A stretch of 64,000 nucleotides of DNA from Fluviicoccus sp. (lineage in GTDB: Bacteria; Pseudomonadota; Gammaproteobacteria; Pseudomonadales; Moraxellaceae): assembly GCF_030646115.1 (NCBI RefSeq), contig NZ_JAUSMX010000002.1, positions 310,001 through 374,000 of the forward strand. The letters are read 5' to 3'. This document shows positions 1-64,000 of the stretch, piece by piece (within the stretch, counting starts at the first letter, position 1; each line of letters starts with the position of its first letter). The notes beneath the pieces are model-generated. The model was not told the origin of the DNA. It ran no database searches and was given only the letters and a program-made list of their open reading frames with translations. Position numbers and translations under genes: made by a program.

Positions 1-130
1 TGCCGGATTCTCTCCACTCAACAACCCGATACCCCGGCCAACGGACACTGCTTTTTTATGCCCAGCCCATGGCATTTCCTCCGCAACTATTCATAATGAT
101 TCCCATTCCCCCGTTGACGCTGCCTCCCCC

Positions 131-1588
131 ATGCCCTCGCTTTCCCAACTCCGCTTCGACAACACCTTCGCCCGCCAGTTCCCGCAACTGCATACCCGGC
201 TGGCCCCCACCCCACTGCGCGAACCCTTCCTCGTTCATGCCAACGCCGCCGTGGCCAAACTGCTGGACATCGACCTGGACGCACACTCCCCCGAAGAACT
301 GGCCCGCTACTTTGGCGGCCACACCCCGCTGCCCGGCAGCGAACCCCTGGCCATGACCTATAGCGGCCACCAGTTCGGGCAATACAACCCGCAACTGGGC
401 GACGGTCGCGGCCTGCTGCTGGGCGAAGTGGTGAACGAACGCGGTGAACGCTGGGACTTGCACCTGAAAGGAGCCGGACGCACCCCCTACTCCCGCTTCG
501 GCGACGGCCGGGCCGTGTTACGCTCCAGCATCCGCGAATACCTGTGCAGCGAGGCCATGCACGGCCTTGGCATCCCCAGCACCCGCGCCTTGTGCGTGGT
601 GGGGTCAAAGGAGTCGGTGCAACGTGAAAGCCGCGAGGCCGGGGCCACATTGCTGCGCGTAGCCGACAGCCACATCCGTTTCGGGCATTTTGAATGGCTG
701 TTCAACAACCGCCCGGAACTGCTGCGCCCCTTGGCAGACTATGTCATTGACCGTCATTACCCGGAATGCCGGGACGCCGCGAAACCGGTAGCCGCCCTGC
801 TGCACGCCGTCGTAACGCGCACCGCCAAACTCATGGCAGACTGGCAAAAATCGGGCTTTGCCCACGGCGTCATGAATACCGACAATTTCTCCATCACCGG
901 CAGCACCTTCGATTACGGTCCCTTCGGTTTTCTGGATGCCTATGACCCCGGTTATGTCTGCAATCATTCCGACCACACCGGCCGTTATGCCTGGAACCAG
1001 CAACCCAGCATTGGCCTGTGGAACCTGAACGCCCTGGCCTATGCCCTGTCGCCATTGGTGGATCAGGACGACATCATCGCCGCCCTGCACTCCTATGAAC
1101 CGACCTTGCTGGAACACTATTATTCCGGCATGCGCGGCAAGCTGGGGCTGGCAAGCATCCAGGACGACGATACCGCACTGATCATGGGCCTGCTGGATCT
1201 GATGATGAAAAACGGCGGCGACTACACCCGTACATTTCGCGCACTGAGTCACGTGCAACTGGGGGATGAACGCTGCCCGCTGCGGGATGATTTCGTGGAT
1301 CGGGAAGGGTTTGATGCCTGGTTTGAGAGTTACCGGCAACGCCTGCTGCTGGAAGGTCGACCGGACCCGGAACGTCAGGCTGACATGCTGCGGCGGAACC
1401 CCAAATACATCCTGCGCAACTATCTGGCGCAGATTGCGATCAACAAGGCGGATAACGGGGATTACAGCGAGGTGGAGCGGCTGCTGCAGTTGCTGCAGTC
1501 ACCGTATGAGGAATGGCCGGAGCATGAAGCTTATGCGGGACTGCCGCCGGATTGGGGACGGAAGATGGTGATCAGTTGTTCGTCGTAG
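131..1588 (+). CDS. selO: Protein adenylyltransferase SelO (YdiU/UPF0061 family)
   Basis: SelO is a pseudokinase-fold enzyme that transfers AMP from ATP to hydroxyl side chains of target proteins and is linked to redox stress. The 485-residue length matches the family (about 480). Visible signatures are LHLKGAGRTPYSR, followed by the glycine/arginine-rich FGDGRAVLRSSIREYL, and the metal-binding segment HGVMNTDNFSITG with FDYGPFGFLD. The protein ends in CSS, as bacterial SelO proteins do where eukaryotic ones carry selenocysteine. The start at MPSLSQLRF gives the normal N-terminus. The gene stands alone, convergent with serS. The 130 bp ahead of it show no confident promoter. Confidence 0.95.
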   Translation: MPSLSQLRFDNTFARQFPQLHTRLAPTPLREPFLVHANAAVAKLLDIDLDAHSPEELARYFGGHTPLPGSEPLAMTYSGHQFGQYNPQLGDGRGLLLGEVVNERGERWDLHLKGAGRTPYSRFGDGRAVLRSSIREYLCSEAMHGLGIPSTRALCVVGSKESVQRESREAGATLLRVADSHIRFGHFEWLFNNRPELLRPLADYVIDRHYPECRDAAKPVAALLHAVVTRTAKLMADWQKSGFAHGVMNTDNFSITGSTFDYGPFGFLDAYDPGYVCNHSDHTGRYAWNQQPSIGLWNLNALAYALSPLVDQDDIIAALHSYEPTLLEHYYSGMRGKLGLASIQDDDTALIMGLLDLMMKNGGDYTRTFRALSHVQLGDERCPLRDDFVDREGFDAWFESYRQRLLLEGRPDPERQADMLRRNPKYILRNYLAQIAINKADNGDYSEVERLLQLLQSPYEEWPEHEAYAGLPPDWGRKMVISCSS

Positions 1589-1604
1589 GGGGATTGCTTT
1601 CATA

Positions 1605-1625
1605 CCCCCCTGCGTTGCAGGGGGG
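1605..1625. terminator. GC-rich hairpin between convergent selO and serS
   Basis: A perfect 9-bp stem (CCCCCCTGC / GCAGGGGGG) closes a GTT loop, 17 bp after the selO stop and 13 bp past the serS stop. There is no T-tract on either side, so it is either a factor-assisted bidirectional terminator or a REP-like palindrome. Confidence 0.5.
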
Positions 1626-1637
1626 AAATTACAACCC

Positions 1638-3559
<1,922 letters not shown>

Positions 3560-3610
3560 ACAATTTCCTGTTGGCTGGATGTCCCGGCAGTGTTGCGGTA
3601 TTTCCGCCGG

Positions 3611-3672
3611 GATTCCAGACCGGAATCAGAGTGGCTTCGTAGGGCGACTGTAAGCCCCGGCCAAACCGGGGC
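3611..3672. repeat. Pair of short inverted repeats in the ftsK-lolA gap
   Basis: Two hairpins occupy most of the 129-bp gap: GATTCC/GGAATC (3611-3627) and GCCCCGG/CCGGGGC with a CCAAA loop (3654-3672). The second follows a CGTAGGGCG motif at 3638, a flank often seen in dispersed intergenic palindromes of gammaproteobacteria. No T-tract follows on the minus strand, so a terminator is less likely than a REP-like element. Confidence 0.4.
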
Positions 3673-3688
3673 ATGGATCACCCGTCCG

Positions 3689-6600
3689 TTAATCGTGGTT
3701 GGGTGACAGCACTTCGCGCTGACCGTTGCTTTGCATGGAACTGACCAGTCCGGCGTGCTCCATGGCTTCAATCAAACGTGCGGCGCGGTTATAGCCGATC
3801 TTGAACTTGCGCTGCACAAAGGAGATGGAGGCGCGCCGGGTTTCCAGCACGAAGGCCACGGCCTCATCATACAACGGGTCCTGCTCGGCGTCGGCGTTCT
3901 CGTCACCCATGCCGCCGGAGACACCCTTGGACGCCGGGCCGTCCTCATTATAGTCCTCAAGGATGGCGTCAATATAATCCGGCTCACCCAGCACCCGCCA
4001 GGCATCGCAAACGCGATGGACTTCTTCATCACTGACGAAGGCGCCGTGCACCCGCTCCGGAATATTGGTGCCGACCGGCTGGAACAGCATGTCGCCGTGA
4101 CCCAGCAACTGGTCGGCGCCCGGTTGGTCGAGAATGGTCCGCGAGTCGATCTTGCTGGATACCTGGAAGGCAATCCGCGATGGCACGTTGGCCTTGATCA
4201 GGCCGGTAATCACGTCCACTGACGGCCGCTGCGTGGCCAGGATCAGGTGAATACCGGCTGCCCGCGCTTTCTGGGCGATACGGGCAATCAGTTCTTCGGC
4301 TTTTTTGCCGGTGGTCATCATCATGTCGGCAAATTCGTCAATCACGATGACAATGAACGGCATCTTCTTCAGCTTGGGCGGCACATCCTGCAAGCCGCTG
4401 TCTTCCTTCTTCCAGATCGGGTCAAGGATGTTTTCGCCACGGGCCTCGGCTTCGTCCAGCTTCTTGTTGTAACCGGCCAGGTTCCGCACACCGACCGCCG
4501 CCATGATCTTGTAACGGCGCTCCATTTCCGCCACCGACCAGCGCAAGGCGTTGCCGGCGTCCTTCATGTCGGTCACGACCGGTGTCAGCAAGTGCGGAAT
4601 CTTGTCGTAGATGGACAGTTCCAGCATCTTCGGGTCAACCAGGATCAAGCGCACTTCTTCCGGCGTCGCCTTGTAGAGAATGCTGATCAGCATGGCGTTG
4701 ACGCCCACGGACTTGCCGGAACCGGTGGTGCCGGCCACCAACAGGTGGGGCATGCGCGCCAGATCGGCGACGACCGGCTTGCCGCTGATGTCCTTGCCCA
4801 GCGCCAGGCTGACCGCAGACTCGCGTTCCTGATATTGCGGCGAGGACAGGATTTCCAGCAGGCGCACCACTTCCCGGTGCGCATTGGGGATTTCAATACC
4901 CACCGTGGACTTGCCGGGAATCACTTCCACCACCCGCACCGAGATCATGGCCAGCGAACGCGCCAGATCCTTGGCGATGTTGGTGATCTTGGCGACCTTG
5001 GTGCCGGGCGCGGGGTCAATTTCAAAACGGGTAATGACCGGGCCGGGGTGGGCGTCCACCACACGGGCGTCAATGTTGAATTCCTTGAGCTTGATTTCCA
5101 GCAGTCGCGACAGCCGTTCCAGCTGCTCCGGGGTGAAACCGGGCTTGCGGTTGGCATCCGGCTTTTCCAGCAGGTCCAGCGAGGGAATTTCATACCAGCG
5201 CTTGTGACGGCCGTCTTCGCGAATCGCCAGCGTGGCCACCGCAGGCACGGCGGCGCTCATGACCGGAGCCACCGCCGCCGGCAATGAGCGGGCCTCGATA
5301 ATGGCGTCTTCATCGCCCAGAAATTCACTGACCTCTTCAGGATGCTCGGTCATGGTCGTGACCAGATCATCGATGGCCTCTTGTTCGGCGGCGCTGATGA
5401 AATCCAGATCACCGTCATCGTCCACCAGGGTGTCGAGGATATCGGAGGCATCATCCGGCACGGGAGAAAAAGTCTCGACATGCAGTTCGGGCGTGAAGTC
5501 CACGGGAGTCTCATCGAGATCATCGAACAGTGCGTCATCCACTATAGCCGGATCCGTTTCCACCAGCACTTCGGGAGCGGCATCCCGCGCTGGTACAGCC
5601 TGGGTTTCAGTCACGGCAGGCTGCATCTCCCGGGCCAGGGGGGCCTCAACCCCGGTGGATTCAGCCGCCACGATGCCGCTGTCTTCCTGCCAGGGGGGCG
5701 TCGCCGCTTCTGTCAGGGTAACGGCATCCGGAACCATTGTCGGCAAATCGTCAAACTCACCGGCGTCAACCACAGGCAAAGCAGACAACTCTTCGGGGAG
5801 ATCGCGCACCAAGGCATCCAGATCCGCCATCAGGGCTTCGGTGGAAACCTGCTCGGACGGGCTGGACCCCGCTTCGACGGTCATCACCGGGAAGTCATCA
5901 TCCATCAGGGCCGGGGCGGCATCCTGAGTCCCTGGGGCTTCAGCACTGCCAGGGGCAAAACCGGCAATGACTTCATTCAGCTCCGCCATCAGTTGCGGCA
6001 CTTCTTCCGGCCGAGCGCTTTCTGTAACCACATCCGCCAGCTGCTCGGCGGCAATGGCTGCATCGGGCGTCAGGGCGGCGACGGTACCGGCCAGCAGAAC
6101 CGGCTCCACCTTGCCGTCATCCTGCAACTGCGCCTGGACTTTCGGATTGGTGATATTGATCTGGAACTGTTGTTCGGACTGGGTCAGGGCGCGCTGCAAT
6201 TCGGCTTTTTGCTGCTGATGCTCACGATACTCCTCCACCTTGCGGCGGAAGCCTTCCTGAATACCCAGCAGCAACGCATACAGCGGGTATCCGGTCGCTT
6301 CCAGCGCCAGTTTCCACGGAAAGCCGGAAACCAGGCTGAGATTGAAGGCCAGCACCGCCACCAGCAACACCGTGGGGCCTGCCAGGCCAAAACCGCCATA
6401 CAAGCCCTGAGCCAATTCCAGACCGACGATGCCGCCGGCGGCATTGATGATGTTCTCGTCAGGGGTGTAGGCATGCAGGGCGAAAAGCACGCTGCCGGCC
6501 ACCAGGCTGAGCGCATTACATAAAACGCGGATACCGAAGTTGACCTGCACCGGCTTGGGACGCCAGATCGCCATGACTTCGAAGAGGCAGAATAACGGCG

Positions 6601-6889
6601 CCAGCAACGAGGCCGAACCCAGAAAACTGTGGAAAAAATCGGCCAGATACGCCCCGGCAATGCCGGAGGCATTACTGACTTGCAGCGTATCGCTGCTCAC
6701 CCGCGACCAACCGGGGTCCAGCGGGGAATAGGTCAGCAGCGCCACAAACAGGTACAACCCGACGCCCAGCCAGATGGCCGACTGAACCTCACGCACCCCC
6801 TTGTGGTGGATTTTGGGTGCAGGCGCAGGCGCGGGCGGCCGGTTAACGGGCTTTTTGTTCTCGGGTGTTCGGGAAATAATGGCGGTCAC
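3689..6889 (-). CDS. ftsK: DNA translocase FtsK
   Basis: Septal DNA pump that moves chromosome termini, directs XerCD dimer resolution and helps assemble the divisome. In 1066 residues I see four N-terminal membrane segments (about residues 38-200), then an acidic Pro/Glu/Asp-rich linker (about 215-560). The RecA-like motor follows, with Walker A GTTGSGKS (lysine 726) and Walker [14 protein letters not shown] near residue 850. The last ~65 residues are the winged-helix gamma domain that reads KOPS ([20 protein letters not shown]). The linker is shorter than that of E. coli FtsK, as in many non-enteric relatives. lolA follows on the same strand. Confidence 0.97.
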
Positions 6890-6988
6890 AGCGGATTCCG
6901 TATCTGCATCTGGGCGGACAAAAACGGCAAGATTATGCTACCCGCGCCGAGAAAGCCAGAGGCAGCATGAAATCCTTGCAAAGCTTGA

Positions 6989-7005
6989 CCTGAAAGGCTT
7001 TCAGG
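6989..7005. terminator. Short hairpin after alanine dehydrogenase
   Basis: A 7-bp stem CCTGAAA/TTTCAGG with a GGC loop lies 7 bp past the ald stop, on the side facing ftsK. There is no T-run on the minus strand, so termination is only weakly supported. Confidence 0.35.
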
Positions 7006-7011
7006 CGTTGT

Positions 7012-8064
7012 TCAGCTTCTCAGCGCCGGGTGCATGACCTGCCCTTTTTCCGTCGCCAGCGCGCTGCGGAAAGCCCGGTCGGAATGCCAGTCATCACCGG
7101 CCAGGAATCGCACATGCGGCAGGATGGCGCGGCTGAGCGCCTGAGCGGATGTTCGCGGCACCGCACCCGGCATGTTGGTGACGGCGGCATAACCCAGACC
7201 GTTTTCCCAATAGATCGGTTGCCGCCAGTCCGTGGGTCTGATGCCTTCCACACAGCCGCCCTGGTCAATGGCGATATCCACCACGATGCGTCCGCGCGGC
7301 AACTTGTCCTGCATGGCGCGGGTCACCAGATGCGGCGCTTCGGCTCCCGGCAGCAGCACCGCCCCGATCAGCAGGTCGGTGTCCGGCAGCAGCATGGCAA
7401 GCGCCCGCTCGTCATAGCGCAGGGCATTAATGCTGCGATGCTGGCTGTGCAAGGCTTCCAGCGCGGCTTCTGACTGATCCAGCACCCATACATCCGCCCC
7501 CAGCGCGGAAGCCATTATCGCGGCATGGCTGCCTGCGGTTCCGGCCCCCAGCACCACCACTTTGCCGGGGGGCGTGTTCATGACTCCGCCCAGCAGCACC
7601 CCGGCCCCGCCTTCCGGCTGTTGCAGGTAATGCATGCCGATCTGCACGGCAATGCGCCCGGCAATGGCGCTCATCGGCGCCAGCAACGGCAGGCGACCGG
7701 AGACGGTCAGGGTTTCAAAGGCAAAGGCCGTTACCTGTTTTTCCAGCAACTGAGCCAGCACATCCGGGCAAGCGGCCAGATGCAGGTAGCAAAACAGCAT
7801 CAAACCGGGACGCAGCAAGGGGAACTCCTCCGGCTGCGGCTCTTTCACCTTCACCACCAGATCGCAGGCATAAACCGCTTCCAGCGAATACACGATCTGC
7901 GCTCCGGCCGCCCGGAAATCCTCATCGCTGAAACCGGCCTTGATCCCGGCCCCGGTTTCCAGCATGACTTCCCGACCGTCGGTGACCAGATCCCTGACCG
8001 CCAAGGGCGTCAGGGCCACCCGCCCTTCCAGCGGCTTGCGTTCACGAGGTATACCGATCTTCAT
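7012..8064 (-). CDS. ald: Alanine dehydrogenase
   Basis: NAD-dependent oxidative deamination of L-alanine to pyruvate and ammonium, usually for alanine catabolism. I start it at the ATG giving MKIGIPRERKPLEGRVALTP (350 residues), because AAGGGG lies 7 nt upstream and this is the family N-terminus. An in-frame ATG 39 nt earlier would only add a non-conserved extension. Substrate residues are seen in VVKVKEP (lysine 74) and CYLHLA (histidine 95). The Rossmann motif is VVVLGAGTAGSHAA. It sits between ftsK and trxB, which adjoin in pseudomonads, and is divergent from trxB across about 100 bp. Confidence 0.93.
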   Translation of the reverse strand: MKIGIPRERKPLEGRVALTPLAVRDLVTDGREVMLETGAGIKAGFSDEDFRAAGAQIVYSLEAVYACDLVVKVKEPQPEEFPLLRPGLMLFCYLHLAACPDVLAQLLEKQVTAFAFETLTVSGRLPLLAPMSAIAGRIAVQIGMHYLQQPEGGAGVLLGGVMNTPPGKVVVLGAGTAGSHAAIMASALGADVWVLDQSEAALEALHSQHRSINALRYDERALAMLLPDTDLLIGAVLLPGAEAPHLVTRAMQDKLPRGRIVVDIAIDQGGCVEGIRPTDWRQPIYWENGLGYAAVTNMPGAVPRTSAQALSRAILPHVRFLAGDDWHSDRAFRSALATEKGQVMHPALRS

Positions 8065-8119
8065 GACTGTCCCCTTGGTTTTTGTTTGTAGCGTCCCCAT
8101 CATCGGGACATGAGTTCAG

Positions 8120-8125
8120 TATAAT
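8120..8125 (+). promoter_or_regulatory. Candidate -10 element for trxB
   Basis: A consensus TATAAT stands 40 bp before the trxB start in the ald-trxB divergent region. No good -35 hexamer is found 16-19 bp upstream. Instead a GTCCC/GGGAC inverted repeat (8093-8109) overlaps that position and could be an activator or repressor site. Confidence 0.4.
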
Positions 8126-8135
8126 CCAAGCCTGA

Positions 8136-9116
<981 letters not shown>

Positions 9117-9180
9117 GATCGGCAACTCAATGTTCTGTCAGGGAAATTAATTCGGAATTCACTGACAGGCAGGAGCCGCC

Positions 9181-9888
9181 ATGCCCCCCGCCCTGATCCC
9201 GCCACGGCCCCTCGCCTTTCCCCCGGTTACCGGGGCGGATGACGACGGGCTGCTGGCCATGGGCGGCGATCTTCACCCGCAAACCCTGCGTCTGGCCTAT
9301 TCCAGCGGCATTTTCCCCTGGTACAACCCCGGCTGGCCCATACTCTGGTGGTCGCCCGACCCGCGCTGCGTCATCGACCCTTCTTCCTTCATTTGTTCCC
9401 GCTCCCTGAAAAAGCGGCTCAAGACAGGCTGTTTCACCCTCACCGTCGACAAATGCTTTACCCAGGTGATGCGGCTGTGCGCCGCTCCCCGCCCTTATGC
9501 AGACAGCACCTGGATTAACGAACAGATGATTCAGGGGTACTCGGAACTGCATCGACAGGGTCTGGCCCATTCGGTGGAAGTGTGGAATCCTTCCGGAGAA
9601 CTGGTGGGCGGTCTCTATGGAATGAATCTGGGACGCCTGTTTTTCGGCGAATCCATGTTCAGCCGGGAAACCGACGCTTCCAAGGTGGCTTTTGCTTTCC
9701 TGATGAAACTGTGTGCAGACTGGCAGTTTCCGCTGGTGGATTGCCAATTGCCCAATGATCATCTGATGAGCCTGGGGGCCTTTACCATCCCCCGCCACGA
9801 CTTCATGAACGTGCTGAACACGCAGCGCCATCAGCCGCCGCCCGACTGGCGGCCGGTGCAGGCGATGAATCACTCCACACCGTTCTGA
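9181..9888 (+). CDS. aat: Leucyl/phenylalanyl-tRNA--protein transferase
   Basis: Transfers Leu or Phe from aminoacyl-tRNA to N-terminal Lys or Arg of proteins, marking them for ClpS/ClpAP. The 235 residues carry the family hallmarks GLLAMGGDLHP, YSSGIFPWYNPG and LWWSPDPRCV, plus the GNAT-like core GGLYGMNLGRLFFGESMFS. It is followed 42 bp later by bpt, which extends the degron code to acidic N-termini, so the two form a small N-degron module. The adaptor and protease genes (clpS, clpA), which follow in pseudomonads, are not in this window. Confidence 0.96.
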   Translation: MPPALIPPRPLAFPPVTGADDDGLLAMGGDLHPQTLRLAYSSGIFPWYNPGWPILWWSPDPRCVIDPSSFICSRSLKKRLKTGCFTLTVDKCFTQVMRLCAAPRPYADSTWINEQMIQGYSELHRQGLAHSVEVWNPSGELVGGLYGMNLGRLFFGESMFSRETDASKVAFAFLMKLCADWQFPLVDCQLPNDHLMSLGAFTIPRHDFMNVLNTQRHQPPPDWRPVQAMNHSTPF

Positions 9889-9930
9889 AAGCAGGCTATC
9901 CTTCCACAAAACAAGAACAGGATTACCGGA

Positions 9931-10650
9931 ATGACGGCTTCAACTGGTATCAAGTTTTTCAGCACACCTCCCCACGCCTGCAGCTATCTGGAGGATCAGC
10001 GCGCCATTACCTTGTTTGCCGACCCGCAAGCGCCCATGAACAGCACCTTGTACGGGCAGCTGTCGCTGTATGGATTCCGGCGCAGCGGCAATTACATTTA
10101 CCGCCCGCAGTGCCAGGACTGCCAGGCCTGCATTCCGGTGCGCATCCCCGTCGCGGATTTCCAGCCCAATCGCCAGCAGACTCGCGCCCGCAAGCAAAAC
10201 AAAGATCTTGAAGTTACGTCAGTCAGCGCGAACTTCGTTCAGGAACACTATGATTTATATGCCCGTTACATCCATATGCGCCATGCTGACGGCGACATGT
10301 TCCCGCCCTCCATTGCCCAGTATGTGTCTTTCCTGTTTTCGGACTGGTGCAATACGCGTCTGATTGAGTTCCGCCATGAAGGCCGGCTGCTGGCGGTCGC
10401 AGTCTGCGATATCCTGCGCAACGGCTTGTCAGCGGTGTACACTTTCTATGACCCCGAAGAAGAAAAGCGCAGCCTCGGCACCGTGGCTGTGTTATGGCAA
10501 ATCGGGGAAGCCGTTCGTCTGGGCTTGCCTTTTGTTTATCTGGGTTACTGGGTCAAGGAAAGCCCGAAAATGGCCTACAAGACCCGGTTCCGCCCGCTGG
10601 AGGCTTTCATCAGTCAACGCTGGCAGGTTTTGCCTGAATCAGAGTGGTGA
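9931..10650 (+). CDS. bpt: Aspartate/glutamate leucyltransferase (Bpt, ATE family)
   Basis: Transfers leucine from Leu-tRNA to N-terminal Asp or Glu, making these secondary destabilising residues. The 239 residues include the N-terminal cysteine-containing ATE region (CQDCQACIPVRIP) and the C-terminal catalytic part (FYDPEEEKRSLG, LGYWVKESPKMAYK, RFRPLE). The length fits bacterial Bpt rather than eukaryotic arginyltransferase, although databases often label it ate. It follows aat closely and precedes the DUF4010 gene by 9 bp, so all three are probably co-transcribed. Confidence 0.94.
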   Translation: MTASTGIKFFSTPPHACSYLEDQRAITLFADPQAPMNSTLYGQLSLYGFRRSGNYIYRPQCQDCQACIPVRIPVADFQPNRQQTRARKQNKDLEVTSVSANFVQEHYDLYARYIHMRHADGDMFPPSIAQYVSFLFSDWCNTRLIEFRHEGRLLAVAVCDILRNGLSAVYTFYDPEEEKRSLGTVAVLWQIGEAVRLGLPFVYLGYWVKESPKMAYKTRFRPLEAFISQRWQVLPESEW

Positions 10651-10659
10651 TTTGAACGG

Positions 10660-11898
10660 ATGGAAATTCATACCCTGCAATTGCTTTCAACCGCCTGCGG
10701 TCTGGGCCTGCTGGTGGGCCTGCAACGCGAACGGGCGGACAGTGAGGTTGCGGGCATTCGCACCTTTCCGCTGATCACCCTCTCCGGAACCATGACCGGA
10801 CTGTTGTCCCAATCCTTTGGCGGCTGGGTGCTGGCGGCGGGCTTTCTGGCCATTGCCGCCATGATGATCAGCGCCAGCTTCATCAAGCAACGCAAGAACT
10901 ATGACCCCGGACTCACCACTGAAGTAACGGGCCTGTTCATGTTTGCGCTGGGGGCTTACCTTTGTATCGGCAGCCTGACGGTGGGTGTGGTGTTGGGCGG
11001 TCTGGTAGCTGTGCTGCTACAACTGAAAGACTACTTGCACACCGTGGTGCGCAAGATGGGCGACCATGATATTCACGCCATTATGCGCTTTGTGGCTATC
11101 GCCCTAGTGATTTTACCGATTCTGCCGGACCAGAATTACGGTCCGTACCAGGTGCTGAACCCCTTCGATATCTGGCGGATGGTGGTGATCATTGTCGGCA
11201 TCAGCCTGTTTGGTTATGCCGCCTACAAGGTCTTCCGCGAGACCGCCGGCACCCTGCTGGCCGGTATCATCGGCGGGCTGATTTCCAGCACGGCCACCAC
11301 GGTGTCCTATGCCCGGCGCACCAAGGGCGCACCCGGGGCTGCGCCCCTCGCCTCCCTGGCCATCATGCTGGCTTCGACCGTTGCTTTTCTTCGCATTTCC
11401 GTGGTGTTTGCACTGGTCGCTCCCGAACAAGCCATGGTGCTGGCCCCGCCGCTGTTCACCATGTTCCTGTTGATGTCAGCCATTTCCGCCTTCATGTATT
11501 TCCGGCGCTCAGGCGAAGCTACCGAAATGCCGGAGCAGGGAAATCCCACCGAGTTGGGCAGTGCCATATTTTTTGGCGGGCTTTATGCGGCTGTCCTGCT
11601 GGCCGTGGCGGTGGCAAAAGCCTATTTTGGTGATGAGGGTCTGTATGTCGTGGCCATCATTTCCGGGCTCACCGATGTGGACGCCATTACCCTGTCTTCG
11701 GGACGGATGGTCAATCAAGGCGGCCTGGACGCGGCCGTAGCCTGGCGGCTGGTATTGACGGCAGCGATTTCCAATCTGGCATTCAAGGCCGGATCGACAC
11801 TGGTGCTGGGCGACCGCAGCCTGTTTTACCGGGTGGGCGCGGCCTTCGGCGCAGCGTCAATCGGCGGCGTATTACTGATGGTATTTTGGCCGGAGTAA
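10660..11898 (+). CDS. MgtC/SapB and DUF4010 domain integral membrane protein
   Basis: A 412-residue inner-membrane protein with about 11-12 hydrophobic segments. The N-terminus has the MgtC/SapB-like signature GLGLLVGLQRER followed by GIRTFPLITL; the second half matches the DUF4010 type (GGLISSTATTVSYARR, SGLTDVDAITLS). Family members are often near metal or Mg homeostasis genes, but the transported or sensed species is not known, and I infer no function. It starts 9 bp after bpt. In pseudomonads infA and clpA occupy this place, so it may be a local replacement. Confidence 0.8.
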   Translation: MEIHTLQLLSTACGLGLLVGLQRERADSEVAGIRTFPLITLSGTMTGLLSQSFGGWVLAAGFLAIAAMMISASFIKQRKNYDPGLTTEVTGLFMFALGAYLCIGSLTVGVVLGGLVAVLLQLKDYLHTVVRKMGDHDIHAIMRFVAIALVILPILPDQNYGPYQVLNPFDIWRMVVIIVGISLFGYAAYKVFRETAGTLLAGIIGGLISSTATTVSYARRTKGAPGAAPLASLAIMLASTVAFLRISVVFALVAPEQAMVLAPPLFTMFLLMSAISAFMYFRRSGEATEMPEQGNPTELGSAIFFGGLYAAVLLAVAVAKAYFGDEGLYVVAIISGLTDVDAITLSSGRMVNQGGLDAAVAWRLVLTAAISNLAFKAGSTLVLGDRSLFYRVGAAFGAASIGGVLLMVFWPE

Positions 11899-11925
11899 AA
11901 CTCACCGGCCGACAAGCTGCAAGCT

Positions 11926-12696
11926 TCAGGCAGCCTTGAGCCGTATCCAGCCCTCAATTGCCCCGGCCACTTCTTCCCAGCCGGGCTCTTCCAGAATCCA
12001 GTGCGAATGCGCGCCAAACTCCATGTAAGTGGCCACCCTGGCGTATTTCTCCGCCACTTTCTTCACCACCACGGCCGGAGTCATGCGGTCTTCCACCGCC
12101 CCGATCACCAGCAGCGGAATCTTCACCTTCGACTCCAGCACCGAAGACGCCCGATCCGAATCAATGGGCCAGAATCCGATTTCAAACGCCGCACGGCCGG
12201 ACTCATGCAGGAAGGTATCGTAGGCCTTACGCTGTTCTGCAGGCGGTAAACGGTTGAGAATGCCGTAACAAGCTTCGCCGAAACTCAGCTTCATCGGTTT
12301 TTCCCAAAAAGCCCAGCGCATCTGGATACTTAAAGTACTGCGAATCACCGAATACTTCAGCGCATTGATGCCCGCCGGTGAAGCCGGAGTCACCAAGACC
12401 GCCGCACACCCCACACCGCGCTCCGCCAGCTTTTGCGCCAGCAACCCGCCCATGCTGTGACCCATGATCACCGGCGGCTCCGGCAGGTTGCGGATCAACG
12501 CTTCCAGATCGTCGGTGTAATCGTCCAGGCTGGTATCCCCCAATCCGGCCGGAACCGGATCACCCGGTGCTCCCTCGTGGTGCCGCAGATCGGGGATGAC
12601 GCAGGTATAGCCCCGCCCCTCAAAAAACGACTTGTACTGATCCCAATTGTGGTGATTGCCCCACATCCCGTGAATCATGACGATGGTTCGGCTCAT
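11926..12696 (-). CDS. Alpha/beta hydrolase
   Basis: Predicted serine hydrolase of unknown substrate. The chosen start gives MSRTIVMIHGMWGNHHNW (256 residues): GGGAG lies 6 nt upstream of it, whereas the ATG two codons earlier abuts that SD directly. The oxyanion region is HGMWGNHHNW, the nucleophile elbow GHSMGG, the acid lies in VIGAVEDRMTP and the histidine in FGAHSHWILEEPGWEEV. There is no signal peptide, so it is cytosolic. A second, unrelated-looking hydrolase lies 21 bp upstream on the same strand and is probably in the same transcript. Confidence 0.85.
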   Translation of the reverse strand: MSRTIVMIHGMWGNHHNWDQYKSFFEGRGYTCVIPDLRHHEGAPGDPVPAGLGDTSLDDYTDDLEALIRNLPEPPVIMGHSMGGLLAQKLAERGVGCAAVLVTPASPAGINALKYSVIRSTLSIQMRWAFWEKPMKLSFGEACYGILNRLPPAEQRKAYDTFLHESGRAAFEIGFWPIDSDRASSVLESKVKIPLLVIGAVEDRMTPAVVVKKVAEKYARVATYMEFGAHSHWILEEPGWEEVAGAIEGWIRLKAA

Positions 12697-12717
12697 TTTC
12701 ATCTCCCGGTAATTCGC

Positions 12718-13623
12718 TTAAACCGCCCGACGGAAATTCTGGGCAAAGAAGTTGGCCAGAGTGCCCACCAGTTCCTTGGGAATATCGTGCCCCATGCCAT
12801 CCACCAATTCCAGCCGCGCGCCGGTAATGCTGTTGGCTATCGCCTTGCCCCCGGCCGGACGCACCAGACGGTCTTCCTTACCATGAACCACCAGTGTCGG
12901 CGCCTTGATCTGCCGCGCCAGATGCCGCAGGCTGCCGGTGCCCATCACCGCCAGGAAATGCCGCTTCACCCCGGCCGGATGGAAGCTGCGATCCATCAGT
13001 TGGCTGGCAAAGCGGCGGATTTCGTCAGGCGGCGTCGGGTAGCCTGGACTGCCGATACGCGAGAATACCTTGACGCTGTGATCCAGCAGGATTTCACGCG
13101 GTGCCTTCGCTCCCGGCCCCTTGATCAGCGGAATCAGTGCGCCGGGATGCGGTGGCGGCAGGAAGGCCTGGTTGTTGCTGGAGAACAGGATATTCAATGT
13201 ACGCACGCGTTCCGGATATTTGGCGGCGATAATCTGGGCGATCATGCCGCCCATGGACGCCCCGGCAATATGCGCCTTGTCGATCTTCAGCTGTGTCATC
13301 AAGCCCACGGCATCGGCGGCCATGTCATACAGGGTGTACGGAGCCGGATTGCGCAATCCCATCTGGAAGCGGGCCATCGCTACCAGGAAGTTCTGCTTCT
13401 GGCTGCGGATCTTGATCTTGCCGGACAACCCGATATCGCGGTTATCAAACCGGATGACACGATAGCCCTGATTCACCAGGTTTTCGCAGAACGCATCGGG
13501 CCACAGCAGCATCTGCGCGCCCAGACCCATGATCAGTAATACAGCCGGATCGCTGTCAGAACCGAACTGCTCCCAGACCAGATCGATTTCACCAATGCGG
13601 GCAACACCTTGAGTACGGGTCAT
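12718..13623 (-). CDS. Alpha/beta hydrolase (esterase-like)
   Basis: A 301-residue alpha/beta hydrolase with nucleophile elbow GASMGG, acid in VVHGKEDRLVRPAGG and histidine in VDGMGHDIPKEL. The N-terminal IDLVWEQFG and LLIMGLGAQMLLWPDAF resemble hydrolases often labelled as aclacinomycin methylesterase-like (RdmC), but the substrate cannot be read from sequence. It lacks a signal peptide. It is transcribed away from rnfA and forms a likely two-gene unit with the next hydrolase. Confidence 0.83.
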   Translation of the reverse strand: MTRTQGVARIGEIDLVWEQFGSDSDPAVLLIMGLGAQMLLWPDAFCENLVNQGYRVIRFDNRDIGLSGKIKIRSQKQNFLVAMARFQMGLRNPAPYTLYDMAADAVGLMTQLKIDKAHIAGASMGGMIAQIIAAKYPERVRTLNILFSSNNQAFLPPPHPGALIPLIKGPGAKAPREILLDHSVKVFSRIGSPGYPTPPDEIRRFASQLMDRSFHPAGVKRHFLAVMGTGSLRHLARQIKAPTLVVHGKEDRLVRPAGGKAIANSITGARLELVDGMGHDIPKELVGTLANFFAQNFRRAV

Positions 13624-13682
13624 GTCGTTTTCTGTCCTGATTCAATGAGAGTAATGGCAATGTTGGGAACATATCGCATCCC

Positions 13683-13694
13683 GTACGGCCGTAC
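13683..13694. promoter_or_regulatory. 12-bp perfect palindrome in the hydrolase-rnfA divergent region
   Basis: GTACGGCCGTAC lies roughly midway in the 178 bp between the divergent hydrolase and rnfA. It could be an operator for a dimeric regulator, though no regulator gene is adjacent and no promoter elements around it are convincing. Confidence 0.3.
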
Positions 13695-13801
13695 CACACC
13701 CGATGCCCGCTTTTTTGGATACCGTCGGCAGTATCGGGCTTGTGACCCCCACAGGCATCAACGATAATCCGCGTATCCTCTCCCCCTTTGCCGTAACCGA
13801 C

Positions 13802-14386
13802 ATGAGCGACTATTTACTGCTGCTGGTGGGCGCCATTCTGGTGAACAACTTTGTGCTGGTGCAGTTCCTGGGGTTGTGTCCATTCATGGGGACCTCCAAG
13901 AAGCTGGAAACCGCCACGGGTTTGGCCTTGTCCACGACCTTTGTCCTCACGGTTTCATCGGTGCTGGCCTATGCGGTGCATGTCTTGATGCTGAAACCGC
14001 TGCAGCTGGAATACCTGAATACGCTCACCTTTATTCTGGTCATTGCCGTGACCGTCCAGTTCACCGAGATGGTGCTGCACAAGACCAGTCCGGCGTTGTA
14101 TCGCGTGTTGGGCATCTATCTGCCGCTCATCACCACCAACTGCATTGTGCTGGGTGTTGCGCTGTTGAATGTGCGTACGGAAAACCCCACCTTCATCAAG
14201 GCGCTGCTGACCGGACTGGGTTCGGGGCTGGGCTTTGCACTGGTGTTGGTGCTGTTTGCCGGCATGCGTGAACGCATCAATGTCGCTGATGTGCCTCATC
14301 CCTTCCGGGGCAGCGCCATTGCACTGGTCACCGCCGGATTGATGTCACTGTCGTTCATGGGCTTTGCCGGGCTGATCAAATTCTGA
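13802..14386 (+). CDS. rnfA: Rnf electron transport complex subunit A
   Basis: Integral membrane subunit of the Rnf complex, which couples ferredoxin:NAD oxidoreduction to ion movement and in gammaproteobacteria also keeps SoxR reduced. I start at [20 protein letters not shown] (194 residues), the conserved RnfA N-terminus; 33 upstream in-frame codons are not conserved. Six membrane segments are evident. The paired motifs [12 protein letters not shown] and [12 protein letters not shown] carry the conserved cysteines that bind the intramembrane iron-sulphur centre with RnfE. First gene of rnfABCDGE-nth. Confidence 0.96.
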
Positions 14387-14422
14387 CATGCGCAATTTCC
14401 TGACCAACGGACTCGCACCCTC

Positions 14423-15040
14423 ATGACCCCGTTCCTGATTGCCTTGGGTATAGCCCTGCTGGCCGTATTGGTGCTGGCGCTGCTATCCGGCAGCCTGCTG
14501 GGTTTTGCCGCCGAGCGTTTCCGGGTGGACGCCGACCCGATTGTGGACCAGATTGATGCGCTGCTGCCGCAAACCCAGTGCGGGCAATGCGGGCATCCCG
14601 GCTGTCACCCCTATGCCGAAGCCATTGCCGGTGGCGAGGCCATCAACCACTGCGTACCTGGCGGCCAGGACGCCATCAACAAGATTGCCGCCTTGTTGGG
14701 CGTGGACCCGCTGCCGCTGGATTCGGAGTACGGGGCGGAATCCGAGGTCAAGAAAGTGGCCTTCATCCGCGAAGAAGAATGCATCGGCTGCACCAAGTGC
14801 ATCCAGGCCTGCCCGGTAGACGCCATCATCGGTGCGGCCAAGCATACCCACACCGTTATTGTCAGCGAATGCACCGGCTGCGACTTGTGTGTGGAGCCGT
14901 GCCCGGTGGACTGCATCGACATGATTCCGGTGCCGGTCACCCGCTCCACCTGGCACTGGTCACCGCCTCCCGGTGTCGGCGCCAGCCCGGCGCGTCAGGC
15001 ACATGCAGCTAACCGCATTGCCGTTCACCAACTGGGATAA
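14423..15040 (+). CDS. rnfB: Rnf complex iron-sulphur subunit B
   Basis: Membrane-anchored ferredoxin-like subunit that accepts electrons from ferredoxin. The 205 residues begin with one membrane helix ([19 protein letters not shown]). Next comes the 4Fe-4S domain with [13 protein letters not shown] plus a distal cysteine (INHCVPGG), then two ferredoxin clusters, [16 protein letters not shown] and [16 protein letters not shown]. The C-terminal tail after VPVT is short and not conserved. It ends 4 nt before rnfC. Confidence 0.96.
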
Positions 15041-15044
15041 GCGC

Positions 15045-16727
15045 ATGAAATACGCACAGTGGCGCATGCCCGGCGGTGTCCATCCGCCGGAACACAAGCA
15101 GGAATCCACCCGCACGCCCATCAAAGACGCCGGATTGCCGCCGCGCCTCATCATCCCGTTGATCCAGCATATTGGTGAAGAGGCCCGCCCCATTGTGCAG
15201 GTGGGCGACCATGTTCTGAAGGGTCAGAAAATCGGTGAAGTGCGCGCCTTTGTCGCCGCGCCGGTTCACGCCACCACCTCCGGCACTGTCATCGATATCG
15301 GTTATTACGAGGTGGATCATCCGTCGGAAATGCAGTCCCGCTGCGTGGTGATTGAACCGGACGGCCATGATGAATGGACCGGCTTGGCCGGACTGAAGGA
15401 TTACCGCCAAGCCAGCGCACAAACCCTGCTGGCTCTGATCCGGGAAGCCGGTATCGCGGGCATGGGCGGCGCAGGCTTCCCCACTGGAGCAAAACTCAGC
15501 GTCAAGGCGGATACCAAGGTGGACACCGTGGTCATCAACGCCATGGAGTGTGAGCCCTACATCACCGCCGATGACCTGCTGATGCGTGAGCGGGCCATGG
15601 AAATCCTCACCGGCGGCGATATCGTGCGGCAGATCCTTGGTGCGCAACGTCTGGTGATCGGCATTGAAGACAACAAACCCGAAGCGGTTCAGGCCATAGA
15701 ACAAGCGATGCAGGGTAAAACCGGCATCGAGGTGCTGGCCACCCCCGCCCGCTATCCTTCCGGGGCCGCCCGCCAGACCGTTCTCATCCTCACCGGCCGC
15801 GAAGTGCCTGCCGACGGCCGCACCACCGATGTCGGGGTGTTCTGCCTGAATGTGGGAACCGCCGCCGCCATCTACCGCGCCATTGTGCTTGGCGAACCCT
15901 CCATTTCCCGTATCACCACCGTCACCGGGCTGGGAGTCCGGGAGCCGGGCAATTATGACGTCCGTTTTGGAACACCGGCCGGGTGGCTTCTGGATCAGGC
16001 CGGGGTTAATCATGCCCAGGTCAACCGCCTGATAGTCGGCGGCCCGATGATGGGCTACACCCTGCCTTCGCTGCACGTTCCGGTGATGAAAACCACGAAT
16101 TGCCTGATTGCCGCTACCCCCCGTGATTTTCCCCCGCCCGCCCCTGAGATGGCCTGCATTCGCTGCGGAGCCTGCTCGGATGCCTGCCCGGTGCTGCTGC
16201 TGCCCCAGCAATTGCTGTGGTTCGCCAAGTCCGGTGAGCTGGAGAAAGCCGAAGCGCATCATCTGGAAGACTGCATTGAGTGCGGAGCCTGCGCCTATGT
16301 CTGTCCCAGCCATATCCCGCTGGTGCAGTACTACCGCTTCGCCAAAGGCTCCCTCGATGAAAAGCGTCGGGATGATGACAAGTCTGATCGCGCCAAAATC
16401 CGATTCGAGCGTCGCAAGGACCGCATGGCGGCTGAAGAGGCGGAAAAGGAAGCCCGGCGCAAGGCCAAGGCGGACGCGGCTGCTGCCCGGGCGGCAAGCA
16501 GCGAAACCACGACCGGCAGCGAAGCTCCGCCGCCACCCGACCCCAAGACGTTGGCCATTGCCGCCGCGTTGGCCCGCAGCAATCTGAAAAAGGCTGAAAA
16601 ACGGCTGGGCGTGGCGCATGAGGCAGGCGAAGACACCACGGCTCTGGTGACCGAAATCGATACCCTGAAGGCCGCCGTCGCCAAGGCAGAAGCTGCCTTA
16701 CCCCCCGCCCCGGTCACGACGCCCTAG
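15045..16727 (+). CDS. rnfC: Rnf complex NADH-binding subunit C
   Basis: Peripheral subunit with the flavin/NADH site, homologous to the NuoF 51-kDa subunit. I use the ATG 4 nt after the rnfB stop (MKYAQWRMPGGVHPPEHK, 560 residues), because GGGA precedes it and the usual RnfC N-terminus follows. The Rossmann-like segment shows AGIAGMGGAGFPTGAKL and INAMECEPYITADD. Two 4Fe-4S clusters follow near residues 370-420 (CIRCGACSDACPV, CIECGACAYVCPS). The C-terminus is an Ala/Lys/Glu-rich tail of about 110 residues, as in other RnfC proteins. Confidence 0.96.
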   Translation: MKYAQWRMPGGVHPPEHKQESTRTPIKDAGLPPRLIIPLIQHIGEEARPIVQVGDHVLKGQKIGEVRAFVAAPVHATTSGTVIDIGYYEVDHPSEMQSRCVVIEPDGHDEWTGLAGLKDYRQASAQTLLALIREAGIAGMGGAGFPTGAKLSVKADTKVDTVVINAMECEPYITADDLLMRERAMEILTGGDIVRQILGAQRLVIGIEDNKPEAVQAIEQAMQGKTGIEVLATPARYPSGAARQTVLILTGREVPADGRTTDVGVFCLNVGTAAAIYRAIVLGEPSISRITTVTGLGVREPGNYDVRFGTPAGWLLDQAGVNHAQVNRLIVGGPMMGYTLPSLHVPVMKTTNCLIAATPRDFPPPAPEMACIRCGACSDACPVLLLPQQLLWFAKSGELEKAEAHHLEDCIECGACAYVCPSHIPLVQYYRFAKGSLDEKRRDDDKSDRAKIRFERRKDRMAAEEAEKEARRKAKADAAAARAASSETTTGSEAPPPPDPKTLAIAAALARSNLKKAEKRLGVAHEAGEDTTALVTEIDTLKAAVAKAEAALPPAPVTTP

Positions 16728-16737
16728 AGAACCGCTT

Positions 16738-17760
16738 ATGTCCCTGATCACGGTTACTTCACCCCATGCCACTGGCAAAACCAGCACCGGGCAAGTCATG
16801 CGCCAGGTGGTTTACGCCGCCGTACCCGGCATGCTGGTGCTGACCTATGCCTTCGGCGTGGGCGTGCTGATCAATGTCCTGTGGTGCGTGGGGCTCGGAC
16901 TGTTGCTGGAAGCAGGCTGCCTCAAGGCGCGTGGCAAACCCGTCGCCTTCTTCCTCAAGGACTGGTCCGCCGTGGTGACCGGACTGTTGCTGGGTCTGGC
17001 CATTCCCTCCACCTCACCGTGGTGGTTGAGTCTGGTGGGCATGCTTTTCGCCATCCCCGTGGCCAAGCATCTGTATGGCGGGCTGGGCAGCAATCCTTTC
17101 AATCCCGCCATGGTCGCCTATGCCCTGTTGCTGGTTTCTTTTCCGGCTGAAATGACGCGCTGGGCCGCTTACAGCACGCATCCCTCTGTGGACGTGTCGT
17201 GGCAGGCTTTTCTCGGCCGGGCCTCCGGTCTGGACCAACTGACCGGCGCCACACCGCTGGACAGCTTCCGCCTCGCCGTCCGCCAGCCACTGACCGGCAA
17301 CGACTGGTTCAGCGAACGTATCCAACTGGCCGGATGGGGCTATGCCAACCTCGCCTTCCTGCTGGGCGGCCTGTATTTGATAGCGCGCAAGATCATCAGC
17401 TGGCATATCCCGGTTGCCTTGCTGGCAACACTGGGCGCATTGGCTACTGTTTTCTACCTTGCTGACAGCGCCCATTACGCCTCCCCGCTGTTTCAAGCAC
17501 TAAGCGGGGCCACCATGCTGGGCGCGTTCTTCATCGCCACCGATCCCGTATCTGCCGCCACCTCCCGACGCGGGCAACTGGTTTATGGGGCCGGAATCGG
17601 TGCGCTGATCTATATCATCCGCACCTGGGGCGGCTACCCGGACGCTGTTGCTTTTGCCGTGCTGCTGATGAACCTGGCCGCCCCCACCATTGATCATCTG
17701 GTGCAACCGCGAACCTTCGGCCATGATGTCCGCCCGGTCAAATGGAAAGGGAGTAAATGA
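16738..17760 (+). CDS. rnfD: Rnf complex membrane subunit D
   Basis: NqrB-like membrane subunit that carries a covalently bound FMN. The 340 residues have nine or so hydrophobic segments. The predicted flavinylated threonine is residue 172 in LTGATPLD, the position of the phosphoester-linked FMN in the family. A later SGAT (residue 259) lies inside a membrane helix and is probably coincidental. GGLGSNPFNPAMVAYA is the conserved NqrB/RnfD signature. Its stop overlaps the rnfG start by ATGA, showing translational coupling. Confidence 0.95.
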   Translation: MSLITVTSPHATGKTSTGQVMRQVVYAAVPGMLVLTYAFGVGVLINVLWCVGLGLLLEAGCLKARGKPVAFFLKDWSAVVTGLLLGLAIPSTSPWWLSLVGMLFAIPVAKHLYGGLGSNPFNPAMVAYALLLVSFPAEMTRWAAYSTHPSVDVSWQAFLGRASGLDQLTGATPLDSFRLAVRQPLTGNDWFSERIQLAGWGYANLAFLLGGLYLIARKIISWHIPVALLATLGALATVFYLADSAHYASPLFQALSGATMLGAFFIATDPVSAATSRRGQLVYGAGIGALIYIIRTWGGYPDAVAFAVLLMNLAAPTIDHLVQPRTFGHDVRPVKWKGSK

Positions 17761-18398
17761 TGACCCTGGCCCGCTCCATGCTCCGCAACGCCATGATCCT
17801 GGGCGTGTTTGCCGCCGTCACCACCGGCATGATTGCCGGTTTCAACCAGCTGACCTCGGCTCGTATTGAAGCCAGCCGTCAGGAAGAATTGGCCAAGACC
17901 CTGAATACGCTGTTGCCTGCCTCCGAGTACGACAATGCGCTGCTGACCGACACCCTGACTATTCAGGATGACACCTTGCTGGGACACCAGGTTCCCGAAA
18001 CGGTGTGGCGCGCCACCCGTCAGGGCCAGCCGGTGGCGGTGCTGTTCCCGGTCATTGCGCCGGATGGGTATAGCGGCCGCATCCGCCTGCTGGTCGCCAT
18101 CCGCGCCAACGGTGAGATGGCGGGTGTGCGGGCGCTGGCGCACCGTGAAACCCCCGGTCTGGGTGATGCCATTGAAGCCGCCAAGTCCGACTGGATACTC
18201 GGCTTCAACGGCAAGTCGTTACAGAACCCGGATGAAAGCGGTTGGCAAGTGCGCAAAGACGGCGGCGTCATCGACCAGTTCACCGGCGCCACCATTACTC
18301 CCCGCGCAGTCGTAAAAGCCGTTCATCTGGCCTTGCTGTATTACCGCGACCATCGGGAAATGCTGTTTACACCCGCCCCGCACCCGGAGAAATCATGA
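17757..18398 (+). CDS. rnfG: Rnf complex subunit G (covalent FMN)
   Basis: Periplasm-facing FMN-binding subunit with a single N-terminal membrane anchor ([18 protein letters not shown]). The 213 residues contain the FMN-binding domain: [22 protein letters not shown] and the attachment motif FTGATITP with threonine 179, the predicted site for the flavin transferase ApbE (not in the window). It overlaps rnfD and rnfE by 4 nt each. Confidence 0.95.
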
Positions 18399-19105
18399 GC
18401 GAGAACCTCTATCTCAAAATCGCGCTGGACGGGCTTTGGCGCAACAATACCGCCACGGTGCAGTTGCTGGGGCTGTGTCCGCTGCTGGCCTGTTCCGGCT
18501 CCGTGGTCAACGGCCTAGGCTTGGGCCTGGCGACCACGGTGGCGCTGGCCACCTCGAATGCGGCCGTGTCGCTGGTGCGGAATCAGGTGCCGGACACCAT
18601 CCGCATACCCACCTTCGTCATGATCATTGCCGCCTTTGTGTCCTGCATTGAGTTGGTGATGCATGCCTATACTTACCAGCTGTATCAGGTGCTGGGCATC
18701 TTCATTCCGTTGATTGTCACCAATTGCGCGCTGCTGGGACGGGCGGAAGCGTTTGCCTCCAAGAACCCGGTAGCTGCGTCGGCCTTTGACGGCCTGATGA
18801 TTGGCACCGGCTTCACACTGGTGCTGGTGTTGCTGGGCGGCATGCGCGAACTGATCGGCAACGGCACCCTGTTCAGCAACATGCACCTGCTGCTGGGTGA
18901 CATGGCTCGCAGCTGGACTATCACCCTGCCCAATTATCACAAGTTCCTGTTCTTTATTTTGCCGCCGGGCGCCTTTATCTGCCTGGGTTTCATCATTGCG
19001 GGCAAGAACGTGATTGATGGGCGCATGAAAGCTCGTGCCGTGCTGGCGGAACAGGCCAAGCCTGTGGGCAGCAAGCGGGTTCGCACCACCGGACATATTG
19101 CATGA
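18395..19105 (+). CDS. rnfE: Rnf complex subunit E
   Basis: Integral membrane subunit paralogous to RnfA, inserted in opposite topology. The start is the ATG overlapping the rnfG stop, giving [20 protein letters not shown] (236 residues). The conserved cysteine motifs [11 protein letters not shown] and [14 protein letters not shown] are present. The C-terminal hydrophilic extension is typical for RnfE. The stop overlaps the nth start (ATGA), so rnf and nth form one transcript. Confidence 0.95.
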
Positions 19106-19728
19106 CGCCCAAGAAAGTCCGTGAAGCCTTTACACGCCTGCGCGCCCAAAACCCAGAACCGCGCACCGAGCTGGTCTATTCGACACCGTTTGAGTTATTG
19201 ATTGCGGTGATCCTCTCCGCCCAGGCGACCGATGTCGGCGTCAACAAGGCGACGGCGAAGCTGTATCCGGTGGCCAATACGCCGGCGGCGATTCTGGCGC
19301 TGGGTCTTGACGGTTTGAAGGAGTACATCAAGACCATCGGGCTCTATAACAGCAAGGCGGCCAATATACTCAAGACCTGTGAAATGCTGGTGCAGCATCA
19401 TCAGGGGGAAGTGCCCCGGCAGCGGGAGCTGCTGGAGGCCTTGCCCGGCGTTGGGCGCAAAACGGCCAATGTGGTGTTGAATACGGCTTTTGGTGAGCCG
19501 GTGATGGCGGTGGATACGCATATTTTCCGGGTGAGCAATCGTTTGGGTTTTGTGCAGGCGAAGACGGTGGAGGCGACGGAGCAGCAGTTGATGAAGGTCA
19601 TTCCGAAGGAGTTTTTGCTGGATGCGCATCATTGGCTGATATTGCATGGGCGCTATGTTTGCAAGGCGCGAAAGCCGGAGTGCGGGGGGTGTATTTTGTC
19701 GGATTTGTGTCCGTCGAGGTCTGACTGA
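19102..19728 (+). CDS. nth: Endonuclease III
   Basis: DNA glycosylase/AP lyase that removes oxidised pyrimidines. The 208 residues contain the helix-hairpin-helix [12 protein letters not shown] with catalytic lysine 120, the catalytic aspartate 138 in [14 protein letters not shown], and the C-terminal iron-sulphur loop C-x6-C-x2-C-x5-C. Linkage to rnfABCDGE is a gammaproteobacterial hallmark. From about 19.2 kb onward the codon choice is visibly more G/T-ending than in the rnf genes, without any sign of a break. Confidence 0.96.
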
Positions 19729-19810
19729 AGCGTTTGGATTTGCAGTTGTCATTTTTGCCGGAGAAAGCCCCGGGAGAGGAGTTCAGCAAGCTCATCAAGT
19801 GGCGATTCGA

Positions 19811-19851
19811 TTGACTAGAGCATAATCGCAAGTATAATTTAAATTATACTT
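19811..19851 (+). promoter_or_regulatory. vapBC promoter with 22-bp palindromic operator
   Basis: TTGACT (19811-19816) and TATAAT (19833-19838) are separated by 16 bp. The -10 lies inside a perfect 22-bp palindrome (19830-19851) whose left half is AAGTATAATTT. The architecture is that expected for autorepression by a ribbon-helix-helix antitoxin dimer, with the toxin as co-repressor. The antitoxin start is 27 bp downstream, with AGGAG 8 nt before the ATG. Confidence 0.75.
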
Positions 19852-19878
19852 ATTGATGCCGCGTCAGGAGTTACTGCC

Positions 19879-20109
19879 ATGTCGCAAATAACCTTATATC
19901 TTGACGATGCCACGCAGGCTCTGGTGGATCAGGCTGCTCGAGCCCACGGCATCTCTAAAAGCCGCTGGGTGGCTGAAATCATCCGCAAATATGCAGCCCA
20001 TGAATGGCCTCAGGATTGCCTGGCGTTGGCAGGCTCTTTTGCGGATTTTCCCCTGCGCGAAGACAGTCCGGCATCGTTGCCGCCCGATGTACAGCGTATA
20101 GGCTTTTGA
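19879..20109 (+). CDS. vapB: Antitoxin of a VapBC-type module (ribbon-helix-helix)
   Basis: A 76-residue protein that should bind its own operator as a dimer and neutralise the PIN toxin encoded next. The N-terminal strand SQITLYLDDATQALVDQAAR and helix SKSRWVAEIIRKY fit a ribbon-helix-helix DNA-binding domain. The C-terminal ~30 residues (SFADFPLRED...) are the likely toxin-binding tail. It precedes vapC by 9 bp. The pair sits between the housekeeping genes nth and sdhB, suggesting insertion as a module. Confidence 0.8.
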   Translation: MSQITLYLDDATQALVDQAARAHGISKSRWVAEIIRKYAAHEWPQDCLALAGSFADFPLREDSPASLPPDVQRIGF

Positions 20110-20118
20110 TTCCCTGCC

Positions 20119-20526
20119 ATGCTTATTCTTGATTGCAACACCGTCAGCTACTATTTTCGCGGCGACGCTCAGGTAGTGGCTCGCTTGCAAGCCTTGCGCC
20201 CTGCCGATCTGGGCATACCCGCCATTGTTGAATATGAACTGCGCTATGGATTGTTGCGTATGCCATCGGATGCTGCAATGCCCCGTCTTGCTGCGTTGAC
20301 GAAGTTACTTCGACCTATGCAGATTTTGCCATTTGACAGCGAATGCGCGAATTACGCGGCCCACATTCGCGCCGGGCTTGAAGCCGCAGGCACGCCTATT
20401 GGCCCGCACGATATATTGATAGCCGCCACTGCATTGCGTTATCAGGCTACGCTGGTGACTCGAAATACAAGGGAGTTTTCACGCGTACCGGGATTGCAGT
20501 GGGTTAACTGGCACGAGGCAGTGTAA
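20119..20526 (+). CDS. vapC: VapC-type PIN-domain ribonuclease toxin
   Basis: A 135-residue PIN nuclease; family members cleave tRNA or rRNA when freed from the antitoxin. Conserved acidic residues are aspartate 5 (LILDCNTVSYYF), glutamate 40 (EYELRYG) and aspartate 98 (GPHDILIAATAL). The fourth site reads TRNTREF, with asparagine as in many VapC proteins. Full length and intact, so probably active. Confidence 0.85.
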   Translation: MLILDCNTVSYYFRGDAQVVARLQALRPADLGIPAIVEYELRYGLLRMPSDAAMPRLAALTKLLRPMQILPFDSECANYAAHIRAGLEAAGTPIGPHDILIAATALRYQATLVTRNTREFSRVPGLQWVNWHEAV

Positions 20527-20613
20527 GTCGGGCCCGATGTGCCCATCGAAAGTCCGAGACAGTGCAACATTAACACCCTGACAAACGCTAGTACCACCAC
20601 CCCCTCCCCCAAT

Positions 20614-20642
20614 AAAAAGCCCCGAAATCTCCGGGGCTTTTT
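20614..20642. terminator. Bidirectional rho-independent terminator
   Basis: An 11-bp perfect stem AAAAAGCCCCG/CGGGGCTTTTT with a 7-nt loop lies between the convergent vapC and sdhB. It has A/T-tracts on both sides, so it can serve both transcripts. Confidence 0.9.
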
Positions 20643-20670
20643 ACATCAACCAAATGCAACAATAATCACA

Positions 20671-21378
20671 TCAGGTCGATTGTTCCAGCAGCATATTGCG
20701 AATATGACCAATCGCCTTCGTCGGGTTCAAACCCTTCGGGCAAACGCTCACACAGTTCATAATGCCACGGCAACGGAACAGACTGAACGGATCATCCAGA
20801 CGCGCCAGACGCTCGGCAGTCCGCGTGTCACGGCTGTCGATGATGAAACGGTAGGCCTGCAACAACGCCGACGGGCCCAGGAACTTGTCCGGATTCCACC
20901 AGAACGACGGGCACGACGTCGAGCAGCACGCGCACAGGATGCACTCGTACAGGCCGTCCAGCTTCTTCCGGTCTTCCTGCGTCTGCAGGCGTTCCGTGGG
21001 AGGAGCCGGAGTGTCGTTGATGACATAGGGCACGACCTTCTTGTACTGGTCGTAGAACATGTCCATTTCCACCACCAGGTCACGAATGACCGGCAGGCCG
21101 GGCAGCGGACGCAGCACAATCTTCTTCGGCAGGGTGTTCATGTTGATCAGGCAGGCCAGACCATTCTTGCCGTTGATGTTCATGCCGTCAGAACCGCAAA
21201 TGCCTTCACGGCACGAACGACGGAAGCTCAGGGTCTCGTCCATCGTCTTCAGCTTGATCAGCGCATCCAGCAGCATGCGCTCGGAGCCGTCCAGCGACAG
21301 CTCGTAAGTCTGGAAGTACGGAGCCTGATCCTTGTCCGGGTTATAACGGTAAACTTCAAAAATGCGAACTTCACTCAT
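20671..21378 (-). CDS. sdhB: Succinate dehydrogenase iron-sulphur subunit
   Basis: Electron-transfer subunit of complex II. The 235 residues contain the 2Fe-2S ligands in CREGICGSDGMNINGKNGLAC-type spacing, then CILCACCSTSCP and CRGIMNCVSVCPKGLNP for the 4Fe-4S and 3Fe-4S clusters. It is last in sdhCDAB. The sucAB genes that often follow are not here; a terminator and vapBC come instead. Confidence 0.97.
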   Translation of the reverse strand: MSEVRIFEVYRYNPDKDQAPYFQTYELSLDGSERMLLDALIKLKTMDETLSFRRSCREGICGSDGMNINGKNGLACLINMNTLPKKIVLRPLPGLPVIRDLVVEMDMFYDQYKKVVPYVINDTPAPPTERLQTQEDRKKLDGLYECILCACCSTSCPSFWWNPDKFLGPSALLQAYRFIIDSRDTRTAERLARLDDPFSLFRCRGIMNCVSVCPKGLNPTKAIGHIRNMLLEQST

Positions 21379-21405
21379 GATTTTCTCTCGAATCCGGGCC
21401 AGGCA

Positions 21406-23208
21406 TCAGAACGTACGCGGCTTGGGCGGAACAGTGTCCACCGTCAGCGGCTTCAGCTTCACCGGCTTGTAGTCCAGACGGTTGCCGTCCTTGTACCACA
21501 AGGTATGGCGCATCCATTCCTTGTCGTTACGTCCCAGCGGGCAATCCGGATCGGTCAGCGGACGCTCGTAGTCGACCACGGTGTGGGCGCCACGGCATTC
21601 CTTGCGGGCAGCGGCGGAAATGATCGTAGCCTTGGCGACTTCAATCAGGTTCTGCAGCTCCAGCGCTTCGATACGGGCCGTGTTGAACACCTTGGACTTG
21701 TCCTTGAGGTGAATGTTCTGCACGCGCTTTTCAATTTCAAGGATCTGACCGACACCGGCATCCAGCAGCGCCTGGGTGCGGAACACACCGGCGTGGGCCT
21801 GCATGGAACGACGCATGTCGTTGGCCACGTCCTGGCAATATTCACCATCGGTCGAGTTGTCGAGTTTGGCAATGCGGGCCAGGGTCTTGTCCAGCGCATC
21901 GGCGGGCAGCGGCTTGTGCACAGCAGACTCACGACGCACGGTTTCAATGATGTGGTCACCGGCAGCCTTGCCGAACACGATCAGGTCCAGCAGCGAGTTG
22001 GTGCCCAGTCGGTTGGCGCCGTGCACGGACACGCAAGAGCATTCGCCGATGGCGTAGAAGCCCTTGACCACGGTATTCGGTTCGCCGTCCTTCGGAGCTA
22101 CCACCTGACCGTTGATGTTGGTCGGGATGCCGCCCATCTGGTAGTGAATGGTCGGCACCACCGGAATCGGTTCCTTGGTACAATCGACGTTAGCGAAGTT
22201 CTTGCCGATTTCATACACCGAAGGCAGGCGCTGGTGGATGGTCTCTGCGCCCAGGTGGGTCAGGTCGAGCACCACATAGTCGCCATTGGGACCGCAGCCA
22301 CGGCCTTCCTTGATTTCCTGGTCCATGCAGCGGGACACGAAGTCACGCGGGGCCAAATCCTTCAAGGTGGGGGCGTAGCGTTCCATGAACGGCTCACCGC
22401 TCTTGTTACGCAGCAGGCCGCCTTCACCACGGCAACCTTCGGTCAGCAGCACTCCGGCGCCGGCAACGCCGGTCGGGTGGAACTGCCAGAACTCCATGTC
22501 TTCCAGCGGAATGCCAGCGCGGGCGGCCATGCCAAGGCCGTCGCCGGTATTGATGAAAGCATTGGTGGAGGCTTGATAGATACGACCGGCGCCGCCGGTG
22601 GCGAACAGCGTGCACTTGGCCTGGAACACGGCGACATCACCGGTTTCGAGGTCAATCGCAGTGACGCCCAGCACATCGCCGTTTTCGTCACGAATCAGGT
22701 CCAGCGCAATCCATTCCACAAAGAACTGGGTATTGGACGCTACGTTTTGCTGATATAGCGTGTGCAGCAGCGCATGACCGGTACGGTCGGCGGCGGCGCA
22801 GGCACGCGGCACCGGCTTTTCCCCGTAGTTGGACGAGTGGCCGCCGAACGGACGCTGGTAAATGGTGCCGTCTTCGTTGCGATCGAACGGCATGCCCATG
22901 TGTTCCAGTTCGTACACCATCTTCGGTGCTTCACGGCACATGTACTCAATGGCGTCCTGGTCGCCCAGCCAGTCAGAACCCTTCACGGTATCGTAAAAGT
23001 GGTAGTGCCAGTTGTCGTCGCCCATATTGCCCAGCGAAGCGCCAATGCCGCCTTGCGCCGCCACAGTGTGCGAGCGGGTCGGGAAAACCTTGGTCAGCAC
23101 AGCGACACTAAGGCCGGCGCGGGCCAGTTGCAGGGAGGCGCGCATGCCGGAGCCGCCGCCGCCGACAATCACGGCATCAAATGTTAGGGTACGGATATTC
23201 TTAGCCAT
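21406..23208 (-). CDS. sdhA: Succinate dehydrogenase flavoprotein subunit
   Basis: Catalytic subunit of complex II, oxidising succinate to fumarate at the cytoplasmic face of the inner membrane. In 600 residues the FAD motif is VIVGGGGSGMRASLQLA, and the flavinylated histidine lies in RSHTVAAQGG. Substrate residues occur in HPTGVAGAGVLLTEGCRGEGG, and the C-terminal DYERPLTDPDCPLGRNDKEW region is typical. It starts 3 nt after the sdhD stop. Confidence 0.97.
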   Translation of the reverse strand: MAKNIRTLTFDAVIVGGGGSGMRASLQLARAGLSVAVLTKVFPTRSHTVAAQGGIGASLGNMGDDNWHYHFYDTVKGSDWLGDQDAIEYMCREAPKMVYELEHMGMPFDRNEDGTIYQRPFGGHSSNYGEKPVPRACAAADRTGHALLHTLYQQNVASNTQFFVEWIALDLIRDENGDVLGVTAIDLETGDVAVFQAKCTLFATGGAGRIYQASTNAFINTGDGLGMAARAGIPLEDMEFWQFHPTGVAGAGVLLTEGCRGEGGLLRNKSGEPFMERYAPTLKDLAPRDFVSRCMDQEIKEGRGCGPNGDYVVLDLTHLGAETIHQRLPSVYEIGKNFANVDCTKEPIPVVPTIHYQMGGIPTNINGQVVAPKDGEPNTVVKGFYAIGECSCVSVHGANRLGTNSLLDLIVFGKAAGDHIIETVRRESAVHKPLPADALDKTLARIAKLDNSTDGEYCQDVANDMRRSMQAHAGVFRTQALLDAGVGQILEIEKRVQNIHLKDKSKVFNTARIEALELQNLIEVAKATIISAAARKECRGAHTVVDYERPLTDPDCPLGRNDKEWMRHTLWYKDGNRLDYKPVKLKPLTVDTVPPKPRTF

Positions 23209-23211
23209 TGC

Positions 23212-23577
23212 TTAATTTCCCCAGAAAATCTTCAGGCCCCAGACGACGTACACGAAAATCAGCACACCCATGCCGATCTGGGCCAGGAACCGCAGGAAGG
23301 TTGCCTTGTTGCCCATCTGGCGCACGGTCAGGTAGTCGGTGGTAATGGTCCACAGGCCGACCCAGGCGTGCCCGGCCAGCGAGGCCAGGGCCAACAGGCC
23401 GAAAATGCGCATGCAGGTGCTGCCCATGAAGGCAGACCAGTTTTCGTAGGTGACATCACCCTGCAGGGCGATCCAGCCAAGGACCACGACAAAGTAAACG
23501 GCCAGGATAACGGCGCTGACACGCTGGACAATCCAGTCGCTCATGCCGGAACGGCTAAAACTCGTTGCGCTTTTCAT
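23212..23577 (-). CDS. sdhD: Succinate dehydrogenase membrane anchor subunit D
   Basis: Small anchor (121 residues) with three membrane helices that helps bind haem b and ubiquinone. The conserved SGMSDWIVQRVSAVILAVYF start and the haem-ligand region AGHAWVGLWTITTDYL are present. It follows sdhC with no gap and precedes sdhA by 3 nt. Confidence 0.94.
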   Translation of the reverse strand: MKSATSFSRSGMSDWIVQRVSAVILAVYFVVVLGWIALQGDVTYENWSAFMGSTCMRIFGLLALASLAGHAWVGLWTITTDYLTVRQMGNKATFLRFLAQIGMGVLIFVYVVWGLKIFWGN

Positions 23578-23979
23578 TTACAGCACCACCCAGACAAAGG
23601 CCAGAGCAATGGAAACGGCGGACACTCCCAAGGCAGCCTTGGCGAAGTTGCGGCCGCTTTCCAGTTCTTCCGCAACACCGAAGTCCATCACCAGATGCTT
23701 CAGGCCCACAAAGAAGTGATAAAGCAGACCGGCCAGCGTGACGAACACCAGGAAACGGCCGATGAAACCACCGAATACGTCTTCCTTGATGGCGGCAAAA
23801 CTTTCCGGGGATTCCAGGGTGCCCTGCAGAATGTAGAGCAGGACGGGAATCAGCAGGAAGATGACGATGCCGGAGATACGGTGCAGGATCGAGGCAATCG
23901 CCACCGGCGACTTCAGATTGACCGCCAGGATAAGATCCGGCGACAAGTTGACAGGTCTGTTGCTTTTCACAGCGTGCAT
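23578..23979 (-). CDS. sdhC: Succinate dehydrogenase cytochrome b556 subunit C
   Basis: Anchor subunit (133 residues, three membrane helices) for haem b and quinone. SILHRISGIVIFLL and the haem-ligand motif HFFVGLKHLVMDFG are clear. The ATG used gives MHAVKSNRPVNLSPDL, but AGG directly abuts it. A GTG three codons in (MKSNRPVNL) is 9 nt from the same SD and could be the true start. First gene of sdhCDAB, about 90 nt downstream of a good promoter. Confidence 0.94.
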   Translation of the reverse strand: MHAVKSNRPVNLSPDLILAVNLKSPVAIASILHRISGIVIFLLIPVLLYILQGTLESPESFAAIKEDVFGGFIGRFLVFVTLAGLLYHFFVGLKHLVMDFGVAEELESGRNFAKAALGVSAVSIALAFVWVVL

Positions 23980-24077
23980 CCTGTAGTTGGGGCCCGTAAT
24001 AAAGGGCTGGAATCAAGGAGAAAAACAGCTAATTGCACGTCTGGCGGCGGCGTTGCCAACAAGGCGGGCGGCGCAGA

Positions 24078-24106
24078 ATTATAGACTTCCCGCCCCCGGA
24101 TTACAA
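24078..24106 (-). promoter_or_regulatory. sdhCDAB promoter
   Basis: Read on the minus strand, TTGTAA (24106-24101), a 17-bp spacer and a perfect TATAAT (24083-24078) form a sigma-70 promoter. The transcript would have a leader of about 90 nt before sdhC. The rest of the 415-bp sdh-gltA region is AT-rich towards gltA, with no extra reading frame I can support. Confidence 0.7.
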
Positions 24107-24247
24107 ACTGATACAGTTCGCGACAAAACACCGCAACACACAATCACAATCGTACAGTAATCCGCAGGGGCCAACCCATGTTCAAAATACGGACAAAATA
24201 GTTTCCACATGTGAACAGAAGCGGGATATACGACCTTCGTCGGCCCT

Positions 24248-24284
24248 TAGCTTGATTGACAAAATCCCTACAAACCTTAAGCTA
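24248..24284 (+). promoter_or_regulatory. Candidate gltA promoter flanked by TAGCTT inverted repeats
   Basis: A consensus TTGACA (24256-24261) is followed 16 bp later by the poor -10 TAAGCT (24278-24283). The inverted pair TAGCTT (24248-24253) and AAGCTA (24279-24284) brackets the core and overlaps the -10, as an operator would. The predicted leader is about 105 nt. Confidence 0.5.
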
Positions 24285-24394
24285 GGCGCGTTTTATGCAT
24301 CCTATGTTTTGAACGCGGCGTCGACCCCGGCCGATGCACCATTCCGGTGCCGGCGAACGCTGCCTTTATGCGCTGAAAAAAACAGGAGAACGCC

Positions 24395-25675
24395 ATGTCT
24401 GGCAAAAAAGCCACGCTAACCATCGGTGACAAGAGCCTGGACCTTCCCGTCCTCAGCGGCACCATGGGTCCTGACGTCATTGATGTCAAAGACGTCTTGT
24501 CCAACGGTTACTTCACCTATGACCCCGGCTTCATGGCTACCTCCGCCTGTGAATCCAAGATCACCTTCATTGACGGTGACAAGGGCATCCTCCTGCACGG
24601 CGGCTATCCCATTGAGCAACTGGCTGAAAAGTCCGATTATCTGGAAACCTGCTATCTGCTGCTGAACGGCGAACTGCCGAATGCCGCCCAGAAGGAAGAT
24701 TTCGTGGGCCGTGTCATGAACCACACCATGGTTCATGAACAGCTCCAATTTTTCTACCGCGGTTTCCGCCGTGACGCCCACCCCATGGCCGTCATGTGCG
24801 GCGTGGTCGGCGCCCTCTCCGCCTTCTACCACGACAATCTGGACATCAACGACGCTGAACACCGCCGCATCGCCGCCATCCGTCTCATCGCCAAGATGCC
24901 GACTATGGCTGCCATGAGCTACAAGTATTCCGCCGGCCAGCCTTTCATGTATCCCCGCAACGATCTGGGCTACGCTGAAAACTTCCTGCACATGATGTTT
25001 GCCACGCCCTGCGCCGACTACAAGGTTAACCCCATTGTCGCCAAGGCCATGGACCGCATCTTCGTGCTGCACGCCGACCACGAGCAAAACGCCTCGACCT
25101 CGACCGTGCGCCTGACCGGTTCCACCGGCGCCAACCCCTATGCCTGTATCGCGGCTGGTATTGCCGCACTGTGGGGTCCGTCTCATGGCGGCGCCAACGA
25201 AGCCGTGCTGAAGATGCTGGATGAAATCGGCGACGTCTCCAAGCTGGATGACTTTATCGAGCGCGTCAAGGACAAGAACGACAGCACCAAGCTGATGGGC
25301 TTCGGCCATCGCGTTTACAAGAACTTCGATCCGCGCGCCAAGGTCATGAAACAGACCTGCGACGAAGTGCTGACCGCGCTGGGTATCCATGACCCGCAAC
25401 TCGAGCTGGCCATGAAGCTGGAAGAAATTGCCCTGAGTGACGAATACTTCGTGTCGCGCAAGCTGTACCCGAACGTTGACTTCTATTCCGGCATCATCCT
25501 CAAAGCCATTGGCATTCCCACCAGCATGTTCACCGTGATCTTCGCCCTCGGCCGCACGCCGGGCTGGATTGCCCATTGGCTGGAAATGCACTCGGCTCCG
25601 TACAAGATCAGCCGTCCGCGCCAGTTGTACACCGGCCCGGTGCAGCGTGACTTCGTGCCGATGGACAAGCGCTAA
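24395..25675 (+). CDS. gltA: Citrate synthase (type II, hexameric)
   Basis: Condenses acetyl-CoA and oxaloacetate at the entry to the TCA cycle. The 426 residues match the NADH-sensitive Gram-negative type. The catalytic set is visible: [13 protein letters not shown] and [14 protein letters not shown] with the two histidines, and [10 protein letters not shown] with the aspartate. GGAG precedes the start by 6 nt. Divergent from sdhCDAB, a typical gammaproteobacterial arrangement, and closed by a strong terminator. Confidence 0.97.
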
Positions 25676-25702
25676 GCTTTCCATTGTCATGAAACAGACC
25701 CG

Positions 25703-25729
25703 GGGCCGCTTATGCGGCCCTTGGTTTTT
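25703..25729 (+). terminator. Rho-independent terminator of gltA
   Basis: A 7-bp stem GGGCCGC/GCGGCCC with a TTAT loop is followed by TTGGTTTTT, 27 bp past the gltA stop. Confidence 0.85.
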
Positions 25730-25754
25730 GTGAAGCCGGATTCAGGAGCACGCC

Positions 25755-26621
25755 ATGAAAATCGCCTTTATCGGTCTGGGAAACATGGGCTATCCCATGG
25801 CCGGGCACCTCGCCGCCCATGGACATGACGTCACCGTTTACAACCGGACTGTTGCCAAGGCTGATGCTTGGTTAAAACAACATGGCGGTCACAAGGCATC
25901 TACCCCGGCTGAGGCAGCCGCCCAGGCTGAAGTCGTATTCACCTGCGTCGGCAACGACGATGATCTCAGCCAGGTGGTATTGAGTGAAACCGGCATCATC
26001 CAGGGCATGACACCCGGCTCGGTGCTGGTCGACCACTCCACCGTTTCCGCGACCCTGTCACGTGATCTCGCCAATACCCTGAAGGGAGGAGGAATGGCCT
26101 TTGCTGACGCCCCGGTTTCCGGCGGTCAGCAAGGTGCGCAACGCGGTCAACTCAGCATCATGTGCGGAGCAGAAGAAAATGTCTTCGCGCGTATTGAGCC
26201 CCTGCTGGCAAGCTATGGCAAGGCTGTAGTGCGCATGGGGAATGTCGGTAGCGGTCAACTGACAAAGATGGTCAACCAGATCTGTGTCGCTGGGCTGATC
26301 GAGGCATTGGCGGAAGGTTTGCACTTCGCCGAGAAGGCCGGGCTGGATACTGGAAAAGCCATGCAGGTCATCGGTCAAGGGGCAGCCTCATCCTGGCAAC
26401 TGGTCAACCGCCACGCCACCATGCTGGCGGATGAGTACAACCACGGCTTCGCCGTGGACTGGATGCGCAAGGATCTGGATCTCTGTCTGGAAGAAGCAGC
26501 CGGGCTGGGTATTTCCTTGCCGGTTACCCGGCAGGTCAACGACTTCTACCGCGAAATTCAGGCCATGCAAGGCGGACGCTGGGATACCTCCAGCCTGCTT
26601 CGCCGGCTGAAACAGTCCTGA
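25755..26621 (+). CDS. NAD(P)-dependent beta-hydroxyacid dehydrogenase (3-hydroxyisobutyrate dehydrogenase family)
   Basis: Probably oxidises a beta-hydroxyacid or reduces a semialdehyde; the exact substrate is not readable. The 288 residues have the N-terminal Rossmann motif IGLGNMGYPMAGHLAA, the substrate loop DAPVSGGQQGAQRGQL and the catalytic lysine in GNVGSGQLTKMVNQ. The C-terminal all-helical domain has the usual KDLDLCLEEA. The NADP/NAD preference residue after the second strand (YNRT) suggests NADPH. It lies 26 bp past the gltA terminator and 89 bp before rpoN, where pseudomonads carry lptB. Confidence 0.87.
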   Translation: MKIAFIGLGNMGYPMAGHLAAHGHDVTVYNRTVAKADAWLKQHGGHKASTPAEAAAQAEVVFTCVGNDDDLSQVVLSETGIIQGMTPGSVLVDHSTVSATLSRDLANTLKGGGMAFADAPVSGGQQGAQRGQLSIMCGAEENVFARIEPLLASYGKAVVRMGNVGSGQLTKMVNQICVAGLIEALAEGLHFAEKAGLDTGKAMQVIGQGAASSWQLVNRHATMLADEYNHGFAVDWMRKDLDLCLEEAAGLGISLPVTRQVNDFYREIQAMQGGRWDTSSLLRRLKQS

Positions 26622-26710
26622 TACACCCCCGGGCCTGCTTCTTGCATGGCGCAAACTCAATAAGCTGCGATATACTCTCGCTTACGTCTACGACCTGAAG
26701 TTATGCCAGT

Positions 26711-28201
26711 ATGAAAGCAGCATTGCATCTCAATCTTGGCCAGAACCTGACCATGACACCGCAATTACAGCAAGCCATCCGCTTGTTGCAATTGTCCACG
26801 ATTGAACTGCAACAGGAAATCCAGAATGCTCTGGACTCCAACCCGCTGCTGGAGCTGGCTGAAGACAACGATGCCCCGGCCATATCCGCTTCCACCAATG
26901 ATGCCGAAGCCGCCGGACAAGCCTCTGATGAGTTCAGCGACCACAGTTCGGACGAAAGTAACGGCCTGGACATGGATGCCCCGCGCGATATTCCGGAAGA
27001 ACTGCCGGTTGACAGCGCCTGGGATGACATCTTTACCGGTAACACCAGCACAGCCTCTGCGCCAGATGATGATGACGAAGGGTTCGAAGCTCGCTCGACT
27101 GTCCCCGAAACCCTTTACGATCATTTGTTGTGGCAAGTGAACCTTACGCCGTTCACTTTGACTGACAAGGCGATTGCCGTCTGTCTGATCGACTCACTGG
27201 ATGAGAACGGATATCTCACTTCACCGCTGGAAGATATTCTTGATGCCGTCAGCCGCCTGTTGCCGGAAGTGGACATTGAAGAAGATGAAGTCGAGGCTGT
27301 TCTCCACCGCATACAACAGTTTGACCCGCCCGGTGTGGCAGCACGTGACCTGCGTGAATGCCTGTTGATCCAGCTGGGCCAACTGCCTGAAATGACCCCG
27401 ATGCTTGACGCTGCCCTGTTGATTGTTCGTGAGCATCTGCAATTGCTGGGCAACCATGACCAGGCCGGACTGCTGAAGAAAGCCCGACTGACGGAATCGC
27501 AACTGCAAGCTGCTGTCAGCCTGATTCAAACCCTGAACCCCTACCCCGGCGGCAGTATTTCCTCCAGCGAATCCAATTACGTGACCCCGGACGTCATCGT
27601 CACCCGTAATAAAGAACGCTGGCGGGTGGAGCTGAACCCGGAAACCGCGCCCCGCGTCCGTATCAATACCGGCTACGCCAGTATGGTTCGCCGCGCCGAC
27701 AACAGCGCCGACAACCAATACCTGCGTAACCACTTGCAAGAGGCCCGCTGGTTCCTGAAGAGCCTGCAAAGTCGCCACGAAACCTTGCTGAAAGTCGCCA
27801 CCTGCATTGTGGAGCATCAGCGCGGCTTCCTTGAAAAAGGTCCGGAAGCTATGAAGCCAATGGTGCTGCGTGATGTTGCCGATGAGGTTGGCCTGCATGA
27901 GTCCACCGTGTCACGAGTCACCACCCAGAAGTTCATGCATACCCCGCTGGGCATCTTTGAGCTGAAGTACTTTTTCTCCAGCCATGTCGGCACCAGCTCA
28001 GGCGGCGAATGCTCGTCCACCGCCATTCGCGCCATGATCAAGAAGCTGGTCAGCCAGGAAGATAGCCGCAAACCGCTTTCCGACAACAAGATTGCTGATC
28101 TTCTTCAGGAACAGGGCATTGAAGTCGCCAGGCGCACCATTGCCAAATATCGCGAGTCGCTCAACATTCCATCATCCAGCGACAGAAAACGCTTGCTATA
28201 A
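26711..28201 (+). CDS. rpoN: RNA polymerase sigma-54 factor
   Basis: Sigma factor for -24/-12 promoters that require enhancer-binding AAA+ activators. The 496 residues show the glutamine/leucine-rich region I ([20 protein letters not shown]), an acidic region II (about residues 55-125), the core-binding region III with helix-turn-helix [14 protein letters not shown], and the RpoN box [10 protein letters not shown] (residues 473-482). A TATACT at 26671-26676 may be its -10, without a good -35. Two sigma-54-type promoter sequences lie downstream in this window (28307 and 30658). Confidence 0.97.
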
Positions 28202-28247
28202 CCTCGGAATAGTCGCTACTCTGAACTTGTGGAACAGATTTTCAGAA

Positions 28248-28293
28248 TCACAATCCGATACAGAATTGTGGCTGCACAATGACCGGATTGTGA
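28248..28293. promoter_or_regulatory. Nested inverted repeats between rpoN and hpf
   Basis: Four copies of CACAAT alternate in orientation within 46 bp: TCACAATCCG (28248-28257), ATTGTG (28265-28270), CACAAT (28275-28280) and CGGATTGTGA (28284-28293). The outer pair forms a 10-bp perfect stem and the inner pair a 6-bp stem with a GCTG loop. Neighbouring copies can also pair, giving mutually exclusive structures. It ends 16 bp before a possible sigma-54 promoter. Confidence 0.55.
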
Positions 28294-28306
28294 CTGATAC
28301 TGGCTT

Positions 28307-28323
28307 TTGGCGGAGAACATGCT
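28307..28323 (+). promoter_or_regulatory. Possible sigma-54 promoter of hpf
   Basis: TTGGCGGAGAACATGCT keeps GG and GC exactly 10 nt apart and matches most of the -24/-12 consensus, with four departures (GGA for ACG, and A before TGC). It lies about 85 bp before hpf, within the 205-bp rpoN-hpf gap. Confidence 0.4.
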
Positions 28324-28406
28324 TCCGCAAGGCCGAACGGTTCGCCGCCCGACTTTGTCCGCAGGTTCTCCTCGAATGTCGTAAAAACAACACGAGGATT
28401 GGCCTT

Positions 28407-28697
28407 ATGCAAATGACTATCAGCGGGCATCATGTGGAACTCACCCCGGCCTTGAAAGAATACGTGCAGAGCAAGCTGACGCGCGTCGAGCGCCATTTTG
28501 ATCACATCACCAGCATGCACGTCATTCTCACCATCGAGAAGCTTGCCCAGAAAGCCGAAGCCACCATCCGGATCGCCGGTGCGGAACTGTTCGCCAATGC
28601 GGAATCTCCCGACATGTACGCCGCGATTGACCTGCTCTCTGACAAGCTTGACCGACAGATTGTCAGGCACAAGGAAAAGCTGAAAGCCCATCACTGA
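28407..28697 (+). CDS. hpf: Ribosome hibernation promoting factor (short form)
   Basis: Binds the 30S decoding region and promotes 100S ribosome dimers in stationary phase. I start at MQMTISGHHVELTPALKEYV (96 residues), preceded by GAGGA. The open frame extends upstream but that part is non-conserved. The RaiA/HPF beta-alpha-beta-beta-beta-alpha core is complete, and the C-terminal ribosome-dimerisation domain of long HPF is absent, as usual in gammaproteobacteria. A strong terminator separates it from rapZ. Confidence 0.94.
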   Translation: MQMTISGHHVELTPALKEYVQSKLTRVERHFDHITSMHVILTIEKLAQKAEATIRIAGAELFANAESPDMYAAIDLLSDKLDRQIVRHKEKLKAHH

Positions 28698-28708
28698 TTT
28701 CCCGCTGC

Positions 28709-28735
28709 AAAAGCCCGGTTGTTCCGGGCTTTTTT
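28709..28735 (+). terminator. Rho-independent terminator of hpf
   Basis: AAAAGCCCGG/CCGGGCTTTT forms a 10-bp stem with a TTGTT loop and a run of six T, 12 bp past hpf. Confidence 0.92.
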
Positions 28736-28816
28736 ATGTCTGCTTTATGTCTGCACCTCTGTATTCTTCAGTCAAAGAATGTACTATAAGAAAAAATCTT
28801 AACCTCATGCACCTGA

Positions 28817-29674
28817 ATGAAAAAGCTTCTGATTGTCAGTGGACGTTCCGGCTCCGGAAAAAGCTCCGCCCTTAACATCCTGGAAGATCTGGGCTATTTC
28901 TGCATCGACAACCTGCCTTTAAGCCTGTTGCCCTCTCTGGTTCATTACTTCCAGACCTCGCCAACAGTTTCCCGCATTGGTGTCGGCGTGGATGTGCGCA
29001 GCCTGCCGGATGACCTCAGCCGTTTTGACTCAGTGCTGGCGGAACTGGACAACATGGGCGTCAGTTCCGATACCCTGTTTCTCGATGCCCGCGACGATGT
29101 GCTGCTGGCGCGATTCAGCTCCACCCGCCGCAAACACCCGCTCAGTACCGACTCGCGGTCCTTGAGCGAGGCCATCGAACAGGAAAAAATTATTCTTGAC
29201 CCGATAGCCTCTCGCGCCAGTGTCTATCTGGATACCAGCAACCTGAACGTACATGAGCTACAGCAAACGCTCGCGGCACGACTTTCCAATAACTCCCAGG
29301 TCACCATCTTGTTTGAGTCCTTCGGCTACAAGCATGGTGTTCCCCTTGATGCCGATTTTGTTTTTGATGTCCGCTGCCTTCCCAACCCCCACTGGCAGAC
29401 TTCATTACGGGAAAAAACAGGGTTGGACAAGCCGGTTGCCGACTTCCTGGATAACCACCCTGAAGTCGAGGCGCTTTTTCATGACATCAGTGAATTCCTG
29501 CTGAAATGGCTGCCAAGGCTGACCGCTGACCACCGGCATTACCTGACTGTCGCCATCGGTTGCACAGGAGGCCAGCATCGCTCCGTTTATATGGTGGACA
29601 GAATGGCGGACTTCATGAAGAATCGGGTCGCCAACATCCAAACCCTCCATCGAGAGCTGATCCGCAAAAAATGA
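28817..29674 (+). CDS. rapZ: RNase adapter protein RapZ
   Basis: In enterics RapZ guides RNase E to the sRNA GlmZ and senses glucosamine-6-phosphate; outside enterics the role is less certain. The 285 residues show the N-terminal P-loop GRSGSGKS (9-16). The C-terminal domain carries FESFGYKHGVPLDADFVFDV and the metabolite-binding IGCTGGQHRSVY. It follows a terminator, so it needs its own promoter; an AT-rich TACTATAAG stretch at 28782-28790 is the only candidate. Its stop overlaps ptsO. Confidence 0.95.
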   Translation: MKKLLIVSGRSGSGKSSALNILEDLGYFCIDNLPLSLLPSLVHYFQTSPTVSRIGVGVDVRSLPDDLSRFDSVLAELDNMGVSSDTLFLDARDDVLLARFSSTRRKHPLSTDSRSLSEAIEQEKIILDPIASRASVYLDTSNLNVHELQQTLAARLSNNSQVTILFESFGYKHGVPLDADFVFDVRCLPNPHWQTSLREKTGLDKPVADFLDNHPEVEALFHDISEFLLKWLPRLTADHRHYLTVAIGCTGGQHRSVYMVDRMADFMKNRVANIQTLHRELIRKK

Positions 29675-29943
29675 TTGATACCACCATCACTGTCATCAAC
29701 AAACTGGGCCTGCACGCCAGGGCAACAGCCAAATTGATCACGCTCACGTCTTCTTTCAAGTCCGTCATTCGACTAAGCAAACCCGGCGGCCGTCTGGTGG
29801 ATGCCAAGAACATGATGCAAGTGATGTTGCTGGGCGCCGGCCGGGGCATCACCCTGACACTGCAAATCGAGGGCGATGATGAACAGGCCGCCTTGACCGC
29901 CATTCAGGATTTGTTTGCCCGCCGCTTTGACGAAGCAGAATAA
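29671..29943 (+). CDS. ptsO: Nitrogen-related phosphocarrier protein NPr
   Basis: HPr-like protein of the nitrogen phosphotransferase system, normally relaying phosphate from EI-Ntr (PtsP) to EIIA-Ntr (PtsN). The 90 residues start at the ATG overlapping the rapZ stop. The phospho-site is histidine 15 in NKLGLHARATAKL. The HPr-kinase serine region reads DAKNMMQVM, so there is no serine-46 equivalent, as expected for NPr. ptsN is missing from the locus. Confidence 0.93.
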   Translation: MIDTTITVINKLGLHARATAKLITLTSSFKSVIRLSKPGGRLVDAKNMMQVMLLGAGRGITLTLQIEGDDEQAALTAIQDLFARRFDEAE

Positions 29944-29997
29944 ATCCCCGTTTCTTGCTAGAATACGCGCCCCTTCAAATCTGCCTGCCCCGCCGCC

Positions 29998-30504
29998 ATG
30001 CTCAACCACCCTGCTGAAGATGAATTTGATCCGGACTTCATCAGCAAGTCCGAACAGAAACGCGCCATGGACCGTTTGCAAGCGGTGGGTGAACAGTTGG
30101 CGGAGCTTCCGGTCTCCCAGTTGAAAAAACTGCCACTGACTGAAACGCTGATGGACGCCCTGCTTGAACTGTCCCACATCAGAAGCCATGAAGCCATTCG
30201 CCGGCACAAGCAACGCATTGGCAAGCTGATGCGTCATGAAGATGAAGCCGCCATTTTGCAAGCGCTGAACCGGCACCAGCAGCCCAATCTGGAAAAGCGG
30301 ATGGAAATCTGGATCACCCGTCTGATCCAGCACGGAGACCCGGCCATTGCCGATTTCGTCCGCAACCATAGCGCAGCTGAACGCCATACCTTGCGGCAGT
30401 TGGTACGGGCGGCCAGACATGCACTGGAAAGCGAACCGGAACAAGCGGAAAAAATGAAAGCGCGTCTGGCTACCTACTTAAGAGAAGTGGTTACGCTGTC
30501 CTGA
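29998..30504 (+). CDS. darP: Ribosome biogenesis factor DarP (YjgA)
   Basis: Small basic/acidic helical protein that associates with 50S precursors and aids large-subunit assembly. The 168 residues match YjgA: ISKSEQKRAMDRLQAVGEQLAEL, LKKLPL, the central HKQRIGKLMRHED and the C-terminal helical SAAERHTLRQLVRAAR. In pseudomonads it neighbours pmbA and tldD; here two pilin genes come next. Confidence 0.92.
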   Translation: MLNHPAEDEFDPDFISKSEQKRAMDRLQAVGEQLAELPVSQLKKLPLTETLMDALLELSHIRSHEAIRRHKQRIGKLMRHEDEAAILQALNRHQQPNLEKRMEIWITRLIQHGDPAIADFVRNHSAAERHTLRQLVRAARHALESEPEQAEKMKARLATYLREVVTLS

Positions 30505-30517
30505 AATTAACGGATAG

Positions 30518-30563
30518 TGTCACCACTCCCACGCTATGACACAAAGTGACAATAATTGTCACT
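30518..30563 (+). promoter_or_regulatory. Cluster of TGTCA half-sites, candidate PilR enhancer
   Basis: Four TGTCA/TGACA elements lie at 30518-30522, 30537-30541, 30547-30551 and 30557-30561. The last two belong to a 19-bp inverted repeat with arms AGTGACAAT and ATTGTCACT. They are about 100-140 bp upstream of the pilA -24 element, the range of the PilR sites of Pseudomonas pilA, which contain (C/G)TGTC. PilR binding is inferred. Confidence 0.55.
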
Positions 30564-30657
30564 CCCCAACCTCCATGACTTGCTACCTTTTCACTTTACT
30601 TCTTCCACAATCCTTCAAAACCATTGCTACGACTGAACATGAAAATAAATTCAAAAG

Positions 30658-30674
30658 TTGGCACGGCTTCTGCA
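30658..30674 (+). promoter_or_regulatory. Sigma-54 promoter of the first pilin gene
   Basis: TTGGCACGGCTTCTGCA matches the -24/-12 consensus YTGGCACGRNNNTTGCW at all defined positions but one, with GG and GC 10 nt apart. It predicts a transcript starting near 30685 and a leader of about 60 nt before the pilin start. Confidence 0.85.
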
Positions 30675-30747
30675 TTAATTTAAACAGCACCGGCAGAAGT
30701 CGGTCAAATCAAAAACGACTTAAAACCGAATCTCCAGGAGAGACTCC

Positions 30748-31170
30748 ATGAAAACCATCCAAAAGGGTTTTACCCTTATCGAACTGATGATCGTTGTGGC
30801 CATTATCGGTATTCTGGCTGCTGTTGCCATCCCCGCTTACCAGAACTACATTGCCAAGTCCCAAGTTTCCCGCGTAATGGGTGAAGTTGGTGCCTTGAAG
30901 ACCGGTGTTGAAAACTGCGTCCTTGACGGTGTTTTTGTCAGCGCTGACTGCATGGCTTTGATTGGTGCTACTGCTTCCAATCTGCAAAACGGCGGTCTGC
31001 CCGTTTTGGTTCTGGCTAACACTGGCGTTGCCTCTCTGACCGCCACCTTTGGTGGTAATGCCGCAGCTGCTCTTACCGGCGAAACTCTGGCCTGGAGCCG
31101 CGATGCGACCGGTACTTGGACTTGCGACAGCTCTGCTGACGCCAAGTACAACCCGTCCGGCTGCCTGTAA
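30748..31170 (+). CDS. pilA: Type IV major pilin-like protein
   Basis: Precursor of a type IV pilus subunit, processed and N-methylated by PilD and assembled by the PilB/PilC machinery (not in the window). The 140 residues begin with a 7-residue leader ending in glycine (MKTIQKG), then [27 protein letters not shown] with the essential glutamate at mature position 5. Two cysteine pairs (ENC...ADC; WTC...SGC) suggest disulphide-bonded loops. CAGGAG precedes the start. A sigma-54 promoter and a terminator frame it as a monocistron. Confidence 0.93.
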
Positions 31171-31188
31171 TCCCGGCTGTGTGACAAG

Positions 31189-31212
31189 AAGCCCACTCCG
31201 GTGGGCTTTTTT
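31189..31212 (+). terminator. Rho-independent terminator after the first pilin gene
   Basis: AAGCCCAC/GTGGGCTT with a TCCG loop and six T, 18 bp past the stop. Confidence 0.9.
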
Positions 31213-31269
31213 CTGACCACAACACTTTAATCGTATCCATGAAGTTCTCATGTCATTTGGGGGAAAACC

Positions 31270-31686
31270 ATGAAAACCCAACAAGGTTTCAGCCTCATTG
31301 AACTGATGATTGTCGTGGCCATTATAGGCATTCTGGCAGCTGTAGCGGTTCCACTTTACGGTCAGTATAATGACAAGGCCAAAGTACAGGCCGCCGTTTA
31401 TGAAATTGCTTCCGCCCGGGCTCAATTCGAAGTTCAACTTAACGACGGCAAGACCACATTATCAGCCACCGACATTGGTCTTCAAACCACATCATTCCAC
31501 TGCTCCTTGATTGAAGCCGAATATGACTCCGGCTCTGACGAAGGCTCCATTACCTGCACTATCAAGGGCTCTCCTGCTGTCACCGGCAGCACCGTGACTA
31601 TGCTGCGCTCTACTGATGGTTCGTGGACTTGTGTTACAGGGGGCTTGGCCATGCCTGCTGCAGTCAAACCATCCAGTTGTTCCTGA
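31270..31686 (+). CDS. Type IV pilin paralogue
   Basis: Second prepilin of 138 residues, leader MKTQQG then [27 protein letters not shown]. The N-terminal ~30 residues are nearly identical to the upstream pilin, but the globular part differs. Cysteines occur in FHCSLIE, SITC and WTC...SSC. It lies 57 bp after the terminator with no clear promoter of its own, so it may depend on read-through. It could be an alternative major subunit or a minor pilin. Confidence 0.9.
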   Translation: MKTQQGFSLIELMIVVAIIGILAAVAVPLYGQYNDKAKVQAAVYEIASARAQFEVQLNDGKTTLSATDIGLQTTSFHCSLIEAEYDSGSDEGSITCTIKGSPAVTGSTVTMLRSTDGSWTCVTGGLAMPAAVKPSSCS

Positions 31687-31740
31687 AATGCTGTTTTAGC
31701 CCGCTACGCCTAAAACGACCTATTACTTTAAAGCCTGACT

Positions 31741-32205
31741 TCACGCCAGCGGCGGCATGAATTCCGCCAGTTTGTCCGATGTTTTGCGCAGATTGATACT
31801 CAGCAACGACGCAATCCCCTTCAAAATCTTGATACCGATTTCCGGATGCAACTTCAGAATCATTTCGAACCCCTTGCGGGTCAGCACAATCAAGCCAGAA
31901 GGTGTACAGGCACGCACTGAGGCCGAACGGGTCAACTTGTCAATCAGTGCCATTTCACCAATGGAACTGCCTTTGGCCAGCGTTGTTATCACCACCGGCT
32001 GCGCGTGCTGGTTGAACTTGATGACATCCAGCGCCCCATGCATCACAAAGCAGACATAATCGCCTTTTTCGCCTTCCTTGAAGACAAACTCACCAGCTTC
32101 CACCTTGTTGAAGAACATGTACTTTTCAATGGTCTGGAGTTCCGGCAAGGTCAAATTGGAAAAAATGGGAACCTGCCCCAGGTAATCTGCCAAACTCTCG
32201 CTCAT
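31741..32205 (-). CDS. Cyclic-nucleotide-binding domain protein
   Basis: A stand-alone cNMP-binding domain of 154 residues with no DNA-binding domain. The start MSESLADYLGQVPIFSNLT is chosen because GGAGAG lies 7 nt upstream; two earlier ATGs precede that SD. The phosphate-binding cassette is intact: GSSIGEMALIDKLTRSASVRA has the Glu and Arg that contact cyclic phosphate. It may work as a small cAMP/cGMP-sensing adaptor. It is convergent with the second pilin; a functional link to pili is only suggested by position. Confidence 0.85.
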   Translation of the reverse strand: MSESLADYLGQVPIFSNLTLPELQTIEKYMFFNKVEAGEFVFKEGEKGDYVCFVMHGALDVIKFNQHAQPVVITTLAKGSSIGEMALIDKLTRSASVRACTPSGLIVLTRKGFEMILKLHPEIGIKILKGIASLLSINLRKTSDKLAEFMPPLA

Positions 32206-32274
32206 TATCAAACTCTCCATGACAGGCAAGAAAGTCCTTGCCGCAACTTGCTCATATTACGCCACGCCATTTTT

Positions 32275-33099
32275 TTAGCATAGCCTGCGATGCGCCAATA
32301 GCGGCATCCGTTGACGAATTTCAAGCAACTCGGACAGGTCACATCCGACATTGAGCAGACCGGGAGTCAGTTCTTCACGACAGCCCAGTACAACTCCCCA
32401 AGGATTAACCACCATGCTGTGCCCCCAGGTTTCTCGCGAGGCATTGTGCCAGCCTGCCTGAGCGGCACCGATGACAAAAGTCTGGGTTTCAATAGCCCTG
32501 GCCCTAAGCAGGATGTCCCAATGCGCCGCCCCGGTGACAGCCGTAAATGCTGCGGGCAAAGCCAGAAAATCGGCTCCGGCCTGCTGTAATTGCTGGAACA
32601 GGCTCGGGAAACGCACATCATAGCAAATAACCAGACCCAGTTTGCCCCAAGGGGTGTCCACCGTGACGACCTGATCACCCGGTTCAAAGACGGCGGACTC
32701 CCGATAACTGCCCTGACTATCCGCAACATCCACATCAAATAAGTGAATCTTATCGTATCGGGCGCGAAGCTGGCCATGATCATCCAGCACGAAACAGGCT
32801 GAACGTACCCGCCCGTCCGGAACTGGCTCACCCGAAGGCCTCTGCAAACAGGGCATGCTGCCCGCCACCATCCACAAACCATGACGGCGGCAAGCCTCTT
32901 GCAACCAATCCAGAATCTCCGGCATGACTTCGGCGGAGCGGTACTGGCTTTCAGCCCCGAATATCGCGAAGTTCTCCGGCAATACCACCAGTTGGCTTCC
33001 AGCATTCGAAGCTTGCTGCAACAGGCCTTCCAGCTGTTTCAGGTTAGCCTGCCGGTCATTGCCGCTGGTCATCTGGATTGCGGAGAGCATCACTTTCAT
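32275..33099 (-). CDS. Carbon-nitrogen hydrolase (Nit/omega-amidase family)
   Basis: Nitrilase-superfamily amidase of 274 residues. The catalytic triad is visible as glutamate 42 (LPENFAIFG), lysine 117 (RYDKIHLFDVDV) and cysteine 159 (LVICYDVRFPSLF). DKIHLFDV and the size match the Nit1/YbeM group that hydrolyses deaminated glutathione, a metabolite-repair role; this assignment is by family. Its start overlaps the yhdP stop by 4 nt, and yhdP-nit linkage is conserved in pseudomonads. Confidence 0.9.
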   Translation of the reverse strand: MKVMLSAIQMTSGNDRQANLKQLEGLLQQASNAGSQLVVLPENFAIFGAESQYRSAEVMPEILDWLQEACRRHGLWMVAGSMPCLQRPSGEPVPDGRVRSACFVLDDHGQLRARYDKIHLFDVDVADSQGSYRESAVFEPGDQVVTVDTPWGKLGLVICYDVRFPSLFQQLQQAGADFLALPAAFTAVTGAAHWDILLRARAIETQTFVIGAAQAGWHNASRETWGHSMVVNPWGVVLGCREELTPGLLNVGCDLSELLEIRQRMPLLAHRRLC

Positions 33100-36000
33100 G
33101 GCTTGGCCTTCCGGTTTTTTCCTGTTCTTCCCGGCAGGCGCCAGGGAATCAACGGTTTTTTCACCCGGTCAATGACCGGATTATTCCAGTCACCGGTAAT
33201 TTGGTAGTTCAGCGCTGTCATCTTGCGTAAGGATGAATCCAGCACCGATTCAGCCGCCACCAAGGCCCCACCCACCAGTGGCCCGGCCACCAGTGCTGCC
33301 GCTACCGGCAGCGCACTGGCCAAGGGCACCGCAATTTGTACGCGTTGATCCAGCACCTTGCTGCGTAAGTTCACCGCCCCGCCCCCCTTGACGGTCATGG
33401 ACGGGCTGTCCATGGCAAAATCATCCAGCAGCGTTCCATTGGTCAGAATGGCACTTAACCTGAAGTGGTCAAAAGCCATACCTTTACGGGTAATGTCACT
33501 GAAATCGAACTGCATGCGCCGTTTGATGTTTTCAGTATCCAGTACACCAAACAAACGCGACAGGCTCACGGTCCGGTTAAGTTTCATTATCCGTCCTTTC
33601 TCCAGATTCGCTTCGATTTCGCCCTCCAGATGCTCTATCGATAGCGCAGTAGGATCACCCGGCCAGTTCAGACTGAAGGTGGACTCTGCCTTGATACTAT
33701 TTACTATGGGCGGATAGTCGAATGCTGAGAACAATTTGGCAATATCACCGGTTTTGATGTTGCCATTGAAAGAAGTCGTGATCCGGGGCTGACGATAGCG
33801 CCAATCAAGCCTGCCGCTCAAGGTCAATGCGTCATGCTTGAGCAAGAGATTGTCCAGTCGCAACCCTTCGACTGATGGCCGGATCATGGCTGTGAGAGCC
33901 CCATTTCCAAGCCCGGGCCAATCTGAATAAGATAACTGGCGGATATCCAGATTGACCGGCGGCAGTTCCCAGTCATTGTGTGGTGAGATCAACGCCGTCG
34001 ATCCGGAGGCCTCCGGAAGCGGCAGAATCAAGCGATAAAGAGTCAGCGCCACCGGGCCGGTTCCCGTTCCCGACAGGCGGGCCTCTCCGGCAATGCGCTC
34101 GCTTTCCAGTTGCACGCGCCACCTGCCTTCCGCCGCTTCATCCGGTTCCGCCCCCAGTCGAACCTGATTAAGCCGGTAGCCGCCGGCTGTAAAATCACGA
34201 ATAGTCATGGTGAAGCTTTCCAGCTCCGGGAAAACCGCTTCCTCCACTTCACGCTTGCCGGGACGCGGGCGCAGCCAAGGCATCCAGTCATCCAGATTCA
34301 GTTTATCCAGATTACCACGAACCCAAAGGCCATTGGGCGGCAGCTCGGCCAAACGCCCCTCTCCCAATTGCACCATTGCCCGGGATATCCGGCTGCCATG
34401 CACGGCAAAATTGCTTTGCAACCGCTTTTCAATGCTCAGGGAAGCCAGACTTTCCGAGGTCCCCATTTCCATTTCAAAATGCAGCGGCACTGCTTCGGCC
34501 TGTTTGCCAAAAGGTTGCGGCAAATCCATGTACCAACCCGCTAGGTTGGCATCCAGCGCCAGATGCACAGGATCATCCTTGACCGGTATGGCCAAGAACG
34601 CCTTGAATCCGGTTGAACCGCGCATATGGCCGGTCAAAGCACCCATCCACGGTTTGAGGCTGGCGGGCGTCAACTTGCCATCCGCCTGCACTTGAACCGC
34701 GACGACATTGCCTTCATCCAGCACACTGTGAAACTGCACAGTCAGCGGCTGCCCCAGGAAAAAGCCGCTCAGGGGGCGACTGGTCAGACCTTTGCCGGTT
34801 TCATAACGAACCATACCGTTTAGCCATAAGTCAAAAGGTTCAGCCTCTTTCAATATCACCGGGTTACCCGGCAATTCGGCCTCAACCGCCACCTTGACGT
34901 TATCGGTATTGGCCAATGGCATGGACATAGACAAATGCCCGCCTATTTCCCCCTTGACCGACATCAAGGAGGCCATGCGCCCGGCGTCATCCTTGAGTGG
35001 TGATTCGCGGAAAAGCCGGAAAATATCCTCGCCAGTGCTATCCACGTCCGCTTCTATCCGCAACACCGGTTCCATCAACTCCGGGATTACCGCCGTAATA
35101 TTCCGGGCAATACTTTCGTAGATTTGCCCTTGGCTGGCCTTGACTTGCAGATGTCGATTATTCAAGGTTACTTCAGCCTTTAGCTTATGAATTTCTGGCC
35201 AGCCGGGGGCATAAGCCAGAGTCGCCTCTTCCAGCGCAAACCGCATCTGCATTTGAGAGGGAGGAAGTCCGGGCCGGTCAATCAGCGGGCCTTCATAGAG
35301 GAAATCGCCCTGCACCAGCCGGCCTTCACGCAATGCGCGCTGCAACCAGTCCAGCGTGTCGTCCCCGGCGGAGGGCCAGGGCACATACCGCCATACGCTG
35401 GCCACGTTTCCGTCATGGATGCCTGCCAGCAACTGCAACCGCGCATCGGCAGGATTTTGTCGCGGAATCCAGACACTGAGCAGTGCTTCACCCGCCGCAT
35501 CGGGATTACGCAGCTGTATGCGGTCACTGCGCACCAGCCAGGCATCCGCAGTTTTCCGGATACTGAAGCGGGCATTGAGCGAGTCCACGGGGGTGGGCTG
35601 GCGGAAGGCCTGACGCAGGTCCAGCACGCCCTGCTCCATGCGGATACCGGCCTCACCTTTCCCGTTCTGCCATTGAACCCAGGCATTAACACCGGTGGCG
35701 CCAGGCAAATGGGTTGTTGCCGACCAGGATGCCTGCCGGATATCGGCTTTCAACGTGCTTAAGACCCGCTGACCTGCCGGGCCGTCAACAACCGCCATCA
35801 GACTGGAAATATAACCCTGGGGTTGAAGCTCGCGCAGTTTCGATTGGGTCTCTTCGCCCAAAGGCAGGGTTTGAACAACAATCGACAGGTTTTGCAAATG
35901 CACGGCTTGAGCCGCGATAGTATAACGTTCCCCAACCTCCCGGCGGACTATCAGCGTCTTCAGCGGGAACACCTGTCCATTCAGCTGCCCGGAATTAGGC

Positions 36001-37001
36001 ATGAGGCCTACTTCCCAACCCTGGCCTCTTTTTTGAGCAGAAATATCGGCAGACACTTCCGTCAGGCTTAACGGAACATTGCGCCAGTTCAGGCTGATGC
36101 GGCTGGAGTGCACGCGGGCATATCCAGAAGAAGGTGCCCCATTCATCCAGTTTGTCCATAATTTCAGACCTGCCACCGCTTTTACACGATCAATGTCCGG
36201 CAACCCCGTCGGGATCCACGGACTCCAGTCTGCTTGAGGCAGACTTAGGTAGCTGCTGCCTTCCCAGTCCGAGGGCTCCAATACCCGCCTGGCCTTCATG
36301 TCGGCCATGAAGCTGAAGACCCCGATGCGGTCAATTTGACCTTGGACACGGAGTCGGTGAGCCTGTCGACTGTTGCGGTTGGTAATCTCCAGACCGGTCA
36401 AGGACAGCGCCGGTTTGCCATAAGGACGAATGCGCAAGGCAGCGGCAGCCAACTGCCATTCCCCTTGCTGCAACAGCCAGTGCAGGGTTTTCTGCCGGGA
36501 CGCAGGGTCACTTGCCGGTAGTGAGGACAGCTCTTGCACACGCCATTGACCGGGAGCAGCTTCTTCCAGCGTCAGCGACAGTCCCAGAATCCTGACGGAC
36601 AAACGAGGACTCAGGCTCAGCAGGGTTTGCCGCAAGGAAGGTTCGACGCGGATATGGGGAATGGCTAGCCAAGTGACATCAGGATTGGCCGGGTCGTGAA
36701 TATGCAGGTCAAGCAAGCGGATTTCAGGTTTAAGTCCGCTCCACTCTCCCTCCAGCCGCCGGATACTGACCGGCGCCCCGACCGCCCGGGCAATTTGCGC
36801 CTCCAGCAGCGGACGATATTCATCCATGCGGGCGAATAACTGCAAGGCCAAAAGGTAAGTCACGGCCAGCAAAGCCAGCATCACAAGACACAGCCGGAGA
36901 CCCCACCGCAGCCACGTCTGGATGCGCGGCCAGTGTAAGGTCTTGAGTCGGGCCAGCTTGGTCAATCTTGTTTCCGAATGCGGTAGGCTAAAGCGGCCCA
37001 T
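33096..37001 (-). CDS. yhdP: AsmA-like envelope protein YhdP
   Basis: Very large (1301 residues) inner-membrane-anchored periplasmic protein of the AsmA/TamB/VPS13-like class, implicated in phospholipid transport between inner and outer membrane. One N-terminal membrane helix (about residues 35-55, LCLVMLALLAVTYLLALQLF) is followed by the DUF3971-type region beginning near VSIRRLEGEWSGLKPEIRL. The rest is a long beta-rich groove. The AsmA-like C-terminus (MKLNRTVSLSRLFGVLD, GGGAVNLRSKVLDQ) closes it. Downstream of rng in the mre cluster. Confidence 0.93.
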   Translation of the reverse strand: MGRFSLPHSETRLTKLARLKTLHWPRIQTWLRWGLRLCLVMLALLAVTYLLALQLFARMDEYRPLLEAQIARAVGAPVSIRRLEGEWSGLKPEIRLLDLHIHDPANPDVTWLAIPHIRVEPSLRQTLLSLSPRLSVRILGLSLTLEEAAPGQWRVQELSSLPASDPASRQKTLHWLLQQGEWQLAAAALRIRPYGKPALSLTGLEITNRNSRQAHRLRVQGQIDRIGVFSFMADMKARRVLEPSDWEGSSYLSLPQADWSPWIPTGLPDIDRVKAVAGLKLWTNWMNGAPSSGYARVHSSRISLNWRNVPLSLTEVSADISAQKRGQGWEVGLMPNSGQLNGQVFPLKTLIVRREVGERYTIAAQAVHLQNLSIVVQTLPLGEETQSKLRELQPQGYISSLMAVVDGPAGQRVLSTLKADIRQASWSATTHLPGATGVNAWVQWQNGKGEAGIRMEQGVLDLRQAFRQPTPVDSLNARFSIRKTADAWLVRSDRIQLRNPDAAGEALLSVWIPRQNPADARLQLLAGIHDGNVASVWRYVPWPSAGDDTLDWLQRALREGRLVQGDFLYEGPLIDRPGLPPSQMQMRFALEEATLAYAPGWPEIHKLKAEVTLNNRHLQVKASQGQIYESIARNITAVIPELMEPVLRIEADVDSTGEDIFRLFRESPLKDDAGRMASLMSVKGEIGGHLSMSMPLANTDNVKVAVEAELPGNPVILKEAEPFDLWLNGMVRYETGKGLTSRPLSGFFLGQPLTVQFHSVLDEGNVVAVQVQADGKLTPASLKPWMGALTGHMRGSTGFKAFLAIPVKDDPVHLALDANLAGWYMDLPQPFGKQAEAVPLHFEMEMGTSESLASLSIEKRLQSNFAVHGSRISRAMVQLGEGRLAELPPNGLWVRGNLDKLNLDDWMPWLRPRPGKREVEEAVFPELESFTMTIRDFTAGGYRLNQVRLGAEPDEAAEGRWRVQLESERIAGEARLSGTGTGPVALTLYRLILPLPEASGSTALISPHNDWELPPVNLDIRQLSYSDWPGLGNGALTAMIRPSVEGLRLDNLLLKHDALTLSGRLDWRYRQPRITTSFNGNIKTGDIAKLFSAFDYPPIVNSIKAESTFSLNWPGDPTALSIEHLEGEIEANLEKGRIMKLNRTVSLSRLFGVLDTENIKRRMQFDFSDITRKGMAFDHFRLSAILTNGTLLDDFAMDSPSMTVKGGGAVNLRSKVLDQRVQIAVPLASALPVAAALVAGPLVGGALVAAESVLDSSLRKMTALNYQITGDWNNPVIDRVKKPLIPWRLPGRTGKNRKAKP

Positions 37002-37052
37002 TATCCGGTAACGGACGTTGGACGTCTGTTTGTCTCGGGTTATTGACGACGG

Positions 37053-38525
37053 CTAGAGCAGCACGATGTCGTATTGTTCCTGCGTATAGAGGCTTTCCAC
37101 CTGGAAGCGGATCGGCTTGCCAATGAACAGCTCCAGATCCGCCACGGCTGGTGACTCCTCAGACAGCAGCCGGTCCACGACTTTCTGGTTGCCGACGACC
37201 ATATAACCGTTGGCGGCATCGTAGGCGCGGGCTTCACGCAGAATTTCCCGGAAAATTTCGTAGCAGACGGTTTCCGCAGTTTTGACCGAACCGCGTCCCT
37301 GACAAGTCGGGCAGGCCTCACACAGCAGATGCTCCAGTGACTCCCTTGTCCGCTTGCGGGTCATTTCAACCAGGCCCAGTTCCGACACCTGGGTTATCTT
37401 GGTTCTGGCGTGATCCCGGGAGAGCATTTTTTCAAGGGATTTCAACACTTGCAGGCGATGCTCGGCTTCCTGCATGTCAATAAAATCAATAATGATGATG
37501 CCGCCCAGGTTACGAAGGCGCAGCTGCCGGCAAATCGCGTGGGTTGCTTCCAGATTGGTCTTGAAAACCGTGTCTTCCAGGGTTCGCGTACCGACAAAGG
37601 AACCAGTGTTGACATCCACCGTGGTCATGGCCTCGGTCTGGTCAATAATGAGATAGCCGCCTGACTTGAGCGCCACTTTCCGCATCAGGGCTTTCTGCAG
37701 GTCTTCCTCAATATTGTTCAGGTCGAACAACGGCCGCTCACCGGGGTAATGCTCTACCTTGTCTTCCACACCGGGAACAAATTCAGCGGCAAACTCCAGC
37801 ACCCTGGTATGGGTTTCACGGGAGTCAATCAGGACACGATTGATTTCCGGCGTCACCAGATCACGGATGACACGCTGGTAAAGCGGCAATTCTTCATAGA
37901 TCAGGCTGGGAGCGCTTTCCCGCATCTTGCGGTCACTGATGTGCTGCCAAAGCTTGATCAGGAACTGCATGTCGTGCCGCAGTTCCTCCTCACTGACCCC
38001 TTCCGCCGCCGTGCGGACAATGACACCCCCCATAAGGCTACTGGCGATTTCATCGCGCAAACGGCGAGTCAATGTTTTCAGGCGGTCACGTTCGCCTTCG
38101 CCTTCAATCCGTTGGGATACACCAATGTGTTCGCCATAGGGCATGTACACCAGATAGCGGGACGGGATGGATAGATCTGTGGTCAGCCGCGCGCCCTTGC
38201 TGCCCATCATGTCCTTCATGACCTGCACGGTCAGCGCCTGGCCTTCGTGAAGCACTTCCAGAATTCCGGGTGGGTCCTGGCTTTCCTGGCTCCGCTTCGG
38301 CCAGACTATGTCGCTGATGTGCAGGAAGGCGGTGCGACTGAGGCCCATTTCCACAAAAGCCGCCTGCATGCCCGGCAATACCCGCACCACCTTGCCTTTG
38401 TAAATATTGCCGACCAGACCGCGCTTGGCGGTTCGCTCAACAAACAACTCCTGGACAATGCCGTTCTCGACCAACGCGACTCGGCATTCCATGGGGGTGA
38501 CATTGATCAGGAGTTCTTCGGACAT
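37053..38525 (-). CDS. rng: Ribonuclease G
   Basis: Endoribonuclease that matures the 16S rRNA 5' end and degrades some mRNAs. The 490 residues fit RNase G rather than the longer RNase E. An S1 domain (about residues 38-120) precedes the catalytic core, with metal-binding aspartates 304 (TTVDVNTGSFVG) and 347 (IIIIDFIDMQ), equivalent to D303 and D346 of RNase E. The zinc-link CPTCQGRG follows. It lies 29 bp after maf and 51 bp before yhdP, one transcription unit with mreBCD. Confidence 0.96.
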   Translation of the reverse strand: MSEELLINVTPMECRVALVENGIVQELFVERTAKRGLVGNIYKGKVVRVLPGMQAAFVEMGLSRTAFLHISDIVWPKRSQESQDPPGILEVLHEGQALTVQVMKDMMGSKGARLTTDLSIPSRYLVYMPYGEHIGVSQRIEGEGERDRLKTLTRRLRDEIASSLMGGVIVRTAAEGVSEEELRHDMQFLIKLWQHISDRKMRESAPSLIYEELPLYQRVIRDLVTPEINRVLIDSRETHTRVLEFAAEFVPGVEDKVEHYPGERPLFDLNNIEEDLQKALMRKVALKSGGYLIIDQTEAMTTVDVNTGSFVGTRTLEDTVFKTNLEATHAICRQLRLRNLGGIIIIDFIDMQEAEHRLQVLKSLEKMLSRDHARTKITQVSELGLVEMTRKRTRESLEHLLCEACPTCQGRGSVKTAETVCYEIFREILREARAYDAANGYMVVGNQKVVDRLLSEESPAVADLELFIGKPIRFQVESLYTQEQYDIVLL

Positions 38526-38554
38526 GGTATTGTTCTGATTGAATTTTGCAGGCG

Positions 38555-39130
38555 TCAGGCCTGTGACCAGACACTATACCCAAAGCCGTCAAGCATTTCT
38601 GCGGTTTCCGCCAGCGGCAAGCCCACGACATTGCTGTAACTGCCGGAAATTCGGTCAACCCAGACCGCGCCGCGCCCCTGGATGCCGTAACCGCCAGCTT
38701 TGTCCCTGGGTTCGCCGGTGTGCCAATAGGCCTCCATTTCTGCTGGCAGCAACTCCTTGAAATGGACTTCGGTAGTCACTACCCGATGGGTCACCAACTC
38801 ACCCCGGGCGAGCGCCACTCCGGTCAGCACCTGATGACTGCGCCGGCTCAGGCTCTGCCAGATGGCGACTGCCTCCTCCAGCGACTCCGGCTTGCCGATG
38901 ATGCGGCCGTCGCAAACCACTGTGGTATCCGCCCCTAGTACTATGTCACCGGAGCTGACCAACTCCATGGCTGCGCGAGCTTTGGCCACCGCCAGGCGGG
39001 CCACATATTCCGCCGGGGTTTCGTCTTCCAGCGGCGATTCATCCACCGAAACTTTCAGCACCTCGAAAGTGAGACCGATCTGTTGCAGTAACTCCCGTCG
39101 CCGGGGTGAGGTGGAAGCCAGATAAAGCAT
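38555..39130 (-). CDS. maf: Maf-like nucleoside triphosphate pyrophosphatase
   Basis: House-cleaning enzyme hydrolysing dTTP/UTP or modified nucleotides to monophosphates (YhdE group). I start at MLYLASTSPRRRELLQQIGL (191 residues); this ATG overlaps the mreD stop (TGATG), giving translational coupling. An upstream extension in frame is not conserved. Motifs STSPRRRELL, ADTTVVCDGRIIGKP and DKAGGYGIQGRGAVWVDRI are intact. Confidence 0.94.
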   Translation of the reverse strand: MLYLASTSPRRRELLQQIGLTFEVLKVSVDESPLEDETPAEYVARLAVAKARAAMELVSSGDIVLGADTTVVCDGRIIGKPESLEEAVAIWQSLSRRSHQVLTGVALARGELVTHRVVTTEVHFKELLPAEMEAYWHTGEPRDKAGGYGIQGRGAVWVDRISGSYSNVVGLPLAETAEMLDGFGYSVWSQA

Positions 39131-39603
39131 CAGTATTTTCCCCATCGTTGCAGTGCAGCCATCACCAGCGGCCAGCACAGGGCGCTGCTGATGACGGGTA
39201 ACCAAAAATCAGCGGTCAGCGGACGGCTTCCCGGCAGCAGCAGCTCCAGCCCTGCGCGCACAGCCAGCGCCAAGGCTGTCAGCACCGCCACGACGCCGGA
39301 CGTGTTCAGCAAGGACAGGTTGCGCATGCGTCGTGGGGCTAACCGGGCCAGCCAGGCCACGGTAACCATTGACACCGGATAAACGCCAAAACGCGTGTTC
39401 ATCATCAGGTCCAGCATCAGACCCAGTATAAAGGCCGTCCAGATGCCGACAATAGACGGTTGGTTCAGCACCCAGAATACCAGCAGCATCAACAGCCATT
39501 CCGGCCGCCACCAGATCAGAGCCTCCGGCAAGGGCATCAACGTCAGCAGGACTCCGGCCAAAAAACTGAGGGGAATCATCAACAGCGGTTCAGGGCGTTG
39601 CAT
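39130..39603 (-). CDS. mreD: Rod shape-determining protein MreD
   Basis: Integral membrane partner of MreC in the elongasome. The 157 residues have about five hydrophobic helices (FLAGVLLTLMPLPEALIWWRPEWLLMLLVFWVL at the start). FILGLMLDLMMNTRFGVYPVSM is the conserved MreD segment. It overlaps mreC by 14 nt and maf by 1 nt. Confidence 0.92.
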   Translation of the reverse strand: MQRPEPLLMIPLSFLAGVLLTLMPLPEALIWWRPEWLLMLLVFWVLNQPSIVGIWTAFILGLMLDLMMNTRFGVYPVSMVTVAWLARLAPRRMRNLSLLNTSGVVAVLTALALAVRAGLELLLPGSRPLTADFWLPVISSALCWPLVMAALQRWGKY

Positions 39604-40438
39604 CGGGCAACTCCTGCCAGTTCAGGCTGTCGGGCGGCGTGTCGGCCGCGTCCGGTGCAAAAGGTGACGGGAAGAGCACCACCACATGCCGGCTTCGCCC
39701 CAAGGCAGCCATTGGTCTGGCTTGAACCGCGGCAAACTCACCGCCTCCTGAGCGGAAGACCTCCGTCACGGTTGCGACCGGATATCCGGCGGGATAACGC
39801 GCACCCAATCCGGAACTCAGCAGCTTATCCCCTTTCTGGATATCGGCTGACTCGGGCACATAATCCATCTCAAGCCGGGCGTTTTCTCCCGTTCCCCGTA
39901 AAATACCACGTGTACCGCTGCGGGCGTTGCTGACGGCGATGCCATGGCGACGGTCGGAAATCAGCATGATATCCGAGCTTTTTTCATTTATTTCAATTAC
40001 CTGCCCCATGATGCCGCTGGCATCCAGCACTGGTTGTCCGACCTGCAAACCGTCCATGCTGCCCTTGTCGATGGTCAGCACCAGCCGATCCGGATTGGGA
40101 TCGGCGCGAATGATTTCCGCCAGCAGCATGCGGCCGGTGGTGACCAGGCCGGAGTCCAGCAAGCCCCGCAACCGGGCATTTTCCGCCGACAGTTCGGCCA
40201 GACGTTGCAGCCGCACTGCTGTCAATTGCTGTTCCGCCCGCAGTGCGGAGATTTCGCGGCGCAAACCGGTAGTGGTGCGCGCCTGATCCTGAAACCAGGA
40301 AAACAGTTGTCCCGGATACGTCACTGCAGCTTGCAGGGGTTGCAATCCGACACGGCCCTGTTCACGAATCATCCGGAAAGATTCGGGATAGCGACCTTCC
40401 GCCAGCAGCAGTACGGCGGCCAGCCCCAAGGCGGTCAT
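39590..40438 (-). CDS. mreC: Rod shape-determining protein MreC
   Basis: Bitopic protein whose periplasmic part organises the cell-elongation machinery. From the only in-frame ATG it has 282 residues: a short hydrophobic stretch at the very N-terminus, a coiled coil (about 55-95, RREISALRAEQQL...) and the double beta-barrel (LVTTGRMLLAEIIRADPNP onward). The in-frame sequence just upstream encodes IFSRNPTGGFRF, which looks like the usual MreC N-terminus, yet no ATG/GTG/TTG opens it. An ATC at 40486, 5 nt after GGGGG, or an ATT at 40474, may be the real start. Confidence 0.9.
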   Translation of the reverse strand: MTALGLAAVLLLAEGRYPESFRMIREQGRVGLQPLQAAVTYPGQLFSWFQDQARTTTGLRREISALRAEQQLTAVRLQRLAELSAENARLRGLLDSGLVTTGRMLLAEIIRADPNPDRLVLTIDKGSMDGLQVGQPVLDASGIMGQVIEINEKSSDIMLISDRRHGIAVSNARSGTRGILRGTGENARLEMDYVPESADIQKGDKLLSSGLGARYPAGYPVATVTEVFRSGGGEFAAVQARPMAALGRSRHVVVLFPSPFAPDAADTPPDSLNWQELPDATP

Positions 40439-40526
40439 GAACCGGAATCCACCCGTTGGATTCCGGGAAAAAATGCGGTCTTCGATGACAACCCCCGTGA
40501 CGAGTCAGTGCACCTGCCGGAGCCTG

Positions 40527-41570
40527 TCAGCCGACATAAAGCATCTCATAGGCCGGGTCGTCCAAGAAATCCAGCGCCCGGCCACCGCCCCGCGCCACGC
40601 AGGTGAGCGGATCTTCAGCAGCAAATACCGGCAGGCCGGTTTCCCGGCTGAGCAATTTGTCCATATCCCGGATCAGGGCGCCTCCGCCGGTCAGAACCAT
40701 GCCGCGCTCGGAAATATCGGCGGACAACTCGGCCGGGGTTTGCTCCAGCGCACTCTTAACGGCGGAAACAATGCCGTCCAGTGAATCGCGAATGGCCTCA
40801 TAAACCTCATCGGAATTGACCATGAAGGAGCGGGGCACCCCTTCCGCGAGGTTACGGCCACGGACTTCGATTTCCTTGAACTCGCCGCCGGGCAACGCCG
40901 CCCCAACGGCAATCTTGATGCGTTCGGCGGTCGCCTCACCAATCAGGCTGCCATGATGGCGGCGGACATGGGTGACAATGCAGTCATCCAGCAGGTCGCC
41001 GCCAATCCGCACTGAATCGGAATAAACGCAGCCCGAGAGGGAAATCACGGCAATTTCGGTGGTGCCGCCGCCAATATCGACCACCATGGAGCCAATGGCC
41101 TGCTCAACCGGCAGACCGGCGCCGATGGCCGCCGCCATGGGTTCTTCCATCAGCCGGACTTCGCGGGCACCTGCGCCCAGCACCGATTCCCGGATGGCGC
41201 GCCGCTCCACCAGCGTCGATTTGCAGGGCACGCAAATCAGCACACGCGGCGCCGATGGCAGGAAGCCTCGCGAATCCACCTTGCTGATGAAATATTGCAG
41301 CATCTTCTCGGTGACTTCGAAGTCGGCGATGACGCCATCCTTCAAGGGCCGGACAGCCGTGATGCTGCCCGGTGTACGGCCCAGCATGCGCTTGGCGTCG
41401 GCGCCCACCGCAACCACCGTTCGCCGTGCGCCGTTGTGGCGAATGGCCACCACGGAAGGCTCGTCCAGCACGATGCCGCGGCCGGGTGCGTAAATCAGGG
41501 TATTGGCGGTTCCCAAATCAATGGCGAGATCGGAAGAAAACAGGCCAAACAGGCGTTTCAAAGAAATCAT
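40527..41570 (-). CDS. mreB: Rod shape-determining protein MreB
   Basis: Bacterial actin that forms membrane-associated filaments guiding lateral wall synthesis. The start [20 protein letters not shown] gives 347 residues, the normal length; 48 upstream in-frame codons are not conserved. The amphipathic N-terminus is followed by phosphate-1 ([12 protein letters not shown]), connect and phosphate-2 ([15 protein letters not shown]), and the adenosine motif [20 protein letters not shown] replaces the more usual CVPCGST. It leads the mreBCD-maf-rng-yhdP-nit run. Confidence 0.97.
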
Positions 41571-41613
41571 GGGTGAATCCGACGCTAACCGGCAAGGCGG
41601 CAAATGAAGGGGC

Positions 41614-41622
41614 AGTATAGCA
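41614..41622 (-). promoter_or_regulatory. Extended -10 promoter for mreB
   Basis: On the minus strand TGCTATACT is an extended -10 (TGN-TATACT) 43 bp before the mreB start. The -35 region 17 bp upstream (TCGGCA) is poor, as is common for extended -10 promoters. Confidence 0.55.
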
Positions 41623-41743
41623 AACAGGACCGCTGCTGCCGAAAGCGTCAGCAAACTTTCCGTTGTACTTTTTTGCTTTGGCCAAACCCGGAACTGTGTT
41701 AATTTTCTTCCCATTTTTTACGGCATTGCCTGCGAGCATTTTC

Positions 41744-42031
41744 ATGTCACTGACCACGGAAAACATCGACAAGATCGCCCATCTGGCCCGGCTCGGGCTC
41801 TCCGGCGACGACCGCACCCGCTATACCGACAGCCTTAACAGCATCCTCGGGCTGATTGACGACCTGCAGGCCGTCAACACCCAGGGCATTGAGCCGCTGG
41901 CCCATGCCTTTGAAGTGAACCAGCCGCTGCGTAAAGACATGGTCAGTGAGCAAAACCGCCGCGACGATTACCAGAAGATAGCTCCCGCCGTGGAAGCCGG
42001 TCTGTACCTGGTGCCGAAGGTGATTGAATAA
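41744..42031 (+). CDS. gatC: Aspartyl/glutamyl-tRNA amidotransferase subunit C
   Basis: Small stabilising subunit of GatCAB, which converts Asp-tRNA-Asn or Glu-tRNA-Gln to the amidated forms. The start [20 protein letters not shown] (95 residues) is the conserved N-terminus; the upstream in-frame extension is Phe-rich and not conserved. It has the C-terminal LRKDMV...[11 protein letters not shown] segment. Divergent from mreB, as in pseudomonads. Confidence 0.93.
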
Positions 42032-42054
42032 CGGGATCTTCCCCCTTCTCCCGG

Positions 42055-42076
42055 CCCTCTCCCCCATGGGTGAGGG
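42055..42076. repeat. Hairpin in the gatC-gatA gap
   Basis: CCCTCtCCC and GGGtGAGGG pair around a CCAT loop with one mismatch. Pyrimidine-rich palindromes of this type are commonly dispersed in GC-rich proteobacterial intergenic regions. It sits inside an operon, so it may attenuate or stabilise the mRNA. Confidence 0.4.
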
Positions 42077-42113
42077 AGTTTCCCCGCAAGGAACGAATTG
42101 GAATAACGACGAC

Positions 42114-43571
42114 ATGTTGCATACCCTGACTCTGGCCGCGCTGCGCGACGGCCTGGCGCGCAAGGAATTTTCCGGCCGCGAACTGACCCAGCACTTCCTG
42201 GACCGCATTCAACGTTTTGACGGCGGGCTGAACAGCTTCATCACCGTCACGGCCGACCAGGCCCTGAAACAGGCCGACGCCGCCGACGCCGCCCGCGCTG
42301 CCGGTACCGCGCACGCCCTGGCCGGGATTCCGCTGGCCCAGAAAGACATTTTCTGTACCCAGGGCGTGAAGACCACCTGCGCCTCGAAAATGCTCGACAA
42401 CTTCATCAGCCCGTATAACGCCCACGTTATCAGCCAGTGCGAAGGTGCAGGTCTGGTCATGCTAGGCAAGACCAACATGGACGAGTTCGCCATGGGCTCC
42501 TCCAACGAAACCAGTTATTACGGCGGCGTGAAAAACCCCTGGGACACCACCAAGGTTCCCGGCGGTTCTTCCGGCGGCTCGGCTGCTGCGGTTGCAGCAC
42601 GTCTGGCGCCGGCAGCCACCGGTACCGATACCGGCGGCTCCATCCGTCAACCGGCCTCGTTGTGCAACCTGACCGGCCTGAAGCCGACCTATGGCCGAGT
42701 GTCGCGCTGGGGCATGATTGCCTTCGCTTCCAGCCTGGATCAAGCGGGTCCCATGACCCAGACCGCCGAAGACGCCGCGCTGCTGCTGAACGTGATGTCC
42801 GGCCACGACCCCAGGGATTCCACCAGCATCGACCATCCGGTGCCCGACTACACCGCCCCGCTGGGCAACGACATTCGCGGCCTGCGCATCGGCCTGCCGA
42901 AACAGTACTTCAGTGAAGGACTGGACAGCGGCGTTGAGCAAGTGGTGCGTGATGCGCTGAAAGAGCTGGAAAAGCTGGGGGCGCAACTGGTGGAAATCGA
43001 TCTGCCGAACACCGGACACTCGGTTCCCGCCTATTACGTCATTGCCCCGGCAGAAGCGTCCAGCAACCTGTCCCGTTTCGACGGCGTGCGTTTCGGCTAT
43101 CGTTGTGAAAGCCCGAAAGACCTGACCGATCTCTACAAGCGTTCGCGTCAGGAGGGATTCGGCAGCGAAGTGAAACGCCGCATCATGATCGGCACCTATG
43201 CCCTCTCCGCCGGTTACTACGATGCCTATTACCTGCAGGCCCAGAAAGTGCGCCGCCTGATCCAGCAGGATTTTGCCGAAGCCTTCAAGCACTGCGATGT
43301 CATCGCCGGCCCCACCTCTCCCTGCGTGGCCTTCGGTCTGGGTGAGAAGCAAAGCGACCCGATCGCAATGTATCTCTCCGACATTTACACCATCGCCACC
43401 AACCTGGCCGGCTTGCCGGGCATGAGCATACCGGCCGGATTCAGCCGCAACCTGCCCGTAGGCCTGCAACTGGTGGGCAACTACTGGCAGGAAGGGCAAT
43501 TGCTGAATGTGGCGCACCGTTACCAGCAAGTGACGGATTGGCATCAGCGCATGCCGGAAGCTTATAAGTAA
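42114..43571 (+). CDS. gatA: Aspartyl/glutamyl-tRNA amidotransferase subunit A
   Basis: Amidase-signature subunit that hydrolyses glutamine to supply ammonia to GatB. The start [20 protein letters not shown] gives 485 residues. The Ser-cisSer-Lys triad is visible as the lysine in [13 protein letters not shown], serines in [13 protein letters not shown] and [12 protein letters not shown]. Second gene of gatCAB; 82 bp containing a hairpin separate it from gatC. Confidence 0.97.
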
Positions 43572-43581
43572 AACCCCCTGG

Positions 43582-43632
43582 CCCCCTTTCCAAGGGGGGA
43601 ACTTTCCCTGGTGGCGCTGGGCGCGACAGGGA
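43582..43632. repeat. Two adjacent hairpins in the gatA-gatB gap
   Basis: CCCCCTT/AAGGGGG with a TCC loop (43582-43598) is followed by a bulged stem TCCCTG...CAGGGA with inner GCGC/GCGC (43605-43632). They fill most of the 94-bp spacer. They resemble dispersed REP-like palindromes rather than a terminator, because no T-tract follows and gatB must be expressed. Confidence 0.45.
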
Positions 43633-43665
43633 TGTTTGTACATATTTGAGTGAGGAGCGGCTTTC

Positions 43666-45102
43666 ATGTGGGAAACCGTCATCGGGCTGGAAATCCATGT
43701 CCAGCTGAACACCAACAGCAAGATTTTTTCGGGTAGCGACACCACGTTCGGCGCCGAACCCAATACCCAGGCCAGCCTGATTGACCTGGGCATGCCCGGC
43801 GTGCTGCCGGTGCTGAACAAGGAGGCCGTGAACATGGCCATCCGTTTCGGGCTGGGCGTGGATGCTGAGATCGGCCGCAAGAGCGTGTTTGCGCGTAAAA
43901 ACTACTTCTACCCCGACCTGCCCAAGGGCTACCAGATTTCCCAGTTTGAACTGCCCATTGTCGGCAAGGGCTTTCTGGACATTACGCTGGATAATGGGGA
44001 AACCAAGCGCGTGGGCATTACCCGCGCCCATCTTGAAGAAGATGCGGGCAAGTCGCTGCACGAAGACTTTGCGGGCATGACCGGCATCGACCTCAACCGC
44101 GCCGGTACGCCGCTGCTGGAAATCGTTTCCGAACCGGACATGCGTTCCGCCAAGGAAGCCGTGGCTTATGTGAAGGCCATTCACTCCATCATCCGTTACC
44201 TCGGTATTTCCGATGGCAACATGGCCGAAGGCTCCATGCGCTGTGACTGCAACGTCTCCCTCCGCCGCAAGGGTGAGGAGAAGTTCGGCACCCGTCGTGA
44301 GGTCAAGAACGTCAATTCCTTCAAGTTCATTGAAAAAGCCATCAATGCCGAAGTTCAGTGGCAAATGGATGAGTTGGAGTCCGGCCGCAGTATTGTGCAA
44401 TCCACGGTGCTGTACGACCCGGCCAAGAACGAAACCCGCGCCATGCGCAGCAAGGAAGAAGCCAACGACTACCGTTACTTCCCCGACCCTGACCTGCTGC
44501 CGGTGGTGATTACCGAACAGCAGATTGACAGCGTACGCGCCAGCCTGCCGGAACTGCCGACCGCCAAGAAAGCCCGTTTCATTGAAGCCTACGGACTGCC
44601 AGAATATGACGCTGGGGTGCTGGTAGCGGAACGCGATCTGGCGGCCTACTTTGAAGACACCGTCAAGGCGGCAAACGGTCAGGCCAAGCTGGCTTCCAAC
44701 TGGATCATGGGCGAATTGCTGGGCGCCCTGAACAAGGCGGAAAAGGAACTGGCGGACTCACCGGTGACGGCGTTGCAACTGGGCGGGCTCATCAACCGCA
44801 TCACCGACAACACCATTTCCGGCAAGATTGCCAAGCAGGTGTTTGAAGCCCTGTGGAACGGTGAAGGTGAAACGGCGGATGCCGTCATTGAATTGAAGGG
44901 TTTGAAGCAGGTGACCGATACCGGTGCCATTGAAGCCATGATTCGTGAAATCATTGACGCCAGCCCGGCCCAGGTCGCGGAATATCGCGGCGGCAAGGAA
45001 AAGGTGTTCGGTTATTTTGTCGGCGAAGCCATGAAGCGCTCCAAGGGCAAGGCCAACCCGGCGCAAGTGAACGAACTGCTGAAAAAGCTGCTGGCCGGTT
45101 GA
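43666..45102 (+). CDS. gatB: Aspartyl/glutamyl-tRNA amidotransferase subunit B
   Basis: Binds the misacylated tRNA and performs ATP-dependent transamidation using ammonia tunnelled from GatA. The 478 residues begin [22 protein letters not shown], with the metal-binding kinase-like core ([27 protein letters not shown]). The C-terminal helical YqeY-like tail domain ([19 protein letters not shown]) is complete. A GAGGAG lies 11 nt before the start. Confidence 0.97.
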
Positions 45103-45111
45103 AGCCGGTTT

Positions 45112-45137
45112 CGGGGAGAACAATCCGGTTCTCCCCG
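45112..45137 (+). terminator. Hairpin after gatB
   Basis: A perfect 10-bp stem CGGGGAGAAC/GTTCTCCCCG with a 6-nt loop begins 9 bp past the gatB stop. The following TCCTC is not a proper T-tract, so termination may be incomplete. Confidence 0.55.
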
Positions 45138-45162
45138 TCCTCATGCAAAGGAAGCATCAGGC

Positions 45163-45933
45163 ATGAACAAGTCCTCTACCATTGCCACCCTGCTCTGTGC
45201 CCGCCTGCAATCGCTGGCCGGCAAGCTGATGGACGCCCAGTCCCGCCTCACCTCCCCTGATCCGGAAGCCCTGCACGATTTCCGCGTCGCCCTCCGTGAG
45301 TTGCGCAGTCTGGTGCAGCCGGTGCGCAAGGCCTTGTATGGGGCGGATGAGCTGGATGCCTTGGCCGCAACCTGCGCCCGCCCCACCAACCTGTTGCGTG
45401 ACCGCGAAGTGCTGTGCCTGGAACTGACCCGCAAGGGAGAACATGCCCTGCACGACATCCTGCAAACGCTGATTCAGGAAGACCTGCAGGACCTGGCGTC
45501 TCGCCAGCCCGCCGAAGCCCTGACTCAACGCCTGCTGAGCCTGACGGTTTATTGGGAAAAGTATCTGGTAGGCAAGGACTGGGCGCGGGTGGACAAATGC
45601 CTGCGCAAATCCCGGGACAAGCAGCGGCGGCGGCTCAAGAAAGCCTTGCGTGCCGCTGACACCGACTTGCACCGGTTGCGCATCTGGATCAAGCGTTACC
45701 GCTACTTTCTGGAAAGCTACCGCAGCCTGTTCCCGAAGACACGTCCTGAGCTGATGAAATCGATCAAGGACGCGCAGGAGCTGACGGGCAATTGGCACGA
45801 CCGGCATGTTTGGATTCAGGCCGTCAATGCCCATCCGGAACTGCAAGCGCTGGTGACCGGCTGGATGGATGAATCGCTGCAACTGCAGTTCCCGATTCAG
45901 GAAATCCGTTTGCAGTTGCGCAACTTGCTTTAG
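45163..45933 (+). CDS. CHAD domain protein
   Basis: Helical protein of 256 residues with the CHAD pattern of conserved histidine and many basic residues: ALHDFRVALRELRSLV near the N-terminus and DLHRLRIWIKRYRYFLESY in the second half. CHAD domains bind inorganic polyphosphate through this basic surface. No CYTH/triphosphatase domain is fused or adjacent. The last codons overlap the convergent enoyl-CoA hydratase gene by 4 nt. Confidence 0.88.
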   Translation: MNKSSTIATLLCARLQSLAGKLMDAQSRLTSPDPEALHDFRVALRELRSLVQPVRKALYGADELDALAATCARPTNLLRDREVLCLELTRKGEHALHDILQTLIQEDLQDLASRQPAEALTQRLLSLTVYWEKYLVGKDWARVDKCLRKSRDKQRRRLKKALRAADTDLHRLRIWIKRYRYFLESYRSLFPKTRPELMKSIKDAQELTGNWHDRHVWIQAVNAHPELQALVTGWMDESLQLQFPIQEIRLQLRNLL

Positions 45934-46703
45934 TGAAAGCGTGAGAAATCCGGCTGCCGCTTCTCGCGGAAGGCCTCCAGCGCCTCCTTGGCTTCCGGTG
46001 AGTGCAGCCGCGCCAGAAACAGTTCCCCTTCATGCCGCAGGGTTTCGGCAATCAGCGTCTTGTCGGCTTTCTTCAACAGCTGCTTGGTGAGGCGGATGGC
46101 GGGCGCCGGTTGCACGGCTATGGCCAGCGCCTGCCGGCGGGCATGCTCCCGCAAGGCGCTTTCATCCTCCAGCACCGCACACACCAACCCGATATTCTGC
46201 GCCTTGGCGGCATCAAACACCTGACCGGTCAGCAGAATTTCCGAGGCGCGCTGGAACCCGGCCAGTCGCGGCAACAACACGCTGGAGGCGGCCTCCGGGC
46301 ACAGGCCCAACCGGGCAAAGGGCAGCTGGAACTTGGCGGTGGCATCGCAATAGACGATATCGGCATGCAGCAGCATGGTGGTGCCGATGCCAATGGCCAA
46401 ACCGCTGACCGCCATGATGACCGGTTTGCTCATGTTACTCAGCCGGTCCAGGAAACGGAACACTGGGCTATCGAGGTTCTGCGGAGGGTTGTTGAGAAAC
46501 TCGCCCATGTCGTTACCGGCTGTGAAGACACCCTGGCTGCCCATTACCACCACTACCCGGATTTCCGGCTGCGATTCCGCCTGTGCCAGCGCCTGTTCCA
46601 GTTCGCTGTACATGGCATGGGTCAGCGCATGCTTCTTGTCCGGGCGGTTGAAGGTGAGGGTCAGGATTCCTTGCTGAAGGTCGCTGAGGATAAGTGAGGA
46701 CAT
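45930..46703 (-). CDS. Enoyl-CoA hydratase/isomerase family protein
   Basis: Crotonase-fold enzyme of 257 residues acting on an acyl-CoA, either hydratase or isomerase. The oxyanion-hole strand is seen in VFTAGNDMGEF and SGLAIGIGTTMLLHADIVY. The single acidic residue in RLGLCPEAASSVLLPRLAG (glutamate) suggests an isomerase or a related activity rather than classical two-glutamate hydration. An acyl-CoA dehydrogenase is encoded 1.1 kb upstream on the same strand, fitting a small fatty-acid cluster. Confidence 0.87.
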   Translation of the reverse strand: MSSLILSDLQQGILTLTFNRPDKKHALTHAMYSELEQALAQAESQPEIRVVVVMGSQGVFTAGNDMGEFLNNPPQNLDSPVFRFLDRLSNMSKPVIMAVSGLAIGIGTTMLLHADIVYCDATAKFQLPFARLGLCPEAASSVLLPRLAGFQRASEILLTGQVFDAAKAQNIGLVCAVLEDESALREHARRQALAIAVQPAPAIRLTKQLLKKADKTLIAETLRHEGELFLARLHSPEAKEALEAFREKRQPDFSRFH

Positions 46704-46846
46704 GGTGAGGCTCCGGGCTGTTTTTTCAGGCCCGCATGATAAACAGTTCGGTGTCCGGTTGTAGACGGTTGTCTATAAAAAGGTGGGGAAATACACGCCC
46801 GCCATTAACGATATTGCACTCTGGCCTCAAGGCTGAAGCCCCACTT

Positions 46847-47695
46847 TCAGACCCGATTCTCAATCACCCTCACCAGACTGGAAAGCCGCTGCACCGGAAT
46901 CGGCAACACTCCGTAATAAGACTCGGGAATATGCACCCGGCATTCCCCAAACCCCACCCCGGTAAACCCCTCCCGAATCGCCGCTTCCGACCCGAAATGC
47001 AGACTCACCCGGCTGCGGGTGACAAAAGCCAACCCATGCACAAAGGTATCCACAAACCGCGTCACCGGATGCCATTTAAAATCCGGGTACAAGTCGGTGA
47101 TATAAAACCCCGCCGGAAACCCTTTCAGCACCGCCGCCAGCCGCTTCCAAAATCCACTAATCGTCGGCAAGTCGAAATAATTGATCAGCCCTTCCGTAAT
47201 CACCAGCGTCTTGCGCGCCTGGTCCAATTCACGGCCAAAGACGCTCGCCAGAGCATCCGGCGTGTTTTCCTCCAGGATATTAATGGAACAAACCCGATGC
47301 CGCTGCGACAGCAACCTGTTTTTCTCCAGCAGAGTCTGCTTGTGCGCTGCCATGCCCGGCAAATCCGTTTCCAGATAATGCAGCTCCGGAAACTCCTCAC
47401 AGAAGCGCGTGCCGCGTGGCGACAAGCCGCAAGCAATCTCGACAATCTGGGTCACGCCTTCTTCACGGATGGCCCGCCGCACAATGTCATCAATAATATG
47501 ATGCCGCTGCAGCAACATGATGTCGTTGCTGACGCCCAGCACATGCTCGGCAAATTTCTCCACCGGGCGGCCCAGCCACCATAAGGTCTTGGCGGGAAGA
47601 AAATCAAAAGCCGGCGAGGACAAGCCGTGCTGCCGCCAGACCTGGCTGGTGTAATACGCGGTAAAACTGATGCCGGAGCTGTCAGTGTCAGCCAT
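46847..47695 (-). CDS. SAM-dependent methyltransferase, leucine carboxyl methyltransferase-like
   Basis: A 282-residue class I methyltransferase. SAM motif I is VEIACGLSPRGTRFCEEF, followed by the acidic strand YLETDLPGM and VITEGLINYF, the pattern of the LCMT/PPM family. Bacterial members methylate varied acids, including natural-product intermediates; the substrate here is unknown. It lies between the enoyl-CoA hydratase and the acyl-CoA dehydrogenase on the same strand, with gaps of 127-143 bp. Confidence 0.8.
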   Translation of the reverse strand: MADTDSSGISFTAYYTSQVWRQHGLSSPAFDFLPAKTLWWLGRPVEKFAEHVLGVSNDIMLLQRHHIIDDIVRRAIREEGVTQIVEIACGLSPRGTRFCEEFPELHYLETDLPGMAAHKQTLLEKNRLLSQRHRVCSINILEENTPDALASVFGRELDQARKTLVITEGLINYFDLPTISGFWKRLAAVLKGFPAGFYITDLYPDFKWHPVTRFVDTFVHGLAFVTRSRVSLHFGSEAAIREGFTGVGFGECRVHIPESYYGVLPIPVQRLSSLVRVIENRV

Positions 47696-47822
47696 GGAAA
47701 TCCTCGGGGATGAAAAGTCATGATTAGAAGCATAACGTTAAACAATGCCGCACGCACGGCATAGGGCTGAAGGGGACAATTCATCTGTCATCATGCTCCG
47801 CCCTGCCGCAAGGATCCCGGTT

Positions 47823-49628
47823 TCAGAACCAAGCCTCCTCCATATCCAGGCAGGTTGAATCCATCCGGTTCAGCAAATCGGCCATGGGCCCGGTTTCCGG
47901 TAATTCCCAGTGGAAGAAATAGCGCGTGGCGTGCAGCTTGCCCTGATAGAAATGCCGGTCCGCTTCCGGCAACCCTTCAACAGACAACCCGTTGGCCGCA
48001 ACCACCGCCTGCTTCAACCACAGCCAGGCCATGGTCACTCTTCCAAACAGGTCCAGATATACCGTGGCGTTTGCCAAGCCCAGATCCGGATTCCCAGCCA
48101 TAACGTTCAACAGGTTGCGGGTGACACCGTCCAGCATCGCCATGGCCGTTTGCAAGGGGGCCGCAAACTCGCGCACGGCCTCCACGCCCTCACTCTCGGC
48201 AATGGTTGCGCCCACGGTGTCCCGGAATACCTGATACCCGGCCATCTGCTGCTGGCCCACCTTGCGGCCCAGCAGGTCAATACCGTGAATGGCTTCAGCG
48301 CCTTCATGAATCGGGTTAAGGCGGTTGTCGCGGTAAAACTGCTCCACCGGATACTCGCGGATATAGCCCGAACCGCCCAATACCTGCATGGCCAACTCGT
48401 TGGCCTTGGTGCCGTATTTCGAAGGCCAGGATTTCACCACGGGCGTCAGCAAATCCAGCAACAAGGCGGCGCGTTGACGGGCTTCGGCGTCGGGAGCGGT
48501 GGACTGGTCCTCAAACAGGCTTGACGCCAGCAGGCACAGCGCCAGCGATCCTTCCGCATACACCTTTTGCGCCAGCAGCATGCGTTTGACATCGGCGTGG
48601 GCAATGAGGTTGACTTGCTTCGACAACGGGTCCTTGCTGGAGGGCAGACGGCCTTGCGGGCGGTTGCGGGCATAATCCAGCGAATGGTTGTAACCCTGAT
48701 AGGCCAGCGCCGCCGCTCCCAAACCCACGGCAATACGGGCCTCGTTCATCATCTGGAACATGTAGTTGAGGCCTTTGTGCGGCTCACCGACCAGATAGCC
48801 CACGGCCCCGTCCTGCTCACCAAAATTCAGCACGGTGGAGGTAGTGTTACGCCAGCCCATCTTGTGCAGCAATCCGGCCAGGGCGACATCATTGCGATTG
48901 CCCGTCGTACCATCCTCATTAACCAGGAACTTCGGGCAGATGAATAATGAAATCCCCTTCACCCCCGCCGGTGCGCCCTTGATACGTGCCAGCACCATGT
49001 GGACGATGTTCTCGGTCAACGACTGGTCGCCGCCGGAAATGAACATCTTTTGCCCGAACAGGCGGTAAGTACCGTCGTCCTGCGGTACAGCATAGGTGCG
49101 GATATCGGCCAGCGCCGAGCCTTGCGCGGGTTCGGTCAGGGCCATGGTGCCGGCAAACCGGCCTTCCCGCATGGGCGGAAGGAACCGGGTTTTCTGTTCC
49201 GGTGAACCAAAGGCATGAATCAGGTTGGCCGCACCGATGCTGAGGAACAAATAGCCGGTAGTCGAGATGTTGGCGGCGTTGGTATAGGCCATGGCCGTAC
49301 GCAGGATCACTTCCGGCAGCTGCAGGCCGCCTTCGTCATAATCGTAACCCGCTGCCAGAAACCCCGCGCCTGAAAACGCATCCCAGGCTTCCTTTGTTTC
49401 AGGAATCAGGTGAACGTTTTGGCCGTCAAATGTCGGTTCGTTGGCGTCGCCTTTGGCGTTGTGGTTGGCGAAGTATTTTTCGGCAATGGTGCGGGCGGTT
49501 TGCAGCGTGGCGTTGAAGATGTCACGGGAGTGTTCGCGGTAACGCTCACGCAGCGGCAGGCTGGCGGTGTCCAGCAGTTCATAAAGCAGGAAGGTGATGT
49601 CACGTTCGTTCAGCAAGGGGGTGTTCAT
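47823..49628 (-). CDS. Acyl-CoA dehydrogenase, long (DmdC-like) type
   Basis: FAD enzyme of 601 residues that introduces an alpha-beta double bond in acyl-CoA. The start MNTPLLNERDITFLLYEL is chosen as the family N-terminus; 56 upstream in-frame codons fall in a repeat-like region. Middle-domain motif MALTEPAQGSALADIRTYA and the C-terminal YIREYPVEQFYRDNRLNPIHEGAEAIHG, with the catalytic-region glutamate, are clear. A C-terminal extension domain follows. This length is shared with 3-methylmercaptopropionyl-CoA dehydrogenase and with other long acyl-CoA dehydrogenases, so the substrate is open. Confidence 0.88.
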   Translation of the reverse strand: MNTPLLNERDITFLLYELLDTASLPLRERYREHSRDIFNATLQTARTIAEKYFANHNAKGDANEPTFDGQNVHLIPETKEAWDAFSGAGFLAAGYDYDEGGLQLPEVILRTAMAYTNAANISTTGYLFLSIGAANLIHAFGSPEQKTRFLPPMREGRFAGTMALTEPAQGSALADIRTYAVPQDDGTYRLFGQKMFISGGDQSLTENIVHMVLARIKGAPAGVKGISLFICPKFLVNEDGTTGNRNDVALAGLLHKMGWRNTTSTVLNFGEQDGAVGYLVGEPHKGLNYMFQMMNEARIAVGLGAAALAYQGYNHSLDYARNRPQGRLPSSKDPLSKQVNLIAHADVKRMLLAQKVYAEGSLALCLLASSLFEDQSTAPDAEARQRAALLLDLLTPVVKSWPSKYGTKANELAMQVLGGSGYIREYPVEQFYRDNRLNPIHEGAEAIHGIDLLGRKVGQQQMAGYQVFRDTVGATIAESEGVEAVREFAAPLQTAMAMLDGVTRNLLNVMAGNPDLGLANATVYLDLFGRVTMAWLWLKQAVVAANGLSVEGLPEADRHFYQGKLHATRYFFHWELPETGPMADLLNRMDSTCLDMEEAWF

Positions 49629-49737
49629 GACAGTTCGATCTGGCAAGAGGCTAGTTTCGGTTTTACCGCCAACCCTCATGCTAATCAAGCGCCGACGTGA
49701 CCGGAACATGGTACGGTCGGGCCAATTATCCGGATTC

Positions 49738-49806
49738 GTAGCCCGCATGCTAATGCGAGGCAACTCTCCGACCGGAGACAATCCCCGTGCTGCCACGCTG
49801 GGCTAC
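49738..49806. repeat. REP-like structured intergenic element
   Basis: GTAGCCC (49738-49744) and GGGCTAC (49800-49806) bracket 55 bp. Those hold two further hairpins, CGCAT/ATGCG with a GCTA loop and TCTCC/GGAGA with a GACC loop, giving a cloverleaf-like fold. Its right end supplies the stop codon of the neighbouring membrane-protein gene. It resembles Y-REP elements starting GTAGCCC/GTAGGGC. Confidence 0.5.
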
Positions 49807-50450
49807 AGACTCTTCTTCTTCCATCCTTCTTGCTGCAAGAACGTCAACCTGACCGCCACGCGCCACGCCAGCACATACAACACCCCGTAACCGGCATACG
49901 CCGCCAGCATCCAGTGCTGGCCCTGCAACCAGTCGCCCACCGTCACGGCCCTCTCCAGTTCCACTACCGCCATCAGCTTGCAGACATTGGCCGCAATCAG
50001 CGCGAAGGTACAGGCGGGAATGCTGTAACGCAGGGTGAGGTGGGCATGATCGGGATGGGCGCTGCCGTCAAACAACTCCCGCAACATGCGAGAGGCAGTC
50101 AGTAAACCGCGCGTGATCCGGGCCAAGATGCCGCGATCGTCTCCGGCCTCCCCGTTCATGGCCATCAGGTTTCGGAACGCCGCCAACAGCCAGCCGAAGC
50201 AGAAATACATCAGAAAGATGAGTGTCGCGGTGATCTGGAGCACCCGCAATTGCTTGTCGTTATGCAGTATCTGTTGTTGGTCTGCTGCCAGCTCCGCCAA
50301 AGGCTGCATGTCCGGAAATGTATTCAGCCAGTCACTGCTTTCCAGCCCATGCACCAGGCCGCGCACCGTCAGCAGCAACGGCGGCAGGATCAGCCAGCCC
50401 AGCATGCGGGTTGCAGGGGTCAGATCCTCATACCGCAACGGGGCGGCCAT
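49803..50450 (-). CDS. Uncharacterised membrane protein, four predicted helices
   Basis: I do not recognise this family. The 215 residues show membrane helices at about 17-33, 73-93, 145-163 and 183-203, with a hydrophilic loop between helices 2 and 3 (FRNLMAMNGEAGDD...SAHPDHAHLTLR). There is no signal peptide or catalytic motif. The stop codon is formed by the repeat element at its 3' end. It begins 3 nt after the ttcA stop, so both are probably in one transcript. Confidence 0.7.
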   Translation of the reverse strand: MAAPLRYEDLTPATRMLGWLILPPLLLTVRGLVHGLESSDWLNTFPDMQPLAELAADQQQILHNDKQLRVLQITATLIFLMYFCFGWLLAAFRNLMAMNGEAGDDRGILARITRGLLTASRMLRELFDGSAHPDHAHLTLRYSIPACTFALIAANVCKLMAVVELERAVTVGDWLQGQHWMLAAYAGYGVLYVLAWRVAVRLTFLQQEGWKKKSL

Positions 50451-50453
50451 GCG

Positions 50454-51371
50454 TCAGGACAGCGTCAGATTAACGACATCCAGCCGGTTGGCAGCGGCCG
50501 GACTGCCATCGTCTTCCGACTTCGGGGTTACCTTCAGATTGACGAAATCGAACAGCTCGCGGTCGGCCAGCTGTGACGGCGCGACATTGCCAATAGCGGT
50601 GAAAATGCTTTCCAGACGGCCGGGATGTTTCACATCCCACTCGCGCAACATATCGTTGGTCAGGGCGCGCTGCAGGTTTTCCTGAGAACCGCACAGGTTG
50701 CAGGGAATAATCGGGAAAGCCTTGGCCTTGGCGTATTCAATGATGTCCTTCTCGTCACAATAGGCCAGCGGGCGGATCAGGATGTTCTTGCCGTCGTCCG
50801 ACAACAGCTTGGGCGGCATCGCCTTCAGCTTGCCGCCATGGAACAGGTTCAGGAACAGCGTGGCGATGATGTCATTGCGGTGGTGCCCCAGCGCCACCTT
50901 GGTGGCCCCGATTTCCTGGGCAAAACCATACAGACTGCCGCGACGCAAGCGGGAACACACAGCGCAGTAGGTCTTCCCTTCCGGGGTCAGTTCCTTGACG
51001 ATGCTGTAGGTGTCCCTTTCCAGGATGTAATGCGGAATACCGCGTTCGGTCAGGTATTTGGGCAGCACATCTTCCGGAAAGCCGGGCTGTTTCTGGTCGA
51101 GGTTGACCGCCACGATCTCGAACTTGACCGGGGCGCTGATCTGCAGGCTGAGCAGGATGTCCAGCATGGTGTAGCTGTCCTTGCCACCGGACAGGCAGAC
51201 CATGATTTTGTCACCGTCCTCGATCATGTTGAAATCGGCAATGGCGCGGCCGACTTCACGCCGCAAGCGCTTTTGCAGCCGGTTGAACCCGGTGCGGCTC
51301 TTGGGATCGGTGGCGGATGATTCTTCCATGGGTGCGGGCTGGGCTTGCGGGGCAAAGGTTTCAACGGTCAT
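50454..51371 (-). CDS. ttcA: tRNA 2-thiocytidine biosynthesis protein TtcA
   Basis: ATP-dependent enzyme that thiolates C32 of certain tRNAs using a 4Fe-4S cluster. The 305 residues show the PP-loop SGGKDS (61-66), and the cluster-binding cysteines lie in [12 protein letters not shown] and [13 protein letters not shown]. The N-terminal ~25 residues ([14 protein letters not shown]) are a non-conserved extension. An internal start is possible but no better SD is seen. Confidence 0.95.
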
Positions 51372-51435
51372 GGCGGTGCAACTGCGGCGGCAAATCGGAA
51401 GCGGCGGATTTTACCCTATTTCCGGCCAGAAAATG

Positions 51436-51461
51436 AAAAAGGCGGACCGGAGTCCGCCTTT
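51436..51461 (-). terminator. Rho-independent terminator of the VHL-domain lipoprotein gene
   Basis: On the minus strand AAAGGCGGAC/GTCCGCCTTT forms a 10-bp stem with a 4-nt loop followed by TTTTTC, 25 bp past the lipoprotein stop. It separates that gene from ttcA. Confidence 0.88.
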
Positions 51462-51485
51462 CATTACAGCATGCCAATCAGGTTG

Positions 51486-54257
51486 TCAGGGAATACAACT
51501 TTGGTTATTAACACCATCCAGAATCGAAGTGACTGTGGTTTTCAGCAGCTTTCCGGCCGAATTGATGCGGTAAGAAATCGAGTTTCCCACCGTATTGGCG
51601 GCAATCAGGCGATCGCCTCCGGCCAGTAGGCTCAAGCTGTCACCGGCTTCTGCATCGAGACTAGCGGTGATGCTTTTGCCATTCAGATTGATCGTGACAT
51701 TGCCGCCGTTTTTGGTCAGCGTGCAGTCTGTGCCGCCGTTCTCCGTTTTGAGGTTGTTGATGCTAAAGTCATTGGTGGTCGTGACACCGCAGTTCTGACG
51801 CAAGGTGGAAATACTGCCGGAACAAGCGTTTTCATTCAGGGTGATGGTGACGCCCGCCGGAGGGGGGGCCACCACATTGCTGACGCTGACACTGTCATCG
51901 GCATTCAGCGTTATGTTCTTATCACCGGCAGTGACCGCCTTCAGCACTGCCACACAGTTGTTGGCGTTGTCATCAACCATCACCATTCTGTTGTGCATGC
52001 CGGTAGCAGTGAAACTGGTGCCATTGAGCAAGTCGCCACGCTTCAACTCGTTCCTGCCAGTGTTACTATTGAAGACGTAGATGGCGGATGACCTGGAATT
52101 ACCACGCTGGTTGATGAAATTCAGACTGACGTTGGAGGTGGCACCGCCGCTGGGGATCTGCCTCCAGGTTGCGCAATTATAAAACTCAACACCGTTTTCA
52201 ATGCGAATCGGGGCATTCGGGTCGACCGCGACCGGATGAATAACAGATCCGGATACCAGCGTCAGCGGTTGGGTGCCAGCCATTCCCGGTTTCGGATCCA
52301 GCACAGTGTTGCTGAAGACGAACTCCTTGTTGTTGACGCCATCCCGGAAGTCAATACCCGTACATGCGCGTTCGCCAAAGGCGCCGCACCCAAACGAATA
52401 ATTCGAGCTTTCAGCCAGTACATTCTTCAGGACACCGTTCTCGTAATTAATGACCAGGAAGCGGATATCAGCATCTGCGGTTCTGAAGGAGTAGGTTTGG
52501 GTGCTGCCACTGGTGATGATCTCGGAAACGGCGCGGGTGAAACCGCAGAAATCATCCGGCGCATTGGCAAAGCCGATCTTGTTGTCAGCACCCTGCGAAG
52601 TACATCCTTGGGTTACGACTGCTTTGGCGAACTGGCCATAGTTCAGCCCAGCCTTGGAGGTGTCAAACAGGTTAATGGCCTGCAGGATACCGGTCGTGGC
52701 ATCGGTCACGGCATATTCAACCGGGCCGTCAGTCCAGTAAATGACCGTGGGGCTGGCGGCGCGGATATTGGGGTTGGACAGGGTCTTGCCGTTGATCGTC
52801 AATTCACCGGTTGCCGAGATATTGCCCGCGACAGTGGCATTATTGGCAAACGGACCACCGGCATTGAACTCGCTGTACTTCAGGTTGTAATTGCCCACCA
52901 ATCCGGCCGGGACGGAAATTCCCCCGCCGCCAGCACCGGCCAGCGTCGTCGTGCCATCGGCATTGAGGGTTATGGTTTTCTTGCCGGTGGTAGTAGCAGC
53001 GAAGATGCCCTTGCACTCCCCGGCGCCATTGGTCAGCAGCCAGGGATGCATCAGGAAGGTGCTGCCTTGCTGGTAGGTATTGCCAGTGGTCAATGCAGTG
53101 CGGTAGCGCACTGACTGGCCGGTAAAGTTGATCCAGTCGATGTTGATGGTCTGGCCACTGTTGTTGACGAAATCGATATCCAGCTGGGTATTCCCCTGCT
53201 GTGACTTTATCCGGTTACGGTCGGCGCAGGCATATTCCGCAATGCCGTTGATGATGCGCACTGGCGTGGCGCCGCCTACCGGCGGAGTGCGGTCCAGCTG
53301 CAGATTGGTGGCGAGGGTGTTAAACAGATTAGTCAGATCGGTCAGTTGTGCCTGCGTCAGTGCGCCCTCGCCCAGCCCCAGCTTAATCGCAGACAGTAAC
53401 TGGGTCATGGCATTTCGCCATGCTGTCAGGAAGACATTGAAGTCGTAAGGAACTCCATCAATGCCGACACCGTTGCGCTTGCCGTCGAGAGCGTTGTCGC
53501 GCGACAAGTCTTCCGAAAGCGCCTTCATCATGGTCAGCGCCGGGGTGGGATCGGCTGCGTTGGCGGTGCGTGCCTGTTGCGCCAGCGCCGCGAGGCGCAT
53601 GGCGTAGTCACGGGCGGCGGCATTGGAGGCGCCGATCAAGCGGTCGCGGTAATCGGTCTCGTCATCCAGCAACACAGGCACCTGATGGACGCTCGCAATC
53701 TTGAACACGCTCTCGATAAAGGCATTGGCCGCATCAATATAATCAGCCAGCGAGCCCGTTCCCGCCAGCGCCAGCGCGCGGCTCACAGCCGCCTCGGTCA
53801 GGGCGGTCATCGCCACCCGGCCCTGGGCATCCAGATCCGCCTGACGGAAGGCGACGCGCAGGGTCTGCGTCAACGGAAAGGCGGGATGGGATTCATCAAT
53901 GCCAGCAGTGGCGGGGTTATCGGCAACCCCTTCATCAAAATAGGTGGTTTGGTTGGTCGGCTCCAACTCGGCCAGCAGCTCCGGGACAGTGGCGGGTACC
54001 TGGAAGGTTACGCTGCCATCGGCGCGAATCGGCAGGCTGTCGCCCAGCGTACCGCGCCGGTCGGCGGGATTGCGGGCATTGCGCAGCACCACGCGGCCGT
54101 TGGATATCTTGCCCAGCGATGGGACGATAGTGACTGATTTCATGGCTACGGCAGCGCCGGGCAGAGAACCGTCATCATCATTGGAATTACAGGCTGTCAG
54201 CCCGAGCGTTGCGGCCAGAATGGCCAAAGTAAGTGCATGCGGTTGTGTAAAGGTCAT
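51486..54257 (-). CDS. Large lipoprotein with VHL beta domains
   Basis: Predicted outer-membrane or surface lipoprotein of 923 residues. The signal peptide ends in the lipobox LTAC with cysteine 23 followed by NSN, not the inner-membrane retention Asp. Residues 30-320 form an N-terminal region shared with the next gene (VVLRNARNPADRRGTL, then helical). Residues 340-430 look like a von Hippel-Lindau beta domain: DWINFTG, 10 residues from Trp to Tyr, then HPWLL. A second, degenerate copy spans about 690-785. Beta-rich regions occupy 445-680 and 800-923. GAGGAAAGGAT precedes the start. Function unknown. Confidence 0.8.
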   Translation of the reverse strand: MTFTQPHALTLAILAATLGLTACNSNDDDGSLPGAAVAMKSVTIVPSLGKISNGRVVLRNARNPADRRGTLGDSLPIRADGSVTFQVPATVPELLAELEPTNQTTYFDEGVADNPATAGIDESHPAFPLTQTLRVAFRQADLDAQGRVAMTALTEAAVSRALALAGTGSLADYIDAANAFIESVFKIASVHQVPVLLDDETDYRDRLIGASNAAARDYAMRLAALAQQARTANAADPTPALTMMKALSEDLSRDNALDGKRNGVGIDGVPYDFNVFLTAWRNAMTQLLSAIKLGLGEGALTQAQLTDLTNLFNTLATNLQLDRTPPVGGATPVRIINGIAEYACADRNRIKSQQGNTQLDIDFVNNSGQTINIDWINFTGQSVRYRTALTTGNTYQQGSTFLMHPWLLTNGAGECKGIFAATTTGKKTITLNADGTTTLAGAGGGGISVPAGLVGNYNLKYSEFNAGGPFANNATVAGNISATGELTINGKTLSNPNIRAASPTVIYWTDGPVEYAVTDATTGILQAINLFDTSKAGLNYGQFAKAVVTQGCTSQGADNKIGFANAPDDFCGFTRAVSEIITSGSTQTYSFRTADADIRFLVINYENGVLKNVLAESSNYSFGCGAFGERACTGIDFRDGVNNKEFVFSNTVLDPKPGMAGTQPLTLVSGSVIHPVAVDPNAPIRIENGVEFYNCATWRQIPSGGATSNVSLNFINQRGNSRSSAIYVFNSNTGRNELKRGDLLNGTSFTATGMHNRMVMVDDNANNCVAVLKAVTAGDKNITLNADDSVSVSNVVAPPPAGVTITLNENACSGSISTLRQNCGVTTTNDFSINNLKTENGGTDCTLTKNGGNVTINLNGKSITASLDAEAGDSLSLLAGGDRLIAANTVGNSISYRINSAGKLLKTTVTSILDGVNNQSCIP

Positions 54258-54306
54258 ATCCTTTCCTCGTCAACACGGTTTAACAAATCAGTTGATCATG
54301 TAGATC

Positions 54307-54331
54307 AGGGCGGCTTCGGATATACCGCCCT
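54307..54331. repeat. Hairpin between the two lipoprotein genes
   Basis: AGGGCGG/CCGCCCT with an 11-nt loop lies 26 bp past the stop of the upstream lipoprotein gene. There is no T-tract, so a role as terminator is doubtful and the two genes may be co-transcribed. Confidence 0.4.
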
Positions 54332-54356
54332 ATGATCACGTTGCTGTCTATTCTGC

Positions 54357-56894
54357 TTAAGGCTTCGTGATCGACTTCACTCCTCCGACACCCACAATAA
54401 TGCTGGAAGAGCCTGCAACTCCGGCAACTGTTCCCTGCTGCCCATTGAGGGTTGACTGGTGTTCAAGTGTCCAGGAGATACCATCGGTGGAAGACATCAT
54501 CATGCGGTTGGACTGACCGTTGTCCCCTCCCCCATAAAGCTTGCTGCCATCCCAGAACACTGAACGGAAGGAATTCAAGGCAGGAGCGTTGGCGACGGCA
54601 TGCCGCGTCCACGTGACCCCGTCCGGAGACGTCATGGTGACGGCGCTGGCGCCAAAGTTAGCATCCGAGGAGCCGACAGCCACGAATTGATTGCCTGCCC
54701 AAACGACATCACGAGGAAGGAAGTCCGTCATGTCGCTGGCAACGGGAGTCCAACCGGTACTGTCATTGCGGATGATCATGCCCCGGAATGCACTGTTGCG
54801 GCCGACGGCGACCCGTATCGCGCCGTTGGCGGCCAATCCGAAGAACTCACTGACAAAAGTAGTGTTGTTGTTGATCTGGCTTTCGCTGACCCAAGTAATG
54901 CCACCGTCTGACGAGGTGATAATAGTGCCATTGGCTCCGCCGGCCGTCAGCAAGCCATTACTGAGCATGATGTCGTTCAGCCGGGTTTCCGGTAAATTAA
55001 CAGGAACATTCCAGGGGCGCGTCGTCCAGGATGTGCCGTCCGGCGAGGTCGCAATCAGGGGCGAGGTCAGGCCTTGATTGAGGCCCGTGCCGCCAACCGT
55101 AATGAATTGCGAGCCATCGTAAATTACCGACCTCAATTCCGGCGAGTTTGCATTGCCGCTGTTCTCCGTAGTCCAGGAAATACCATCCGTGGAGCTAAAG
55201 ATACCCTTGGCGGCCCCGACAACGACAAACTTGCCGTTCCCGAAGGTAATGGAATTCACTACGAACGCACCGGGCAACGTACGCTCAGTCCAGGTATTGC
55301 CGCCACCGCCACCGGCTTGCACGGTGAAATTCCCGGTGGAGTTGTTGGACAAGCCAGTCGTGCTGTTGGTCACGGTAATGGGACCTGTAACGGCATTGAC
55401 AGGCACCTTGACCACCAGCTCGGTCGTCTTGGAGCTGACGATTTCGGCGGCAATATTGTTGCTGAACTTGACCACCATGTGAGACAGGTCTGCGTCAAAG
55501 CCGGTGCCGTTGATAGTCACTGTCGAACCGACGATGCCGCTATTCGGCGCAAAACCGCTCACAGCTACCGGCACGCTCACAACAGCCCCCTGCTTCGAGC
55601 CGAAGTATATCGTGTTCTCCGCGCCGGCAAAGCTCACCCCTTCCACAGACAGCACGCTGCTGTTGTTCTTGAACAGATTGACAGTGGCCCTAGCGGTTTT
55701 CCCCAACTCGTTACGATCAGTAATGATCAGATAACTGGTGCCGTTACTCTGCGCGTTCGGGCCGCAAATTTCTGTCGGATGCGCCATCTGGGCGTCGAGG
55801 GTTACATTGCCGTTGGCGGCAAGGCTGAACGTGGCCGTTCCCGTCTTCCCGGAAGATCCGTTAATATCCACGGTAAAGTTGCCGACAAACTCGGACAAGG
55901 CGGCCGCATTGGTCTTTGGCAATTGCAGGCTGGCGCAGGTAACCGGCGCGACAACCGCATTGGGATCAGGATTGAAATTGAGATTCTGGGCCAGCGCCGT
56001 AAACAGGCTGTTCAGTTCGGTGATCTGTTGCTGAGTCAGTCCACCCTGGATATTGCCCAGCACCGCCGTGACCAGCGCATTGACGGCAGCTGCCCAGCTC
56101 AGGGCGAAATCGGCGGCATAGGGAACGTCACTGGCCGGGAAACCGGCCCCGGCGCGATCCAGCTTGCCGTCAGAAAGGTCGCTGGCCACGGCATTCATCA
56201 TAGCCACGGCCGGAGAGTTAGCGGCAGGCAAGGCATTGTGCGCCTGGCGGGCCAGAGCGGCCAATCGCATGGCGTAATCGCGACCGGCTGGGTTTGCCGC
56301 ATTCAGCAGCTGGTTATAGTCGCTGTTACTGCCAATCAGTACCGGCGCCTGCAAGATGTTAGCGACGCCAAACGCCTGGTTGACCAGCGCATTGGCCTGA
56401 GCAATCTGCGCAGGGGTCAGCACCGGGTCTGCACCGCCGCCGGCCAGGAACTGGGCGCGACGCACAGCGGCTTCGGTCAACGCCGTGATACCCACTTCAC
56501 TAACTGCATTGGCCAAGGTAAAGGCCGCGCGCAGATTGGTTCCAGCGGGTAAAGGCTGATTGGTGCCCGTACCTTCATCAAAATAGGTAGGAACCGGCCC
56601 CCCAATCAGGGGAACCACTTCGGCAATGACCGCCTGGACACTGGACGGGACTTGAAAGGTGGCGCGGCCGCTGCCATTCAGAGGAGCGTCGCCGATCGGT
56701 TGATGGTTGACGGCATTGCGCAACACGACACGGGCGTTGGAAATACGCCCCAGCGAGGGAGCCACGGTAACGGTTTTCAGCGTGGGGGCAGTTGGTGCAA
56801 GGCTGCCGTCATCATTGTTGCTGTTACAGGCGGTAAGACCGCCCAGGGAGGCCAGGATGGCCAGTGTCAGAATGCGGGGGCGCGGGAAAGTCAT
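54357..56894 (-). CDS. Large lipoprotein with IPT/TIG and Asp-box beta-propeller domains
   Basis: Predicted surface or outer-membrane lipoprotein of 845 residues with the same lipobox (LTAC, cysteine 23, then NSNN) and ~300-residue N-terminal region as its downstream paralogue. Residues 440-525 resemble an IPT/TIG immunoglobulin-like fold (SGFAPNSGIVGSTVTINGTG). The C-terminal 310 residues hold repeated Asp-box motifs (SSTDGISW, TSPDGTSW, SSDGGITW, TSPDGVTW, SSTDGISW), typical of BNR/sialidase-like beta-propellers. No catalytic residues of a hydrolase were recognised, so a binding or adhesion role is more likely. Confidence 0.8.
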   Translation of the reverse strand: MTFPRPRILTLAILASLGGLTACNSNNDDGSLAPTAPTLKTVTVAPSLGRISNARVVLRNAVNHQPIGDAPLNGSGRATFQVPSSVQAVIAEVVPLIGGPVPTYFDEGTGTNQPLPAGTNLRAAFTLANAVSEVGITALTEAAVRRAQFLAGGGADPVLTPAQIAQANALVNQAFGVANILQAPVLIGSNSDYNQLLNAANPAGRDYAMRLAALARQAHNALPAANSPAVAMMNAVASDLSDGKLDRAGAGFPASDVPYAADFALSWAAAVNALVTAVLGNIQGGLTQQQITELNSLFTALAQNLNFNPDPNAVVAPVTCASLQLPKTNAAALSEFVGNFTVDINGSSGKTGTATFSLAANGNVTLDAQMAHPTEICGPNAQSNGTSYLIITDRNELGKTARATVNLFKNNSSVLSVEGVSFAGAENTIYFGSKQGAVVSVPVAVSGFAPNSGIVGSTVTINGTGFDADLSHMVVKFSNNIAAEIVSSKTTELVVKVPVNAVTGPITVTNSTTGLSNNSTGNFTVQAGGGGGNTWTERTLPGAFVVNSITFGNGKFVVVGAAKGIFSSTDGISWTTENSGNANSPELRSVIYDGSQFITVGGTGLNQGLTSPLIATSPDGTSWTTRPWNVPVNLPETRLNDIMLSNGLLTAGGANGTIITSSDGGITWVSESQINNNTTFVSEFFGLAANGAIRVAVGRNSAFRGMIIRNDSTGWTPVASDMTDFLPRDVVWAGNQFVAVGSSDANFGASAVTMTSPDGVTWTRHAVANAPALNSFRSVFWDGSKLYGGGDNGQSNRMMMSSTDGISWTLEHQSTLNGQQGTVAGVAGSSSIIVGVGGVKSITKP

Positions 56895-57065
56895 ATCCTT
56901 AATTTCCTCAGTTTACTTATTTGAGTCGGGCGGGGAAAAACAAGGCAGCATTCCTCCGTCACCACAGCGGCATCGATATCATAATACCGATAATGACGGG
57001 ATCAGGAACCCCACTCCGGTAGGGAAATGACTGAAATTCATCCCCGAATATTCTGCGTATAGGCG

Positions 57066-57641
57066 TCAGTTGCGAATCTGCTGACTCAAGACCAGTTCCA
57101 GTCGGTTGCGCACGGCAAAAATAGCCAGAATGGCCGTGACATGCTCCTTGACCGTATGCTCGCTGATGCCAAGAGTCCTTGCAATCTGCTTATTGGAGAG
57201 GCCAGCCAGCAGCGCATCAAAAACCGTGCGCTGCCGCTCAGTCAAAACGGGATTCCACGCCTGTTCGTCCCCCACCCGGTCAAACACCTGCTCCCCCTGC
57301 TGAATGCGCCGGAAACCCTCCAGCACATGTTCCACATCTGCGTTTTTCAACAACAGGCCGCGTACACCCCTACTGCGAGCCTGCGCCACCGCCGCCGGTT
57401 CCGGCGCAGCCGAGATCAGGATCACGCGGTTGATCCAGGGCGCCAAGTGTTCCAGCAAGCCTGAAAAGCCGATATCCGGAAAATGCATGTCCAGGAAAAT
57501 ATAATCCGCCAACCGGGCCGGGGCCTCTGCTCCCTTCACCGAATGGCAGGTGTCGATCACCGCGTCGGGATAACAGGCCTGAAGCAGGCTGCCCAGTCCG
57601 GCACAGGTCATGGGGTGATCATCAATTATCAACAGGCGCAT
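57066..57641 (-). CDS. LuxR-family (NarL-type) response regulator
   Basis: Two-component regulator of 191 residues. The start MRLLIIDDHPMTCAGLGSLL is the receiver N-terminus. The phospho-acceptor is aspartate 51 (DYIFLDMHFPD), with the acidic pair at 7-8 and lysine in GLLLKNADVEHVL. The C-terminal helix-turn-helix reads LTERQRTVFDALLAGLSNKQIARTLGISEHTVKEH. The hybrid kinase gene lies 91 bp upstream on the same strand, so the two form a probable cognate pair. The adjacent lipoproteins are candidate targets by position only. Confidence 0.93.
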   Translation of the reverse strand: MRLLIIDDHPMTCAGLGSLLQACYPDAVIDTCHSVKGAEAPARLADYIFLDMHFPDIGFSGLLEHLAPWINRVILISAAPEPAAVAQARSRGVRGLLLKNADVEHVLEGFRRIQQGEQVFDRVGDEQAWNPVLTERQRTVFDALLAGLSNKQIARTLGISEHTVKEHVTAILAIFAVRNRLELVLSQQIRN

Positions 57642-57732
57642 GGTTAATCCTGTATCCGCAAGGGCCTTGGTGAGTTTCAGGCAGTATAGCCATATGCCCG
57701 TTGCCTGCACTCCCCCCTGAAGTAGGGAAGGC

Positions 57733-59499
57733 TCATCGCAGCAATCCGGACAGGGTTTGCAGCAACATGTCCGGATTGACCGGCTTTGTCAGCAGCAGAA
57801 GCCCCTCCTGTTCCGCCCGATCATGCGTTTCCGGCAGCAATTCTCCCGACATCAGTAAGCCTCGCGCGTCTGGCCAGTTCACCAGCCAGTCGCTTAACCA
57901 GTCAATGCCATCGCGTTCACCCGGTAAGCGGATGTCGCACAGAATCAGATCCGGTATCAGGCCGCTGCGGGCTACGGTTGCCGGGTCGGCATGATGCTCC
58001 ACCCGCAAGCCCTGGCTTTGCGCCCAGGCAATCAGGGCGGCGGCGGCCATAGGGTCGTCTTCCACCAGTAATAATCGGCGGCCTTGAAGGTTTCCGGGAA
58101 TGGGCATGATTCTCGCGGCCGGCAGCCGCCGGTCTTCTTGCGGCTCCCAGGCTGTTCCGGTCAACCTCAGTTCAAAATGGCTGCCGCGACCGACCATCGA
58201 TTGCAGTTGCAGGCTAGCGCCCAGCAATCCAGCGGCCTGACGGACAATGCTCAGCCCCAGTCCGATGCCCTTGGCGCGGTCTCGGGTCGGGTTATCGAGC
58301 TGCACATAGGGTTTGAAGATGTTTTCCTGCTGGTCAAAGGGTATGCCCCGCCCCTGGTCATAAACGCCCAAGCTGATGCTTCCCTGACGAATACGGGCAG
58401 TCAACAGGATCTGCTTGCCGCCAGCCGTAAATTTGACGGCATTGGCCAGCCAATTATCCAGAATCCGCCCCAGCAATCCCGGGTCGGTGTAGACCACCTG
58501 CCCGCGCAGCCGGCGATCCATGCGTAAACGCAAGGTAATGCCGGTTTCCGCCGCCTGCTGGCGGTGGGGCGCGCAAACCCGGAGCAGGAACTCATCCAGC
58601 ACCACCCCGGCCGGATTGAGGCGATAGGCCCCCCCTTCCAGCCGTGACAAGTCCATCAAGTTGTTGAACTGGTCGGACAGCGCGGCACCCGCTTCCAGAA
58701 TCCGGTCCACCAACTCCCCGCTGTCCTCGTCCCGCACCCGAAGGCGCAAGGCATGACCCAGCAGCATCACCGCATGCACCGGTTGCCGCAGGTCATGGCT
58801 GGCCGAAGCCAAGAACACTGATTTATCCAGGTTGGCCTGATTGGCTTTCGCGACTTCGCCCAGTTGCAACTCCAGCAGCCGTTCCTTGTCAGCGCGCAGC
58901 ACCATGTTGGCGGCAATGATACGGCTGCGCTCCCAGGCCATGCGCACAATCACGAAATGAAAAAGCAGGAACATGACACTCAGGAACAGCCAGCGCTGCG
59001 GGAAGATGATGGGGAAATGCGACGTAAACAGCAGTAGCGAACATGCCGATCCCACCAGCAAGTGACCCAGCCCGAAAATGGCAATAGCACCCGCCCCGGC
59101 GCACACCCCCAGATATATCATGGTCACGATCAGGTTGTGTTCAGCCTGCCCGGCCAGCATCAACTGGCTGCTGAAGCCCCAGAAAAGCCCCACCGTGGCG
59201 CTGTAGATCAGCCCGAAAATCTCACCGCTCCGCAACTCCGCACTTGTCATGTCCCGTTGATCGCAATTCCGGTAGCGATAACGGAAAGCAAAACCGATAG
59301 TGGCTGAAAACACACCGAACATCAGCCAGGGAACGGTCAGCCCCGGATTGAGCGGGGCGACACTGGTCAGCACCATCAACAGCGCCACCGCTACGGACAG
59401 ATGAGGACGGGACTGGTTAGCGCCCAGCGCCAGCAATTCGGATTGCAAGCGCGGTTCGTAGACCTGATGATTGAATAACGGTGGCCGGTGAAACGTCAT
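57733..59499 (-). CDS. Hybrid sensor histidine kinase
   Basis: Membrane kinase of 588 residues. About six hydrophobic helices (residues 35-185) form the sensor, with no periplasmic domain of any size. Next come a short coiled linker, the HisKA box ASASHDLRQPVHAV with histidine 235, and a HATPase domain (DNWLANAVKFTAGG; YDQGRGIPFDQQ; GIGLGLSIVRQAAGLLGA). A C-terminal receiver follows with aspartate 522 (DLILCDIRLPGERDG). The absence of an Hpt domain suggests the receiver tunes the kinase, while phosphate goes to the neighbouring LuxR regulator. Confidence 0.93.
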   Translation of the reverse strand: MTFHRPPLFNHQVYEPRLQSELLALGANQSRPHLSVAVALLMVLTSVAPLNPGLTVPWLMFGVFSATIGFAFRYRYRNCDQRDMTSAELRSGEIFGLIYSATVGLFWGFSSQLMLAGQAEHNLIVTMIYLGVCAGAGAIAIFGLGHLLVGSACSLLLFTSHFPIIFPQRWLFLSVMFLLFHFVIVRMAWERSRIIAANMVLRADKERLLELQLGEVAKANQANLDKSVFLASASHDLRQPVHAVMLLGHALRLRVRDEDSGELVDRILEAGAALSDQFNNLMDLSRLEGGAYRLNPAGVVLDEFLLRVCAPHRQQAAETGITLRLRMDRRLRGQVVYTDPGLLGRILDNWLANAVKFTAGGKQILLTARIRQGSISLGVYDQGRGIPFDQQENIFKPYVQLDNPTRDRAKGIGLGLSIVRQAAGLLGASLQLQSMVGRGSHFELRLTGTAWEPQEDRRLPAARIMPIPGNLQGRRLLLVEDDPMAAAALIAWAQSQGLRVEHHADPATVARSGLIPDLILCDIRLPGERDGIDWLSDWLVNWPDARGLLMSGELLPETHDRAEQEGLLLLTKPVNPDMLLQTLSGLLR

Positions 59500-59591
59500 C
59501 GCCCTTCCCCTCCCCGCTTTTTTATAATGAACGCAGCCGCGGCTTTCTATTCTGGCCGCCGCAGGCCTGACCGAAAGCTAACCGTCACGGC

Positions 59592-60818
59592 CTAGTAAAA
59601 GAACCAGTACGCTACCGCAATAGCCGCTATGACACTGGCCAGATCCGCCAGCAGGCCGCATGCCAACGCCTGACGCTCATGCCGGATGCCGACTGAGCCG
59701 AAATATACAGCCAGCACATAAAACGTGGTTTCGCTCGATCCCTGTACAATGGCGGCCACCCGGGCCGGAAAGGAGTCAACGCCATAGGTCTGCATGGTTT
59801 CAATCATCATGGCGCGTGCACCGCTTCCTGAAAAGGACTTCATGATCGCCGTGGGCAAGGCCGGGACAAACTCCGTGTTCAACCCCATCCAGGCAAATCC
59901 CGACGCCAATCCCCCCAGCAAAACGTCCAGGATACCGCTGGCCCGGAACATGGCGATAGCCACCAGCATCGCCACCAAGAACGGAATCAGATTGACCGCC
60001 ACCTCAAAGCCCTGTTTCGCCCCCACAATAAAGGAATCATAAAGCGGTACCTGCTTGCGCCATCCGGCCAGCAAGAACAGCACAATAATACCGAAGATCG
60101 CCAGGTTGCCAATCAGCGAAGAACGCTGGCCCAGTGCTTCGGGCGGCAAGCCGATCACCAGGCTGACCATGCCAGCCATCATCACCAGAAAAGCGGCCAG
60201 ATAGGCAAACACCACCCTGTCCCACAATTTCAGTTTCTGCACCCAGGCCACGGCCATCAGGCCGGTCATTGTCCCGACGCTGGTCGCCAGCAAAATGGGA
60301 AGGAACACACTGGCAGGGTCAGGCGCCCCCAATTGCGCCCTGTAGACAAAGACGCTGACCGGAATCAAGGTGATAGAAGATGTATTCAGCACCAGGAACA
60401 GTACCTGGGCATTGGTGGCGGTATCGGGATGGGGGTTCAGGCTTTGCAGGTCCTTCATCGCTTTCAGGCCGAGCGGCGTGGCGGCATTGTCCAGACCCAG
60501 CATGTTGGCCGCCATGTTCATCGTCACCGACCCGATCGCCGGGTGCCCGGCCGGCACCTCAGGCATCAGCCGGCGGAACAACGGCGCCAGTACCCATGCC
60601 AAACGGTCGGTCAGCCCGCTTTTTTCGGCAATCTGGAACAGTCCCAGCCAGAAACACAGCACACCGGTCAGGCCGAGGGCTATCTCCACTGAAGTTTTGG
60701 CCGTTTTGAAGCAAGCCTCCACCGCAGACGCCAGCACTTCCGGATGGCCCATGATGGCTTGCCAGATGCAGGAAGCAAATGCGAGCAGAAAAAAGACTGG
60801 CCAGACACGATTGAGCAT
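59592..60818 (-). CDS. Nucleoside-recognition (Gate) domain membrane protein, SpmA-SpmB fusion type
   Basis: Polytopic protein of 408 residues with about nine helices. It joins two Gate domains, as in fusions of the Bacillus spore-maturation proteins SpmA and SpmB: first half GLTGVLCFWLGLFQIAEKSGL and MNMAANMLGLDNAATPLGL, second half AKQGFEVAVNLIPFLVAMLVA and QGSSETTFYVLAVYFG. The start MLNRVWPVFFLLAF is preceded by GGGGAGGTGATC, an exceptionally strong SD, which rules out the 53 extra codons reading back into the DnaA-box region. The transported substrate is unknown. Confidence 0.88.
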   Translation of the reverse strand: MLNRVWPVFFLLAFASCIWQAIMGHPEVLASAVEACFKTAKTSVEIALGLTGVLCFWLGLFQIAEKSGLTDRLAWVLAPLFRRLMPEVPAGHPAIGSVTMNMAANMLGLDNAATPLGLKAMKDLQSLNPHPDTATNAQVLFLVLNTSSITLIPVSVFVYRAQLGAPDPASVFLPILLATSVGTMTGLMAVAWVQKLKLWDRVVFAYLAAFLVMMAGMVSLVIGLPPEALGQRSSLIGNLAIFGIIVLFLLAGWRKQVPLYDSFIVGAKQGFEVAVNLIPFLVAMLVAIAMFRASGILDVLLGGLASGFAWMGLNTEFVPALPTAIMKSFSGSGARAMMIETMQTYGVDSFPARVAAIVQGSSETTFYVLAVYFGSVGIRHERQALACGLLADLASVIAAIAVAYWFFY

Positions 60819-60872
60819 GATCACCTCCCCAAAGGCGGCAAGTGAACCGCAAACAGCGCCAAAGCTCAAGGC

Positions 60873-61123
60873 TGTGGATAACTTGACGATCACCGAGTTT
60901 TCCACAAAATATGTGGATAACCCTGTGGACAAACTGGGGATAACTGGGGGTGGAAGCTGGTTCCGCAAGGCTTTCACCTAGTCTGGTCATTTTTTAACCA
61001 ATATAAATAATCCATTTAAAAACAATAAGTTATTTTTTTCAATAGCGTCACAATCAAATTTCAGCAAGAAAAACAGAGAGAACGCTTGACAGCAACCACG
61101 TCAACCCAAGCACCTGTGGATAT
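60873..61123. other. DnaA-box cluster with AT-rich region, replication-origin candidate
   Basis: The 437-bp gap holds two perfect DnaA boxes on the minus strand (60873-60881, 60912-60920) and four one-mismatch boxes: TTTTCCACA at 60898, and TGTGGACAA at 60924, TGGGGATAA at 60935 and TGTGGATAT at 61115. Five fall within 71 bp in both orientations. Next to them 60989-61044 has only 7 G/C in 56 nt, a plausible unwinding element. This is the architecture of oriC, though dnaA is not nearby. A DnaA-titrating site or a DnaA-regulated promoter is the alternative. Confidence 0.6.
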
Positions 61124-61214
61124 GTTTATATTTTATTCTGAAATCACGTGTTTGCTGAGGATTTAATCTTGTCTGGGCGCGGATTGTTTGTCTTGTCATC
61201 CTGCCTGTCCGTGG

Positions 61215-61243
61215 TTCAAAATAGGCGAAAATAAGCCTATAAA
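61215..61243 (+). promoter_or_regulatory. Promoter of the lytic transglycosylase gene
   Basis: TTCAAA (61215-61220), 17 bp and TATAAA (61238-61243) form a fair sigma-70 promoter. The start site would fall near 61250, only about 6 nt before the ATG, so the message is nearly leaderless, consistent with the lack of an SD. Confidence 0.55.
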
Positions 61244-61255
61244 AGTTAGCCGACA

Positions 61256-61921
61256 ATGACCCGACGTTTACTGTGCACTGCCCTGTTTCTTTTTTCGGCT
61301 ATTCCGGCCGAAGCGGGCAATGTTTACAAGTTCAAGGACGCCGATGGCAACATTCTGTTTACGAATGTCGTTGATGGCAAGACCCGTCCGCGCGGGGATG
61401 ATTTCCGGCAATACAGTCGTCTTGAAAAGGTCACCTGGTACGCCGATACCAATGTCCATTCCTACCATGACTGGGGCAATAACGAAGCCGCCGTGCGTCC
61501 CAGCTTCAGTAAAATGCGCAATGCTTTTGACGGCCTGATTCAAGAGGCCGCCTCCACTTATGGCGTTGACAAAGGCTTGGTCAAGGCCGTGATTCATACC
61601 GAGTCCGGGTTTAATCCGGCGGCAAAATCCGGTCCGGGCGCACGGGGGCTGATGCAGTTAATGCCTGCCACCGCCCGTCGCTTTGATGTTACCGATTCAT
61701 TCGACCCCAAGCAGAATATCCACGGCGGCACCCGCTATCTCAGCTTTTTGCTGGGTCGTTTCAAGAATCTGGAACTGGCGCTCGCCGCCTATAATGCCGG
61801 TGAAGGCAACGTCGATAAATACGGCGGCATTCCGCCCTTTGCCGAAACCCAGGATTATGTCCGCCGCGTGATGAGCCGCTACCGCAAGCTCTATGGCGGC
61901 GACACCCTGTCCATGAATTAA
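61256..61921 (+). CDS. Lytic transglycosylase with N-terminal DUF4124
   Basis: Periplasmic enzyme that cleaves peptidoglycan glycan strands to anhydromuropeptides. The 221 residues comprise a signal peptide (LLCTALFLFSAIPAEA), a DUF4124 segment (NVYKFKDADGNILFTN) and an SLT domain with catalytic glutamate 116 (HTESGFNPAAKSG), GLMQLMPATA and ALAAYNAGEGNVDKY. Complete, with no cell-wall-binding repeats. It is transcribed away from the DnaA-box region and ends at a large palindromic terminator. Confidence 0.93.
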   Translation: MTRRLLCTALFLFSAIPAEAGNVYKFKDADGNILFTNVVDGKTRPRGDDFRQYSRLEKVTWYADTNVHSYHDWGNNEAAVRPSFSKMRNAFDGLIQEAASTYGVDKGLVKAVIHTESGFNPAAKSGPGARGLMQLMPATARRFDVTDSFDPKQNIHGGTRYLSFLLGRFKNLELALAAYNAGEGNVDKYGGIPPFAETQDYVRRVMSRYRKLYGGDTLSMN

Positions 61922-61931
61922 AGGCTGACAA

Positions 61932-61978
61932 ACAGCCAATAAAAAGGGCGATCACTGATCGCCCTTTTTATTGGCTGT
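61932..61978. terminator. Bidirectional terminator, 47-bp perfect palindrome
   Basis: Two 23-nt arms pair perfectly about a central C (61955). The core GGGCGAT/ATCGCCC is flanked by A5/T5, so each strand has a hairpin followed by TTTTTATTGG. It separates the convergent transglycosylase and parA genes. Confidence 0.9.
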
Positions 61979-61988
61979 GCCCGGAGAA

Positions 61989-62768
61989 TCAGGTCTTGGC
62001 CAACTCGCCAAACAGGGCCACAAACTCCTCCGTCAGCTTGTGCTTGGGGTTGAGATGCACCAGCGGCAGGTTCCGTTGGTGGGACTCACGCATCAGCACC
62101 GAGGATGACAAGTGTGTGTTCAGGATTGGCAGGCCTTCCGCTCTCAACTCGGCCACCAATTGCACCGGCAATGTGGCGCGCGGCTGGAACTGGTTGACGA
62201 TAATCCCCTCCACCTCCAGCTCGGCATTATGGTCGGCGCGGGTCTCCCCCACATTCTCCAGCAACGTATACAGCGCACGCCGGGAGAAGGCGTCACAGTC
62301 AAAAGGTATCAGGCAACGCTGGGCGGCAATCAGCGCCGACAGCGTATAAAAGTTGAAGGCCGGCGGTGTATCGATAAAGATATTGTCATACTGTCTGTGG
62401 ATTTCTTTCAGCGCCCCGGCCAGCTTGAATATCTTGTGCTTGCTTTGCAGCAAATGCTCGATTTCCCCCAATTCGGAATTGGAAGGAATTACATGCAGAT
62501 TATCAAAGCGGGTCGGATGCACGTATTCCGACAACGGCTTTTCACGACCGGTCAGCTTGAGCGTCTGTGCAAAAAACTGACCGATATTCGGCTGCAGTTC
62601 CGCATCGCCGGCGGCGGTTTCCCCCAGCAGATATTGAGTGGCGTTACACTGCGGATCGAGATCGAGCACCAGGGTTTTATAGCCTTCACTGGCGCTGATG
62701 GCGGCCAGGTTAACGGTAATGCTGGATTTTCCGACGCCGCCTTTCTGATTGAAAATAACCCGCCGCAT
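61989..62768 (-). CDS. ParA/MinD-family ATPase, orphan
   Basis: Cytosolic ATPase of 259 residues with the deviant Walker A KGGVGKSS (residues 9-16), switch I/Walker A' DLDPQCNATQYL and Walker B IFIDTPPAFNF. No parB or parS-like array is adjacent, so it may be an orphan ParA that positions a protein or pilus/chemosensory cargo rather than the chromosome. Alternatively it acts with a parB elsewhere. It lies 0.9 kb from the DnaA-box cluster. Confidence 0.88.
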   Translation of the reverse strand: MRRVIFNQKGGVGKSSITVNLAAISASEGYKTLVLDLDPQCNATQYLLGETAAGDAELQPNIGQFFAQTLKLTGREKPLSEYVHPTRFDNLHVIPSNSELGEIEHLLQSKHKIFKLAGALKEIHRQYDNIFIDTPPAFNFYTLSALIAAQRCLIPFDCDAFSRRALYTLLENVGETRADHNAELEVEGIIVNQFQPRATLPVQLVAELRAEGLPILNTHLSSSVLMRESHQRNLPLVHLNPKHKLTEEFVALFGELAKT

Positions 62769-62870
62769 GGCCTGCCTCGCTTGTATTGATCGGGATCACG
62801 AAAGGGCAACATTCTAGCGGCGGAATGCCCTGAGGCAAAAGGCTTTTCACGGAATTGTTAAGCGGAGGTT

Positions 62871-63320
62871 TCAGTCCTGACTCCAGCGATCCAGTGCGGA
62901 TTCATCGGAGACCTTGGCTTCAACCCAATGGCCTTGCCCGTCGACATATTCTTTTTTCCAGAATGGCGCCCGGGATTTCAGAAAATCCATAATGTACCCG
63001 GCCGCATCAAACGCCGCATGGCGATGGGCGCTGGAAACCACCACCAGCACAATCTGCTCACCAGCCGACAGATAACCGACCCGGTGGATCACCCGCACGC
63101 CCAACAGCGGCCAGCGGCTGCGGGCCTGTTCCACAATCGTTTCCAGCGAGCGCTGGGTCATGGCCGGGTAATGCTCCAGCTCAATCGCTGTCACGGCGCC
63201 ATGACTGGCCATATCCCGCACCAGACCGGTAAAGCTCACCACCGCACCGATTGACCCATGTCCCTGCAAGGCCCGTATCTCGGCGCCGGTATCAAAGTCC
63301 GCCGTCTGGATCGAAATCAT
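62871..63320 (-). CDS. moaE: Molybdopterin synthase catalytic subunit
   Basis: Large subunit of molybdopterin synthase, which inserts two sulphurs into cyclic pyranopterin monophosphate. The 149 residues carry GSIGAVVSFTGLVRD, YPAMTQRSLE, HRVGYLSAGEQIVLVVVSSAHR and the catalytic-lysine segment RAPFWKKEYVDG. It starts 3 nt after the moaD stop as the last of moaC-moaD-moaE. Confidence 0.96.
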   Translation of the reverse strand: MISIQTADFDTGAEIRALQGHGSIGAVVSFTGLVRDMASHGAVTAIELEHYPAMTQRSLETIVEQARSRWPLLGVRVIHRVGYLSAGEQIVLVVVSSAHRHAAFDAAGYIMDFLKSRAPFWKKEYVDGQGHWVEAKVSDESALDRWSQD

Positions 63321-63323
63321 TGC

Positions 63324-63575
63324 CTAGCCTCCGGTAACCGGAGGAAACAACGCCACCTCATCGCCATCATGAATGGTGCTGTCCAGCGCAGCCATTTCCT
63401 GATTGATGGCCACCATAATGCCGCGCGGACAGTCAAAGACCTCTTGCCAGGCCCCTCCCCGCCCCGCCAGCAACGACATCAGCGCCGTCACGGTCATTGG
63501 CCCTTCCAGAGTCATGGATTCCTCGGCCGTGCCCAGTTTCTCGCGAAAGCGCGCAAAAAAACACAACTTGATCAT
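63324..63575 (-). CDS. moaD: Molybdopterin synthase sulphur carrier subunit
   Basis: Ubiquitin-fold sulphur carrier of 83 residues. The start [15 protein letters not shown] is the ATG overlapping the moaC stop (ATGA); a TTG three codons earlier is less likely. The C-terminus ends in the required Gly-Gly (FPPVTGG), which is adenylated by MoeB and thiocarboxylated. Confidence 0.95.
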
Positions 63576-64000
63576 GCCTGCCAAACTCCGGATTTGCCGC
63601 CTTCCTTGCGCAGCAGCCGCACCTGCTCAATGACCATGCCTTTATCCACCGCCTTGCACATGTCATACAATGTCAGCGCCGCCAATGATGCAGCCGTCAA
63701 CGCCTCCATTTCCACCCCGGTCTGACCGGTCAAGCGGCAAACCGTGGTAATCCTTACCGCGTCGTTTCCCTCTGCCGCCAATTCCACCTTCACCGAGGAC
63801 AAGGCCAGCGGGTGGCACAAGGGAATCAGCTCCCAAGTGCGCTTGGCGGCCTGAATCCCGGCAATACGGGCCACTGCAAAAACATCACCCTTCGCATGGC
63901 GTCCTTCGACAATCATGCTCAGGGTTTCGGGTTGCATGCGCACCAACGCCTCCGCCACCGCCTCACGAACGGTGTGCGCCTTGTCGCCCACATCCACCAT
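63572..64000 (-). CDS. moaC: Cyclic pyranopterin monophosphate synthase (partial, N-terminus cut by window end)
   Basis: Second enzyme of molybdenum-cofactor biosynthesis, rearranging the MoaA product to cPMP. 142 codons are visible, ending at the moaD overlap. [18 protein letters not shown] corresponds to a point about 10-15 residues into typical MoaC proteins, so the ATG at the window edge is probably internal. [18 protein letters not shown] and [26 protein letters not shown], with the catalytic lysine (KAVDKGM), are intact. Confidence 0.93.

Follow-up and report, generated by a model that had tools for sequence, protein, structure and literature searches.

In Escherichia coli, ADP-DnaA is made by Hda and the clamp. 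The initiator can be recharged at two chromosomal sites, DARS1 and DARS2, where ADP-DnaA molecules bound to boxes I and II contact each other head to head, ADP leaves, and the resulting apo-DnaA gains ATP (PMC4245941, PMC8682772). The published core of these sites consists of three DnaA boxes with equal spacing at both sites and with box I opposed to boxes II and III (PMC5742627, PMC8682772). DARS1 is described as independent of IHF, and DARS2 requires both IHF and Fis (PMC4245941, PMC8682772). Shifting the DARS2 IHF sites outward by 10 bp preserves moderate activity, and a 5-bp outward shift or an inward shift of either 5 or 10 bp leaves only partial activity (PMC4245941, PMC8682772). A published comparison of DARS2 covers E. 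coli and seven relatives, Vibrio and Shewanella among them (PMC8682772), and bacteria other than E. coli have been described, without much detail, as having DARS-like sequences (PMC10380432, PMC4451416). In the parts considered here, the papers on initiator recharging deal with the two E. coli sites.

The locus described here lies in a window of 64,000 nucleotides, which is the whole stretch of DNA that was analysed (C1:310001-374000), from a source genome of 39 contigs. A first-pass annotation of the window had pointed to two perfect and four one-mismatch DnaA boxes, five of them within 71 bp and in both orientations, beside a 56-nt stretch with 7 G/C. A recount agrees on the boxes, and the G/C count was reproduced exactly. 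The two perfect TTATNCACA boxes (60873 and 60912) and three of the one-mismatch boxes (60924, 60935, and 61115) are on the minus strand; the remaining one-mismatch box (60898, plus strand) has no mismatch relative to the wider consensus TTWTNCACA. All six lie within 60873-61123, and 60873-60943 holds five of them. Over the full window, DnaA boxes are not in excess (24 matches versus 27.45 expected), and the five-box cluster is far from chance: each of 60 block-shuffled windows reached a maximum of 1-3 boxes per 71 bp, as against 5 observed. The neighbours named by the first-pass annotation, a Gate-domain protein, a lytic transglycosylase, and a ParA-type protein, agree with Pfam. Since ATG 60818, with a GGAGG ribosome site upstream, is the most likely start of the Gate gene, the boxes are taken to be intergenic. 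Alignment of this intergenic region with the two closest relatives leaves two conserved blocks, namely the three-box core and the AT-rich stretch (Table 1). Elsewhere in the window, two adjacent large lipoprotein-like ORFs on the minus strand (51486-54257 and 54357-56894) have similar N-termini and are perhaps a tandem duplication.

Table 1. Features at and around the DnaA-box cluster, in window coordinates.
Feature	Position	Strand	Basis or remark
Gate-domain membrane protein gene	59592..60818	-	Pfam PF07670
Extra perfect DnaA box outside core	60873..60881	-	Box scan; absent from two closest aligned relatives
DARS-type core, box I facing II and III, gaps 5 and 3 bp	60898..60932	+	Geometry equals that of E. 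coli DARS1/DARS2
DnaA box I, TTTTCCACA	60898..60906	+	Box scan; relatives' geometry
DnaA box II, TTATCCACA	60912..60920	-	Box scan; relatives' geometry
DnaA box III, TTGTCCACA	60924..60932	-	Box scan; relatives' geometry
Extra DnaA box TTATCCCCA, 2 bp behind box III	60935..60943	-	Absent from two closest aligned relatives
Fis-type site GGTCATTTTTTAACC, perfect GnnYAnnnnnTRnnC, +87 from core start	60985..60999		Consensus scan
AT-rich stretch	60989..61044		7 G/C of 56; spans all of the IHF-type site and most of the Fis-type site
IHF-type site AAACAATAAGTTA, one mismatch to WATCAAnnnnTTR, +122 from core start	61020..61032	+	Consensus scan
Extra one-mismatch DnaA box	61115..61123	-	Absent from two closest aligned relatives
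Lytic transglycosylase gene (slt), SLT domain	61256..61921	+	Pfam PF01464; common, not universal, core neighbour in the family
ParA-type/AAA_31 ATPase gene	61989..62768	-	Pfam

DnaA boxes beside a stretch of 88% AT are compatible with a replication origin, and the first-pass annotation had entertained the main origin as well as a relocated or secondary one. However, a stronger cluster is found on another contig, where dnaA (C23:115133) is located just downstream of five perfect boxes (C23:114639-114742) in a layout of four reverse boxes followed by four forward ones (perfect or with one mismatch). The GC-skew check that had been proposed gives the same answer: over 50 kb, the skew changes sign at the dnaA cluster (-0.032 to the left and +0.031 to the right), whereas both flanks of the window site are negative (-0.043 and -0.038). 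The window site is thus neither at the skew switch point nor linked to dnaA. Additionally, dnaA is distant from the core matches of five one- or two-contig genomes of the order and of nine Acinetobacter-like chromosomes. An origin of any kind was therefore rejected on the location of dnaA and on GC skew, and its probability is considered close to nil. Further DnaA boxes occur as a double box approximately 4 kb upstream of dnaA (C23:110862-110882; L085 4063-4083), and more clusters with boxes 3 bp apart are present at C14:362317-362402 and at C14:354286-354306 (L084 3987-4007), the latter within the reading frame of an isoleucyl-type tRNA synthetase.

Three boxes of the window cluster have the layout of a DARS core, with box I opposed to boxes II and III at the DARS1/DARS2 spacing. 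The same arrangement (a forward box I and reverse boxes II and III, with successive gaps of 5 and 3 bp) is found upstream of slt in other genera. For comparison, the E. coli cores are TTATCCACT-N5-TGTGGATAA-N3-TGTGTATTA for DARS1 and TTATTCACC-N5-TGTGGATAG-N3-TGTGAAGAA for DARS2, and both are identical to the window core in orientations and gaps. When up to 3 mismatches were allowed, the source genome had a single core match, which is the window site, and no match to the control pattern. Conservation of the boxes in relatives, which the first-pass annotation had offered as a test, proved strongly positive and speaks for a functional site, as the core is kept in 286 of 299 genomes and 14 of 16 genera of the family at the same threshold; the other 13 genomes had no core match at 3 mismatches. 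At the level of the order, the core was found in 81 of 115 genomes (up to 3 mismatches); four of the 115 belong to the family. A reversed control pattern had 0 matches among the family and order genomes listed. So that the spacing was not presupposed, 274 genomes of the class were searched for the exact boxes while each of the two gaps could take any length from 0 to 25. This gave 18 matches in 17 genomes (the source genome included), all 18 with gaps of 5 and 3, and the exact box triple was absent from the other 257 genomes at these gap limits. Mean pairwise identity between families, with one site per family, was 0.78 for the core, a value that results partly from selection by the pattern, and 0.44 for the Fis part, 0.37 for the IHF part, and 0.25-0.34 elsewhere.

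The predicted Fis-type and IHF-type motifs of the window site were followed in two sets of loci. The slt-linked set comprised 31 loci at first and 43 after the addition of 12; L098 (a second copy) and repeats of the window's own site were excluded. The order/class set comprised 66 sites and later 67 with L195; L194, L196, and L199 were excluded as second copies, and L276 is actually a member of the source family. Of the 67 sites, 20 were returned by the order search itself and 7 + 40 were picked from the match lists of the order and free-gap searches; the 47 picked sites were chosen by place only and include all 17 free-gap matches outside the source genome. A locus with two cores was represented by the better one. 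The 66 sites represent 48 families, in 32 of which a site has both accessory motifs. Because the sites are related by descent, there are fewer independent cases than these counts.

When 77 sites were anchored on the core and left unaligned, further conserved columns appeared at +81..+100 and matched the Fis consensus GnnYAnnnnnTRnnC (as quoted in PMC4245941), which places the Fis motif between the core and the IHF motif. At +84..+89, a Fis motif with at most one mismatch is present in all 43 slt-linked loci and in 57 of the 67 order/class sites, and is perfect in 35 and 43 of them, respectively. Similarly, an IHF motif with at most one mismatch is present at +117..+124 in 37/43 and 46/67. Both motifs are present in 37/43 and 41/67 and neither in 0/43 and 5/67, so that at the set limits 26 of the 67 order/class sites, or approximately four in ten, are without at least one accessory motif. 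In most cases the IHF motif begins 33-35 bp after the beginning of the Fis motif. Once loci with a likeness of 80% or more were removed, the slt-linked set fell from 43 to 35, with a perfect Fis motif in 28 and an IHF motif in 29; the 67 order/class sites were unchanged.

Shuffling indicates how often such positions are occupied by chance. In the first slt-linked set, an IHF motif (at most one mismatch) was present at +118..+122 in 26 of 31 loci, as compared with 0.47 on average and at most 3 in shuffles and with 4 in the next best separate offset bin. For the sets of 31 and 66, with IHF at one mismatch and perfect Fis, shuffles averaged 0.1-0.6 sites and reached 1-3 at most. Fis has a loose consensus, and at one mismatch other offset bins reach 8/31 and 13/66. 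Only 9 of the 17 class sites from the free-gap search carry the IHF motif. A composite pattern of boxes II and III, Fis, and the IHF core, with zero mismatch in every part, matched 69 of 369 class genomes (control 0) and was without a match in the other 300; it misses degenerate copies because no mismatch is allowed in any part. In the window site, the IHF-type motif at +122 has one mismatch and the Fis-type motif at +87 is perfect and at a position kept in relatives, as predicted for a site of the DARS2 subtype. The source genome encodes a homologue of Fis (56% identical over 82 residues) and, 19 kb from the site, IHF-alpha. Some order-level sites (L156 and L167-L171) have an IHF-type site at +147..+150, approximately three helical turns farther out than the one near +120, which it replaces or accompanies. 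A second observation is that AAATTG, placed where the Fis consensus begins or immediately ahead of it (+81..+86), is common among relatives and is unmatched in the window site. This sharing exceeds what Fis explains, and an extra protein contact is possible.

The genes flanking the core differ between lineages. With one assembly aside, the closest relatives of the slt product are from Acinetobacter and Psychrobacter, and for this reason the source family (f1) is taken to be Moraxellaceae and its genus g15 to be Acinetobacter. A core lies alongside slt in 13 of 24 slt loci of relatives and slt lies alongside the core in 21 of 30 core loci from the family search; no core adjoins slt in the other 11 of the 24 (one of these is cut by a contig end), and five Psychrobacter slt loci (L010-L014) have no adjoining core. 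In two Acinetobacter-like loci that were viewed, the left neighbour is a PP-loop (TtcA-like) gene, not Gate, and slt is still on the right. In other families the core adjoins 6-pyruvoyl tetrahydropterin synthase (PTPS) and DUF4126 genes, a GGDEF protein gene, or TauE transporter and aminotransferase genes, and in these three sites a perfect Fis motif is at +85 or +86 and an IHF motif at +120 to +123. A function tied to slt was considered and discarded, as the link holds in part of the family and order-level sites adjoin other genes. Since the arrangement persists while the neighbours change, the DNA element and not a neighbouring gene is regarded as the unit.

The same comparisons bear on whether the site could be a promoter region of the transglycosylase or Gate gene, controlled by DnaA, Fis, and IHF, with DnaA recycling not its job. 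It does sit between two divergent genes, and DnaA of E. coli also regulates promoters with double boxes (PMC11317965). However, core, Fis, and IHF keep the same offsets beside the unrelated genes of the other families, and even within the family the left neighbour alternates between Gate and PP-loop. Moreover, paired boxes for promoter binding would presumably need no opposed third box. A promoter role of this kind is accordingly considered improbable.

The first-pass annotation had also suggested a DnaA-titrating site like datA. This was correct as to the kind of locus, a non-origin DnaA-binding site, and not as to architecture, which is that of DARS, with an action opposite to that of datA. 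A datA-like site would titrate DnaA or speed hydrolysis of DnaA-bound ATP, and it is in keeping with this that the window has a strong cluster of DnaA boxes apart from oriC, together with an IHF-type site. In contrast, the essential datA boxes point in one direction throughout and the IHF site lies between boxes (PMC5742627), whereas the window core has DARS spacing, with box I opposed to boxes II and III, and the IHF motif is external to it. The datA-like reading was thus ruled out by box layout and is given very little chance. A separate cluster, just upstream of a Ham1-family gene, has four perfect one-direction DnaA boxes in two pairs with 3-bp gaps (C5:175539-175609; L083 4040-4110), and resembles datA in direction only.

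Overall, the window site is best explained as a DnaA-reactivating sequence of the DARS2 type, in an architectural variant that is new and would recycle ADP-DnaA to ATP-DnaA; on the sequence evidence, we give this reading a probability of roughly 0.8. The core has DARS geometry, and core, Fis-type, and IHF-type elements are conserved at fixed spacing in a lineage whose representative here encodes Fis and IHF-alpha. The recharging activity itself is ascribed by analogy with E. coli, as are binding of the three proteins, head-to-head contact, ADP release, and an effect on initiation. By this analogy, boxes I-III would be bound by ADP-DnaA, and the head-to-head meeting of the molecules on box I and box II would loosen ADP. 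Fis and IHF, at their predicted sites, would introduce DNA bends beside box III and might aid formation of the complex or its action in the right growth phase. Apo-DnaA would then depart, take ATP, and be able to start replication at the real origin beside dnaA. Against this reading, an Hda gene was not found in the source draft genome, in which the Hda model matched only DnaA and one weak candidate; relatives G004, G019, G011, G213, and G215 each have a good match, and the absence from the source genome is either a loss or an assembly gap.

Among the matches listed in a literature search of titles and abstract openings, none dealt with DARS in Acinetobacter, Moraxellaceae, or Pseudomonas or with a core-Fis-IHF order. 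As DARS-like sites have been reported and neither these taxa nor this order were found in that search, the variant is counted as new and its kind as known. Tentatively, and with odds somewhat below even, the compact core-Fis-IHF form may be the widespread and perhaps ancestral DnaA-recharging site of Gammaproteobacteria. If so, E. coli DARS2, in which IHF precedes the Fis sites known there and a long series of additional sites follows, would be a derived rearrangement, and the element would have moved between gene neighbourhoods with its inner geometry kept. The core is present in almost every genome sampled for the family, as well as in many further families, and this provides a natural mutational series of the element. 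The variant would also allow the spacing rules of the E. coli model to be tested in other bacteria, and the fixed positions of core, Fis, and IHF offer a sequence rule for finding DARS sites.

Compared with DARS1, located upstream of uvrB, the window site differs in its IHF-type motif, since DARS1 has none at one mismatch in the scanned stretch; the DARS1 boxes are nearer the search pattern than those of DARS2 (3 versus 5 mismatches). Many g15 genomes, among the matches listed, have one or two more cores (e.g. L189 6372 and L190 6458), of class b beside Usp/O-methyltransferase genes and of class c beside SelO/response regulator genes. Examination of ten class b and c cores found an IHF motif in 0/10 and a Fis motif within one mismatch in 5/10, and these classes, which may be DARS1-like partners, were set aside.

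The likeness to DARS2 extends to the accessory motifs, as in both sites IHF-type and Fis motifs are on the box III side of the core, with IHF approximately 110-120 bp from the core start. When E. coli DARS2 was scanned, IHF sites were recovered at +93 and +109, with 3 bp between them in agreement with the literature; the Fis consensus was matched perfectly at +145 and with one mismatch at +63, +193, and beyond. The order of the motifs differs: the published E. coli Fis sites lie beyond IHF (core-IHF-Fis), whereas in the window Fis (+87) lies between the core and IHF (+122), although DARS2 too has a one-mismatch Fis consensus inside IHF, that at +63. The window IHF motif is also approximately one helical turn farther out (+122 versus +109). 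Beyond the core array on that side, the window site has one more DnaA box, at +217 on the minus strand, and E. coli has one at +211 on the plus strand. The neighbour genes are different, DARS2 being upstream of mutH and the window site between Gate and slt. In nine Acinetobacter-like chromosomes, in all of which slt adjoins the site, the slt-linked site is 0.21-0.23 of the chromosome length from dnaA in eight and 0.30 in one. In E. coli, DARS2 and DARS1 are 0.20 and 0.34 from dnaA, respectively, and 0.21 and 0.33 from oriC. Therefore, DARS2 and the site in eight of the nine Acinetobacter-like relatives share a location about a fifth of the chromosome from the origin.
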